Origin: a virus | Virus record (IMG/VR): IMGVR_UViG_3300027897_000003 | Coordinates: 1 to 39,081 of that record | Direction: 5' to 3' (one strand) | Length of the DNA stretch: 39,081 nt | Part shown: positions 1 through 39,081 of the stretch, in pieces | Layout: the number at the start of each line of letters is the position of its first letter | Position numbering within the stretch: position 1 is the stretch's first letter | Made by a program: the position numbers and the translations under genes | The notes under the pieces: model-generated | What the model saw: the letters and a program-made list of their open reading frames with translations, nothing else | Told to the model about the DNA's origin: nothing | The model's database searches: none

Positions 1-17
1 GGGCCACGGAGGTGCGC

Positions 18-395
18 GTGCGCAGGATCGTGGTGGTGCTGGCGGCGATGCTGGTGCTGGGTGGTGGGTGCGGGGCGACTCTGACCATGCGGGCGACGGC
101 GCCGGCACACCTGAACGACGCCCTGTCGTGCGCGCTGACCCCGGTGCTGTCCGCCGCGCCGGCGGGCTCGGCGTGCGTCATGCACTTCGCGTGGTCGGGG
201 CCGTCGTCCGGCGAGGACTCGATCGCGACCGTGGTGGGCTCGGCGGTGACCATGACCAAGCAGGTCGCGCCCGGCACCTACGTCATCCGCGGCTGGGCGT
301 CGAACGTTCTGGGCGGATCCTACGCGGCCGGCTGTGACACGACCGTGACCACGGTGATCGGTGGACCGCCGAGTCGCCTCGGCGATCTGCGTTAG
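18..395 (+). CDS. putative small lipoprotein / secreted protein
   Basis: A protein of about 125 residues with a basic N-terminus, a hydrophobic stretch (VVVLAAMLVLGGGCG) and a Cys in a lipobox-like LGGGC context near residue 19, so it is probably exported and lipid-anchored. The rest is Thr/Val/Gly-rich and looks like a small beta-sandwich with three further Cys residues. I chose GTG at 18 because ACGGAGG ends at base 12; an in-frame GTG at 12 lies inside that site. It is the first gene of a left-end block of small genes and ends 9 bases before the next start. Phage lipoproteins sometimes act in superinfection exclusion, but that role is only a guess. No family recognised. Confidence 0.55.
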   Translation: MRRIVVVLAAMLVLGGGCGATLTMRATAPAHLNDALSCALTPVLSAAPAGSACVMHFAWSGPSSGEDSIATVVGSAVTMTKQVAPGTYVIRGWASNVLGGSYAAGCDTTVTTVIGGPPSRLGDLR

Positions 396-404
396 GGGGG
401 GCTG

Positions 405-623
405 GTGCGGTGTTGCTACTGTGGGCTCGAGGGGCACGACGGCCGGCGCTGTAATCGCCCGGAGGGCGTGGCGGCGCGCGGGGTGCTGGTGATCCGGATG
501 AGCGATCAGGCGCCGACGTGGCGCAATGCCGGGAAGGCGGGGGTGCGGCGAGGTGCCCGGCTCGGCGGCGCGGCGCGGGCCCGGCAGGCGGTGCAGCAAA
601 GGAGGGCTTTGGCATGCTCCTGA
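405..623 (+). CDS. CCHC zinc-knuckle small protein
   Basis: A 72-residue protein starting at GTG, directly after a G-rich Shine-Dalgarno (AGGGGGGG, 394-401). Residues 3-16 read CCYCGLEGHDGRRC and fit the zinc-knuckle spacing C-X2-C-X4-H-X4-C exactly; such knuckles usually bind single-stranded RNA or DNA. The C-terminal half is very basic (many Arg). The gene overlaps the start of the following CsrA-like gene by 10 bases, suggesting translational coupling, so two probable RNA-binding proteins are made together. The motif is plain in the sequence; the nucleic-acid role is inferred from the family. Confidence 0.6.
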   Translation: MRCCYCGLEGHDGRRCNRPEGVAARGVLVIRMSDQAPTWRNAGKAGVRRGARLGGAARARQAVQQRRALACS

Positions 624-1057
624 TCGGCCGAGAAGTGGGACAGGGAGCCTACGTCGGCCGCGGCGTCAGGCTGACCGTCACCGGCGTGGAGCCGGACCGC
701 GGCTCGCCCGGGGAAGGCCGGGCCGAGTTGACGATCGAGTACCGGTCCGATGTCGTGGTCTCCGGGTCCGACGTGCCGGCCGGGGATCACGTGCGCTGGC
801 AGGCCGAGGCGGAGGCTCGCCTCCGGGTCGATCCACGGACCCTGCCCGCCCGGGTCACGGCCCTGTGGGTGCCGCGGCGCTCCGGTGTCCTGATCGGCCG
901 CGGCATCCGGGTCGTGATCGTCGAGGTGCAGGCTGACGGGATGGTCCGGCTGGGCTTCGATGCGCCGAAGCACGTGGCGGTCTCCCGCGACGACTTCACG
1001 CTCGAGGACCACCTGCGCTTTCAGGCGCAGCGGGACGGATCCGAGGCGCCGCGATGA
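614..1057 (+). CDS. tandem two-domain CsrA/RsmA-like protein
   Basis: A 147-residue protein starting at ATG 614 behind GGAGGG (601-606). It appears to hold two CsrA-like domains. Domain 1 begins MLLIGREVGQ and continues YVGRGVRLTVTGV, matching the CsrA start MLILTRRVGE...IGDDI.V.V..V. Domain 2 (about residues 83-137) contains WVPRRSG, VLIGRGIRVVIVEV, LGFDAPKHVAVSRDDF, matching CsrA IG.NAPK.V.VHREEI. CsrA binds GGA motifs in mRNA leaders using Arg/Leu of strand 1 from one subunit and the Arg of strand 5 (Arg44) from the other. Here R6 of domain 1, R88/R89 and R125 (Arg44 equivalent) of domain 2 are present, but domain 1 has VVVSGSD where Arg44 should be. Normal CsrA is about 60-70 residues and homodimeric. 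An intramolecular dimer with one complete RNA site is inferred. Confidence 0.6.
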   Translation: MLLIGREVGQGAYVGRGVRLTVTGVEPDRGSPGEGRAELTIEYRSDVVVSGSDVPAGDHVRWQAEAEARLRVDPRTLPARVTALWVPRRSGVLIGRGIRVVIVEVQADGMVRLGFDAPKHVAVSRDDFTLEDHLRFQAQRDGSEAPR

Positions 1058-1428
1058 GGCCGGCTCTCGATCGGCGCGTCGAGGACATGCGCGTTGCCGG
1101 GGATCCCGGCTCGGGCTGCCGCGGCGCGTTCCTGCTGCGCGGCGCGCCGACCGGGATGCTGCTCTACTGCGTGGTCTCGGACGGGCGCGACTGGCGCACG
1201 CTGGGACTGCCGGAGCCGGCGTGGGAACACGTTTCGGTCTCGGTGCGCGCCGGGCGCTGCCCGACGTGGGCTGAATTGGAGTTCGTCAAGCGGACGTTCT
1301 GGGGCGAGGACGAGTGGGCGCTGCAGCTTCACGCGCCTCCGGGCAAGCACATCAGCATCCATCCACGAGTGCTGCATCTCTGGCGGCCGGTCTGCGATCT
1401 GCCAGTCCCGCCGGCCGAGTGCGTCTAG
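1054..1428 (+). CDS. conserved phage protein, DUF7694-like
   Basis: A 124-residue protein whose ATG overlaps the stop of the CsrA-like gene (ATGA). The central and C-terminal parts read WEHVSVSV, RCPTWAELEFVKRTFWG and ALQLHAPPGKHISIHPRVLHLWRP. That pattern (WxHVSVS, RCPTWxEMxFVKxxFW, QxHPPxxxYxxxHPxxLHLWRP) is familiar from a widespread family of small phage and prophage proteins of unknown function. The family assignment rests on remembered motif similarity. No catalytic role is known to me; the conserved Trp, His and Cys residues suggest a compact folded domain. Confidence 0.6.
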   Translation: MRPALDRRVEDMRVAGDPGSGCRGAFLLRGAPTGMLLYCVVSDGRDWRTLGLPEPAWEHVSVSVRAGRCPTWAELEFVKRTFWGEDEWALQLHAPPGKHISIHPRVLHLWRPVCDLPVPPAECV

Positions 1429-1439
1429 GAGGATCCATC

Positions 1440-1532
1440 GTGATCACGTTCTGGCTTGTGGTGGCTGTCGCAGCGGCGTCGGGCGTAGTCGGATCGCTGT
1501 TGGCGCAGAAGTTCTGGAAGAACGGGGGGTAG
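1440..1532 (+). CDS. tiny single-pass membrane protein
   Basis: A 30-residue protein starting at GTG 1440, seven bases after AGGAGGA (1427-1433). It consists of one hydrophobic helix (ITFWLVVAVAAASGVVGSLL) followed by a short basic tail AQKFWKNGG, giving a single membrane span, probably N-out/C-in by the positive-inside rule. The strong ribosome site and tight fit between flanking genes support it as real. Function unknown; such peptides in phages can be host-membrane effectors, but nothing here shows that. Confidence 0.5.
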   Translation: MITFWLVVAVAAASGVVGSLLAQKFWKNGG

Positions 1533-1536
1533 TACG

Positions 1537-1869
1537 ATGCTGGCGAAGTCGGACTGTCACGGGGCCCTGCCGAGCAGCCTGCCGGAAGGCGAAGTACCGG
1601 AAGCCGTGGATCCGCGGCCGACGGGGAAAGCCCCCGGCGGTGATCGTCAACCCGATCCGCCCCGTGTTCCCCGGGACGACGCGGACCCGATCGTGGATGC
1701 CTTCGAGGCGCTCATGGACCACCAGATCGATCAGCGCGCGCTCTACGGCAGCTGCCCGGACCGCTGCCCGGTATGCGCGTCGCTGCAGGATCGCTTCACC
1801 GAGGTGGTCCAGCGCTTCGTGGGGCGACGGCTCGAGCGCCGGATGGTCGAGCGGCGGGAGACTCTGTGA
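1537..1869 (+). CDS. hypothetical protein with Cys-rich motif
   Basis: A 110-residue protein starting at ATG 1537 after AACGGGGGG. The first half is Pro/Gly/Asp-rich and probably disordered. The second half is helical and contains CPDRCPVCASLQDRF, with C-X3-C-X2-C spacing that could bind a metal. The C-terminus is basic (RRLERRMVERRE). It overlaps the ParB-methyltransferase gene by 4 bases (GTGA), so the two are probably translated together. Family not recognised. Confidence 0.5.
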   Translation: MLAKSDCHGALPSSLPEGEVPEAVDPRPTGKAPGGDRQPDPPRVPRDDADPIVDAFEALMDHQIDQRALYGSCPDRCPVCASLQDRFTEVVQRFVGRRLERRMVERRETL

Positions 1870-3329
1870 AGACCGCAGGAAAGCCCCGGCGGCCCGTGGC
1901 CTCGAGGAAGTCTGCGCGGGCCCCGCGCCGCGGCGCGCTCGGCGCGCGGGCGGCGCGCTCGGCGCTGGAGCATGCGCAGTCGATCGTTCCGGTGATGGTC
2001 TCACACATCCAGCTATGGGGCGTCGAGCGCCTCCGGCTCCTCGATCGGAATCCCCGCACGCACACCGACGAGCAGATCTCCGAGATCGCCGCGAGCATGC
2101 GGGAGTTCGGCTTCCTCTGGCCGATCCTCGTCAACGTCCAGACCGGCTCCGTGGTGGCCGGGAACGGTCGACTGCTGGCGGCGCTCCGGCTGGGCCTGCG
2201 GGCGGTCCCGGTCGTCGAGGAGCGGCACCTCAGCGAGGCGCAACGCCGGGCGTTCATCATCGCCGACAACAAGATCGCCCTGAACGCCGGCTGGGCAGCC
2301 GAGATCCTCGCCGAGGAGTTCCCGGCGCTCGAGGCGCTGGGCTTCGACGTGAGCCTGACCGGCTTCAGCGAGAAGGAGATCGCGGAGATCGTGGCCAGCG
2401 TCGAGCCCGAGCCGCCCGAGGAGCCAGACTTGCCGGCGCCGCCGGCCGTGCCGTTCTCTCGCTCTGGCGACCTGTGGACGCTCGGGCCACATCGGCTCTT
2501 GTGCGGGGACGCCACCTCGAGCGCCGACCTGCAGCGGCTCATGGACGGGAAGCTGGCCGACGCCGCGTGGACCGACCCGCCGTACAACGTGGCCTACGAG
2601 GGCTCGGCCGGCTCGATCGAGAACGATGCCATGTCAGACGAGGACTTCGCGGCCTTCGTCGGCTCGGCCTTCCGGGCCCTGATCGGCTCCATGCGGCCCG
2701 GGGGCCCGGTCTACGTCGCCCACAGCGATACCGGCGGCTACACGTTCCGGCGGGCGTTCCTCGAGGCCGGCTTCAAGCTCTCGTCCTGTCTGATCTGGAA
2801 GAAGAACGCTCTCGTCCTCTCGCGCGGGGACTACCATTGGCGCCACGAGCCGATCCTCTACGGCTGGAAGCCCGGGGCGACGCACCGCTGGTACGGCGGG
2901 CGGGACAAGACCACGATCGCCGAGTTCGACGGCTTGCCGTTCCAGCAGGTCGGCGACGACGAGTGGCAGATCGCGGTTGGGGACACGACCCTGATCGTGC
3001 GCGGTCGGGATCTCACCATCGAGCCGGCGCACGGGACGGTGTTCTCCGAGCCGAAGCCCGTGGCCAGCGCCGAGCATCCGACCATGAAGCCGGTCCGGCT
3101 AATCAGCCGCATGCTGGCGAACAGCGCGCGGCGCGGCGCGCTCGTGCTGGACCCGTTCGCAGGTTCGGGCTCGACGCTCATGGCCTGCCAGCACCTCGGG
3201 CTGGCCGGACGGATGCTCGAGATCGATCCGCGGTTTGTCGACGTGATCATCTGGCGTTGGCAGCAGGCCAGCGGCGAGGAGGCGATACGCGAGGACGGCG
3301 TGCGCTTCGGCGGCAAGCGGGCCCGGTGA
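1866..3329 (+). CDS. ParB-domain / beta-class DNA methyltransferase fusion
   Basis: A 487-residue two-domain protein starting at GTG 1866, overlapping the upstream stop. The N-terminal part after a basic leader is a ParB/sulfiredoxin-type domain: NPRTHTDEQ (from residue 62), I..SM.EFGF..PILV, VVAGNGR (96-102), VPVV and IADNKIALNAGW. The C-terminal part is an amino-methyltransferase with motif IV DPPY at 237-240 and, downstream, the AdoMet motif I region DPFAGSGST at 429-437; this IV-before-I order is that of beta-class N6-adenine/N4-cytosine enzymes. HPTMKP before motif I is also typical. Such ParB-MTase fusions occur widely in phages and mobile elements as orphan enzymes. No cognate restriction enzyme is visible, so protection of phage DNA or regulatory methylation is the likely role. 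Target sequence unknown. Confidence 0.88.
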   Translation: MKTAGKPRRPVASRKSARAPRRGALGARAARSALEHAQSIVPVMVSHIQLWGVERLRLLDRNPRTHTDEQISEIAASMREFGFLWPILVNVQTGSVVAGNGRLLAALRLGLRAVPVVEERHLSEAQRRAFIIADNKIALNAGWAAEILAEEFPALEALGFDVSLTGFSEKEIAEIVASVEPEPPEEPDLPAPPAVPFSRSGDLWTLGPHRLLCGDATSSADLQRLMDGKLADAAWTDPPYNVAYEGSAGSIENDAMSDEDFAAFVGSAFRALIGSMRPGGPVYVAHSDTGGYTFRRAFLEAGFKLSSCLIWKKNALVLSRGDYHWRHEPILYGWKPGATHRWYGGRDKTTIAEFDGLPFQQVGDDEWQIAVGDTTLIVRGRDLTIEPAHGTVFSEPKPVASAEHPTMKPVRLISRMLANSARRGALVLDPFAGSGSTLMACQHLGLAGRMLEIDPRFVDVIIWRWQQASGEEAIREDGVRFGGKRAR

Positions 3330-3700
3330 GCCCGGGGCTCGAGGCCGAGCGGGCGATTGCCCGGCGCGTGGGCGAGATCATGGCCAGCGTCGCCCGGGAG
3401 CGGCGCGCGGCCCGGGCTCGCGCGCTGGCAGCTCGCCCGCAGGCGCTTTCGCCCGGCACGCTGGCCGGCGTGGCGCGCTGGCGGGCCGAGCGGCCCGAGG
3501 GTCCGCGCGCCCACAAGCGGGTCTACCACGCGGTCCGGGCGGGCCTCATCACCAAGCCCGAGGCATGCGAGGACTGTGGCCGGGAGGTGCGGCTCCATGC
3601 GCACCACGACGACTACTCGAAGCCGTTGAAGGTCCGATGGCTCTGCGGGCGCTGCCATCGGCTTGCCCACAAGGCGCTCGCGCAGGGAGGGACCACATGA
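3326..3700 (+). CDS. HNH-like zinc-binding protein
   Basis: A 124-residue protein starting at GTG 3326, overlapping the methyltransferase stop by 4 bases. The first ~60 residues are Ala/Arg-rich and helical. The C-terminal half carries CEDCG (C81, C84), LHAHHDDYSKPL (H91, H93, H94) and WLCGRCHRLAH (C107, C110, H111). This arrangement, two CxxC pairs around an HHDDYSKP segment, recurs in many phage proteins and resembles a treble-clef HNH nuclease core. Whether it cuts DNA is uncertain because the classical Asn and second catalytic His are not obvious. It sits between the methyltransferase and small unknown genes. Confidence 0.55.
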   Translation: MSPGLEAERAIARRVGEIMASVARERRAARARALAARPQALSPGTLAGVARWRAERPEGPRAHKRVYHAVRAGLITKPEACEDCGREVRLHAHHDDYSKPLKVRWLCGRCHRLAHKALAQGGTT

Positions 3701-4146
3701 TCAGGGTGAGGCATCCGTTCCGGGTCACGGCGCTGGAGCCGCGGCTGGCCTTCGCCGGCTCGCAGCACGCATGCGACACGGGGGCGAAGACCGTACGCCT
3801 CGAGGCGGGCTTCGGCGTGGGATCCGTCGAGGTCGTGCTGGGGCCGGAGCAGTCCAAGGAGTTGAAGCTTGGGAGGATCGTCACGGTCGAGATCATTGGC
3901 CCAGACCCGATGGGGGAGTTGTTCAGTCTCGAGGTCGGCCCGGCCGGGATCCTGATCGAGTCGGAGCGGGCGCGGGAGTTCCTGTTCGAGCAGGCGAAGC
4001 GCTTCCGCTCGGCGTTGCTGGCCGTCCCGGGTCGCGCCACGGCGCGGATTGCGCCGTCTTTCGACTCGCCCCGGGCTGCACGAGAACTCGTCCAAGAGGT
4101 GATCGAGGATGAGATCAAGAAGGCGATCGCCGGGGTGATCCGATGA
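3697..4146 (+). CDS. hypothetical protein
   Basis: A 149-residue protein starting at ATG 3697, overlapping the upstream stop (ATGA) with GGAGGG just before. It has a beta-rich first half (VTALEPRLAF, VEVVLG, IVTVEIIG, LFSLEVGPAGILIE) and a helical C-terminal half (AREFLFEQAKRFRSALL, ARELVQEVIEDEIKKAIAGVI). No motif recognised. Also coupled to the next gene by an ATGA overlap. Confidence 0.55.
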   Translation: MIRVRHPFRVTALEPRLAFAGSQHACDTGAKTVRLEAGFGVGSVEVVLGPEQSKELKLGRIVTVEIIGPDPMGELFSLEVGPAGILIESERAREFLFEQAKRFRSALLAVPGRATARIAPSFDSPRAARELVQEVIEDEIKKAIAGVIR

Positions 4147-4448
4147 GGTGGCTGCGCCGGTTGCGGTGTGCGTGTCTCGGGCACGGGCCGTTCACGCACC
4201 AGAACACGTTCACGGATCCGATCATTGCGGCCTCAACGGAGACGGTTCGCTCCACGATCTATGTCCGCTGCGACGCCTGCTGGCGGATCATGCAGATCCC
4301 GATCCTAATCCCGCTTGCGCTAGTCGGGAGTGACGATCCTCTGGTCCGCGGCTGCCTTGACCGTTTCGAAGGCACCTCCTTGACTCTGGCCTGTATCGCG
4401 GCGTCCCGCCCGGTCTGGATCAACCGGTTCCGCCGGCTGTGGCGCTGA
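4143..4448 (+). CDS. hypothetical protein, possible zinc site
   Basis: A 101-residue protein starting at ATG 4143, overlapping the preceding stop. The basic N-terminus MRWLRRLRCACLGH is followed later by VRCDACWRI, so Cys8/Cys10/His13 and a CxxC pair could form a zinc site. A moderately hydrophobic stretch (IMQIPILIPLALVG) may be buried or membrane-associated. Family unknown. Confidence 0.45.
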   Translation: MRWLRRLRCACLGHGPFTHQNTFTDPIIAASTETVRSTIYVRCDACWRIMQIPILIPLALVGSDDPLVRGCLDRFEGTSLTLACIAASRPVWINRFRRLWR

Positions 4449-4449
4449 C

Positions 4450-4674
4450 ATGAGCCGCTTCGTCGTCAGAGAGTGCGCTGCGGTCTATGGGGCCAGCCGC
4501 TACTACGTGATCAAGAACGACCCCGTGGCCGTGCCCCGGTCTTCGGGGTTGACGCGGAAGGAAGCGGAGACGCTCGCGCGGGCGCTGAATGATCGAGAAC
4601 TCGAGGGAGCATGGGACTACCTCCGTCGCCTTGAGCGTGCGCTCTCTGGCATCGGGCGGGCCCCGTGGCGGTGA
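4450..4674 (+). CDS. hypothetical protein carrying one arm of an inverted repeat
   Basis: A 74-residue protein starting at ATG 4450, one base after the upstream stop. MSRFVVRECAAVYGASRYYVIKN followed by GLTRKEAETLARALN looks like a small alpha/beta protein of the kind that is common and uncharacterised in phages. Bases 4528-4566, encoding residues 27-39 (AVPRSSGLTRKEA), are repeated in inverted orientation at 4934-4972. It overlaps the next gene by 4 bases (GTGA). Confidence 0.5.
   Translation: MSRFVVRECAAVYGASRYYVIKNDPVAVPRSSGLTRKEAETLARALNDRELEGAWDYLRRLERALSGIGRAPWR
4528..4566. repeat. 39-bp inverted repeat, left arm
   Basis: The left arm lies inside the 4450-4674 gene and matches the reverse complement of 4934-4972 at 38 of 39 positions; the match stops sharply at both ends. 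The arms enclose 367 bp, including the end of that gene and all of the zinc-ribbon gene. No recombinase gene is next to it. Confidence 0.85.
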
Positions 4675-4928
4675 ACTACTCGGCCTTGCGCGCGCTGCGT
4701 TCGCTGGGCTCGGCCGGCGCCGGGATGTCCCGCTGCCCCGATCGCGCTGTCTGCCCGGACTGCCACGCATCGAATCCGCTTCCGCCAGAGCGGCGGTGGT
4801 GGCGCCGGAATCCGACCAGACCCTGCGTCAATTGCGGCCGACGCTTGGGCTGGCACGACGTTCCTTCTCCGCTTCCGCCAGCAGGCGTCGCAGCGGACAT
4901 AGATCGTGGAGCGAACCGTCTCCGTTGA
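4671..4928 (+). CDS. small zinc-ribbon protein
   Basis: An 85-residue protein. I chose GTG 4671 because it overlaps the previous stop in a GTGA; an in-frame GTG at 4665 is the alternative. It contains CPDRAVCPDCHA and CVNCGRRLGWHD, two CxxC pairs spaced like a zinc ribbon, with a WWRR basic patch between them. This suggests nucleic-acid or protein binding, but no family is recognised. The whole gene sits between the two arms of the 39-bp inverted repeat. Confidence 0.5.
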   Translation: MNYSALRALRSLGSAGAGMSRCPDRAVCPDCHASNPLPPERRWWRRNPTRPCVNCGRRLGWHDVPSPLPPAGVAADIDRGANRLR

Positions 4929-4933
4929 GGCCG

Positions 4934-4972
4934 CGCTTCCTTCCGCGTCAACCCCGGAGACCGGGGCACGGC
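4934..4972. repeat. 39-bp inverted repeat, right arm
   Basis: The right arm lies in the 88-bp gap between the zinc-ribbon gene (stop 4926-4928) and the HNH gene (GTG 5017). It is the reverse complement of 4528-4566 with one mismatch. Because the left arm is coding and this one is not, it looks like an inverted copy of part of the upstream gene. Confidence 0.85.
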
Positions 4973-5016
4973 GCGCGGTGCCGGGGATGCGTCGGGTGTG
5001 GCGGTGAGAGGGTAGC

Positions 5017-5373
5017 GTGCCGATCGGCCCGGAGAATCTGAGGCTCTATCCGAAGGACTGGCCGGCGATCTCGAGGTCGATCCGGGATCGTTCTGGCGGT
5101 CAGTGCGAGTGCCGTGGTGAATGCGGGCTGCACCACGATCGGCGTTGCGACGAGCGGCACTGCCAGCCCGCCCAGTGGGCTCGCGGCCGTGTCGTGCTGA
5201 CCGTGGCGCACCTCGACCACGACCCCGGGAACTGCGACCCCGCGAACCTGCGGGCGATGTGCCAGCGCTGCCACAACCGCTACGACCAGCCGCAGCGGCA
5301 GGCCAATGCCCGCCGGACTCGGCGCGGGCGGAAGGCGGTCTCGGACCTGTTCGAGCATGGAGGGAAGCCATGA
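5017..5373 (+). CDS. HNH endonuclease
   Basis: A 118-residue protein starting at GTG 5017 behind GAGAGGG. It begins PENLRLYPKDWPAISRSIR, followed by CECRGECGLH, then the HNH core VLTVAHLDHDPGN (H65, D67, H68) and NLRAMCQRCHNRYD, where the CxxC pair and final H complete the beta-beta-alpha metal site. This exact layout is a familiar free-standing phage HNH family. In cos-type phages HNH proteins next to terminase assist genome cutting; here terminase lies about 1.8 kb downstream, so that role is possible but unproven. Confidence 0.85.
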   Translation: MPIGPENLRLYPKDWPAISRSIRDRSGGQCECRGECGLHHDRRCDERHCQPAQWARGRVVLTVAHLDHDPGNCDPANLRAMCQRCHNRYDQPQRQANARRTRRGRKAVSDLFEHGGKP

Positions 5374-5645
5374 AGCACTACCGCATGGAACACATCCCGG
5401 CGCACGAGAAGCCCGTCCTCGAGTCCGCGACTTGCGACCTGTGCGGCTCCCGCATCGGCGCCGGGAAGCACTACTCCGTCGTGGACAAGGTGGAGATCCG
5501 GCACCGTACGGGGCAGTCGTATCCTGAGTGCGGTCGCGGGGAGGAGGCGACGGTGGACCTGTGCGGGTCGTGCTTCGAGTCTCGGCTCGTGCCTTGGCTC
5601 GAGGCGCAGGGCGCGAAGGTCGAGCGCGAGTCGTGGGAGTTCTGA
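5370..5645 (+). CDS. small zinc-binding protein
   Basis: A 91-residue protein starting at ATG 5370, overlapping the HNH stop and preceded by GGAGGGA. It has CDLCGSRIGAGKHYS and later CG...VDLCGSCFESRL, two CxxC knuckles flanking a YPECG segment, consistent with a treble-clef or zinc-ribbon fold. Family unknown. It ends in TGATG with the next gene. Confidence 0.5.
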   Translation: MKHYRMEHIPAHEKPVLESATCDLCGSRIGAGKHYSVVDKVEIRHRTGQSYPECGRGEEATVDLCGSCFESRLVPWLEAQGAKVERESWEF

Positions 5646-6028
5646 TGCCGTCGCCAGCTACGCTCAGGAAGCACCGGCGGAAGCTTTGTTTGCACGAGTG
5701 GGTCACCGATGCGGCCGGGCTGGTGTGCCGGGAGTGCGGAGAGTATGCGACCGGGCCGCTGTTCCGCGACTCGGCGTGCGACCCGCCTTCGCCCGCAGAA
5801 GGCATGGTGTGGTGTGATCGATGTCGTCTCGTTCATGGTCTCGATCCAGACCTCGCCACGCATCCGTCTGGGTCGACGGTAATGATCGAGGGCTCGCGCC
5901 CGCCTCTTGTCTTGCTGGTCTGTCTCGACTGTCTCGGCCCGGACGACGTGGTCTTGTATCGTGGTCATCCCTATAAGCGTAAGCGGGGCCCGAAGGCCAA
6001 GGGCGCGCCGGCACGAGCCGCGAGATGA
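5645..6028 (+). CDS. small zinc-ribbon protein
   Basis: A 127-residue protein starting at ATG 5645, sharing one base with the previous stop. Three CxxC pairs are visible: CRECGEY, WCDRCRLVHG and VCLDCLG, with CLHEW ahead of the first, so it can form one or two zinc ribbons. The C-terminus is Lys/Arg-rich (YKRKRGPKAKG), which suits nucleic-acid binding. No family recognised. Confidence 0.5.
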   Translation: MPSPATLRKHRRKLCLHEWVTDAAGLVCRECGEYATGPLFRDSACDPPSPAEGMVWCDRCRLVHGLDPDLATHPSGSTVMIEGSRPPLVLLVCLDCLGPDDVVLYRGHPYKRKRGPKAKGAPARAAR

Positions 6029-6044
6029 AGCAGCGGAGCCGGTC

Positions 6045-6266
6045 ATGGTGATCGTCGACATCCTCCTGCAGCCCGGCGATGAGATCAGGCACTACGCTCG
6101 GCCGCCGCAGTTTCCGCTGACCGTGTGCGGCGAGGTCTCCGACTACCCAACCTTTCATCGGGCGCACGCAGCCGTCCGGAGTCGGGATCGTCCGCTGTGC
6201 CCGGCGTGCGAGCTGTGGATGGAGGAACTGACGTCGTGGGTCGCGCGCGACCAGTTGGAGGACTGA
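6045..6266 (+). CDS. hypothetical protein with CxxC
   Basis: A 73-residue protein. I chose ATG 6045, which follows GCGGAG at 6034; an in-frame GTG at 6048 is the alternative. It contains TVCGEVSDYPTF and LCPACELWMEEL, one Cys plus a CxxC pair and nearby His, typical of the many tiny zinc-binding proteins of this block. Function unknown. Confidence 0.45.
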   Translation: MVIVDILLQPGDEIRHYARPPQFPLTVCGEVSDYPTFHRAHAAVRSRDRPLCPACELWMEELTSWVARDQLED

Positions 6267-6269
6267 TCC

Positions 6270-6731
6270 ATGCATGATCCCGTTGCCTTGTGTCGGACGC
6301 CGGGGCCTCCCTGCCAGCACCGGTGTCGGCTCCTGCCGCCGTTCCTGCCCACGCCCCACGTCAGCGACGAGGCGCTCGATCGGCTGGTCGCACAGGCGCA
6401 CATCCACGCGGTCGGGCCCGGCGGGCCGAGCCGAGCTGAGTTGGCCTTGGATCTGGTAGCAGCTCGCTCGGCCATGCGCGACGTCGCCCGGCTGCTCGGT
6501 CACGATGCGGGGGCGTCGGTTCCGGCAGGGCCGACCTTCTTCGGCCTGCCCGTGGTGACCGGCCTCGAGGTTGGGTCACCGATGCTTGTTGGACAGACGG
6601 CCGGGGGGGATCTCGTGTTGGCGCGCCTCGGCTGCGCGGCGCCCGTCACCATCGTGCGCGAGCGGTGGCAGGAGATCGTGCGCGATGCCTACCACGCAGT
6701 GGGCCTTCCGGCCCCGGGAGATTCGGCATGA
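6270..6731 (+). CDS. hypothetical protein
   Basis: A 153-residue protein starting at ATG 6270 after GGAGGACTG. The N-terminus is Cys/Pro-rich (LCRTPGPPCQHRC), the middle is helical (SDEALDRLVAQAHIHAV, AELALDLVAARSAMRDVARLL), and the C-terminus has short strands. No known motif. It overlaps the next small gene by 4 bases. Confidence 0.45.
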   Translation: MHDPVALCRTPGPPCQHRCRLLPPFLPTPHVSDEALDRLVAQAHIHAVGPGGPSRAELALDLVAARSAMRDVARLLGHDAGASVPAGPTFFGLPVVTGLEVGSPMLVGQTAGGDLVLARLGCAAPVTIVRERWQEIVRDAYHAVGLPAPGDSA

Positions 6732-6889
6732 GTCGCAAGGCGCGCTTGGGCGGGCAGGCGACCGGGGAACGGGTCCTTCCCCGGGCAAGCGACGCGGGTC
6801 CCGGCGGCCGCGAAGCTCGTCTCGTGACAGGGACCCGTGCCAAGTCGCCGCTCCGGGGTGGTCGCCGTGGCCAGCGCGGGGCCTCATGA
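6728..6889 (+). CDS. short basic hypothetical protein
   Basis: A 53-residue, Arg/Gly-rich protein starting at ATG 6728 with ATGA overlaps at both ends; the overlaps are the main support for it. No fold is evident and it may be disordered. Within it, bases 6742-6761 form a degenerate copy (12 of 14 conserved positions) of the palindrome found at the two promoters at 9.77 and 10.93 kb. Confidence 0.35.
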   Translation: MSRKARLGGQATGERVLPRASDAGPGGREARLVTGTRAKSPLRGGRRGQRGAS

Positions 6890-7185
6890 TCCGCGTCACC
6901 GTGGAGTTAGTCAGTGCCGTTCAGCCGTCCCGCTCCCGGATCCTCGGCGTGGCCGAGATCGCCAACGTGGGCGGTGACGCGCGCCTCGGCGACTACACCG
7001 TGGAGCTTGTGTCCGGGGCCACGAAGGAACTCTGGCGATCGGGGGTTGTCCGCGGCTTCCCGCGGCTCGTGCGGGGCCCGTGGGACTTGCTCTACTGCGC
7101 GCTGGCGGCGACCGTGGGCGACCGGAACCGTCGCGGCCGCTCGAGCGCGGGCCCCGGTCCCGGCGCCAACCGGACGGCGGGCTAG
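6886..7185 (+). CDS. conserved small phage protein upstream of terminase
   Basis: A 99-residue protein starting at ATG 6886 in an ATGA overlap. It begins MIRVTVELVSA and continues with ILGVAEIANVGG and GDYTVELVSG, a run of antiparallel strands, then VVRGFPRLVRGPWDLLYCALAA and a Gly/Arg-rich tail. Similar small proteins (MIRVTVEL...LG...I.N.G.....G.Y.V.L) lie next to terminase in other siphoviruses. Role unknown. Confidence 0.5.
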   Translation: MIRVTVELVSAVQPSRSRILGVAEIANVGGDARLGDYTVELVSGATKELWRSGVVRGFPRLVRGPWDLLYCALAATVGDRNRRGRSSAGPGPGANRTAG

Positions 7186-7189
7186 CTGC

Positions 7190-7780
7190 GTGGGGCGGGC
7201 ATCCTCGGCGAGGCGGGAGTACTTGTCGCAGCGCGCCTATGCCGCGCGGCGCGGGGTCTCGCACAAGGCCGTGCAGAAGGCCATTGCGGCTGGCCGGCTG
7301 GCGGGGGCGGTCCGGGCCGACGGCAAGATCGATCCGGCGGCCGCCGACCGGGCATGGGCTGCCAACACCGACGTGACCAAGTCGCGGAATTCCGTCTCGG
7401 GGGATCCCAAGCGGCGGCGGGTGCCCGGGACCCCGTCCCTGCCCGCCAGCTCCCGCCCCGAGGGCGAGGCGGCGTCCGACCCGGGTGCGCTCGGGGTCTC
7501 CGACCGCGGCTACACCGCGGCGCGCGCCATGCGGGAGGCATTCGCGGCCAAGACGGCGAAGCTCGAGTACGAGCGGCTGTCGGGGAAGCTGATCGAGGCG
7601 GACGAGGTGCGGCGTGGGGCCTTCGAGACCGGCCGGCGGGTGCGGGACACGATCCTGTCGATCCCCGACCGGCTCTCACCGATCCTCGCCGGGCTCACCG
7701 ACGTCAACGAGATCCACAGGGCCCTGACGATCGAGCTTCGGGCCGCGCTCGAGGCGCTTTCTCATGACCGGCGGCGCTGA
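7190..7780 (+). CDS. terS: terminase small subunit (Nu1-like)
   Basis: A 196-residue protein. The N-terminus (LSQRAYAARRGVSHKAVQKAI...GRL) is a helix-turn-helix of the Nu1 type that recognises the packaging start site. After a Pro/Gly-rich linker, AKTAKLEYERLSGKLIEADEV and RRVRDTILSIPDRLSPILAGL match the assembly region of lambda-type small terminases. It overlaps the large subunit by 17 bases. GTG 7190 is the longest start that clears the upstream stop but has a weak ribosome site; TTG 7223, behind GGCGGGAG, would shorten it by 11 residues. It forms the packaging motor's DNA-recognition ring with the downstream gene product. Confidence 0.8.
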   Translation: MGRASSARREYLSQRAYAARRGVSHKAVQKAIAAGRLAGAVRADGKIDPAAADRAWAANTDVTKSRNSVSGDPKRRRVPGTPSLPASSRPEGEAASDPGALGVSDRGYTAARAMREAFAAKTAKLEYERLSGKLIEADEVRRGAFETGRRVRDTILSIPDRLSPILAGLTDVNEIHRALTIELRAALEALSHDRRR

Positions 7781-9686
7781 GATCTACGGCCGTTCCCTGC
7801 TGGACGGCCTCGAGCCAGACGACGAGTTGACCGTTCACGAGTGGGCGGACGCTCACCGGATGCTGTCCTCTGCGGCCTCGAGCGAGCCGGGGCCGTGGCG
7901 GACGGCGCGGACCCCGTACCTGCGCGAGCCGATGGACTGTCTGAGCCCTGTGCATCCCTGCCGGCGGGTCGTCATGCAGTTTGGGGCGCAGCTCGGGAAG
8001 ACCGAGACCGGGAACAATTGGATCGGGGCGATCATTCACCGCTGGCCGGCTCCGATCCTGATGGTCCTGCCGACCGTGGACATCGCCAAGAAGGTCTCGA
8101 AGCAGCGGATCGCGCCGATGATCATGGCCTCGGACGCGCTGCGCAGCCGGGTCCGGGATGCGCGCTCGCGGGACTCCGGGAACACGGTGCAGGTCAAGGA
8201 ATTCCCGGGCGGCGTCCTCATGCTGACCGGGGCGAACTCCGGGGCTGGCCTGCGCTCGATGCCGATCCGCGACCTGTTCCTCGACGAGATCGACAAGTAT
8301 CCCGGCGACGTCGATGGAGAGGGCGACCCGGTCGCTCTGGCCGAGAAGCGGACGGCCACCTTCTCGCGGCGTAAGGTCCTGTTGACCTCGACGCCGACGA
8401 TCAAGGGCTTCAGTCGGATCGAGCGCGAGATGCGGCGGACCGACCTGCGGCGCTACTACGTGCCGTGCCCGGCCTGCGGCCACATGGATTACCTCACGTG
8501 GCGCGAGGTCGGCCATCACCGCATCGAGTGGAACGAGGGCTCGCCGGAGACGGCGCACATGGTCTGCGGGAAGTGCGACGCGAGCGTGGAGGAGTGGCAC
8601 AAGACGGCCATGCTCGAGCGCGGCGAGTGGCGCTCGACCCAGACCGCGGACCGCGCCTCGGTGGGCTTCCACCTGTCGGCGCTCTACTCGCCGATCGGCT
8701 GGAAGTCGTGGCGGGAGTGCGTCGAGGAGTTCCTCGACGCCAAGGACGACCCGTTGAAGCTCCGGGTCTGGGTCAACACCGTGCTGGCCGAGACGTGGGA
8801 GGAGCGCGGTACCAGCATCGAGAGCGGAGTACTCAGGCTGCGCTGTCGGCCGTACCGGGCCGAGATCCCGGCCGGGGTTGGCGTCCTCGTGGCGGCGATC
8901 GACACCCAGATCGACCGGCTCGAGGTCATGGTCTACGGCTTCGGCGCCGGCGAGGAGATGTGGCTGGTGGCCTTCACGCAGTTGTTCGGCGATCCGTCCC
9001 GGGAGGCGGTCTGGTACGACCTCGACCGGTTCCTCGAGCGCGACTACGTCCACGAGTCGGGCCGGCGCTTCCGGGTCGAGACCACGGTGATCGACTCGGG
9101 TGGCGCCCACACCGAGGAGGTCTACCGGTTCGCGGCTGCTCGGCAACGCCGGCACGTCTACGCGATCAAGGGCGCCTCCTACTCGGGCCGGCCGCTCGTG
9201 GAACGGCCGTCCACCAACAACCGCTACCGGATCCCGCTGTTCGTCCTGTGCGTCGACACCGGCAAGGAGATCGTGATCAGCCGCTTCCAGATCTCGGCTC
9301 CGGGGCCCGGATACATCCACCTGCCGGAGTGGGTTGACGACGAGATCCTGTCGCAGTTGACCGCCGAGCGTGCGGTGCGCAAGTACGTGCGGGGCCGTGG
9401 GTCCGTCCGGGTGTGGCTCAAGCAGCGGGAGCGTAACGAGGCGCTCGACATGACCGTCTACGCGCTGGCGGGCCTCTACGTGGCCTTCCCCGTGGCCTCG
9501 AGCCGGTCTCGGATGCTCGAGGAGCGGGCGGCGCGCTGGGCGGCGCCTCCGGACGATGCCTCCGGCGGGCCCGCCGGGCCTCCCGGGGGCCCGCCGCCGA
9601 ACGGCGAGCCGCCGTCCCAAGATCGCCCGGCCCCGGCCCTGCCGTCCCGGTTCCGTCGCGGCGGCTGGGTCCGCGGCTACCGCTGA
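7764..9686 (+). CDS. terL: terminase large subunit (lambda GpA family)
   Basis: A 640-residue packaging ATPase/nuclease. The ATPase part has a Walker-A-like GAQLGKTE (74-81) after VVMQF and a Walker B LFLDEID (171-177), followed by the coupling segment LLTSTPT. A zinc-like pair CPACG (235-238) and CGKCD (268-271) is characteristic of the GpA family. The C-terminal nuclease part shows AAIDTQIDRLEVMVYGFG and VIDSGGAHTEEVY, with the acidic residues expected of an RNase-H-like fold. Length matches lambda GpA (641). The last ~45 residues are Pro/Gly-rich and probably serve in portal docking. Lambda-type terminases normally cut at cos sites; I could not identify a cos site by eye. Confidence 0.95.
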   Translation: MTGGAEIYGRSLLDGLEPDDELTVHEWADAHRMLSSAASSEPGPWRTARTPYLREPMDCLSPVHPCRRVVMQFGAQLGKTETGNNWIGAIIHRWPAPILMVLPTVDIAKKVSKQRIAPMIMASDALRSRVRDARSRDSGNTVQVKEFPGGVLMLTGANSGAGLRSMPIRDLFLDEIDKYPGDVDGEGDPVALAEKRTATFSRRKVLLTSTPTIKGFSRIEREMRRTDLRRYYVPCPACGHMDYLTWREVGHHRIEWNEGSPETAHMVCGKCDASVEEWHKTAMLERGEWRSTQTADRASVGFHLSALYSPIGWKSWRECVEEFLDAKDDPLKLRVWVNTVLAETWEERGTSIESGVLRLRCRPYRAEIPAGVGVLVAAIDTQIDRLEVMVYGFGAGEEMWLVAFTQLFGDPSREAVWYDLDRFLERDYVHESGRRFRVETTVIDSGGAHTEEVYRFAAARQRRHVYAIKGASYSGRPLVERPSTNNRYRIPLFVLCVDTGKEIVISRFQISAPGPGYIHLPEWVDDEILSQLTAERAVRKYVRGRGSVRVWLKQRERNEALDMTVYALAGLYVAFPVASSRSRMLEERAARWAAPPDDASGGPAGPPGGPPPNGEPPSQDRPAPALPSRFRRGGWVRGYR

Positions 9687-9767
9687 CCAGCTCCGCGCCC
9701 GCGGGCCGGCCCGCCCGGCTCCGGCACGCCGCTTGCACGGGCGGGGACTTGTGAAATCGGACCGGTT

Positions 9768-9800
9768 TCGCTTGCGCGGGCAAGCGACTCATGCCATACT
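9768..9800 (+). promoter_or_regulatory. sigma70-like promoter with overlapping palindrome
   Basis: TTGCGC (9772-9777) and CATACT (9795-9800) are separated by 17 bases. The -35 lies inside the 20-bp palindrome TCGCTTGCGCGGGCAAGCGA (9768-9787, 8-bp arms). The same TCGCTTG-N6-CAAGCGA element recurs at 10924-10943 in the same position relative to another promoter. The element falls in the 162-bp gap after terminase, upstream of the gene at 9849. Repressor or activator binding is inferred from the symmetry. Confidence 0.6.
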
Positions 9801-9808
9801 ACTTGTGT

Positions 9809-9827
9809 CGGCGGGAAGGGCCCGCCG
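9809..9827 (+). other. 5' leader hairpin after promoter
   Basis: CGGCGGG (9809-9815) pairs with CCCGCCG (9821-9827) around a 5-base loop AAGGG, beginning almost at the predicted transcription start (about 9807). It lies just ahead of the ribosome site GCAGGGAGGG of the gene at 9849. A 5' mRNA-stabilising or regulatory hairpin is the simplest reading. Confidence 0.5.
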
Positions 9828-9848
9828 GCGAACCGCAGGGAGGGAACG

Positions 9849-10346
9849 ATGAAGACGAACCGGAAGGCGAGCGCGACGCAGAAGCCCGAGATGATCATCA
9901 AGTCCCGCGTGCCGCGCGGGTGGAAGCCCGCCCCGGCAGCTACGCATCCGGTGTCTGTCTCGATCCAGAACATGCCGTGGAACCAGCGCAAGCGCCGGCT
10001 CGAAACTGCCACCACCTATGCCGAGGTTTGCGCGCTGTCGCGCCTCGGCGATCAGCCGTTGATCTCGCGCGTGGGCGAGGTGGTCCTCCATCGCAATGGG
10101 ATCTCCGGGCAGCCGTTCCACACCGTCACCTTCATGGGCGACGGCGGCGGCGCGGAAGGCGAGGCCATGTTCATGGCGACGATCTTCGACTACGACCCGG
10201 CGCGCGAGGGCGCGCTCGTCGACTTCAACCCGTTCTGCGCCGTGGTCCTCTGTCGTGAAGCTGGCGCCGGCTGTATCGAGCGCCTCTACCGCGGCGACAA
10301 CTACTCGCCGTTCCTGACGGCGATCGTCCGCATCTCCGAGCGCTGA
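9849..10346 (+). CDS. hypothetical protein, first gene of the post-terminase island
   Basis: A 165-residue protein starting at ATG 9849 behind the strong site AGGGAGGG. The N-terminal ~35 residues are Lys/Arg-rich. The remainder looks like a mixed alpha/beta domain (VVLHRNGISGQPFHTVTF, EAMFMATIFDYDP, FCAVVLCREAG, FLTAIVRISE). It has its own promoter and is followed by a perfect hairpin, so it may be expressed strongly and independently. No family recognised. Confidence 0.55.
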   Translation: MKTNRKASATQKPEMIIKSRVPRGWKPAPAATHPVSVSIQNMPWNQRKRRLETATTYAEVCALSRLGDQPLISRVGEVVLHRNGISGQPFHTVTFMGDGGGAEGEAMFMATIFDYDPAREGALVDFNPFCAVVLCREAGAGCIERLYRGDNYSPFLTAIVRISER

Positions 10347-10355
10347 CCTCGAGCC

Positions 10356-10381
10356 GCGGCGGGCCCCGAGGGGCCCGCCGC
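10356..10381 (+). terminator. perfect GC-rich hairpin, possible terminator
   Basis: GCGGCGGGCCCC (10356-10367) and GGGGCCCGCCGC (10370-10381) form a 12-bp perfect inverted repeat separated by 2 bases. It starts ten bases after the stop of the 9849 gene and ends directly before the ribosome site GGAGGATCC of the next gene. There is no U-tract, so termination or attenuation is uncertain. Confidence 0.45.
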
Positions 10382-10395
10382 TGGAGGATCCGATC

Positions 10396-10695
10396 ATGGC
10401 GAAGAAGCAACCGACCCCGCAGGAGCCGCCGAAGGATCGCCCGTCAGAGGAGCGGACCTGCGAGTGTGGTCGTCCCGGGCGGCATCCATATCCGATCGGT
10501 GGTGGGTGGGCGTGGGCCTGCGACGACTGCAAGGCGGCCAGCCTCCTCAGCACGGATGGCGACGATGTGTTCGGCCGCCGTCTCACGGAGTCCGACTGGT
10601 CCGGCTGGGCGTCCGACCCGCCGGCGCTGCGCCCGGATCACATCGCCACGGCCATGCCCGCCGGCGAGACGCCGCTCGGCGAGGACGCGGAGTGA
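10396..10695 (+). CDS. hypothetical protein with zinc-like Cys pairs
   Basis: A 99-residue protein starting at ATG 10396 after CTGGAGGATCC. It has a Lys/Pro/Glu-rich N-terminus, then CECGRPGRHPYPIGGG and WACDDCKA: two Cys pairs about 20 residues apart that could bind zinc. The C-terminus is acidic. It shares its stop with the next start (TGATG). Function unknown. Confidence 0.45.
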   Translation: MAKKQPTPQEPPKDRPSEERTCECGRPGRHPYPIGGGWAWACDDCKAASLLSTDGDDVFGRRLTESDWSGWASDPPALRPDHIATAMPAGETPLGEDAE

Positions 10696-10931
10696 TGAGC
10701 CGGCGCGGCAGGCCGGGCCTCCCGGTGACCGTTCCCCGGGCGCTGAGGTATCTCGACAACGCCGAGCAGCACCTGCGGCTCTGCCTCCGCCATCGCCGCG
10801 AGGCGACGTGGCGGAAGGATCGCGGCATGCGGTTGCTGATCCGGTTCATGATCCGTTGCGAGTGTCGGCGCGTGCGGTTCTGGCGGTCACGGCTGGCGGG
10901 CGCGCGGCGCCGCGCCGGAGATATCGCTTGA
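10695..10931 (+). CDS. short basic hypothetical protein
   Basis: A 78-residue, strongly basic, mostly helical protein (RALRYLDNAEQHLRLCLRHR, MRLLIRFMIRCECRRVRFWR) starting at ATG 10695 in a TGATG overlap. Nucleic-acid binding is plausible from charge alone. Its stop codon lies inside the -35 box of the next promoter. Confidence 0.4.
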   Translation: MSRRGRPGLPVTVPRALRYLDNAEQHLRLCLRHRREATWRKDRGMRLLIRFMIRCECRRVRFWRSRLAGARRRAGDIA

Positions 10932-10956
10932 CCGGGCAAGCGATGTATGCTACCAT
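10924..10956 (+). promoter_or_regulatory. sigma70-like promoter with overlapping palindrome
   Basis: TTGACC (10928-10933) and TACCAT (10951-10956) are separated by 17 bases. The -35 is embedded in TCGCTTG-ACCGGG-CAAGCGA (10924-10943). This is the second copy of the element seen at 9768-9787, with the same spacing to the promoter, and would drive the genes from 11006 onward. Confidence 0.62.
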
Positions 10957-10968
10957 GACGTTAGTCGT

Positions 10969-10987
10969 GGGCCGCGCGGTGCGGCCC
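10969..10987 (+). other. 5' leader hairpin after promoter
   Basis: GGGCCGC (10969-10975) pairs with GCGGCCC (10981-10987) around GCGGT, a few bases downstream of the predicted transcription start. It lies directly ahead of the ribosome site GCAGGGAGGGA. The layout copies the leader at 9809-9827. Confidence 0.5.
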
Positions 10988-11005
10988 CGCAGGCAGGGAG
11001 GGAGC

Positions 11006-11248
11006 ATGGCGGTGACGCGGTTGACGAGGCCGGTCCGGCGACGCGCGGAGGCGCTAGTCGTGACCATCCGACCCGAGGGTCGGGAGGCGGTGATCGAGGT
11101 GCGCGAGGCGCGGCGCCGGCGGGGCTTCGAGGTGACGCTCGATGTCCTCTACGGGATGCTGGCGCGCAAGGCGGCGGACCGGCTCGTGGAGGAGCGCCGC
11201 TCGCGGCGCCGGCTGGGCGGGATCGCCCGGCGGGCGGTGCGGTCATGA
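11006..11248 (+). CDS. short basic hypothetical protein
   Basis: An 80-residue protein starting at ATG 11006 behind AGGGAGGG. It has a short beta segment (ALVVTIRPEGREAVIEVRE) followed by a helical, Arg-rich tail (VLYGMLARKAADRLVEE). No family recognised. First gene after its own promoter; overlaps the next gene by 4 bases. Confidence 0.45.
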   Translation: MAVTRLTRPVRRRAEALVVTIRPEGREAVIEVREARRRRGFEVTLDVLYGMLARKAADRLVEERRSRRRLGGIARRAVRS

Positions 11249-11526
11249 TGGCGCGCGATATCGCCCGGGCCGCCTTCTGCTCCCGTGGCGTTTCGGGCAT
11301 CCCGGCCACGCACGGGCATCGAGGTCCGATTGCCCGGGTGCGCGCGGACGGCCGATACGAGGTCGGCTACTCGTGGCGCCGGTGGGGTTCCCATCATCTG
11401 AGCGCCACGGTCTACGAGCGCATCCTCGGCCGTGGGGCGTCGTGGGAGGACGCTTTCGCCGCGGCGGACCGGAGACTGGCTTCTGCGGCGGCGCGGACGG
11501 CTGCCCGGCGGGGAGTGGAGTCATGA
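11245..11526 (+). CDS. hypothetical protein
   Basis: A 93-residue protein starting at ATG 11245 (ATGA overlap). The middle reads HRGPIARVRADGRYEVGYSWRRWG, likely a beta hairpin, then a helical Ala/Arg-rich end. No known motif. Overlaps the following protease-like gene by 4 bases. Confidence 0.4.
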   Translation: MMARDIARAAFCSRGVSGIPATHGHRGPIARVRADGRYEVGYSWRRWGSHHLSATVYERILGRGASWEDAFAAADRRLASAAARTAARRGVES

Positions 11527-12011
11527 GGCTCCGCGGGCTGGCGCGCCCGACGGTTGATGTGCCGCGGGTGTGGTGCGGTCCCGTGGCGCTGGCGGCGATC
11601 ACCGGGGAGCCGCTCTCGGCATTCCCGCGGAAGCCGCGGCGCGGCGGGATGTCGTCCTTCGAGGTGGACACGGCCCTGCGCCTGTGCGGCTACCGGCTGG
11701 ACGTCCTGCGCTTCGCTCGGGGCGAGCGCCTGCCTCTGCATCGGCTGCTGGCGAGGATCCCCGGGGCCCGCGGGATTCTCGCGGTGCCCGGGCATTGGAT
11801 GGCCTTCGAGGGCCTGCTGGTCCTCGACGCATGGTCGTTGCGCGCGACGTGGGTGCATGACCATCCGGCGCGGCGACGGAAGGTTCATCGGGTGACCGTG
11901 GTCTATTCGGCCGGATCACTCGAGGAGGACCTGCGCGGGTTCCTGCTGGGCTCCCGCTTGGGCGCTGGCGCCATGCTCGAGCGGGTGGCGGCCCGGGAGT
12001 TGAGGCGATGA
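11523..12011 (+). CDS. putative cysteine-protease-like protein (C-H-D)
   Basis: A 162-residue protein starting at ATG 11523 in an ATGA overlap. The N-terminal helix segment VWCGPVALAAITG places Cys18 where papain/C39-like enzymes carry the nucleophile (CGPxAL). VPGHWMAFEGLLVLDAWS supplies His91 in a beta hairpin and Asp102 eleven residues on, the usual order and spacing of a Cys-His-Asp triad (GHW..F.....LDxW). Small papain-like proteins of this type occur in phages without known substrates. Because it is outside the capsid block it is not obviously a maturation protease; host-directed processing is a guess. Confidence 0.5.
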   Translation: MRLRGLARPTVDVPRVWCGPVALAAITGEPLSAFPRKPRRGGMSSFEVDTALRLCGYRLDVLRFARGERLPLHRLLARIPGARGILAVPGHWMAFEGLLVLDAWSLRATWVHDHPARRRKVHRVTVVYSAGSLEEDLRGFLLGSRLGAGAMLERVAARELRR

Positions 12012-12319
12012 GTGGCGGCCCGAGGTTCAGCCGGGCCTACCGGCGCGGCACGGTGGACGCGGACTCTGTGATGTTCGTCGTGGGCGGCGCCACCGCCCTG
12101 CTGGAGATCGACGCTGCCGCGGACGCCGTCCGGTCCTGTCGTTCGGGCCGGCTGCGCCGGGATCCGGTGGATCTGCTGGTGCGCCTCGACCGCAGTGCGT
12201 GGCGGCCGGCGACCACGGAAGACTCAGCGCGCGAGATGATCGATCGCGTCATCCTGCACGATCTACTGCGCGGCTTGCCGGTTCGCAGGCCGTTGTTTCG
12301 ACCGCTGGGGGGCTTGTGA
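12008..12319 (+). CDS. hypothetical protein
   Basis: A 103-residue protein starting at ATG 12008 (ATGA overlap). Predicted mostly helical (ALLEIDAAADAVRSCRSG, DPVDLLVRLDRS, REMIDRVILHDLLRG). No family recognised. Confidence 0.4.
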   Translation: MSGGPRFSRAYRRGTVDADSVMFVVGGATALLEIDAAADAVRSCRSGRLRRDPVDLLVRLDRSAWRPATTEDSAREMIDRVILHDLLRGLPVRRPLFRPLGGL

Positions 12320-12522
12320 TGAACGGGAATCCAAACCTCCGCGAGGCGCTGAGGCTCGCCCGGCGACTCGGGTGCAGAGTTGGCATCCTGCGGCGGACGG
12401 GCGAAGTGCGGATCCAGATGCCGGATCCAGCGGCGCCGGTTGTGGTGTGTAACTGCCGCAGGAAGGACACGCCCCACGTGCTAGTCCGCGCGCTGCGGCG
12501 CCTCGAGCGGGAGGGTCGATGA
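12319..12522 (+). CDS. small HicA-like / dsRBD-fold protein
   Basis: A 67-residue protein; ATG 12319 shares one base with the upstream stop (an in-frame GTG at 12316 is possible). The order helix (LREALRLARRLGCRV), three strands (ILRRTGEVRIQMP, PVVVCNCRRKDTP), helix (HVLVRALRRLER) matches the HicA mRNA-interferase/dsRBD fold. However, the catalytic His of HicA (usually GSHH) is replaced by TGEVR and there is no HicB antitoxin next door. Related phage proteins (LRxAxxLAxxLG...RRTGE.R...P......RRKD.P..L...L) are known as hypotheticals. Confidence 0.45.
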   Translation: MNGNPNLREALRLARRLGCRVGILRRTGEVRIQMPDPAAPVVVCNCRRKDTPHVLVRALRRLEREGR

Positions 12523-12770
12523 TCACGCGATGGAAGCGCTGTCGCTGTGGCGAGCAGATCGTGCTGCAGGACGACGGCCCGCGGCTGGGCCTGCGCTGGC
12601 ACAACTACTGCCGCTCGCAGTCTGGGCGGGACGTCGTGGGGCGGGTGCATCGGTGTGCGTTCCCGGGCGCCACGGTGGGGCGGTCCGTCGGGGCCGGCCT
12701 GCGTGGCACCGGCTGCCGGGTCAACGGTCGCCTCCTCGAGGCGGCCTTCGGCTCGAGGAGGGAGGACTGA
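12519..12770 (+). CDS. hypothetical protein with Cys/His
   Basis: An 83-residue protein starting at ATG 12519 (ATGA overlap). MITRWKRCRCGEQIVL gives a CxC pair and RWHNYCRS / RVHRCAFPG provide further Cys and His, so zinc binding is possible. Basic overall. Function unknown. Confidence 0.4.
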   Translation: MITRWKRCRCGEQIVLQDDGPRLGLRWHNYCRSQSGRDVVGRVHRCAFPGATVGRSVGAGLRGTGCRVNGRLLEAAFGSRRED

Positions 12771-13015
12771 TGGGCGCCATGCGGGTATCGGGCATCCCGC
12801 TCGTGGCGATCGCCGGGACGGTCACGCCGGATCCGCTTCCGCCGGCGCCACGCGATCACCACTGGGTTGGGATCATCACGGAGATCAGGTCGATCGTTCC
12901 GGTCGACCACGAGGGGGGCCGGATGCTGCTGGCTGGCATGATCCACCACGAGGCGCGGGTCGTGTTCTGTCTCGAGCGGATTCCTCAGCGTCGAGCCAGC
13001 AGGAGGAAGGCATGA
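12770..13015 (+). CDS. hypothetical protein
   Basis: An 81-residue protein starting at ATG 12770, sharing one base with the upstream stop. It has a beta-like first half (GIPLVAIAGTVTPDP) and HHWVGIITEIRSIVPV. No motif recognised. Overlaps the next gene by 4 bases. Confidence 0.4.
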   Translation: MGAMRVSGIPLVAIAGTVTPDPLPPAPRDHHWVGIITEIRSIVPVDHEGGRMLLAGMIHHEARVVFCLERIPQRRASRRKA

Positions 13016-13410
13016 GCGGTCGGAAGCAGCCGGTCGGTGTGGATTCCATGTTGTGCAAGCCGGATCCGCCGGCGGCGCCTCCGCGGTCCCGGATCTCGGA
13101 CGCGGAGTTCATGGCGGCTGGCCTCGAGCGCTACGGGCGGCGCTTCCTTGAGGCGATCGAGAACATCCCGGCCCGCCCGGCCATGTGGGCTCCCGGCGCG
13201 CCAGCGCCTTCGACGGGTGCGGCCTGCCTCGCGGCTGGTCGTCAGTTAGCTGGCTACCTCGAGGCCGAGCGGATCGCGGCGCGGACCACGGTGGCGCTCG
13301 ACGCGCTCGAGCCTCGGTTTCCGGCGCGGAGGGCAGTAGGTTTCCTGTTGCGCACCATCGAGCGGTTCCAGCCGTCCCGGATCGGTCTCACGATCCGACC
13401 GCGGGACTAG
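13012..13410 (+). CDS. hypothetical protein
   Basis: A 132-residue protein starting at ATG 13012 behind AGGAGGAAGGC. The first 30 residues are Pro/Lys-rich; the rest is helical (SDAEFMAAGLERYGRRFLEAI, CLAAGRQLAGYLEAERIAA, AVGFLLRTIERF). No family recognised. Confidence 0.4.
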   Translation: MSGRKQPVGVDSMLCKPDPPAAPPRSRISDAEFMAAGLERYGRRFLEAIENIPARPAMWAPGAPAPSTGAACLAAGRQLAGYLEAERIAARTTVALDALEPRFPARRAVGFLLRTIERFQPSRIGLTIRPRD

Positions 13411-13421
13411 GAGGAGGGCGG

Positions 13422-13604
13422 TTGTCGAAGAGCAAGGCTTCACAGGCGGCGAGCATGCTGGGCCGGATCGGGGCCCGGAAGGGTGGGCGGGCCCGCGCCC
13501 GGGCGCTTTCCCCGGCGCGGCGCTCGGAGATCGCGCGGCTGGGAGCTGCCAAGACCAACCGGATCCGCTGGGGTCGCCGGCGGAAGAAGGGAGTGGCGCG
13601 ATGA
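13422..13604 (+). CDS. small basic protein of the KGG/ARA type
   Basis: A 60-residue protein; TTG 13422 follows GGAGGAGGGCGG, the best ribosome site in this gap, which is why I accept a TTG start. SMLGRIGARKGGRARARALSP followed by RRSEIARLGAAKTNRIRW matches a short motif (GxKGGxARAxxLSPxRRSEIARxAAxxRW) seen in many small phage and plasmid proteins. It is presumably DNA- or RNA-binding by charge. Overlaps the next start by 4 bases. Confidence 0.5.
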   Translation: MSKSKASQAASMLGRIGARKGGRARARALSPARRSEIARLGAAKTNRIRWGRRRKKGVAR

Positions 13605-13789
13605 GCTACACGGCAGTGCGCTGGCAGGTTGTCGTGTCCCGCAGCGGCCGCGTGAGGTGGCGCGCGTGGCGGCTGTGGTGGCTCCTGTTCTGGCGGGAGA
13701 TAGCCCGGGGCGAGTCTCTCACGGTGGAGGAGGCCGAGAAGTCGGCGGCAACGGCCTGTGGCTCGAGGAGCTATGGAAGGTGGCTCTGA
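13601..13789 (+). CDS. short basic/aromatic hypothetical protein
   Basis: A 62-residue protein starting at ATG 13601 (ATGA overlap). It contains the Trp-rich amphipathic stretch RWRAWRLWWLLFWREIARG, which could associate with the inner membrane face. Function unknown. Confidence 0.4.
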   Translation: MSYTAVRWQVVVSRSGRVRWRAWRLWWLLFWREIARGESLTVEEAEKSAATACGSRSYGRWL

Positions 13790-13790
13790 C

Positions 13791-14057
13791 ATGGGCATGC
13801 GAGTCCTGCACGTGACCTCGGCGCTCGTGGAGCATCTCCTCACGCACGGCACGCGCTGCGCGCGACCGACAAACGCCCCACACGATCTCGAGATCCTTGA
13901 CGTCCGCTTCGACGCGGTCCGCGGCATGATCGACCTGATCGTCCGCTCGGGCTCGTGGGATGAGGTTCCGCTGCTCCCGGATCCTTCGGGGCGGCCGAAC
14001 GGATGGCTCGGCGACCGGCTTCAGGCGGTGGCCCTGAGCTTCGTCAGCTTCGTGTAG
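13791..14057 (+). CDS. hypothetical protein, last gene of the island
   Basis: An 88-residue protein; ATG 13791 follows GGAAGG at moderate distance, with ATG 13797 as alternative. It has short strands and helices (VLHVTSALVEHLLTHG, LEILDVRFDAVRGMIDLIV) and no known motif. It ends at the start of a 272-bp hairpin-rich non-coding stretch. Confidence 0.4.
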   Translation: MGMRVLHVTSALVEHLLTHGTRCARPTNAPHDLEILDVRFDAVRGMIDLIVRSGSWDEVPLLPDPSGRPNGWLGDRLQAVALSFVSFV

Positions 14058-14329
14058 CGGGCCAGCTGCTCGCCGGGCCCGGGCGCGCGGGGCCGCGGAC
14101 GGATCCGCGGCCCCGCGGCGCGTTCCGGCCGGCGCCGCGGGCCGCCCGGGGGGCCCGCGGCGCCCCGTGGCGGCCCCGGTGCGCGCTCCAGCCTGCGCCA
14201 GCGCGCCACGGCGCCCCGTGGCGGGCCGTTCGGTGAGGGTCTGGCCTCCGGTGCCTCCGTGGCCCGCGGGCCCCCCGGGCGGGCCGCGGGGCCCCCCCGG
14301 GGGCCGCCCCGGTCCGGGTTCCCGGGACA
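14058..14329. other. 272-bp extremely GC-rich hairpin cluster
   Basis: No gene is supported here. The stretch contains a 14-bp perfect stem (14086-14099 with 14104-14117) capped by the tetraloop CGGA, and a 13-bp perfect stem (14131-14143 with 14152-14164). It also has a direct repeat CGGCGCCCCGTGGCGG at 14158-14173 and 14209-14224, then G/C runs up to about 14310. It separates the small-gene island from the morphogenesis operon. Transcription barrier, processing site or packaging/recombination site are all possible. Confidence 0.7.
14086..14117 (+). terminator. strong hairpin with CGGA tetraloop
   Basis: A 14-bp perfect stem closes the four-base loop C-G-G-A at 14100-14103. It begins 29 bases after the 13791 gene's stop codon, as a terminator would, but lacks a U-tract. 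A GGA in a stable hairpin loop is also the preferred CsrA-type RNA target, which may matter given the CsrA-like gene at the left end. Confidence 0.45.
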
Positions 14330-14914
14330 ATGGAATCGACATGGCGGTGGGCGGGGGAGACTCTCCCGCTCGTGGATCCGCTCACCGCGTGGCCGACGAT
14401 CATCACGGCTGGGACGACCGTCAAGGTCCTCCGGTCGCATTCTGACTTCCCGGCCGGTTCCGGTTGGGCACTGCGCTTCTGGCTCGCGGGCCCGAACGTG
14501 ATCGACGGCGGCGTCGCTGGCGTCGCGGACGGCGACTCGTTCCTGATCACTCTGACCCCGGAGATCACCAAGAAGCTGGGCCCGGGGTCCTATCGCTGGC
14601 GCGAGATCGTGACGCTGGCCGGCGAGACCTTCGTGGCGGCCTCGGGGGTCCTTGAGGTCGAGGCCAACATCGCCGCGATGGGCGCTGGGGACATCCTGTC
14701 GTTCTACGAGCGATCGCTCGTGGTCGTCGAGGCGGCGATCTCCGGGCAGTTGGCGGACGATATGCAGTCCTACCAGATCGCGAACCGCACGGTCGCCCTG
14801 CTGAACCACAAGGAATTGTGGGCGCTGCACGCCAGCCTGACGGCCAAGATCGCCGCGCTGCGGGAGCCGACCGGCTTTGGGCGCACCATCGAGATGGAGA
14901 TCGTCCGGCCGTGA
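14330..14914 (+). CDS. head-tail connector, gpW-like C-terminus with extra N-terminal domain
   Basis: A 194-residue protein directly upstream of portal, the place of lambda gpW. The C-terminal ~80 residues (ILSFYERSLVVVEAAISG, DMQSYQIANRTVALLNHKE, LWALHASLTAKIAALR) have the helix / beta-hairpin / helix layout of gpW, the small protein that plugs the portal and prepares it for tail joining. The N-terminal ~110 residues form an all-beta domain (GTTVKVLRSHSDFP, WALRFWLAGP, SFLITLTPEITKKL, YRWREIVTLAG) with the look of a family fused to or preceding gpW in other phages. Lambda gpW is only 68 residues. Start ATG 14330 has a weak ribosome site. Bases 14371-14404 are repeated exactly at 35579-35612. 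Confidence 0.65.
   Translation: MESTWRWAGETLPLVDPLTAWPTIITAGTTVKVLRSHSDFPAGSGWALRFWLAGPNVIDGGVAGVADGDSFLITLTPEITKKLGPGSYRWREIVTLAGETFVAASGVLEVEANIAAMGAGDILSFYERSLVVVEAAISGQLADDMQSYQIANRTVALLNHKELWALHASLTAKIAALREPTGFGRTIEMEIVRP
14371..14404. repeat. 34-bp direct repeat, copy 1
   Basis: A perfect 34-base match to 35579-35612, about 21.2 kb away and read in the same codon phase, so both proteins contain VDPLTAWPTII. Copy 1 lies near the start of the gpW-like connector gene. A match this long is unlikely by chance; it may mark past recombination or a DNA site used for something else. Confidence 0.9.
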
Positions 14915-16521
14915 GCGCCCCGCGCCCGGCGCGCTCCGGAGAGCGGCATGTGCCGCTGCGCTACCGCGCCCGGCGGGCGTGGCTCGAGTTGACCGGGCAG
15001 TCCCGAGCGATCTACGAGGCGGCCGAGGCGCATCGGCTGCTGGCCGACTGGATCACCAGCCTCATGGCGGCCGACGACGAGGTCAAGGTCGGGATCGACA
15101 AGCTGCGCGCCCGCGCCCGGGACCTCGAGCGCAACAATTCGACGATCCGGAACTACCTGCGCATCACGGCGGTCCACGTGATCGGCGCCACTGGCATCCG
15201 GCTGCAGTCGCAGGTTCGGGACAACAGCGGCAAGCTGAACCGCTGGATCAACGACCGGCTCGAGGCCGGCTGGGCCGAGTGGTCGCGGCGCCCGACGGTG
15301 GATGGCCGGCACACGCTGTCCTCCTTCTCGCGGCTCCTGCTCAAGACGGTCTGCCGCGACGGCGAGGCGTTCGTGCGGCTGTGGCGCGGCTTCGAGGGCA
15401 ATCGGTTCCGCTTCGCGCTCGAGGCCATCGACCCCGACCTGATCGAGTCCGGCTACTCGCGGCGCGCAACGGGCGGCGGGAACGAGATCGTCATGTCCGT
15501 GGAGGTCGACGCTCTCGGGGCCCCGGTGGCCTACCACGTGCGCCGCGATCGCCTGAGCGCCGGCCGGGAGCGGATCCCGGCGGACCAGATCATCCACCTG
15601 TACGACCCGGACCGGATCAACCAGACCCGCGGCGTGACGTGGATGACCTCCGTCATGGTGCCGATCCGGCAGTTGGGCGGCTACATCGAGTCGGAGTTGG
15701 TGGCGGCGCGGATCAGCGCGGCGAAGATGGGCTTCTTCCAGCGGGTCAAGGACGCGATGGGTCCCGGGGCGCTGGATTCGGGTAGCGGCTCGCTCTCGGC
15801 CGAGGCCAGCCCGGGCAGCTTTGGGGTCCTGCCGGACGGATACGAAGTGGCGACGTGGAATCCGGATCACCCGGCCGCGGCCTTCGGCGCCTTCCTCAAG
15901 GAGGCGAAGCGGGATGTGGCCAACGGGCTCGGGGTGTCGGCGAACGTCCTGACCGCCGACCTCGAGAACGTGAACTACTCGAGCATGCGGGCGGGCATCC
16001 TGCTGGACCGTGACGTCTGGCGGGTGCTGCAGTCGTGGTGGATCGATGCGTTCCTGTGGCCGGTCTACAGCGAGTGGTTGAACCTGTCGCTCCTGTCCGG
16101 TGCGGTGGCGCTCGACTCGCGGGACTTCCGGCGCTTCCTCGCGGCGCGCTGGGTGCCGCGGGGCTGGGCGTGGGTGGATCCGCAGAAGGACGTCAATGCG
16201 ACCCGGGACGCGATCTCGGCCGGGCTGATCTCGCGGCGAATCGCTCTGGCCGAGCAGGGCCTCGACCTCGAGGACGTGTTCGAGCAGTTGGCCGAGGAGG
16301 AGCGGCTGGCCACCGAGTACGGCATCGACGTGGATCCGCGCCCGGCAGCGGGCGCAACGCCGGCCTCTGCGCCGGCAGACGAGCCGGCGTCCGACGAGTC
16401 CGACGAGGTGGCGGACGACGAGGAACGCTCGGCCGAGGCCGGGGGCCGCGCCACGCGCGGTCCCGGCCACAACGGCGGTTCCCGGGAGAGAGGAATCGCG
16501 CTCGGGGGCCGGCGGTTCTAG
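14911..16521 (+). CDS. portal protein (lambda GpB family)
   Basis: A 536-residue protein starting at GTG 14911, overlapping the connector stop by 4 bases. Recognisable GpB-type segments are RARARDLERNNSTIRNYLRI, HVIGATGIRLQ, FSRLLLKTVCRDGEAFVRLW, ALEAIDPDLIE, IPADQIIHLYDPDRINQTRG and GVSANVLTADLENVNYSSMR, ending with the typical acidic/Ser-Ala tail. Length matches lambda portal (533). It forms the dodecameric ring at the capsid vertex through which terminase loads DNA. Confidence 0.93.
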   Translation: MSAPRPARSGERHVPLRYRARRAWLELTGQSRAIYEAAEAHRLLADWITSLMAADDEVKVGIDKLRARARDLERNNSTIRNYLRITAVHVIGATGIRLQSQVRDNSGKLNRWINDRLEAGWAEWSRRPTVDGRHTLSSFSRLLLKTVCRDGEAFVRLWRGFEGNRFRFALEAIDPDLIESGYSRRATGGGNEIVMSVEVDALGAPVAYHVRRDRLSAGRERIPADQIIHLYDPDRINQTRGVTWMTSVMVPIRQLGGYIESELVAARISAAKMGFFQRVKDAMGPGALDSGSGSLSAEASPGSFGVLPDGYEVATWNPDHPAAAFGAFLKEAKRDVANGLGVSANVLTADLENVNYSSMRAGILLDRDVWRVLQSWWIDAFLWPVYSEWLNLSLLSGAVALDSRDFRRFLAARWVPRGWAWVDPQKDVNATRDAISAGLISRRIALAEQGLDLEDVFEQLAEEERLATEYGIDVDPRPAAGATPASAPADEPASDESDEVADDEERSAEAGGRATRGPGHNGGSRERGIALGGRRF

Positions 16522-16543
16522 GTTTCCGGCGGGAGGACGTGGC

Positions 16544-18529
16544 ATGAAGCGTCGACTGACGGACGTGGGCTCGCTGCCGGAGCAGTTCCGGTGCTTCGCG
16601 CTCGAGGCGCGGAAGCGTGACCGGGCTGCAAACGGCCCGGCGGACGAGGCCGACACCTACGAGATCGCGATCTCGAGCGAGACCGAGGTGGAGCGCTGGT
16701 TCGGCATCGAGGTCCTCGACCATTCCAAGGTGGCGGTCGATCTGTCCCGAATGAAGAACGGGGCGGCGGTGCTGGTCGACCACTACGGCGATCAGGTGGG
16801 CGTGGTCGAGTCGGCGCGGCTGGACGAGGACCGGGTGCTGCGCGGGGTGATCCGCTTCTCGCGCGGCGAGCGCGGGCGCGAGGTCGAGCAGGATGTGGCC
16901 GACGGGATCCGCCGGCACATCTCGGTCGGCTACTTCGTCAAGAAGGCCAAGCGGGTGGAGTCCCGCGAGGTGGGCAAGGACGGGGACGGCAATCCGATCC
17001 TCGTCGACGTGTGGAAGGTCACGCGCTGGCAGCCCGCCGAGGTCAGCATCGTCAGTGTGCCGGCGGACACCAGCGTGGGGGTCGGTCGGTCGGAGCGCGC
17101 GGGAGGCGTGGAGCATCCCGTCGAACTCGAAAGCGACGGCGAGCCCGTCGAGGAGGTCAGGAGCATGAAGCTGAAGAGGGTCCGCGACGCGAGCGGGGCC
17201 GTGATCGAGGTCGACGAGTCCGATCCGCGTCCCGCGGTCACCGAGGAGCGCTCGGCCGAGGTGCTGCAGGCGGCCGAGGAGAAGCGGGGCGAGTCCATCC
17301 GGGCGATGTGCGCGGCCAACGGTCTCGACGACCGGACGGCGGCCGGCTTCATCGCCTCGTCGCTGTCGGAGGCCGAGGTCTCGGCGCGCGTCATCGAGGC
17401 GCGCAAGACGGTGGGTTCGGGGCAGCCGCGGAACGAGACGGTGACCGGGCACCCGACGCGGGACCTGCGCCGGTACTCGTTCCATCGGGCGCTGCGCCAG
17501 AAGGTGGCCGAGATGGAGGGGCGCGGCAAGTTCGACGGCCTCGAGGGCGAGGTGGACGCCGAGCTGTCGCGGCACTGGCCGGAGTCGCTCAAGCGGCAGG
17601 GCGGGATCCTCGCGCCGTACTCGACGCGTACGCTCGACTCCCTGACGCTGACCAAGGGCACCGAGACGGTGTTCGAGGAAGCCGGCGACATGATCGAACT
17701 CCTGCGTCCGAAGGCGCGGGTGATCGAGGCGGGGGCGACGGTGCTGACGGGTCTGACCGGCCCGGTGGCGTTCCCGAAGCAGTCCGCGGGGGCGACGGTC
17801 TACTGGGTGCCGGAGAACCCGTCGACGGACGTGGCGGACGGCGACCCGACGCTGGGGCTGGCGCTGATCAGCCCGAAGACGCTGCAGGCGAACATCCCGT
17901 ACACGCGGCAGCTGCTGATGCAGTCGAGCCTCGACATCGAGGGCTGGCTGCGGAACGAGCTTTCCGTGGCGCACGGGCTGGCCATCGACCGGGCGGCGAT
18001 CCACGGTCGTGGCAACAACGGGGAGCCGACGGGCATCTACGCGGCGAGCGGTGTCAACGCCAAGGACTTCTCGTCCGCGGTGCCGGCACTGGCCACGCTG
18101 ATGAGCATGGTGTCGGCGATCTCGGACAAGAACGCCGACCTCGGCACGATGCGGTGGCTGACCACGCCGCTGATGGCGGCGGCGCTGCGCACCTCGCTCG
18201 AGTTCCCCGCGGCGGCGATGCCGCAGGGCGGGACGCTCTGGCAGGGGCCGCTGGCGCTGGGCACGATGCTCGGCTACGGCGCGGCGTCGTCGACGCAGGT
18301 CTCGAAGGTCATGTCGGCCTCGCAGCCGACGGGCGGGACCTCGCACGGCATCGTGTTCGGGAACTGGGCCGACATGATCATCGCGCTGTTCGGCGCGCTG
18401 GAGTTCGTGATCGACCCGTTCACGAAGAAGAAGAAGGGCATCATCGAGATCACGACCGTGCAGTTCGCGGACGTCCTGCTGCGGCACGGCGAGTCGTTCT
18501 CGAAGGGCACGGCCGCGGCGATCGCGTAA
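16544..18529 (+). CDS. fused prohead protease and HK97-fold major capsid protein
   Basis: A 661-residue fusion starting at ATG 16544 after GGGAGGACG. Residues ~1-200 are an HK97-type (S78) maturation protease: ETEVERWFGIEVLDHS, VLVDHYGDQVGVV with His80, RRHISVGYFVKK with Ser127, and QPAEVSIVSVPAD. Residues ~208-345 are a charged helical scaffold/delta region. From ~350 comes the major capsid protein: GGILAPYSTR, VIEAGATVLTGLTGPVAFPK, LMQSSLDIEGWLRNELS, GNNGEPTGIY and the end FADVLLRHGESFSKGT. Protease-capsid fusions are known in other siphoviruses; self-cleavage releases the capsid protein. An in-frame ATG at 17165 behind AGGAGG may start a second, protease-free product of 454 residues. Confidence 0.92.
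   Translation: MKRRLTDVGSLPEQFRCFALEARKRDRAANGPADEADTYEIAISSETEVERWFGIEVLDHSKVAVDLSRMKNGAAVLVDHYGDQVGVVESARLDEDRVLRGVIRFSRGERGREVEQDVADGIRRHISVGYFVKKAKRVESREVGKDGDGNPILVDVWKVTRWQPAEVSIVSVPADTSVGVGRSERAGGVEHPVELESDGEPVEEVRSMKLKRVRDASGAVIEVDESDPRPAVTEERSAEVLQAAEEKRGESIRAMCAANGLDDRTAAGFIASSLSEAEVSARVIEARKTVGSGQPRNETVTGHPTRDLRRYSFHRALRQKVAEMEGRGKFDGLEGEVDAELSRHWPESLKRQGGILAPYSTRTLDSLTLTKGTETVFEEAGDMIELLRPKARVIEAGATVLTGLTGPVAFPKQSAGATVYWVPENPSTDVADGDPTLGLALISPKTLQANIPYTRQLLMQSSLDIEGWLRNELSVAHGLAIDRAAIHGRGNNGEPTGIYAASGVNAKDFSSAVPALATLMSMVSAISDKNADLGTMRWLTTPLMAAALRTSLEFPAAAMPQGGTLWQGPLALGTMLGYGAASSTQVSKVMSASQPTGGTSHGIVFGNWADMIIALFGALEFVIDPFTKKKKGIIEITTVQFADVLLRHGESFSKGTAAAIA
17165..18529 (+). CDS. 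possible internally initiated scaffold-capsid product
   Basis: Within the protease-capsid gene an in-frame ATG at 17165 begins MKLKRVRDASGAVIEVDE, exactly at the protease/scaffold boundary. It is preceded by AGGAGG (17150-17155) and AGGAG (17159-17163). This would yield a 454-residue scaffold-capsid protein without protease, allowing capsid subunits to outnumber protease as assembly needs. Nested starts of this sort are known for lambda C/Nu3. Supported by sequence only; the fusion alone could also suffice. Confidence 0.45.
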   Translation: MKLKRVRDASGAVIEVDESDPRPAVTEERSAEVLQAAEEKRGESIRAMCAANGLDDRTAAGFIASSLSEAEVSARVIEARKTVGSGQPRNETVTGHPTRDLRRYSFHRALRQKVAEMEGRGKFDGLEGEVDAELSRHWPESLKRQGGILAPYSTRTLDSLTLTKGTETVFEEAGDMIELLRPKARVIEAGATVLTGLTGPVAFPKQSAGATVYWVPENPSTDVADGDPTLGLALISPKTLQANIPYTRQLLMQSSLDIEGWLRNELSVAHGLAIDRAAIHGRGNNGEPTGIYAASGVNAKDFSSAVPALATLMSMVSAISDKNADLGTMRWLTTPLMAAALRTSLEFPAAAMPQGGTLWQGPLALGTMLGYGAASSTQVSKVMSASQPTGGTSHGIVFGNWADMIIALFGALEFVIDPFTKKKKGIIEITTVQFADVLLRHGESFSKGTAAAIA

Positions 18530-18550
18530 GCCGCGCCGGCGGCAGGCTGT

Positions 18551-18574
18551 GGCGGGCCCTTCGGTGGGCCCGCC
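18551..18574 (+). terminator. hairpin after the capsid gene
   Basis: GGCGGGCCC (18551-18559) pairs with GGGCCCGCC (18566-18574) around TTCGGT, a stable UUCG-type loop. It begins 21 bases after the capsid stop codon. No U-tract follows, so it may act as a partial terminator or as a 3' stabiliser of the capsid mRNA. Confidence 0.5.
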
Positions 18575-18624
18575 CAAGCCAACGGAACGATTCTCGGTCT
18601 GGCGACAGGATGTGGGGGTTGAGC

Positions 18625-18933
18625 ATGTGGGTGAAGGCTCTTGCTGGATTCTGCATCGGCGCTGGCGTCGACGTGGCGCCCGGGCAGGTGTTCGAGGCAG
18701 AGGATGCCCGGGCTCGCGAGTGGATCGCAGTCGGGCATGTCGAGGCGTGCGCGGCGCCGGCTGTGGCCAAGCCGGCCCGCGAGATGGAGTCGGACGCGGC
18801 GGACGCCGGGTCCGATGGTGAGTCGTCGCAGGCGCATCCGGATGGCGAGTCCGGGACGCTGGACGGCGGGGATCCGCGCCCACTGAACCGCGAGCCGGCG
18901 CCGGCCGCTGGTCGGAGGCGCAACGCCGGCTGA
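18625..18933 (+). CDS. small head-region protein
   Basis: A 102-residue protein. I chose ATG 18625 because TGGGGGT precedes it at a good distance; in-frame ATG 18610 lacks a site. MWVKALAGFCIGAGVDVAPGQVFE and REWIAVGHVEAC match a small phage family (short beta barrel: V..L..F..G.G..V.PG.V.E.....A..LI..G.AE) found just after capsid genes. The second half is acidic, Asp/Ser/Pro-rich and likely disordered. It may be a capsid accessory or a head-completion factor. Confidence 0.5.
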   Translation: MWVKALAGFCIGAGVDVAPGQVFEAEDARAREWIAVGHVEACAAPAVAKPAREMESDAADAGSDGESSQAHPDGESGTLDGGDPRPLNREPAPAAGRRRNAG

Positions 18934-18952
18934 TGCCGGAGGAGGGGACTGC

Positions 18953-19336
18953 ATGTCGCCGTCGCTCGTCAATGCCGTCCAGAATCAGGCGCAGATCAGC
19001 CTGCTGGACCCGATCAACAAGACCGCCACCTACCAGACGGCCAACGGGGTGGACATCTCCGAGTACGAGGGCCAGATCGCGGTCACGACCCACGTGGGCG
19101 TCGTGGCCGGGACGGGCTCCCTGATCGTCACGGTCGAGACCTCGGACGCGTCGGACTTCTCCTCGGGGAACGTGGTGGTGGGGACCTTCGCCACGATCAC
19201 GGCCTCGAGCAACCACCAGCGTGTGTTCGTCGACACGAACGCCTGCAAGCGCTACCTGCGCGTGGTCGGGACGATCGCCGGGATCACCGGCGCGGTCGTC
19301 GGCCACCTGCTGACCGGCGTCAAGCAGGTCCAGTAG
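18953..19336 (+). CDS. putative capsid decoration / structural protein
   Basis: A 127-residue, Thr/Val/Ser-rich all-beta protein starting at ATG 18953 after GGAGGAGGGG. The pattern NGVDISEYEGQIAVTTHVGV, LIVTVETSDASDFSS, TITASSNHQRVFVDTNACKRYLRVVGT resembles a jelly-roll-like family placed after major capsid in many siphoviruses (D.S.YEG.I........V.I..S.D......V.....RY.R...). Likely virion component; exact role inferred from position. Confidence 0.6.
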   Translation: MSPSLVNAVQNQAQISLLDPINKTATYQTANGVDISEYEGQIAVTTHVGVVAGTGSLIVTVETSDASDFSSGNVVVGTFATITASSNHQRVFVDTNACKRYLRVVGTIAGITGAVVGHLLTGVKQVQ

Positions 19337-19340
19337 CACC

Positions 19341-19646
19341 ATGACCATCTCAGGGACCTCGCACATCGACGCCATGCTGCGGCGAGGCGGGGTCCCTGTC
19401 AGTCTGATCCACGACGGGGAGCTGCAGGAAGCGAACGGCATCGTCGACACGCAGGACGAGGATCTCCTGTCCGGCGAGGCGGCGAGGTTCGCCGGCAAGG
19501 TCATCGCCGTCGTCGTCAGGACGGGCGTCCTCGTGGGGCTCGGGGAAGGCTCGCTCCTGACGGTCGACGGCGCGGACTACACGGTCATCTCTGCTCACCA
19601 GCAGGACGACGGGGCTCTGTCCCGAGTCCTGTGCGCGAGGACCTGA
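19341..19646 (+). CDS. head-tail joining / head closure protein
   Basis: A 101-residue protein starting at ATG 19341, five bases after the previous stop. Sequence such as MLRRGGVPVSLIHDGE, GEAARFAGKVIAVVVRTG and GSLLTVDGADYTVISAHQQDDG fits the small beta-barrel head-closure proteins (lambda gpFII type, about 110 residues), where TVDG..Y.V......DDG...V.L is typical. It lies between capsid accessory genes and the tail terminator, the expected slot. It shares its stop with the next start (TGATG). Confidence 0.65.
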   Translation: MTISGTSHIDAMLRRGGVPVSLIHDGELQEANGIVDTQDEDLLSGEAARFAGKVIAVVVRTGVLVGLGEGSLLTVDGADYTVISAHQQDDGALSRVLCART

Positions 19647-20098
19647 TGGCGGTCCCGGAGGCGCTGGAGAATCAACAGCTCACCGCGCTGCTCGAGATCC
19701 TCGAGGGTATCGGCGTGCCGGCCGACTCGTGGCTCACGGAGCCGGATGTCCTCGAGGGTGTGCCGGGCGATGCGGTCCCGAGCGTGGCCACGACGCCGGT
19801 TGTCTACCTCCAGCATCTGCGGACCGATCAGGCTCCGGCCGAGGCCGGGACCTCCTCGCACTACTGGAGGGCGCACTTCAAGGTGTGGCTCATGGCGAAG
19901 ACGCCGAGGATCGTCGTCAGTCTCAAGGCCGACGTGCTGCGGGCGCTCTTTGCCGCAGAGGACTCTCTGACGACGTCTTTTGGGCAGCCCGCCTATGCCG
20001 ATTCCTTCGCGCATCGCGACGACATGAGCAGCGCGGGGACCGCCGTCGGCGAGCTGACCATCTACCTCGACTTCGAGATGTCCCACACCGCTCCCTGA
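19646..20098 (+). CDS. tail terminator-like protein
   Basis: A 150-residue protein; I chose ATG 19646 (TGATG), with GTG 19631 possible. The fold suggested by LENQQLTALLEILEGIGV, HYWRAHFKVWLMAKTPRIVVSLKADVLRALFAAEDSL and VGELTIYLDFEMSHTA (helix, strands, helix, strands, ending in a dimer-like strand) matches lambda gpU / minor tail proteins that cap the tail tube before head joining. Position right before the tail-tube gene supports this. Confidence 0.65.
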   Translation: MAVPEALENQQLTALLEILEGIGVPADSWLTEPDVLEGVPGDAVPSVATTPVVYLQHLRTDQAPAEAGTSSHYWRAHFKVWLMAKTPRIVVSLKADVLRALFAAEDSLTTSFGQPAYADSFAHRDDMSSAGTAVGELTIYLDFEMSHTAP

Positions 20099-20117
20099 GC
20101 GGAGGAGGAGCTGAATC

Positions 20118-21107
20118 ATGCCGGGCCTCGGCCACAAGAGCTACATCCAGTTCGGCCCCGCGGAGTCGCCCTACGGGACCTTCCGCACGCCGACGCAGAA
20201 GCTCGAGATCATCTCGTGGAGCGTGAATCCCGTTGTGGGCACCATCCCGGACGGGTCGCTCCATTCCGCGGTCTCGCGCCGGGCGCTGTATCAGGGCGGG
20301 CGGCTGGTCAAGGGGACGTTCCTCGTCAGGCTCAACTACGAGGGCCTGCTGGAGCTGCTCCGCGCCTCGTGGGGATCGGGCAGCTCGGTCGTGGTCGAGA
20401 CCGGCGTCCGGGACCACACCTTCGTCGAGGCGTCGGCTCTCGGCGGCTACTCCTTCGAGGTCTGCATGGGGGACATCCCGACCTCGAAGGTCCAGCGCTT
20501 TGTCGGCTGCAAGGTCTCCGGCCTGACCATCCGGGGGACTGCCGGGACCGGTAACGATGCGATGCTGCAGGCGGAGTTCTCCATCGTCGGCAAGACCTAC
20601 ACGACCGACGAGACGCCGACCGCGGCCCTGTCCTTCCCCGCGCTCCTGCCGGTGCTGTTCCATCAGGCGGTGACGACCGACGACGGGACGACCGACACTC
20701 CGGCGGACAACCGGCTGCGATCCTTCGAGGTCTCGCTGGAGAATCCGCTCGCCGAGGACCGTTTCTACCTCGGCTCGCTGGACATCGACGAGCCGCTGCG
20801 CACCGACTTCCTCGCGGCCCGCTGGCGCTTCACGCAGGAGTTCCGCACGAAGACGGCGCTCGACGCGGCGAAGGCGTTCACCGTCGGCTCGCCGCTGCTC
20901 CTGTTCCGGCACCCGACTCTGATCGGGGCGGCGAGCTACCGGGAGTTCGAGCTGTCCTCGGGGCAGGCGAACCTCATCGAATGCTCGGCTCCGGTGGATG
21001 GCTACGGGATCCTCATCATGACGACGGTCTGGGAGGCGTTCTACTACGCGACCGACCTGTCCGCGCTGCTCTGCCGCGTCCGCAACACCGAGGCGGCGCT
21101 CTCCTAG
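20118..21107 (+). CDS. major tail tube protein
   Basis: A 329-residue, beta-rich protein starting at ATG 20118 behind CGGAGGAGGAG. Features typical of tail-tube proteins: KSYIQFGPAESPYGTF, the central GTFLVRLNYEGLLELLRASWG, YSFEVCMGDIPTSKVQRFVGCKVSGLTI, FSIVG, then LRSFEVSLENPL and a C-terminal Ig-like or second barrel region. It polymerises as hexameric rings around the tape measure. Larger than lambda gpV (246), comparable with other siphovirus tubes that have two barrel units. Confidence 0.78.
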   Translation: MPGLGHKSYIQFGPAESPYGTFRTPTQKLEIISWSVNPVVGTIPDGSLHSAVSRRALYQGGRLVKGTFLVRLNYEGLLELLRASWGSGSSVVVETGVRDHTFVEASALGGYSFEVCMGDIPTSKVQRFVGCKVSGLTIRGTAGTGNDAMLQAEFSIVGKTYTTDETPTAALSFPALLPVLFHQAVTTDDGTTDTPADNRLRSFEVSLENPLAEDRFYLGSLDIDEPLRTDFLAARWRFTQEFRTKTALDAAKAFTVGSPLLLFRHPTLIGAASYREFELSSGQANLIECSAPVDGYGILIMTTVWEAFYYATDLSALLCRVRNTEAALS

Positions 21108-21119
21108 GAGGAGTACATC

Positions 21120-21671
21120 ATGCCCATCGACAGCCCCGGGCAGGTCCCGAGCCTCGCGAGCGAGGTCGCCCTGCCGGTCGAAGTGGTCACGCTCTCGAGG
21201 CTGCGGACTCGGGATGGCGATCCCGTTCGGGTCCTCTGCGAGAAGGTGGACGAGGCGCTGGTCGCCTCCATCCTCAAGCGTCTTCCCGGCGAACGTCCGC
21301 AGCTCGGGATCGACGCGGCGCCGCCCGAGGACCTCGACCCCATCGAGAAGATCCGCATCATGGACGAGTACGGACGCCCGCTCGTCGAGGCGGGCACCTC
21401 ACTCCTCGGCCCGGACGGCGAGGAGGTTCGCCCGGCATTCTGGTTCGACGCGGCGCGGCGGTCGCCGCTTTCCATCCCGGGGCGCCTTCTCGGCGTCGCC
21501 GACCGCGTGGCGCTGGTCACGGCCATCCTGAAGCTCTCCGGATTCCTGAAGGAGGACGGCTCGGAAGGAGCCGCCTTTCATGACGGAGTCGGAGGCGGGG
21601 CTGATGGTCGGCTGGGAGCTGTGGCGGCTGGCGCGGGCGGAGGGGAGGACCCCGTGGGAAGCTCTGCATGA
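21120..21671 (+). CDS. tail assembly chaperone, upstream frame
   Basis: A 183-residue protein starting at ATG 21120 after TAGGAGGAG. Between tail tube and tape measure this is the lambda gpG position. It contains VEVVTLSRLRTRDGDPVRVLCEKVDEALV and VADRVALVTAILKLSGFL. From residue ~155 it becomes Gly/Ala-rich, where the reading frame overlaps the next gene for 92 bases. The low-complexity end suggests that the useful C-terminus may be supplied by the overlapping frame. Confidence 0.65.
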   Translation: MPIDSPGQVPSLASEVALPVEVVTLSRLRTRDGDPVRVLCEKVDEALVASILKRLPGERPQLGIDAAPPEDLDPIEKIRIMDEYGRPLVEAGTSLLGPDGEEVRPAFWFDAARRSPLSIPGRLLGVADRVALVTAILKLSGFLKEDGSEGAAFHDGVGGGADGRLGAVAAGAGGGEDPVGSSA

Positions 21672-21825
21672 CCCGCACCTAGCCTTCAACCTCACGGCTA
21701 TGCGGGCACACGACCGCGTCCGTGAGATGCGACACGGCCTCATCATGCAGCAGCTCGTGGCCGGGGATAGTTTCGGGGTCAAGCAGATCATCGCGTCGCT
21801 CCGGCTTCTGTACGAGGAGGTCTAG
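21580..21825 (+). CDS. tail assembly chaperone, overlapping downstream frame
   Basis: An 81-residue helical protein (MVGWELWRLARAEGRTPWEAL, HLAFNLTAMRAHDRVREMRHGLI, KQIIASLRLLYEEV) in the +1 frame relative to the upstream chaperone, like lambda gpT. ATG 21580 has AAGGAG about ten bases ahead, so independent starts are possible. Alternatively a +1 (or -2) shift inside the overlap would fuse it to the upstream product; the +1 frame is open from 21550. The run GGCGGGGC at 21594-21601 is a candidate slip site. It stops just before the tape measure GTG. Confidence 0.6.
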   Translation: MTESEAGLMVGWELWRLARAEGRTPWEALHDPHLAFNLTAMRAHDRVREMRHGLIMQQLVAGDSFGVKQIIASLRLLYEEV

Positions 21826-23580
21826 GTGCAGGCTGTCGAGTTCCTGCTGAAGGCTCGGGACGAGGCGAGCGGGGCTCTGGCGCGCGTCACCGGGCAGGTC
21901 AGGGGCCTGAATTCCGCCGTCGGTGGGATCTCTGCCGTGGTCGGCAAGGCCGGGGCCGTCGGGGCGGCGGTCGCCGGCCTTGTGGCGCTGGCCGGGGCGG
22001 CGGTCGCCGCCGGCAAGGCGCTCGCCGACACCGCCGAGCAGCTCGACCGGACCTCCACGGCGACCGGTGTCTCCGTCGAGTCCCTGCAGGTTTACAAGCA
22101 GGTCATCGAGGAGGGTGGCGGGAACGCCGAGGGGCTCTCGAAGGCCATCGTCAAGCTCAATCGCTCGATCGGCGAGGGCAATCCGCTGCTCGCCCAGCTC
22201 GGCATCACGACCAAGGACACGGACGCGGCCTTCCAGCAGCTCGTCGGCATCCTCTCCCGGTCGCAGGAGATGGGCAAGAAGTCGGCGGTGGCCTTCGAGC
22301 TGCTCGGCCATGGCTCGGAGACCCTGCTCGGCAGCATTGACGCGCTCGCCTCTGGGAGCGAGGAGATGCGTGGGGCGATGGAGCGGGCCGGGGCTTTCAT
22401 GGATCGCGACGCGGTCGACTCGGCCCTGAAGCTCGACAAGCAGCTCGACGAGCTGGGCCGGACGTGGAAGGGCGTGGTCATGGACTTCCAGCGGCTGGCG
22501 GTGCCGGTCGCGACCGTGGTCCTCGGCGCCTTCTCCGCCATCTTCAATGGCGCGAAGGCGCTCGGCGGCGCGCTCCGGAAGGCCTTTGTCGAGCCGTTCG
22601 AGGACCTCGCCAAGGCGGCGGCCGAGGCGGAGACGCAGTACGAGAAGCTGGAGAAGGCCAAGGCGGCTGCCCGGAAGATTGGCGGCACCGTGCAGGTCGG
22701 TGTCCCGATCATGGAGGGCGTCGAGGTCACGGCGACCAAGAAGGCCGACGTTCTTGCCGGGGTCGACCTCGACAAGGGCGGCCGCGGCGCGGTCAGCGAG
22801 CGCGAGAAGCGGATTCGTTCGCTGATGGACCTGCTCCATCTGACCCGGCGCGCCGCGATGCAGGCCGTCGAGGCGCTCAACGCGGTTGAGCAGGCCGAGA
22901 AGAGCGTCAAGGAGGCGGGGAAGCTGTTCGAGGCGGGCATCGAGAAGTTCTCACCGGAGACGCAGGCGGCCGCCTACGCCCAGCTCCCGAGCTACGAGGC
23001 TCCGGCGCCCCGTGCGACGGGCGCGGCTGGCGGGATCGCCGATCTGCTTTCCGGTGCGGTTGAGGTCCCGAATCCGTGGGAGGGGTGGCTCGAGGATCTG
23101 CCCAAGGTCTCGGAGGCGATGCTCGACGTCAGCATGAAGTGGTACGACATCACCAACGCGGTGACCAGCGGCGCGGCGGTGGTCGACGCCAGCTTCGAGG
23201 CGCTCTGGAACGGCCTGCAGAGCGGCTTCGCGCAGGTCTTCTCGAACCTGACCAGCAAGGGGCAGACCTTCCGGAGCGCCATGAGGACCATCTTCCAGAG
23301 CCTCGTCAGCGAGGTCCTTGCCATGCTCGCCCGGATCGCGGCCGCGGCGGTGTTCAAGTTCCTGCTGAACCTGCTCGCCCCCGGGCTCGGGACCTTCGTC
23401 GGTGGGCTCCTTGGCGGGAGCCTCAGCGTTGTCGGCCTGCCGGCGACGCCGACGACCGAGCAGGCGGTCACGGTCAACATCAACGCGATCGACCAGCGCG
23501 GCATCTACGAGTCCCTGACCCTGCCGCGTGGGGAGCTGCGCGCCGCCATGCGATCGGTCGCGCTCGCGGGGGCGTACTGA
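21826..23580 (+). CDS. tail tape measure protein
   Basis: A 584-residue protein starting at GTG 21826, immediately after the chaperone stop and behind GAGGAGG. The N-terminus VEFLLKARDEASGALARVTGQVRGLNSAV is the usual tape-measure coiled-coil opening, followed by Ala/Gly-rich hydrophobic segments (VGAAVAGLVALAGAAVAAGKAL). Next come helical regions (TSTATGVSVESLQVYKQVIE, LVGILSRSQEMGKKSAVAFELLG) and a hydrophobic C-terminal stretch (MLARIAAAAVFKFLLNLLAPGLG). It is short for the family; at about 0.15 nm per residue it predicts a tail near 90 nm. Confidence 0.85.
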   Translation: MQAVEFLLKARDEASGALARVTGQVRGLNSAVGGISAVVGKAGAVGAAVAGLVALAGAAVAAGKALADTAEQLDRTSTATGVSVESLQVYKQVIEEGGGNAEGLSKAIVKLNRSIGEGNPLLAQLGITTKDTDAAFQQLVGILSRSQEMGKKSAVAFELLGHGSETLLGSIDALASGSEEMRGAMERAGAFMDRDAVDSALKLDKQLDELGRTWKGVVMDFQRLAVPVATVVLGAFSAIFNGAKALGGALRKAFVEPFEDLAKAAAEAETQYEKLEKAKAAARKIGGTVQVGVPIMEGVEVTATKKADVLAGVDLDKGGRGAVSEREKRIRSLMDLLHLTRRAAMQAVEALNAVEQAEKSVKEAGKLFEAGIEKFSPETQAAAYAQLPSYEAPAPRATGAAGGIADLLSGAVEVPNPWEGWLEDLPKVSEAMLDVSMKWYDITNAVTSGAAVVDASFEALWNGLQSGFAQVFSNLTSKGQTFRSAMRTIFQSLVSEVLAMLARIAAAAVFKFLLNLLAPGLGTFVGGLLGGSLSVVGLPATPTTEQAVTVNINAIDQRGIYESLTLPRGELRAAMRSVALAGAY

Positions 23581-24362
23581 TGGCTCTCTATCCGCTGAGT
23601 TACTACGTCTCCAACCGGGCGGTGAAGTCGACGCCGGCCAGCACCTACCCGGCGTTGGCCAACGTCCCGCCGGAGGACGCCGACTACCCGGCCTCGAACC
23701 TGCTCCGGCCCGACCGCTACACGCTCTGGAAGTGCCCGGCCAGCCCGACCGGGGACGTCACCATCGACATCGACCTTGGGGCTAACGTCTCCATCGGGAC
23801 GGTCGGCGTCTTGAACCTCATCAAGGCGGACGGCGGCATCGATCCGATGTTCATGGCGTGGTACTACGGCACGACGTACGGGAGCTGGACGAATCTCGCG
23901 ACGGGCATCTCCTTGCTGGGTGGCCGGGACGTCATCTCCGCCTACACCCCGGTGTCGGCGCGCTACTGGAGGGTCGTCTTCGACCGTTACGCCGACGGAG
24001 TCTTCACGCTCGGCAAGCTGTTCTTGGGCTCGGCTCCCGCGACCCTCGGCAGCATCATCATGTCTCCGGGCTCGACGCGGACGACCATCCTGCAGCGGGT
24101 CAGGAATCGCACGGTCTCCGGCGTGCCGGTCGTCTCGACGACCGGGCCGAATCGCTACCGCTGGGACTACCAGTTTCTCAGGGTCGGGCAGACGACTCGC
24201 GACTCCCTGTACCAGCTCGCCGTCTACGCTCCGTTGCTCATCGTCGACACGTACAACACGGCGATGGAGGTCGACGTCATCGAGGACTCCTTCGTCGAGA
24301 GCGTCGTCTTCGGGCCGACGCCGGTCTTCGACGTCTCCCTGAGCTTGGAGCAGTTGCCGTGA
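23580..24362 (+). CDS. minor tail protein, distal-tail-like
   Basis: A 260-residue protein starting at ATG 23580, sharing a base with the tape-measure stop. Beta-rich throughout: PASNLLRPDRYTLWKCPA, DVTIDIDLGANVSIGTVGVLNL and ARYWRVVFDRYADG resemble a discoidin/jelly-roll module (ASNLL....W........IDIDLG......V........RY.R..F), and the end VESVVFGPTPVFDVSLSLEQLP is typical of tail-tip proteins. Its place after the tape measure corresponds to distal tail / gpM-L type proteins. Overlaps the next gene by 4 bases. Confidence 0.65.
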   Translation: MALYPLSYYVSNRAVKSTPASTYPALANVPPEDADYPASNLLRPDRYTLWKCPASPTGDVTIDIDLGANVSIGTVGVLNLIKADGGIDPMFMAWYYGTTYGSWTNLATGISLLGGRDVISAYTPVSARYWRVVFDRYADGVFTLGKLFLGSAPATLGSIIMSPGSTRTTILQRVRNRTVSGVPVVSTTGPNRYRWDYQFLRVGQTTRDSLYQLAVYAPLLIVDTYNTAMEVDVIEDSFVESVVFGPTPVFDVSLSLEQLP

Positions 24363-27300
24363 CCGTGACCGCCGCCTTCCGCGAGCGCTGGCGGTCGTAT
24401 CAGTTGCGCCAGCCGGTCGCTCTCGTCGCCATTGGTCCGCTCTCGCCGTCCGGGACGACCATCCGGGCGGCGACGCGAGCCTGCGTGACCCCGGACGGGG
24501 TCGTCTGGGGCCCGCTGTTGGGCCGCAACGGATCCATCTCGTCGACCTCTCAGCTCCTCGGGACGGACGTCCCGATGGCGCGGGCGACCTTCACGATCTT
24601 CGACGTCGAGGCGACGTTCACGGCGGCCGGGGAGAAGATCTCCGGCCTGCTCGCCGGGAATCAGGTCATCGGGGCCCCGGTCACGATCTGGCTCTGGGAC
24701 ATGAACCTGAGCGACTCCGCCGACGTGTTCCAGCGCTTCGTCGGCGTCGTCCAGACCTACTCGACCGCCGCCGGGACGATCTCCTTCACCTGTCTCCAGC
24801 GGCGGGATTGGAATCGCAGCGTCATCGTGAAGCGGGTCGCCTACGCAGAGTTCCCCGACGCCCCGGAGGACTCCATCGGGCTCCCGATCCCGACGCTGAT
24901 CGGCAAGCTCGGTGGCCTGCCGATGCGCGAGCCGTTCGACGCGGAGTACTCGGACCTCCAGCATTGGCGCGAGCATTTCGCCGGAGGCGCTCGCGTCGTC
25001 AAGGCTGTCCTCGTCGACTCGGGGCGCGGCGGTGGTGGCACGAATCCGCCCGCGAAGGTTCTTGTCGCCTCGCATCGTGTCTCCCGGCTCGGCGTCGCCT
25101 CGCCGAACTACGGGACGGCGGTCTTCCTCGAGGGAAGCGACGGGGTCGCCCATGTCATCGACCCGGCGAGTGGAGACCTGTTCATTGACGACGCCGGCTC
25201 CGGCTTCCTCGTTCCCGATGGCTCCGGGACGGCCTTCTATCCCGTCTTCCCCTGCGACCTCTACCTGACGACGGAGTACGCCGACAACCCCAGAGCCATC
25301 CTCGATCGGAAGGGCGAGACCCGCTACGCCCGGCTCGACTACTCGGCCTCGAAGCGGAACCTCTACGCGAAGCTGCCGTCGGTCCCGCCGGAGAGCGGCG
25401 AGTTCGTCCACGCCTACGCGTTCATCATCTACCGCTCGAGCGCGACCCTCTCGGGCTGCCAGTTCCTCGTCGTCAACGGCGCTCTCTCGACCTACGTGAC
25501 GTTGACCCCGAGCGCGAACGAGGCCTACGCATCCATCGACCTCGGGACCGGGGGCTGGGGAACGGGGGAGCTGCCGACCTCGCCGTGGGACTTCTCCGAG
25601 GTCATGCTGCGGGTCGGCTGGACGCTGGGGACTCCGGTCGGGACGCTCGAGGTCGTGGCGATGGGCATCTCGGTCGAGTACCGGCCGTCACAGGACCTGA
25701 TCCGCATGGAGAAGCGCACCGAGCTGCGCCCCATCCAGCGGACGCCGCGGCAGTTCCCGGGCCCCGGCCGGGACCGGCCGACCATCTACGTCACGCACGC
25801 GCAGCGTGAGGTCTCGACCGAGATCCGCGAGCTGCGCGGGAAGTTCTACGCCAACGTCTTCGGCTATCCGGACGACGCTTCCGGGAGCTACACGGGGACG
25901 GCGAACGCGGTCATCGAGCGGCCCTGCGACGTCGCCCGGCTCCTGCTCTCGGTCTTCGGAGGCGAGTCCGGATTCGCCGGGAGCGGGGCGCTCGGGGGCT
26001 TCGCCGACGCCCGCGCCTTGCTGAGGACGTGGAACCTCCGGGACATGGTCCTTGCCATGAGCATCGCCGAGACTCTCGACGTCAACGCCGCGCTGGGGAT
26101 GGTCATGGCGGCCTCGGCCAGCCTCGTCTATCTCTCGGAGTTCACGGATCTCTGGCGGTTCCTGCCTTTCCGCGTCGCTCCAGCCGTCACCTATCCGGAC
26201 CCGATCGTGCTGGCCGACATCCTCGACCCCGCGTCCGGCGTGGAGGTCGACCTCACCCCGGACTCCGACGTCCTGACCGGCCTGCGAATCGGTTACAGCC
26301 GGGACCAGCTCAGCGACGGGCTTATCCATGAGGTCTCGGCGACCGTCGGCGGCAGCTCCTCGGGGCATCTGTACCGGAACCTGCGCGATGGTCTGCTCAC
26401 CGTGGCCGACGACGTCAACGACAAGATCGACTTCTCCGCCTTCGCCTCGACCAAGGTGGCGACGCTCACGCCCGGGACCTACGATCCGTGGAGCCTCGCC
26501 AAGATGGTCAAGGCGCAGCTTGACCTTGCCGAGCCGCTCTACGACTGGGCCGTCTGCTACGGGTGCCGGATCGAGGCCGGGGTCAACGACACCCTGAAGT
26601 TCGAGGAGGTCTCCGGGACCGTCATCGAGACGACGGTTGCCGAGGGGGACTACGAGAGCTTCGAGGCGCTCTGCGCCGCCGTGCAGACCGCGTTCAACGC
26701 GGCCGGGGCGGGCGGTTGGAGCGTCACCTTCGACCGCTCGACCCGCAAGGCGACCATCTCGCGGACGAGCTGGGGGCGTACCTTCCCCGTGGGCTCTCGG
26801 GCCGACGTCTACACGGTCCTTGGCTTCTTGCCGGTCGCGACCGTCTGCCCGGTCACCTCGGCGGTCGCGGTCGAGGAGAAGCGCTTCACCATCGCGAACG
26901 CTCCCGGCTTCACGCTCTACTGGCGGACGGGGACGAACGGCCTGCTCGGGACGAAGCAGAGCGCCGCCGAGCTGCTCGGGTTCGACTGGCAGGACGACCT
27001 CGTTATCAGCTCGCTGGCGACGATCGCTGTCGCCGTGAGCCCGAAGTTCGAGGTCGAGAACGACCTGACGGCAGCCGCTACCGCCTTCGGGCAGAAGCGG
27101 GATCTCATTCTCGACGGCAGCGCCATCTACGACACGCCGACCGCGCTGGAGCTGCGGAATCGTCTTGTCGCTCTGCTGCGCAAGCCCCGGGCGCTCGTCC
27201 GCTTTTCCAGCGAGCGGCTGGCCGACATCGAGCGCGGCGACGTCTTCGAGTGCGACGACTCCATCGACGCGATTCAGGCGTTCCCCGGCCCGGAGACGGA

Positions 27301-27400
27301 TGGCTCGTGGGCCGGGAAGCGCTTCCTCGTGCTGGAGACTCACCAGCGCTTCGGCGATTCTTGGCATACCGAAGTCGTGGCGATTGACCTGACCGACTAG
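24359..27400 (+). CDS. large tail hub / tail-tip protein
   Basis: A 1013-residue protein starting at GTG 24359 (GTGA overlap). The first ~150 residues (YQLRQPVALVAIGPLSPSG, ATFTIFDVEATFT, FVGVVQTYSTAAGTISFTC, CLQRRDWNRSV) look like the beta-barrel hub domains of central tail proteins. Next come several beta modules with conserved-looking Gly/Asp turns and a charged linker (RMEKRTELRPIQRTPRQFPG). The C-terminal region (LRNRLVALLRKPRALVRF, RLADIERGDVFECDD, FLVLETHQRFGDSWHTEVVAIDL) resembles hub/baseplate proteins that track absolute orientation of the tube end (gp27-like arrangement). No enzymatic motif seen. It probably closes the tail tip and anchors the fibres. Confidence 0.65.
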   Translation: MTVTAAFRERWRSYQLRQPVALVAIGPLSPSGTTIRAATRACVTPDGVVWGPLLGRNGSISSTSQLLGTDVPMARATFTIFDVEATFTAAGEKISGLLAGNQVIGAPVTIWLWDMNLSDSADVFQRFVGVVQTYSTAAGTISFTCLQRRDWNRSVIVKRVAYAEFPDAPEDSIGLPIPTLIGKLGGLPMREPFDAEYSDLQHWREHFAGGARVVKAVLVDSGRGGGGTNPPAKVLVASHRVSRLGVASPNYGTAVFLEGSDGVAHVIDPASGDLFIDDAGSGFLVPDGSGTAFYPVFPCDLYLTTEYADNPRAILDRKGETRYARLDYSASKRNLYAKLPSVPPESGEFVHAYAFIIYRSSATLSGCQFLVVNGALSTYVTLTPSANEAYASIDLGTGGWGTGELPTSPWDFSEVMLRVGWTLGTPVGTLEVVAMGISVEYRPSQDLIRMEKRTELRPIQRTPRQFPGPGRDRPTIYVTHAQREVSTEIRELRGKFYANVFGYPDDASGSYTGTANAVIERPCDVARLLLSVFGGESGFAGSGALGGFADARALLRTWNLRDMVLAMSIAETLDVNAALGMVMAASASLVYLSEFTDLWRFLPFRVAPAVTYPDPIVLADILDPASGVEVDLTPDSDVLTGLRIGYSRDQLSDGLIHEVSATVGGSSSGHLYRNLRDGLLTVADDVNDKIDFSAFASTKVATLTPGTYDPWSLAKMVKAQLDLAEPLYDWAVCYGCRIEAGVNDTLKFEEVSGTVIETTVAEGDYESFEALCAAVQTAFNAAGAGGWSVTFDRSTRKATISRTSWGRTFPVGSRADVYTVLGFLPVATVCPVTSAVAVEEKRFTIANAPGFTLYWRTGTNGLLGTKQSAAELLGFDWQDDLVISSLATIAVAVSPKFEVENDLTAAATAFGQKRDLILDGSAIYDTPTALELRNRLVALLRKPRALVRFSSERLADIERGDVFECDDSIDAIQAFPGPETDGSWAGKRFLVLETHQRFGDSWHTEVVAIDLTD

Positions 27401-27412
27401 GGGGGGAGAGCG

Positions 27413-27841
27413 ATGCTTCACGATGAGAGGCGGCTGCGGGTGAACGTGCTGGTGGAGGTCTTCGGGCCGGACGGGCGGCTCAAGGAGTCGGCGTCCATTC
27501 ACAACACGGTCACGACCGGCGGGAAGAACGGGACGGCCGACCAGATCCTCGCGTCTCCGACGCTCGCCAAGCCCACGCACATGGCGATCGGTACGGGCAC
27601 GCCGGGGAGCAATGCGCTCGGCGCCGAGCTGGACCGGAACGCGCTGACCAGCAAGGTGCGGGCGGACAACGTGGTCACGATGGTGGGCGACTGGGCGGCC
27701 GGCGACGGCACTGGCGTGCTGACCGAGGCGGGCATCTTCGACGCCGCCTCGGGCGGGAACATGTGGCAGTCGGCCACGTTCAGCATGACCAAGGCGGCGG
27801 CGGACACGCTCAAGATCACGTGGACCCTGACGGTCAACTAG
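27413..27841 (+). CDS. tail fibre-like small protein
   Basis: A 142-residue protein starting at ATG 27413 after AGGGGGGGAG. HNTVTTGGKNGTADQIL, KPTHMAIGTGTPGSNALGAELDR, VTMVGDWAAGDGTGVLTEAGIFDA and TLKITWTLTVN form the phage receptor-binding-associated pattern IGTGT...... L...EAGIF.......W. Similar proteins sit near tail fibres in siphoviruses of many hosts. Likely part of the distal tail. Confidence 0.65.
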   Translation: MLHDERRLRVNVLVEVFGPDGRLKESASIHNTVTTGGKNGTADQILASPTLAKPTHMAIGTGTPGSNALGAELDRNALTSKVRADNVVTMVGDWAAGDGTGVLTEAGIFDAASGGNMWQSATFSMTKAAADTLKITWTLTVN

Positions 27842-27855
27842 GCTAGGCGTCCGGC

Positions 27856-29925
27856 ATGTCGACCACCCTCTACCTGCGCAGCACGCAGAACAACCTGTCC
27901 GGGTACTACGATCTCCTGATCTCGGCGGGCAGTTCGAGCGCGTATGCGGAAGTCAACACGGTGGCGGGCGGGACCGAGATCCAGTGGACGCTCACGCGGG
28001 GCGGCAGCGTCATCAAGTGGGCCTCTGAGCCGTTCGCGGCCGGCTTCACGCTGACCGCGGCCGGCCTGAAGGCGTGGGCGCAGGAGTCGAACGCGGCGGC
28101 GAACTCCGCGCTCCGCTTCCGCTTGTTCAAGTACTCCGGGGGGACGGAGACGGAGCTGGGCGGCGGTCCCTTCACGGCCGAGTGGGAGCTGCCGACCTCC
28201 CTGAGCTACCACAACCTCAGCGGCGACGCGACCGACACCAGCTTCGCGGCTGGCGACCGGCTGGTGTTGAAGTGCTACATCACGAACGTCGGCACGATGG
28301 GCGGATCCCGCTACTGCACGCTCGCCTTCAATAGCTCCACCTATCCGTCGCGCGTTGAGGTGGCCGAGACGGTCGGCTTCCAGCGCGAGCTGGTGCTGGC
28401 GGACGCGCTCGGGGTCAATGACTCACTGGTCAAGGCTCCGGGCAAGGCGCTGGCCGATGCGGTGACGTTGAGCGACGAGGCGAAGCGAGCGGTGGAGAAG
28501 GCGCTGGCGGACGCGCTCGGGCTCGGGGACGAGGCGAAGCGAGCGGTGGAGAAGGCGCTGGCGGACTCCGTCACTCTGTCGGATGTGCTGGCGAAGCTGG
28601 CCGGGGTCTCGCTGGGTGACAGCCTTGCATTGAGTGACGAGTGCATGGCGGAGCTTGGCGGCGGCGGCCTCTCGCTCGAGGTCTGGCCGTCGGACTCCGT
28701 TACGCTGGGCGATGCTCTCGCGAAGGAAGTGGGCAAGGGGCTGGTCGACTCGGCCTTGCTGGCCGACGCTCTCTCCAAGCTGGTCGGCAAGGCGCTGGCC
28801 GACACCGCGACCCTGACCGATGCGGTGGCGAAGCAGGTCGGCCTCGGGGTCGGCGACGAGGTCGTGCGCATCCCCCGGGGCGCGTTCGGCATCGAGATGC
28901 AGGGCGAGATGGACTTCCAGATTCCCGGTCTGTCGGTGGACGCCGGGACGTGGCTGCTCATCGTCGTGGGCGGCGACTGGCACCTGCTGGAGAGCGTGAG
29001 TTTCGGGGGCGTCCCGCTGGCGCAGCTTGCCAGTCACTCGCTCGGCTCCGAGGTCTACCGGGTCGAGGTCTGGGGGGCGTACTTCTCCAGCGCCTACTCG
29101 GGCTCCGCGTTTGCGTATACGGACGAGTACGGCGCGAGCTGCGTGGGCGGGGTCGCGGTGGAGGTGGTGGGCTTGCCCGCCGCGGGCGCGTGGGACGTCT
29201 CCGCCTACGACGAGAGGACCAGCACCACGCCGTCGAGCGGCTATACGGGCCTGCCGTCGCAGGCGCACGAGTTCGCGCTGGGGATCGTGGCGACGAACGG
29301 TCCGCCCACGGACGCGCCGGGGACGTGGATCGGTGGCCTGACGGAAGGCCAGCGTGACGGCTACGACAACGGCTGGTGCGCCATCACCGTCAGCGAGGGC
29401 TACCGGGTCACGACCGAGCGCGAGGCTCAGGTCGCCAGCAAGACGGGCATCACCCTGCGTCCGTGGGGCGCGCTCATTGCGACCTTCAGGGCCCGAGACG
29501 ATCAGCGGGTGTTGCTCTCGGACTTCATCGCCCGGCAGGTCGGGATGGTGGTGGCGGACTCCATCGCGCTCGCCGACGCGGCGGCGCTCACGGTCGAGAA
29601 AGCGCTCGCCGACGTGGCCGTCCTAACGGATGCGTACGTGGTGGTCCTGAACGATGGCGGGACGGCGCTGCTCCTGAACCTCGAGGATGTGCTTGCGCTC
29701 ACGGATGCGTGGACGGCGCTGCGGAACTACTTGGGGTTTGTGACGGAGCTTGAGTACCCGCTCGGGGCGGTGGTGGCGCGGTGTGTTATGCCTCCCGTAT
29801 CCGCTGCCTCCTGCGCGCTGCCCGGGACTCTGGATCGCTCGGCCGTTCTGGAGGATCCTGCTGCCAGTGTCCTTCTTGGGGCGCTGGTTCGCCGTACGGT
29901 CACCTGCCGGAACGTCGTTCGCTAG
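27856..29925 (+). CDS. tail fibre with repeated LADAV-TLSD units
   Basis: A 689-residue protein starting at ATG 27856. The first ~170 residues are a beta domain (TTLYLRSTQNNLSGYYDLL). Residues ~180-335 are built from degenerate 16-18-residue repeats of the form KALADAVTLSD-A---VG (LADALGVNDSLVKAPG, LADAVTLSDEAKRAVEK, LADALGLGDEAKRAVEK, LADSVTLSDVLAKLAG, and so on). A jelly-roll/lectin-like domain (~340-545; GTWLLIVVGGDWH, FALGIVATNGPP, LRPWGALIATFRA) follows, then more repeats (~550-625). Modular repeats plus a lectin-like domain indicate an adhesin that contacts the host surface. Confidence 0.7.
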   Translation: MSTTLYLRSTQNNLSGYYDLLISAGSSSAYAEVNTVAGGTEIQWTLTRGGSVIKWASEPFAAGFTLTAAGLKAWAQESNAAANSALRFRLFKYSGGTETELGGGPFTAEWELPTSLSYHNLSGDATDTSFAAGDRLVLKCYITNVGTMGGSRYCTLAFNSSTYPSRVEVAETVGFQRELVLADALGVNDSLVKAPGKALADAVTLSDEAKRAVEKALADALGLGDEAKRAVEKALADSVTLSDVLAKLAGVSLGDSLALSDECMAELGGGGLSLEVWPSDSVTLGDALAKEVGKGLVDSALLADALSKLVGKALADTATLTDAVAKQVGLGVGDEVVRIPRGAFGIEMQGEMDFQIPGLSVDAGTWLLIVVGGDWHLLESVSFGGVPLAQLASHSLGSEVYRVEVWGAYFSSAYSGSAFAYTDEYGASCVGGVAVEVVGLPAAGAWDVSAYDERTSTTPSSGYTGLPSQAHEFALGIVATNGPPTDAPGTWIGGLTEGQRDGYDNGWCAITVSEGYRVTTEREAQVASKTGITLRPWGALIATFRARDDQRVLLSDFIARQVGMVVADSIALADAAALTVEKALADVAVLTDAYVVVLNDGGTALLLNLEDVLALTDAWTALRNYLGFVTELEYPLGAVVARCVMPPVSAASCALPGTLDRSAVLEDPAASVLLGALVRRTVTCRNVVR
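28474..28566. repeat. 39-bp direct repeats inside the tail fibre gene
   Basis: Bases 28474-28512 and 28528-28566 are identical over 39 bases with a 54-base period, encoding DEAKRAVEKALAD twice. Identity at the DNA level within otherwise diverged protein repeats points to a recent duplication, so repeat number may vary between relatives. Confidence 0.9.
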
Positions 29926-29934
29926 GAGGCTGGC

Positions 29935-30288
29935 GTGTCCTCTTGCGTGATTGTGGTGTGTCGGGCTGGAGAAGTGTCTCGGCGGCGTCTGCGCCTGACT
30001 CTGGTAGACGAGGATGGGGCGGCGCTGGACATCACGGGCGCGTCGGTCTCCCTGCAGGGCGTGAGTGCCGATCTCGAGAAGCAGATCGATGTGGACGGGG
30101 TCGTGACGGACGGACCGGCCGGGGAGTGTGAGTGGGACGCGCTTGGGAACCTGCTGGACGAGGCCGATCTTAGCTCGCGCGACTCGGTCGACTACTCGTT
30201 GTACGTGCGCATCGAGGATGCTGCGGGCAAGGTGGATTACGGTTCCGCGCTGGCGGCCACGTTCACCAAGGCGCCGCTGGTCGTGTAG
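29935..30288 (+). CDS. BppU-like baseplate/tail N-terminal domain protein
   Basis: A 117-residue protein starting at GTG 29935 after TAGGAGG. RRRLRLTLVDEDGAALDITGASVSLQGVSA, GVVTDGPAGECEWDAL and YSLYVRIEDAAGKVDYGSAL match the short beta domain (D..G...DITGA.V......., V.DG..G...W......, Y.......D..G........) found at the start of phage baseplate upper proteins and in stand-alone tail proteins. Probably virion-associated. Confidence 0.6.
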   Translation: MSSCVIVVCRAGEVSRRRLRLTLVDEDGAALDITGASVSLQGVSADLEKQIDVDGVVTDGPAGECEWDALGNLLDEADLSSRDSVDYSLYVRIEDAAGKVDYGSALAATFTKAPLVV

Positions 30289-30305
30289 TTCGAGAGGCTC
30301 GTCTG

Positions 30306-30995
30306 ATGGCCGAGGTCTTCGTCGAAATCAGGAGCGCCGGGGTCCTGCTCTGGCTCAAGAAGGGCGAGAAGAAGCTCGCCTATGCCGTCGCGAACGCTCT
30401 GAACGGCACCGCCAAGAGCATCCAGCAGGCGCAGCGGGAGCGGCTGGCGCGGGGCTTCATGCTCCGCAAGCGGGACTTCATGCTGCGGCAGGTCGCGGTG
30501 ATCCGTGGCGAGGGCGGTGGGAGCGGGTTTGCCTCGGTCGGGGCCGGCCGCTATGCGGTCCGTCTGCAGGTCGGGCAGAAGGCGAGGCTCCTGCTCTCGG
30601 AGTACGAGAGCGGCGGCCCGCGGCGCGCGTTCAAGGGGAAGCGGGTCGCGATCCCCGTGCTTGGCGGCGCGCGGCCGACGCACGCCCAGAGCGTGCCGGA
30701 GTCGCTCTGGGTCCAGCGGCTGGCGCTCCGGCGCGCGCGGCGCGGCTCGAAGTCGAGGGGCGGGAAGCTGCCGTTGCAGGGGCTTCTCGGGACGTACCTC
30801 GTGCCGGGCATCGGCATCTTCCAGCGACAGGACGGTCAGACGCGGGGCCGGATGCTCTACGTCTTCAAGGAGAGCGTGCGCCTGTCTCCGATCCTCCGCT
30901 GGGTCGAGACCTGTCGCCGGGTGGCTTCTGTAGAATTCGGCCCGCGGCTGCAGTCCGCGGTGCGCGAGTCGTTCCGGCACGCGATGGGCGGGTAG
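30306..30995 (+). CDS. tail protein, minor-tail-Z / gp10-like
   Basis: A 229-residue protein starting at ATG 30306. An N-terminal helix region (KKGEKKLAYAVANALNGTAKSI), a basic segment (RERLARGFMLRKRDFMLRQVAVI), strands (GRYAVRLQVGQKARLLLSEYE) and the ending GTYLVPGIGIFQR...RMLYVFKESVRLSPILRWVETC...FGPRLQSAVRESF fit the family annotated as minor tail protein Z or tail completion protein. Those genes usually lie before the tail tube; here the gene follows the fibre genes, so its role is less certain. Confidence 0.5.
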   Translation: MAEVFVEIRSAGVLLWLKKGEKKLAYAVANALNGTAKSIQQAQRERLARGFMLRKRDFMLRQVAVIRGEGGGSGFASVGAGRYAVRLQVGQKARLLLSEYESGGPRRAFKGKRVAIPVLGGARPTHAQSVPESLWVQRLALRRARRGSKSRGGKLPLQGLLGTYLVPGIGIFQRQDGQTRGRMLYVFKESVRLSPILRWVETCRRVASVEFGPRLQSAVRESFRHAMGG

Positions 30996-31042
30996 TCTCG
31001 GAAGCTGTGCGTGGTGTGGTCGGCTGACAGGGAGGTGCTTCG

Positions 31043-31546
31043 ATGCGGGTGCGCTCGCACATCGTGCTGCACCATTCCAAGACCAAGGACGGCCTCGTGG
31101 TCGATGCGCCAGCCATCTTCCGCTTCCACACCTCCTACCGCCACGGTGGGGAGATCGTGAGCGAGGCCGAGTTCCGGCGGCTGCGGGCGCTGGCGACGCC
31201 GGGGCTCGAGCCGCCGTGGCGCGATGTCGGCTACCACGCGCTCGTGGAGCAGACCGATCGTGGTGTGGTGGCGATCCTCGGCCGGGACTGGCTCGAGCCG
31301 GCTGCGGCCTGCCGGCAGGGGGACATGAATCAGGTCGGGCTGCACGCGTGCATCGTCGGCGACTACGACCGGAACGACCCGGATCCGGAGGTCCTCGACG
31401 TCCTTGTGCGGCGGGTGATCGCTCCGTGGATGCGCCTGTTCGGGATCGCCGCGGAGCGGATCGTCGGGCACCGGACCTTCAATCCGAGCAAGACCTGCCC
31501 GGGGCTGCGCTTCGATCTCGAGGCGGTGCGGCGGATGGTCCGGTGA
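31043..31546 (+). CDS. N-acetylmuramoyl-L-alanine amidase endolysin
   Basis: A 167-residue amidase-2/PGRP-type enzyme starting at ATG 31043 after GACAGGGAGG. It cleaves the amide bond between MurNAc and the stem peptide to lyse the host. Zinc ligands are visible: His10 or His11 in IVLHHSKT, His143 in GHRTFNPSKTCPG and Cys152 at its end; VGYHALVEQTDRG supplies the conserved Y-H segment. No separate cell-wall-binding domain and no signal peptide, so release depends on a holin. It starts the lysis cassette. Confidence 0.9.
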   Translation: MRVRSHIVLHHSKTKDGLVVDAPAIFRFHTSYRHGGEIVSEAEFRRLRALATPGLEPPWRDVGYHALVEQTDRGVVAILGRDWLEPAAACRQGDMNQVGLHACIVGDYDRNDPDPEVLDVLVRRVIAPWMRLFGIAAERIVGHRTFNPSKTCPGLRFDLEAVRRMVR

Positions 31547-31857
31547 GCGCGGCGTGGGTGGGGGTGATCGTCGCGTCCGGGACGTTCGTGCTGGGTGTGC
31601 TGGGCGGATTCCTGATCGGCTGGGGCCGGGCCTGTGAGCGCCTCGACGATCTCGGGCGGCGCTTCCAGAACGTGGAGGCGGCGCTGGGTCTCGCGCAGGG
31701 CAATGGGGCGAGTTTCGTGCGGCGGTCCGAATGCGGGATCGTCACGAGGGGCGTCACCGATGCGATCTCGGCGCTGGGTCTCAGGTTCGGCGCGGTGGAG
31801 GAGCGTGTCGGAGATGTCGAGCAGCGGCTGGCCGAGTTGGCCGGTCGCATTCACTAG
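31543..31857 (+). CDS. membrane-anchored coiled-coil protein of the lysis cassette
   Basis: A 104-residue protein starting at GTG 31543, overlapping the amidase stop by 4 bases. One N-terminal transmembrane helix (VGVIVASGTFVLGVLGGFLIGW) is followed by a soluble helical region (RLDDLGRRFQNVEAALGLA, FGAVEERVGDVEQRLAELAGRI) that should form a coiled coil. This layout matches inner-membrane spanin-like or accessory holin proteins. No outer-membrane partner lipoprotein is seen beside it, though the putative lipoprotein at 18-395 would be about 6 kb away if the genome is circular. Confidence 0.55.
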   Translation: MSAAWVGVIVASGTFVLGVLGGFLIGWGRACERLDDLGRRFQNVEAALGLAQGNGASFVRRSECGIVTRGVTDAISALGLRFGAVEERVGDVEQRLAELAGRIH

Positions 31858-31870
31858 GAGGGAGGACGGC

Positions 31871-32329
31871 ATGCGCTTCAGGCAGATGCTCGGGCTCGTG
31901 TGCATGGTCGCGCTGGCGGTGCTGGCGGTGGTGGTGCCGCTGGCGCTGGCGCAGGAGGCGGTGGCGGTGGAGGGCACGCCGATCACGCCGGATCTGATCA
32001 AGACGTTCTTCGACGCCAACGCGATCCTGATCATGTTCGGCTGGGGGCTCATCCACAAGTACGTGCCGGCGCTGCGGAACATCCCGAACGCGCTGATCCC
32101 GTGGGTGAACCTGATCGGCTACCTGCTGACGCGCCTCGGGGCCGGCGCGCTGGGCGTCGGCGTGGCGCATGCCTCCGGCGGATTGCTGGCGAGCGTGCCG
32201 GATGCGGTCGGGGTGCTGATCGGCGGCTTCACCAGCGCCTCGTGGGCGAGGCTGCTCTACGAGGGCTGGGGGCGCGACCTGCTCGAGCGGATGATCGGTC
32301 TCAAGGCTCCGACCCCGCGCCGGGGCTGA
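31871..32329 (+). CDS. holin-like membrane protein
   Basis: A 152-residue protein starting at ATG 31871 after TAGGAGGGAGGA. A hydrophobic signal-like N-terminus (MLGLVCMVALAVLAVVVPLALA) ends in an ALA-Q cleavage-like site, and further hydrophobic segments follow (AILIMFGWGLIHKYVPAL, LIPWVNLIGYLLTRLGAGAL, VGVLIGGFTSASWARLLY). Position right after amidase and membrane/coiled-coil genes supports a holin that permeabilises the inner membrane. No specific holin family could be assigned. Confidence 0.6.
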   Translation: MRFRQMLGLVCMVALAVLAVVVPLALAQEAVAVEGTPITPDLIKTFFDANAILIMFGWGLIHKYVPALRNIPNALIPWVNLIGYLLTRLGAGALGVGVAHASGGLLASVPDAVGVLIGGFTSASWARLLYEGWGRDLLERMIGLKAPTPRRG

Positions 32330-32339
32330 TTCCATCGGG

Positions 32340-32381
32340 GCAAGAATGGGCTTGCGGGTCCCGGCGCGGCGATGCTACGGT
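32340..32381 (+). promoter_or_regulatory. sigma70-like promoter before the regulator gene
   Basis: TTGCGG (32352-32357) and TACGGT (32376-32381) are separated by 18 bases. The sequence CGATGCTAC at the -10 resembles CGATGTATGCTACC at the 10.93-kb promoter. An inverted repeat GCAAG-N6-CTTGC (32340-32355) overlaps the -35, in the opposite arm order to the palindrome of the other two promoters. It should drive the HTH gene at 32439 and possibly the replication block. Confidence 0.5.
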
Positions 32382-32391
32382 CGCTCGCGTC

Positions 32392-32407
32392 GGGGCCGGC
32401 GGGCCCC
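32392..32407 (+). other. 5' leader hairpin after promoter
   Basis: GGGGCC (32392-32397) pairs with GGCCCC (32402-32407) around GGCG, a few bases after the predicted transcription start and before the ribosome site CGGAGGG of the HTH gene. It is the third example of the promoter-hairpin-ribosome-site arrangement. Confidence 0.45.
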
Positions 32408-32438
32408 GGGATCACCGCCTGACCACGGAGGGCTTCCG

Positions 32439-32741
32439 ATGATGGCCGACCCGCTGCGACGCCGGACTCGCTTCGGCTCGTTCCTGTGCGGGCCGATGCT
32501 GCCGCGGCTCGAGCGTGCGCTCGCCGACTCCGGCCATCCCGTGTCCCGCAAGGCGATGTACTCGTGGCTTGCCGGCGCCACGGTGCCGCGCCTGCAGCAT
32601 GCGGTGGTGATCATCCGCTTGAGCCGAGGCCGGCTGACGGTCTCAGACATCGTGGCGCACCGCGAGCGGCTGCGCCGCACCGTCGAGAGGGCAGGGAATG
32701 GAACCGCTTCGCCGATCGACTCGCGTCCCGACGCCCGCTAG
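32439..32741 (+). CDS. small helix-turn-helix regulator
   Basis: A 100-residue protein; ATG 32439 follows ACGGAGGG, with ATG 32442 as alternative. LPRLERALADSGHPVSRKAMYSWLAGATVPRLQHAVVI and GRLTVSDIVAHRERL form a Cro/XRE-like helix-turn-helix in which SRKAMYSWLAG is the recognition helix. The first gene behind its own promoter in front of the replication block, it is a candidate for the protein that binds the palindromic promoter elements. No partner repressor gene is seen, and the lack of integrase argues against a full lysogeny module. Confidence 0.6.
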   Translation: MMADPLRRRTRFGSFLCGPMLPRLERALADSGHPVSRKAMYSWLAGATVPRLQHAVVIIRLSRGRLTVSDIVAHRERLRRTVERAGNGTASPIDSRPDAR

Positions 32742-32770
32742 CGCGCGGGTGCGCCTCCGACCTACCTGTC

Positions 32771-32785
32771 GGCCCGTGGTGGGCC
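32771..32785 (+). other. short leader hairpin
   Basis: GGCCC (32771-32775) pairs with GGGCC (32781-32785) around GTGGT, just ahead of the ribosome site GGGGAGGA of the 32810 gene. A weak stem, listed because similar leaders precede other genes here. Confidence 0.3.
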
Positions 32786-32809
32786 GCTAGGATCTACGGG
32801 GAGGATGGC

Positions 32810-32998
32810 ATGGACGGTTTCGCCTTCAGCATCTTGGACCGGGTCTCCGACGCCGTGACCGGCTTCGGCGGCGTCGTCACCGCCCGGGCGCAGCACCTGA
32901 ATCTCCCGTCGCAGTACCTCATCGAGGGCATCGACACGACCGGGCGCCCGGTGGAGTGGTGGGTGTCCGAGTCGCGGCTGACGAAGGTGGAGGGCTAG
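32810..32998 (+). CDS. small conserved phage protein
   Basis: A 62-residue beta protein starting at ATG 32810 after GGGGAGGA. ILDRVSDAVTGFGGVVTAR, LPSQYLIEGIDTTGRPVEWWVSESRL matches a short phage family (GD.V.D.VTGF.GIV......L.....Y.V......G.P....W..E.RL) with an SH3/KOW-like look. Function unknown. Confidence 0.55.
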   Translation: MDGFAFSILDRVSDAVTGFGGVVTARAQHLNLPSQYLIEGIDTTGRPVEWWVSESRLTKVEG

Positions 32999-33168
32999 GG
33001 TTTCCGGCGCGCGCCGGGAGCCGGTGCCGGGGGCGGAATTCGGCGGCGCGGGGTCGCCGGATCGATGCCGCCGGAGATGCACCGGGCGGCGCGGGCTGGC
33101 GGTGCCGGGCGGGCCGGCGCGCAGGGAGTGTGCCGGTCCGCTTCGGCGGGCGCAGGGAGGGAGTGGCG

Positions 33169-33387
33169 ATGGCGGGAAGGAAGCTGGCGAGGAATGAAGC
33201 CCGGCGCCGGCTCGGCTCCGGTTCCGATGGCGGCTACAAGGTGCGCGCGCGGCGGCGCGGTGGCCGATGCGTCGTCACGGTGACCCGGCGCCGGCGCAGC
33301 TACGGCCAGACGCTGGTCGTGGCGAACGCCAAGACATGGGCCCGGGCCCGGGCGCAGGTTCGGTCCGGCTTCGTGCGGGAGGTGTGA
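33169..33387 (+). CDS. short basic hypothetical protein
   Basis: A 72-residue, highly basic protein starting at ATG 33169 behind CAGGGAGGGAG. A central beta hairpin (GYKVRARRRGGRCVVTVTRRRRSYG) is followed by a helix; nucleic-acid binding is suggested by charge. The 170-bp gap before it (32999-33168) is GC-rich with short inverted repeats and no supported gene. Shares its stop with the next start. Confidence 0.4.
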   Translation: MAGRKLARNEARRRLGSGSDGGYKVRARRRGGRCVVTVTRRRRSYGQTLVVANAKTWARARAQVRSGFVREV

Positions 33388-34175
33388 TGAGCGCCGATCT
33401 GCCGGTGCCGTTCTCGAATGAGACCACCTCCCGGGACGCCGCGGAGAGCATGCGCGAGAGCGGCCGGGCGGCCACACAGGTCGAACAGGTTCTTGCGTTC
33501 CTGCGGGAGCGTGGCGAGGCCGGGGCCACGTTCTACGAGATCGACACGGCGTTGCGCATCGGCATCCGCCAGACAATGGCGCGGACCCGGGCGTTGGTGA
33601 TCGCTGGCTACGTGGTCGACTCCGGGGTCAAGCGCCGCTCCGACGCCGGGTACGCCAACACGGTGTGGCGGGCGCGCGATGGCGATCCGGTCCCGCTCGA
33701 GCCCGGGCCCCAGACCCACGGGCGGATTGCGGCGGCGGTTCGGCGCGAGCGCGAACGCTACGACGCGCTCGAGCAGCAGCTGATGACCGTGCTGCGGGGC
33801 TTCGCCAGCGGCCAGTACCTCGACCTCGTGGCGCTGGCCTCGGCGCTGGCGGCCGAGCGGTCGGCGATGCTGCGCCTGATCGAGGTGGCGCTGGCCGAGC
33901 GGTGGAGCCGGGACCGGCTCCGTGCGGCGATGGCGCGGCGCGGCGCCCCGGAGCTGCCTCTCGAGGATCCCGCTACCCTGCCGTCGCTGGCGGCGCTGGT
34001 CCCGCCCGGGGTCTACGAGTTCAGGAAGTCGAGCGCCGGTGTGGATTCATGGTGCATGAGCGCCGAGGCCACCGACACGCACCGTCGGGTGGCGTCCGGG
34101 AACGCGCCCATGCTGGAGATCCTGTCCTTCCTTGCGCACCGTCGGCGCTGTGACGGGGCCGGGGAAACGGCATGA
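33387..34175 (+). CDS. winged-helix DNA-binding protein
   Basis: A 262-residue protein starting at ATG 33387 (TGATG). Residues ~13-90 (ETTSRDAAESMRES, VEQVLAFLRERGEAGATFYEIDTAL, QTMARTRALVIAGYVVDSG, YANTVWR) form the winged-helix domain seen in many phage early proteins (SRAAA.S......V...L...G..GAT..EI...L......RR..L...G.V..SG.....). The middle is a long helical region (RERERYDALEQQLMTVLRGFA, LVALASALAAERSAMLRLIEVAL) and the C-terminus is unassigned. Likely a DNA-binding accessory of early expression or replication. Confidence 0.55.
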   Translation: MSADLPVPFSNETTSRDAAESMRESGRAATQVEQVLAFLRERGEAGATFYEIDTALRIGIRQTMARTRALVIAGYVVDSGVKRRSDAGYANTVWRARDGDPVPLEPGPQTHGRIAAAVRRERERYDALEQQLMTVLRGFASGQYLDLVALASALAAERSAMLRLIEVALAERWSRDRLRAAMARRGAPELPLEDPATLPSLAALVPPGVYEFRKSSAGVDSWCMSAEATDTHRRVASGNAPMLEILSFLAHRRRCDGAGETA

Positions 34176-34501
34176 GGTCGCTCCCGCGTGCCACGGTCAG
34201 CGTCGAGTACGAGAGGGTGGGCGCCACCGCTGGTGTGGTGAATCTGTGTCCCGGGGACCAGCTTGAGTTTGATGTCAGTACGCAGGTCTCCGTCTCCCTT
34301 GGCCGGGATTGGAACGGGCACTTCGTTGTCGTGAGCGTTGGGCGGTGCGGCTGTCAGGTCAGGCTGGTACGCGTGAGGCGTGGTTCGGACTGGAGCGAGG
34401 TGTTTGGCGGGAAGTGTGTCGTCAAGGCGATTGCGCGCCGCGGGCTGCTCCAGAGAGTCGTGGCGCGGATCCGCGGCATGGCCCGGCGCGGTGGGCTGTG
34501 A
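34172..34501 (+). CDS. hypothetical protein
   Basis: A 109-residue protein starting at ATG 34172 (ATGA overlap). Beta-rich (ATVSVEYERVG, QLEFDVSTQVSVSLG, HFVVVSVGRCGCQVRLVRVRRG) with a basic helical end. No motif recognised. Codon choice includes more A/T-ending codons than neighbours, which may hint at separate acquisition. Confidence 0.45.
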   Translation: MRSLPRATVSVEYERVGATAGVVNLCPGDQLEFDVSTQVSVSLGRDWNGHFVVVSVGRCGCQVRLVRVRRGSDWSEVFGGKCVVKAIARRGLLQRVVARIRGMARRGGL

Positions 34502-34785
34502 GCGGGCCCGGCGCGGATCCGCGGCGCTACGCGCTGTTCTCCTTCTCGGACTTCGGGGAGGTGGTTCCGGGGGGAGGCTGGAGCGACTTCCGCGGGCGCT
34601 TCCCGACGGTCGCTCTGGCGCGCGCCGCGGCTTCGGTGGAGTACGAGAGCCACCACGTGGTCGACCTCGAGGTCTCGCAGATCGTGGCGGTCGGCGACCG
34701 GGAGTTCCGCCGCGATCGGGACGGGCAGCGCTTCGACTCGATCGTCTGGGAGAGCGTCGACCCGCCGATCGGGGGTGCGTCGTGA
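34498..34785 (+). CDS. hypothetical protein
   Basis: A 95-residue protein starting at GTG 34498 (GTGA overlap). RYALFSFSDFGEVVPGGGWSDF, FPTVALARAAASVEYE, HHVVDLEVSQIVAVGDREF and RFDSIVWE resemble an alpha/beta small phage family related in outline to its next neighbour, which also begins YLAYG-type. Function unknown. Confidence 0.45.
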   Translation: MSGPGADPRRYALFSFSDFGEVVPGGGWSDFRGRFPTVALARAAASVEYESHHVVDLEVSQIVAVGDREFRRDRDGQRFDSIVWESVDPPIGGAS

Positions 34786-35075
34786 GCGGTGCGGCCGGCC
34801 GTTTCTACCTCGCCTACGGCATCAGTTACGAGGAGGTCGAGTTCCGCGGGCTGTGGAGCCGGTTGGAGCTGGCGGTCGCCGAGGCGCGCAAGACCCGGCT
34901 GGGTCAGGCGTACGTGGCGGCGGTGCGTGTCGACGAGCCGCGCCGCGGCGTGGAGTTCATGGGGCTGATCGGCATCATGGTGGGCTACCGCGGGTGCGAC
35001 GCGGGCGGGAGCCTCGGGCCGATCGTCGAGTTGGATCCGGAGCCGGAGGAGCTGGAGGAATTGGACCGTGTCTGA
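34782..35075 (+). CDS. hypothetical protein
   Basis: A 97-residue protein starting at GTG 34782 (GTGA overlap). RFYLAYGISYEEVEFRGLWSRLELAVAEARKT has the same order of elements as the preceding gene (strand, helix, then strands), so the two may be distant paralogues. The C-terminus is acidic (ELDPEPEELEELD). Function unknown. Confidence 0.4.
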   Translation: MSGAAGRFYLAYGISYEEVEFRGLWSRLELAVAEARKTRLGQAYVAAVRVDEPRRGVEFMGLIGIMVGYRGCDAGGSLGPIVELDPEPEELEELDRV

Positions 35076-35148
35076 TCACACAGGAGCCGACCGCGGTGGC
35101 GCCCGCGGGCCGGCCCGGCAGTCCCGGGCGCCATCAAGGAGGGAGAGC

Positions 35149-35523
35149 ATGAGCAATCCGCAGGACGGCGCGGCGCCGGACCCGCGCCTCGTGAGCCTGT
35201 CCACGCTGGCGCAGGGCGCGGTGGAGGAGTTGTGGCAGACCGCGCTGGCGCAGGTCCTCGAGAACATCGACGACCCCAACACGGCGGCGGACTTCAAGCG
35301 CAAGATCACGCTCGAGTTCGTGATCGAGCCGGCCGACGATCGCCGCTCGGCCAAGGTCACGTTCAGGAGCGGCGTCAAGACCGCCGGCGTCAAGGCGGTC
35401 GGCACCGCGGTCTACCTCGGGCGCCACGAGGGCCGGCTGGCGGCCGTCGAGGCGATCCCGCAGGAGGAGTTGTTCCCGCGTCCGGCGTCCAAGCCGGCGC
35501 TCGTGCAGGGAGGTGGGGCATGA
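35149..35523 (+). CDS. conserved phage early protein (replication-terminator-like family)
   Basis: A 124-residue protein starting at ATG 35149 behind AGGAGGGAGAG. LSTLAQGAVEELWQTALAQVLENIDDPNT, KRKITLEFVIEPADDRRSAKVTFRSGVKTAGVKAVGTAVYLG matches a phage family (L..GA..E.F...L..VL.NI.DPNT....R.I.......P...R....V........LAP......T..Y.G) often labelled replication terminator protein and found next to DUF2303 genes, as here. The label is historical and the true role is unknown. Confidence 0.6.
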   Translation: MSNPQDGAAPDPRLVSLSTLAQGAVEELWQTALAQVLENIDDPNTAADFKRKITLEFVIEPADDRRSAKVTFRSGVKTAGVKAVGTAVYLGRHEGRLAAVEAIPQEELFPRPASKPALVQGGGA

Positions 35524-36308
35524 TCGACGGGACCGCGATCGAGGCGCTCGCGGAGCGTTTCAAGAAGCCGTTTCATGCCGTGGATCCGCTCACCGCGTGG
35601 CCGACGATCATCGTGGTCGGTGGCCGGACGGTGCTGATGGCGCCGGACGGCTGGTCGGAGTACCAGCCGATGCTGCCGTCGGTGCGGCCGCTCGAGGTGG
35701 GCACGCTGGATGCGGTGCCCGAGTACCTGCGAGCGAACAAGGACAACCTCCCGCTCGACAAGCTCGTGGTCCACGTGGCGGGCCCGACGACGGTGCGGAT
35801 CCTCGGGCCGCTGTCCGGCGAGGAGGACCGGTTCCGGCGCCAGTGCTACCTCGAGGCCGAGGCGCGGATCCCCAAGATCCCGTTCGGTCAGTACCTCGAG
35901 TCCGAGGCGTTCGGGATCATCCTGCGGACCTGCTTCGTGGACGCCCCCACGGTGCAGGAGGTCGTGGCGCTGGTGGCCTCGATCCGCGAGTCGGACGTGC
36001 GCGAGACGGTGGACGACGGCGTGGCGCAGGAGGTGAAGGTGCTGCGCGGTGTGGCGCTGGTGGACCGGCAGCGGGTGCCGAGCCCGGTGTTGCTCGCTCC
36101 GTTCCGGACCTTCGCCGAGGTCGTTCAGCCGGAGAGTCCGTTCATCCTGCGGCTGCGCAGCGGTGTCAACGGCGGCCCGCCCACGTGCGCGCTCTGGGAG
36201 GCGGACGGCGGGGCGTGGCGGATCAGGGCGATGGAGGCGGTTGCCGGCTACCTGTGGGGGATGCTGGAGGGCTCGCTCTCGAGCGCCGGCGTGCGGATCA
36301 TCAGCTAG
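35520..36308 (+). CDS. DUF2303 (YfdQ-like) family protein
   Basis: A 262-residue protein starting at ATG 35520 (ATGA overlap). LDKLVVHVAGPTTVRILGPL, IPFGQYLESEAFGIILRTCF, VDDGVAQEVKVLRGVALVD, VPSPVLLAPFRTFAEVVQPESPFILRLRS and LWEADGGAWRIRAMEAVAGYL follow the DUF2303/YfdQ pattern closely (V.HP....V.......R........FP.F.FG.F.......I.L...F.......DDG..Q.V....G........V..P..L.P.RTF.EV.QP.S.F..R......ALFEADGG.W). Widespread in phage early regions with unknown function. Its N-terminus carries VDPLTAWPTII, shared with the connector gene through an exact 34-bp repeat. Confidence 0.75.
   Translation: MIDGTAIEALAERFKKPFHAVDPLTAWPTIIVVGGRTVLMAPDGWSEYQPMLPSVRPLEVGTLDAVPEYLRANKDNLPLDKLVVHVAGPTTVRILGPLSGEEDRFRRQCYLEAEARIPKIPFGQYLESEAFGIILRTCFVDAPTVQEVVALVASIRESDVRETVDDGVAQEVKVLRGVALVDRQRVPSPVLLAPFRTFAEVVQPESPFILRLRSGVNGGPPTCALWEADGGAWRIRAMEAVAGYLWGMLEGSLSSAGVRIIS
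35579..35612. repeat. 34-bp direct repeat, copy 2
   Basis: Identical to 14371-14404 and in the same codon phase. Here it lies 60 bases into the DUF2303 gene. The surrounding sequences do not align beyond the repeat at the DNA level. Confidence 0.9.
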
Positions 36309-36315
36309 GTCGGCT

Positions 36316-36347
36316 GGGGCCGGGGCGCCAGCACGGGCCCCGGCTCC
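36316..36347 (+). terminator. intergenic hairpin after the DUF2303 gene
   Basis: GGGGCCGGGGC (36316-36326) pairs with GCCCCGGCTCC (36337-36347, one G-U pair) around a 10-base loop. It starts 8 bases after the DUF2303 stop and ends just before the ribosome site GGAGGGAA of the 36365 gene. It could attenuate transcription or stabilise the mRNA ends; no U-tract. Confidence 0.45.
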
Positions 36348-36364
36348 GGGCATGGAGGGAACCG

Positions 36365-36652
36365 ATGCGAATCGAGATTCGGCAGGCGCTGGCGGTCAGG
36401 CGGGTGCTGGCGGAGCAGAAGCGGTTTGACGATGCAGCGGAGCTGTACGAGCGTGCGTTTCGGCTGGCCTTCCCGATCGGCCGTAGCCTGAGTTTCACGC
36501 ACGGCCGCTACCTGCGGGAGGCTACGGTAATCGATCACGGCGACTTCGATATGCTGCGTGTCCGTACGAAGCTGGGCGCGGAGTACTGGATCTCCGGTGC
36601 GCGGGCCCTCGCGGCTGTCGGCGGCGCTGGAGGGAGCCCCCGTGTACGCTAA
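36365..36652 (+). CDS. hypothetical protein
   Basis: A 95-residue protein starting at ATG 36365 after GGAGGGAACCG. Helical first half (RIEIRQALAVRRVLAEQKRFDDAAELYERAFRLAFP) then short strands. No family recognised. It overlaps the replication initiator start by 11 bases. Confidence 0.45.
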   Translation: MRIEIRQALAVRRVLAEQKRFDDAAELYERAFRLAFPIGRSLSFTHGRYLREATVIDHGDFDMLRVRTKLGAEYWISGARALAAVGGAGGSPRVR

Positions 36653-37757
36653 GGTCTTTCGTTCTCTCTGGGACGGGACGCTGGCGGACTCGTGGGAGGC
36701 GTGGGCGCTATTCGTGTTCCTGCTTGCGCACGCGGACGCCGAGGGCTTTGTCGACATGACCCCGCAGGCGATCGCGCGCCGATCGTCGATGCCGCTCGAC
36801 GCCGTGCGCCGCGGGATCGAGGTCCTCGAGGCGCCCGACCAGGACAGCCGATCCGATGCCGAGGACGGCCGCCGGCTGGTGCGGATCGATCCCCGGAGGC
36901 CGTGGGGATGGCGGATCGTCAACGCCCGCTACTACCGCGGGCTGACCGACGCCGAGACCGTTCGGGAGTCGGCGCGGGTCAGGCAGGCCGACCGCCGGCG
37001 CCGGGACCGCTTCGAGGCGTCACAGCGTCACGGCGAGTCACACGCGGTCACGGCGAGTCACACGCGGTCACGGCAAGCAGAAGCAGAGGAAGAGGCAGAA
37101 GGATCTACTCCTTCCTCGCTTCGCTCGGAAGGAGCCGGCGAGCCGCTCTCTGGAGGGGTCGGTTTCCAGACCGACTTGGACGGGTACCCTCTCGTGGCCG
37201 ACGGCACTGGCCTCTCGGGGCACGGCCGGAGCGCCAGCGGGCTCGCTGATGGGCCTGCGGCGGGCGCTGGCGGCGTTTCGTGCGCTGGGATGGACTCGGA
37301 GCCGGGCCCGGGAGGACCCGGGTCTCCTGAGCCGGCCACGGAGGCCGGGGGCGCGAATTCACCCAGCTTGACGGACCGCCTTGCGCTGGGGGGGCCGGAG
37401 GCGGCTGGCCGGGCTCGGATGCTCGAGCGTGGGCTGGGGATCCCGGCTGCGGGGCACAAGCCGGATTGGGTGCCGACCGAGGCGATGCTGGCCGAGTGGC
37501 GGGCGGCCTTCCCGGGGGTCGACATCGAGGCGCAGATCCGGGCCATGCGCACGTGGTCGCTGACCCACCTGTCGCAGCGGAAGACCATGCGTGGCATGCC
37601 GGCGTTCGTGAATAGGTGGCTCTCGACCGAGCAGGACAAGCTCAGTCGCGGCGCCGGCGCGGCGCGGTCCGGTCGCTCGCATCGGGCTCCGGCCGACGCC
37701 CGCTACCTCGAGCAGAACCGCCACGCGGTCGGCGGCGCGGAGGCTGGCCATGAGTGA
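36642..37757 (+). CDS. phage replication initiator-like protein
   Basis: A 371-residue protein starting at GTG 36642 after GGAGGGAG. The N-terminal winged-helix part, YAKVFRSLWDGTLADSWEAWALFVFLLAHAD, GFVDMTPQAIARRSSMPLDAVRRGIEVLEAPD, RRLVRID, WGWRIVNARYYR, matches the common phage replication protein (K.F.SI.DGTL...W.A...F..LL...D..G.VD.T...IA..T..P...V...I..LE.PD..S....E.GRR...ID....WGW.IVN...YR). A variable, Gly/Ser-rich linker carries the iteron DNA, and the C-terminal part (WRAAFPGVDIEAQIRAMRTWSLTH, GMPAFVNRWLS) resembles a helicase-loader interaction tail. It should bind its own gene's repeats and open the origin, as lambda O does. Confidence 0.78.
   Translation: MYAKVFRSLWDGTLADSWEAWALFVFLLAHADAEGFVDMTPQAIARRSSMPLDAVRRGIEVLEAPDQDSRSDAEDGRRLVRIDPRRPWGWRIVNARYYRGLTDAETVRESARVRQADRRRRDRFEASQRHGESHAVTASHTRSRQAEAEEEAEGSTPSSLRSEGAGEPLSGGVGFQTDLDGYPLVADGTGLSGHGRSASGLADGPAAGAGGVSCAGMDSEPGPGGPGSPEPATEAGGANSPSLTDRLALGGPEAAGRARMLERGLGIPAAGHKPDWVPTEAMLAEWRAAFPGVDIEAQIRAMRTWSLTHLSQRKTMRGMPAFVNRWLSTEQDKLSRGAGAARSGRSHRAPADARYLEQNRHAVGGAEAGHE
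37019..37134. other. probable replication origin: phased GTCAC iterons plus purine-rich tract and hairpin
   Basis: GTCAC occurs at 37019, 37027, 37037, 37047, 37057 and 37067; the last five are exactly 10 bases apart, i.e. on one face of the helix. They form two perfect 20-bp units GTCACGGCGAGTCACACGCG (37027-37046, 37047-37066) and a partial third. A purine-rich, relatively A-rich tract (37074-37101) and an 8-bp inverted repeat CTCCTTCC / GGAAGGAG (37108-37115, 37127-37134) follow. Lying inside the initiator gene next to the helicase loader mirrors the lambda O/ori layout. The origin function is inferred. Confidence 0.65.
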
Positions 37758-38604
37758 TTCGGGTCCGGAGCAGCTCGGTGTGGTCCTCTCGCGGTTGCAG
37801 GAGCGCTGGGTGCAGGGCGACTGTGCCGACTGCGCGCGGCCGTTCCTGCGTCCGCCCGATCACACGGTGGCGCTCTGCCCGGCCTGCCAGATGAAGGCGG
37901 ACCGGCGCGAGGCGCTGTCCGGCGAGGCGGCGCGCGTCATCCAGAACATGGAGCGCTGGGTGCCGGCGTGGCTCCTGAAGGCGGGCATGTCGCGGCGCGA
38001 GTTGGGTGCCACGTGGGACGGGATCCCGCCCAAGGTCGCCCGGGTGCTGACCCATCCACCGCTCGAGGTCCGGGCAATGGGAGCGGGCCGGCTGCCGCCG
38101 CACGGATTCGGGCTGTCCGGCGACGCCGGAACTGGCAAGACGTTCGCGCTGGCGGTGCTGGTGCGCAGCATGCTCGAGGCGCGCTGGCGGGCGTGGGCCC
38201 CGGAGGAGGGGCTCAAGGCGACGCGCTCGTGGCTGGCGTGGGTTCACTGGCCGGAGCGGGTCAACCGGATGCGGGTCCTGTCGACGGTCGACGGAGGCCT
38301 CGAGGACGTCGAGCGCATGATCTCCGGGCTGTGCCAGATCGAGATGCTCGTCCTCGACGACCTCGGCGCGGAGCGGCTGCGCGGCGAGTACTCGGACGAC
38401 TGGGCGGCGTCGCAGTTGGACGTGCTGGTCGACCGCCGCTACAACGACCTGCGGCCGACGTGGTTCACCACGAACCTCAGCGGCGAGGAGTTCCTCGGCC
38501 GCTACGGTGCGCGGGTCTACTCGAGGCTGTGCGGCGAGAACGCGTTCGTGTCCGTCCCGGCGGGCCCCGACCTGCGGATCGTCAAGCCCGAGGTCAAGCC
38601 ATGA
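37750..38604 (+). CDS. DnaC-like helicase loader ATPase
   Basis: A 284-residue AAA+ protein starting at ATG 37750 and overlapping the initiator gene by 8 bases. An N-terminal zinc site C25-X2-C28...C43-X2-C46 is followed by the ATPase core: Walker A GDAGTGKT (124-131), Walker B MLVLDDLGAE (D203, D204), sensor-type WFTTNLSGEEF and the arginine-finger region YGARVYSRLCG. This is the DnaC/IstB/lambda-P-like loader pattern; it delivers the host replicative helicase to the origin marked by the upstream initiator. No phage helicase gene is seen, consistent with reliance on the host's. Confidence 0.85.
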   Translation: MSDSGPEQLGVVLSRLQERWVQGDCADCARPFLRPPDHTVALCPACQMKADRREALSGEAARVIQNMERWVPAWLLKAGMSRRELGATWDGIPPKVARVLTHPPLEVRAMGAGRLPPHGFGLSGDAGTGKTFALAVLVRSMLEARWRAWAPEEGLKATRSWLAWVHWPERVNRMRVLSTVDGGLEDVERMISGLCQIEMLVLDDLGAERLRGEYSDDWAASQLDVLVDRRYNDLRPTWFTTNLSGEEFLGRYGARVYSRLCGENAFVSVPAGPDLRIVKPEVKP

Positions 38605-39080
38605 CCGGCGGGACCTTCCACGGCGATCCGCCGGCCGGCCCGGAGCCGGCTCCGACCTACGAGGATCTGCAGGGCATGGTCTCGACGATCTCGACGATCG
38701 CGGCCTCCGAGCCGCCTCATCGCAAGGCGATCATGTGCCCGGGGTGCGCACGACTGCACTACGGTCCGGGCGCCTACTGCAGCGCATCCTGCGAAGAGCG
38801 GGTCCGGCGCGAGGTCCACGCTTACATTCGCGCCGAGTTCCCGATCGTGGATCCGTCACCGGGTCTACTGTCGCTGGACGGTGTCATGCGCGGTCTGGCG
38901 AACGTGATAAGCGAACGGCTCGTGACGCTGATTTTCCCAATGGTGTTGGCGGACCGGGCTTGGCGCCGGCATGCCGGCTACCGCTACTGGCGGAAGCGGG
39001 CGCGGAAGGAGAGGCTCGGCTTCGGTGTGCCGCTTATGGCGGCTGGCGGTGGTCGGCTGTCCAACCGGCCCGAGGATTGA
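38601..39080 (+). CDS. hypothetical protein with CHCC zinc motif
   Basis: A 159-residue protein starting at ATG 38601 (ATGA overlap with the loader gene). MCPGCARLHYGPGAYCSASCEERV gives C-X2-C...C-X3-C around a His, a small zinc-finger-like knuckle. A helical segment with hydrophobic residues (VISERLVTLIFPMVLADRAWRR) and a basic end follow. It stops one base before the window ends. Being coupled to replication genes, it may be an early accessory; no family recognised. Confidence 0.5.
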   Translation: MTGGTFHGDPPAGPEPAPTYEDLQGMVSTISTIAASEPPHRKAIMCPGCARLHYGPGAYCSASCEERVRREVHAYIRAEFPIVDPSPGLLSLDGVMRGLANVISERLVTLIFPMVLADRAWRRHAGYRYWRKRARKERLGFGVPLMAAGGGRLSNRPED

Positions 39081-39081
39081 T

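Follow-up and report, generated by a model that had tools for sequence, protein, structure and literature searches.

How many RNA sites would a CsrA protein keep when two of its domains are joined in a single chain, and what could a phage do with such a protein? In current descriptions CsrA is a symmetric dimer, and its hold on two RNA sites at once is believed to matter for full repression. Its RNA faces are formed by strands 1 and 5 of opposing subunits, L4 and R44 being critical (PMC7652899). We analyzed a stretch of 39,081 bases, hereafter called the window, which is a tailed-phage contig encoding a terminase (7764-9686), a portal, a major head protein and a tape measure protein. On its plus strand, an ATG-initiated gene at 614-1057 encodes a protein of 147 aa whose translation is the one given in an earlier note on this DNA. 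That note had proposed that the chain holds two successive CsrA-like domains and would fold as a pseudo-dimer with one complete and one damaged GGA-binding site. Altogether, the protein is probably a single-chain CsrA pseudo-dimer with one GGA-binding face, acting as a phage-encoded monovalent translational regulator.

The gene was characterized from its translation, with Pfam and PHROG, an AlphaFold2 model and a CsrA profile. The whole protein matches the Pfam family PF02599 in two stretches (1.4e-11, 44.6 bits for a gathering cut-off of 27), and its PHROG label is CsrA-like regulator. When the halves were searched separately, as the earlier note had suggested, the C-terminal one was recognized on its own (2e-8, 34.5 bits), whereas the N-terminal one (residues 1-74) remained below the cut-off with a non-significant value of 0.077 (13.4 bits). 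Domain 1 reaches 8.8 bits against a small profile of CsrAs with one domain; only one of 5000 shuffles of its residues exceeds this score, and no other ORF of the window scores above 2.1 bits. Domain 1 is nevertheless settled as CsrA because both halves of a homologue, on the viral contig L113, match a phage CsrA family (8.1e-7 and 2.7e-5). The proposal of two successive domains thus holds, from the Pfam match of the whole protein and from the L113 halves. PHROG 5527 and PHROG 31572 were also considered as tandem families and rejected, both L113 halves matching the same first 47 positions.

The earlier note had called for a search for similar genes in other phages, and four further tandem csrA genes were found in diverged viral contigs of IMG/VR. 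Their products, of 139 aa (L082/L109), 150 aa (L106), 142 aa (L110) and 133 aa (L113), are 29-44% identical to the window protein. These relatives were reached via the terminase and the head protein, then by profile and DNA-pattern scans; a search with the single query P0001 gave no relative in viral contigs, phages or plasmids. A tandem profile of the five sequences recovers its members at E values from 3e-57 to 9e-67, a range that includes the sequences from which it was built. L113 was the one real case among four new stretches, the domain-1 DNA-pattern matches in L111, L114 and L115 being due to chance. No tandem csrA was found in the genome contigs scanned, PF02599 gave no CsrA over a further 47 records that have related terminases and are in many cases fragments, and the CsrAs looked at from Bcep22-like and Xuquatrovirus phages are single-domain by annotated length.

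Structure prediction of the 147-residue chain, also proposed earlier, yielded a confident model (pLDDT 89.3, pTM 0.83), as it did for L113 (pLDDT 93.6, pTM 0.86), both models being built from five sequences only. In each, the CsrA element order, five strands and then a helix, occurs twice. In the window model, domain 1 (residues 1-70, positions 614-823, plus strand) has strands at 2-7, 11-14, 18-27, 35-44 and 49-50 and a helix at 56-69; domain 2 (residues 78-147, positions 845-1054, plus strand) has strands at 79-87, 91-94, 98-105, 110-116 and 123-125 and a helix at 130-142. Domain 2 superimposes on solved CsrA and RsmA chains with 1.9-2.9 Å and Z 3.8-5.0 over 53-56 residues, and a Foldseek search of the models against the PDB returned no significant match. 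The fold search alone is no proof, since Z values reach only 4-5 and unrelated beta folds score equally.

The two domains have kept different parts of the RNA site. R6, R125 and the SGSD at residues 50-53 are all present as the earlier note described them. Domain 1 retains R6 (codon 629-631) and has G51 (codon 764-766) at the R44 position; domain 2 retains R44 as R125 (codon 986-988) and, in the model register, has V86 (codon 869-871) at the R6 position. We call site A the pair formed by domain 1 strand 1 and domain 2 strand 5, and site B the pair formed by domain 2 strand 1 and domain 1 strand 5. At site A, M1, L2 and R6 of domain 1 and P118, A122, V123, R125, D126 and D127 of domain 2 are invariant in the five proteins, and the composite of domain 1 R6 and domain 2 R44 is the best conserved site in all of them. 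Conservation is clearly asymmetric, with a mean pairwise column identity of 0.64 at site A, 0.24 at site B and 0.36 over the whole protein. The permutation value for this comparison (p=0.0003) serves as a guide only, for two reasons: five related sequences are few, and the compared elements, although taken from the known CsrA site, had their exact limits drawn manually with the alignment already in view.

At site B, the R6 position of domain 2 is occupied by a hydrophobic residue in five of five proteins (model register). At the R44 position of domain 1, four proteins carry another residue (G, G, V, I) and L106 still has the arginine (SRGD). The two equivalent RNA faces of a classical homodimer are thus absent, as judged from sequence. 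R88 and R89, which the earlier note had selected for mutation, are not at positions 6 and 7 of domain 2 but lie, in the model register, in the turn that leads from strand 1 to strand 2. On the other hand, they would fall on these positions if sequence alone were aligned and a gap of 2 residues allowed, and two or three relatives have an arginine at position 7 of domain 2; site B may for these reasons keep some RNA contact. The residues suggest a site that is damaged rather than proven dead. Of the earlier idea of one complete and one damaged site, the complete one is supported by the conservation of the R6/R125 composite in five members, and the damaged one could be less empty than was assumed.

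One would then wonder whether the second face has been changed instead of lost, so that it binds a protein or a different RNA and leaves the chain bivalent in another way. The arginines at domain 2 position 7 and the residue S50, invariant in domain 1 strand 5, would fit this explanation, but the site B columns are conserved below the protein as a whole, and we consider it quite unlikely. Still far less credible is a decaying, functionless gene duplication. Domain 1 alone is indeed non-significant in Pfam, but five phages whose proteins share 29-44% identity have all kept the ORF intact, along with the predicted fold and the residues of the composite site, which disfavours decay.

Another hypothesis is a dominant-negative decoy, which would sit on the GGA sites of host mRNAs or of Csr small RNAs, fail to bridge them, and so undo the regulation by host CsrA. 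The one preserved site in five of five members speaks for it. Moreover, experiments with artificial one-site dimers have established that full glgC repression needs both sites of the CsrA dimer (reviewed in PMC7652899), which means that a protein with one site could act as a competitor yet not repress, and the plasmid protein RsmQ binds motifs of host RsmY and RsmZ as well as host Rsm proteins (PMC9928087). This hypothesis nevertheless hinges on CsrA being present in the host of the phage, the usual phage form of CsrA is single-domain (93 records), and a related phage retains a normal single-domain CsrA near the same place. It can be regarded as a possibility, although a rather unlikely one. 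The boldest formulation, in which evolution in a phage lineage has preserved a natural single-chain CsrA having just one functional RNA face, used as a monovalent antagonist of host CsrA networks, is likewise doubtful.

We therefore retain the single-chain pseudo-dimer with one GGA-binding face as the best explanation, its internal contacts, RNA binding, monovalency and targets being what we infer. The two domains would most likely fold on each other as CsrA subunits do in a dimer. One complete GGA-binding face would then arise where strand 1 of domain 1 adjoins strand 5 of domain 2, and another face, which lacks key arginines, where strand 1 of domain 2 adjoins strand 5 of domain 1. Only the former would bind A(N)GGA motifs, for example in Shine-Dalgarno regions. 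Such a chain would not link two sites of the same RNA and could do without a host CsrA subunit as partner. One could see it as a one-handed natural version of the two-handed CsrA, because only one of the two expected sites is preserved in five phages. The phage itself reveals no set of targets: the window contains 16 ANGGA hairpins, for 18.1 in shuffles, which is no enrichment. Two long stems were noticed there: a GC palindrome at about 14085-14118, with a 13-pair stem and an ANGGA loop, which lies between ORFs and is not a T-tailed terminator, and a long GC-rich stem with as many as 16 pairs, whose loop contains GGA, at about 33105-33145, within a region of overlapping ORFs.

The start region of the gene deserves attention in this respect. 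A Shine-Dalgarno sequence, AAAGGAGGG (598-606, plus strand), stands 8 bases before the csrA ATG and makes a good ribosome-binding site. It includes a GGA and folds into a weak small hairpin, which is not conserved in the relatives L106 and L110. Autoregulation of csrA through this GGA-bearing hairpin is possible, if unproven. On the downstream side, an ORF at 1054-1428 (plus strand), which matches phrog_7839, of unknown function, overlaps the csrA stop by 4 bases and probably belongs to the same operon.

Upstream, the earlier note had coupled the csrA gene to a zinc-knuckle gene in a two-protein RNA-binding cassette. The 10-base overlap (614-623) on which this rested is real. The ORF concerned (405-623, plus strand, GTG start, 72 aa) carries near its N-terminus CCYCGLEGHDGRRC, an exact CX2CX4HX4C and the sole match to this motif in 2.36 million six-frame residues, apart from its second occurrence in L001, which repeats the window. 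Its codon-position GC pattern is typical of a gene, and it has no match in Pfam or PHROG. The coupling is thus genuine in this window, but the cassette is not conserved: the motif is missing from the examined stretches of the relatives, which leaves the idea unsupported beyond the window. Small Cys/His-rich ORFs do occur downstream of tandem csrA in three relatives (L082 1293-1496, minus strand; L106 4871-5176; L113 911-1117, minus strand); their pattern, read by eye, is similar, and the two that were scanned gave no family match. Closer to the left end of the window, a short ORF at 12-395 has a hydrophobic N-terminus ending in a lipobox-like GGGCG and no family match.

The wider context links the five phages. 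A gene for a DnaC-like helicase loader is located near the right end of the window (37750-38604, plus strand), and its homologue, 47-50% identical, lies upstream of tandem csrA in four relatives, directly overlapping it in L106 and L110. That loader and csrA stand at opposite ends of the window contig is consistent with a circularly permuted genome; a terminal overlap of the window ends was looked for and not found. In L113, a gene for an RtcB-family RNA ligase (2564-3739, minus strand; Pfam 2.1e-65) lies between the loader and tandem csrA. The terminases of the relatives, where present, are 51-61% identical. A phage of the same broad clade (G058; L095/L105), with a terminase 53% identical, carries a single-domain csrA that lies upstream of the terminase gene, at a distance of about 6 kb. 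Support in the terminase tree is too weak to tell whether the single or the tandem form is ancestral.

Single-domain csrA genes are known in phages and plasmids (PMC7366521, PMC9928087), and we found no tandem or single-chain CsrA in the literature searched, which mostly excluded subscription journals. If our explanation is true, the existence of a natural one-face single-chain CsrA would mean that phages select for a monovalent form. Such a protein would offer a ready-made tool for separating RNA binding from bridging, and it would bring a fused version into the circulation of csrA genes already documented for mobile elements (PMC7366521).

With the CsrA/RsmA/RsmE family (PF02599), to which E. 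coli CsrA belongs, the window protein shares the five strands and helix, L/I4 and R6 in strand 1, the motif AP-x(3)-AV-x-R-(D/E)(D/E) around R44 and a Pfam score above the gathering cut-off. Known members are homodimers of about 60-75 aa with two identical RNA faces, whereas the window encodes one chain of 147 aa with two domains and unequal faces. The CsrA-like proteins of Pseudomonas, Vibrio and Burkholderia phages (PHROG 9500, 5527) are also phage-borne members of the family, but have one domain and are expected to homodimerise; among the matches listed for the 93 matched phage records, csrA occupies one place per record. Another relative with an unusual architecture is RsmN/RsmF of Pseudomonas aeruginosa (4KJI, 4K59), a CsrA-family protein with an altered chain path. 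Its structures align to both tandem models across both domains (Z 3.8-4.3, rmsd 4.1-4.4 Å). RsmN is a homodimer of 71 aa with an inserted helix, two sites and no tandem (PMC3791407), whereas helices follow strand 5 in both domains of both our models, without the inserted helix and missing C-terminal helix of the RsmN/RsmF type.

By fold, compact viral proteins of BFVD are close to the tandem chain: in Foldseek they cover most of both models with probability 1.00 and a target TM of 0.62-0.84. A0A6J5RUQ1 ('Carbon storage regulator', 114 aa), A0A6G5YEX0 (88 aa) and A0A6G5YD98 (96 aa) have a similar overall fold, and A0A7S5US24, A0A1J0MD66 and A0A2I7QSD7 are further matches, the named proteins being given as 85-114 aa long. 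These proteins, compared by fold match, are shorter (81-114 aa) and 15-19% identical to the tandem CsrA; their match to its fold suggests that single-chain CsrA-like forms may extend beyond these five. Finally, a parallel can be drawn with the artificial one-site CsrA dimers (Mercante et al. 2009, reviewed in PMC7652899), which likewise combine one working and one broken face. The latter are laboratory R44A mixtures of two chains, whereas the phage protein is a natural single chain.

Follow-up and report, generated by a model that had tools for sequence, protein, structure and literature searches.

What is a row of short DNA words, set one helical turn apart, doing in the middle of a gene that appears to encode a replication initiator? 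The window analysed here is the whole of the linear virus contig IMGVR_UViG_3300027897_000003 (39,081 nt, without an end repeat), and the row is an iteron array of six GTCAC words on the + strand (37019..37071), defined by word positions, tandem-repeat and shuffle statistics. The words start at positions 37019, 37027, 37037, 37047, 37057 and 37067, the last five being exactly 10 bp apart, and a 20-bp unit, GTCACGGCGAGTCACACGCG, occurs in two exact copies (37027-37066); TRF reported 2.9 copies at 37019-37074. All words are direct and in one orientation, and no GTGAC partner words were found inside the array. The pattern GTCAC-N5-GTCAC occurs four times in the whole record, always within the array, against an average of 0.11 and a maximum of 1 in shuffles. 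The longest chain of one 5-mer at 9-11 bp spacing has five copies, a length reached in none of 10,000 synonymous shuffles of the initiator gene, which gave four copies at most (once). With the protein sequence held fixed, the array is far above chance expectation. A preliminary description of the locus had reported five GTCAC words exactly 10 bp apart, and two perfect 20-bp units, a length that does not fit whole codons. It had also noted that the words are followed by a purine-rich tract and an inverted repeat with 8-bp arms; all of these features were confirmed, and the full count is six words. Elsewhere in the record there is a 54-bp tandem repeat (28444-28566, 2.3 copies) whose unit is a codon multiple.

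The array is followed on the + strand by a purine-rich, roughly 6-bp-periodic tract (37072..37104; 28/33 purine), the proposed unwinding element. Its purine content of 85% is matched by only 3 of the 39,048 33-nt windows of the record, and GC is 0.52 in the scored tract (37075-37099) compared with 0.72 in the gene. Thus, the tract is GC-poorer than its gene and purine-rich, yet not A+T-rich in absolute terms, and its 6-bp periodicity taken alone was not significant (p 0.16). Next comes an inverted repeat, CTCCTTCC-11 nt-GGAAGGAG (37108..37134, + strand; arms 37108-37115 and 37127-37134), whose score of 10.5 was only a weak excess over synonymous shuffles and not significant alone (p 0.06). A minimum of GC skew near 37.0 kb had also been predicted, and this failed: the cumulative skew of the record climbs steadily through 37 kb with no minimum there. 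Skew is weak evidence either way in a linear record without an end repeat, whose genes appear from the ORF list to be mostly on the + strand, and the failed prediction is uninformative.

The gene that holds the array, P0001 (36642..37757, + strand; GTG start, 371 aa), was assigned as a replication initiator gene from its translation and its viral and genomic relatives. Residues 1-98 (36642..36935, + strand) form a winged-helix N-terminal domain, as judged from an AlphaFold2 model and its winged-helix neighbours in the PDB. The model of residues 1-123 (mean pLDDT 91.9) has helices followed by two strands, the order of a winged helix, and then a long helix at residues 104-122. Within it lies most of the basic helix LTDAETVRESARVRQADRRRRDRFEA (residues 101-126; 36942..37019, + strand), which we propose as the iteron-reading element on the basis of the model, the word correlation and a motif score. 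The PDB neighbours of the N-terminal model are winged helices in general; 4pql, 5kbj, 4pt7 and 4pta, which we take to be RepA_N structures (plasmid initiators), matched at Z 7.3-7.4, tied with many other winged helices. That the PDB neighbours include no closer match should not be read as a sign that the fold is new. Among predicted viral structures, five matched at E of 0.001 or below, none of them functionally named, and the next matches (E 0.006-0.012) included several named as replisome organizers or replication initiators.

P0001 itself had no match in Pfam or PHROG at E up to 1, including no O-like family and no RepA_N (pfam06970), and family scans of 58 relatives singly gave scattered weak matches only (the FabT model, which we take to be of a MarR-like regulator, in 3 of the 58; a DnaD-like loader family in 2). 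The C-terminal domain (residues 252-333; 37395..37640, + strand) is shared with phage replisome organizers by tblastn, with 37.8% identity to gp42 of phage phiRgIBDN1 (E 2e-8) and matches in Vibrio phages (E 2e-7). The next gene, P0002 (37750..38604, + strand), overlaps the initiator gene by 8 bp and matches the DnaC-like helicase loader family phrog_50 (E 2.7e-22) and phrog_3277 (E 9.6e-16). Together, the phrog_50 match of the next gene and the replisome-organizer match of the C-terminal part support the earlier view of an initiator-like gene adjoining a DnaC-like loader. The ORF upstream of the initiator (35232-36308) matches phrog_1029, a family of unknown function (E 1.5e-53).

Relatives of the N-terminal domain were identified by profile at 62 viral loci and in seven metagenome-assembled genomes, the initial search with P0001 having found 10 viral relatives. 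The genomic relatives span Burkholderiaceae to Nitrospira, Rhodopirellula and Thermoanaerobaculia, and tblastn with the domains of three members found no cultured relative of this domain among 50,697 phage records. Further genome searches gave matches in 2 of 369 and 2 of 294 genomes, one of each pair being already known, and the two new loci were excluded from the analysis. The set analysed comprises 58 non-redundant genes out of 69 distinct ones.

Each relative was examined for its own phased word. At p<0.05, a phased word was present at the array site in 45 of the 58 relatives, usually a different word from one to the next, a 6-bp-periodic tract in 37, and both in 31, whereas among 137 other ORFs of the same loci the corresponding numbers were 6, 7 and 1. 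In thirteen relatives no array reached significance, and as many as three of the 45 calls (L021, L034 and L082) seem to be false, so that 42 of 58 is the safer figure. The chain test admitted only links near one, two or three turns; among its 144 links, 72 were 10 bp, 31 were 9 bp and 16 were 11 bp. The pooled lag spectrum, in which no turn rule was imposed, nevertheless peaks at 10, 20, 30 and 40: within the 160-nt linker of the 58 relatives, 5-mer matches numbered 330 at lag 10 compared with 33 in synonymous shuffles, and 205 compared with 23 at lag 20 (z scores 34 and 29). The tract signal appears in the linker spectrum at lags 6, 12, 18 and 24, and a downstream control stretch had little signal (lag 10, 28 compared with 12). 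Lags 10 and 20 are not codon multiples, which supports selection of the linker repeat as DNA and not as protein, as the preliminary description had claimed for the single locus. Of the conditions named there for refutation, the absence of a skew inflection is formally fulfilled but uninformative, and the other, relatives that keep the initiator and lack the repeats, did not arise: repeats persist in most relatives, although the words differ.

The rest of the architecture is also kept. Tract GC was below the GC of its own gene in 41 of 43 relatives, and an inverted repeat scoring at least 10 lay just after the tract in 10 of 43, compared with 6 of 207 positions elsewhere in the genes (Fisher p 3e-5). 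Where the next genes were scanned, the product was DnaC-like in L014 and DnaB in L016, L035, L068 and L077, with a weak P-like match in L024; the products next to L022, L070 and L071, three of the ten scanned in both libraries, had no match. The C-terminal parts, on the other hand, fall into 29 clusters among 56 relatives. L033, L041 and L044 have winged helices that are 79-84% identical and share a TCAAC-type word, but their C-terminal parts belong to different clusters, and therefore the N-terminal domain moves as a unit with the helix and the origin, and the C-terminal part is replaced. As a pattern in the relatives, independent swapping of the C-terminal domain against the block of N-terminal domain and origin is shown. 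The linkers of L076, L080 and L022 display an orientation switch, with GCGAC copies and then GTCGC copies ahead of the tract.

Since the word varies among relatives, we asked which part of the protein varies with it. Word similarity correlated with basic-helix similarity (Mantel r 0.45; partial 0.40 given the winged helix, p 0.0003; n=42), and the correlation was 0.47 after removal of 11 genes in which a copy of the word lies inside the DNA of the helix (n=31). The winged helix gave an overall r of 0.23, which dropped to 0.03 given the basic helix (p 0.24), and the helix-turn-helix (HTH) alone gave 0.06 given the basic helix (p 0.11). Neither the 30 residues after the tract (-0.06) nor the last 100 residues (-0.04) went with the word. 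A code in the HTH recognition helix (residues 44-58) had been tried and was rejected, its partial Mantel correlation given the rest being -0.002. The idea of the basic helix arose from reading the same family after this negative test, and the p-values are not from an untouched sample.

Individual comparisons point in the same direction. A helix of the form KREADRxRIAxKRA precedes each array in GTCGC-bearing members, and other helices go with other words. L015 and L076 share 86% of their winged-helix residues, and L252 and L011 share 68 of 97, yet in both pairs helix and word differ; conversely, four QNAQ helices on winged helices only 32-50% identical all go with words of GTCAGC/GTAAGC type. 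Gap-free alignment was possible for 28 genes; in these, with P0001 residue 101 taken as position 0, A or L at position 13 goes with AGC in the word (7/8 compared with 0/20), Y at position 9 with GTTNA-like words (13/13 compared with 1/15) and D at position 10 with TCGC (5/5 compared with 1/23), and positions 11 and 18 are each R in 25 of 28. These residue associations were tested after the fact, on members some of which are closely related. Ten more GTCGC-bearing members from the scan, outside the 42, all have D at position 10 and R at position 13; they had prompted the helix idea, and count as support and not as an independent test.

A cleaner test used a motif trained on 50 GTCAC-array ORFs outside the N-domain family, chosen regardless of their protein. 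This motif ranked the P0001 helix first of 44 and placed GTCAC-bearing members above the rest (AUC 0.79, 6 vs 38, p 0.013; without two scan-picked members, AUC 0.95, 4 vs 38, p 0.002). Against a simple helix-word rule, L165 and L194 scored low and three TGTCC-type members scored high. In the GTCAGC/GTAAGC group the helices look like the basic regions of bZIP proteins, whose half-sites are GTCA and GTAA, although database support for the resemblance is weak: the only PDB match of the L014 helix is a bZIP at E 7, the A5 profile matched PAP1 (0.34), 7aw7 (1.7) and TGA7 (3.2) but ribosomal L25 better (0.24), and the A6-A8 profiles had no bZIP match. Taken together, it is likely that word identity follows the basic helix after the winged helix and not the winged helix, although this is correlation only, with no binding data, and it remains possible that linkage of helix and array through lack of recombination mimics a code. 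The segment after the tract is also near the array, yet it has no link to the word. The preliminary description had pointed to the N-terminal winged-helix domain as the binder, and this is corrected here.

Arrays were also sought in viral contigs without regard to protein. Four GTCAC words at 10-bp spacing occurred in at least 119 stretches, 76 of them non-redundant, and these counts are lower bounds. Raw counts were rejected as evidence, with 15-bp spacing giving at least 120 stretches, 13-bp spacing 21 and the word CAGTC 34; plain tandem repeats also match, and therefore array counts alone mean little. What sets the GTCAC arrays apart from the controls is only spacer divergence and gene identity. 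Spacers were less than 60% identical in 35 of the 76 arrays, compared with 3/17, 3/23 and 3/98 in the controls (9/138 together), and 10-bp arrays of GTCGC had diverged spacers in 21 of 47. Sense ORFs of 150 residues or more contain 54 of the 76 arrays, and these ORFs matched phrog_3729 (replication initiation, 19), phrog_1408 (replication initiation, 11), a DnaD-like loader family (9), a primosomal family (6) and a replisome-organizer family (5); the matches overlap and are not additive. Among 80 control ORFs, the largest replication-named family had four members.

The tract after the GTCAC arrays of the scan often has a 5-bp period, which is likewise no codon multiple: 31 of the 54 had a clear period, 20 of them at 5 and 8 at 6. 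Tracts with 5-bp units such as ACAGT or TAGCC lie just after the array in L093, L125, L202, L089, L094 and others; this period equals half a helical turn and does not keep to the codons. One initiator family (L097:630-1676, L135:10293-11375 and L146:3759-4781) has two phased GTCAC arrays: the first, of six copies, lies around codons 45-63 in what is probably the N-terminal DNA-binding domain (L097 offsets 134-186), and the second lies in the linker (L097 offsets 415-456), as if the origin were bipartite. An initiator-like ORF at L181:1735-3231 has a T5orf172/MUG113 domain just ahead of its GTCAC array, as if an endonuclease-like domain had been inserted, and by eye only, L023 has a similar-looking stretch where the array is expected.

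We propose that the array is likely a replication origin of lambda type, situated within the linker region of the very gene that encodes its initiator, an inference for which there are no binding, melting or replication data. Initiator monomers would bind the GTCAC words, one per helical turn, along a single face of the DNA and in one direction; the spacing and direction of the words are shown, and the binding is inferred. From the correlation, base-specific contact would most likely be made in the major groove by the basic helix after the winged helix, and the winged helix would probably support binding or hold neighbours together. By analogy with lambda, SPP1 and pSK41, the filament may strain or open the neighbouring tract, which is rich in purines and poorer in GC, and the C-terminal domain would pass the exposed strand on to the DnaC-like loader specified by the following gene. 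With the array, the tract and the helix all in a single gene, the origin and its reader are inherited as one and can shift their specificity jointly.

A bolder reading, which we consider slightly more apt to fail than to hold, is that several phage initiator families read nested origins by a free-standing, bZIP-like basic helix with a simple residue-to-base code. In this code, which is equally uncertain, constant arginines would correspond to the constant GT, and helix positions 9, 10, 13 and 14 to the variable bases. If true, specificity would change by one recombination that replaces the 20-residue helix and the DNA array, origin diversification under a conserved winged helix would be explained, and initiator-origin pairs would be predictable from sequence alone.

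The rival that survives best accepts the same nested origin but has the iterons read by the recognition helix of the winged helix, the basic helix being merely adjacent and co-inherited with the array. Reading DNA is a common role of winged helices, the N-terminal model is a winged helix, and the winged helix has a weak overall correlation with the word (r 0.23). However, this correlation was gone with the basic helix fixed (0.03, p 0.24; HTH 0.06, p 0.11), and different words occur in pairs whose winged helices are 70-86% identical, making this rival unlikely. Far less probable is that the array is an operator or incompatibility site through which the protein regulates its own operon and not replication. 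Binding-site arrays inside genes can regulate, and to our knowledge there is no replication assay for any member of the initiator family; but the array is mid-gene, it is followed by a GC-poor periodic tract (41/43) and often an inverted repeat, needless for an operator, and several of the scanned downstream genes encode a loader or a DnaB helicase. There is similarly little room for a neutral 20-bp tandem duplication in a low-complexity linker, which could leave two exact 20-bp copies if recent, since 20 bp is no codon multiple, the different words of relatives keep the 10-bp grid, and spacers are less than 60% identical in 35/76 GTCAC arrays against 3/17, 3/23 and 3/98 in controls. Sites for a host protein, suggested by GTCAC arrays in several initiator families, are hardly credible when words vary within one family and follow the initiator's own helix, whereas a host factor predicts one word per host.

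The preferred reading, a nested origin, is of a kind already known in phages. As far as the open-access literature was searched, four things are new: the family of initiators, the grid in which short direct words recur at every turn, the recurring 5- or 6-bp tract and the helix-word link; that search (titles and abstract starts) found no description of the family, the link or the tract, and did not include the review of Weigel and Seitz (2006), which we take to be the likeliest place for earlier predictions of nested origins. The origins of most uncultured phages are unknown, and a sequence grammar of words on a 10-bp grid, a tract with a 5- or 6-bp period and an inverted repeat, all within the initiator gene, would make it possible to call them in contigs. 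Should the basic helix prove to be the reader, the match of initiator to origin could be predicted, and natural pairs with nearly the same winged helix but a different helix and word would allow it to be tested.

Origins nested in this way have been established in lambda, SPP1 and pSK41, and one has been inferred in 80alpha (PMC5043065, PMC7466680, PMC6316719, PMC5703833, PMC5499656). The lambda ori has iterons in the middle of gene O, then an A+T/purine-rich tract, an inverted repeat (by eye) and a helicase-loader gene (PMC7466680, PMC5043065), and the likeness to it drawn in the preliminary description is borne out by the order of elements, although P0001 has no sequence relation to lambda O in the libraries used. 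In lambda, O dimers bind iterons that are themselves inverted repeats, nearly perfect and about 19 bp long (PMC5043065), at 20-24 bp spacing, unlike the direct GTCAC words at one turn. Phased-repeat tests of the same kind, one of which admitted 8-mers and spacings up to 24 bp, were positive for lambda O and phiRgIBDN1 gp42 and borderline for Vibrio H20 gp38 (p 0.04). SPP1 has an origin, oriL, inside a gene (gene 38), as is proposed here for P0001. In 80alpha the origin is embedded in ORF20, as inferred from the lack of complementation in trans (PMC5499656), but ORF20 fails the 9-11 bp phased-word test (p 0.42-0.50 in repeat-holding windows). The 'replisome organizer' gp42 of Ruminococcus phage phiRgIBDN1, whose C-terminal domain is shared with P0001, has TGTCAACC four times at 11 bp in its linker (p 0.005) and then a TA-rich tract; its N-terminal sequence and its word are different. 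Gram-negative iteron plasmids mostly have direct repeats in helical phase that bind monomers (PMC5043065), as the direct, phased words here would suggest; their iterons lie outside the initiator gene, and their initiators belong to other families. In the staphylococcal plasmid pSK41, a 120-residue winged-helix N-domain of the RepA_N protein binds four boxes centrally within rep, and the linker is encoded by the origin (PMC5703833). P0001 differs in having no RepA_N Pfam match and a structural similarity no better than to many winged helices. In the chimeric pPR9, another N-domain and origin were swapped as a block (PMC5703833), and the relatives of P0001 likewise carry N-terminal domain and origin as one travelling block.
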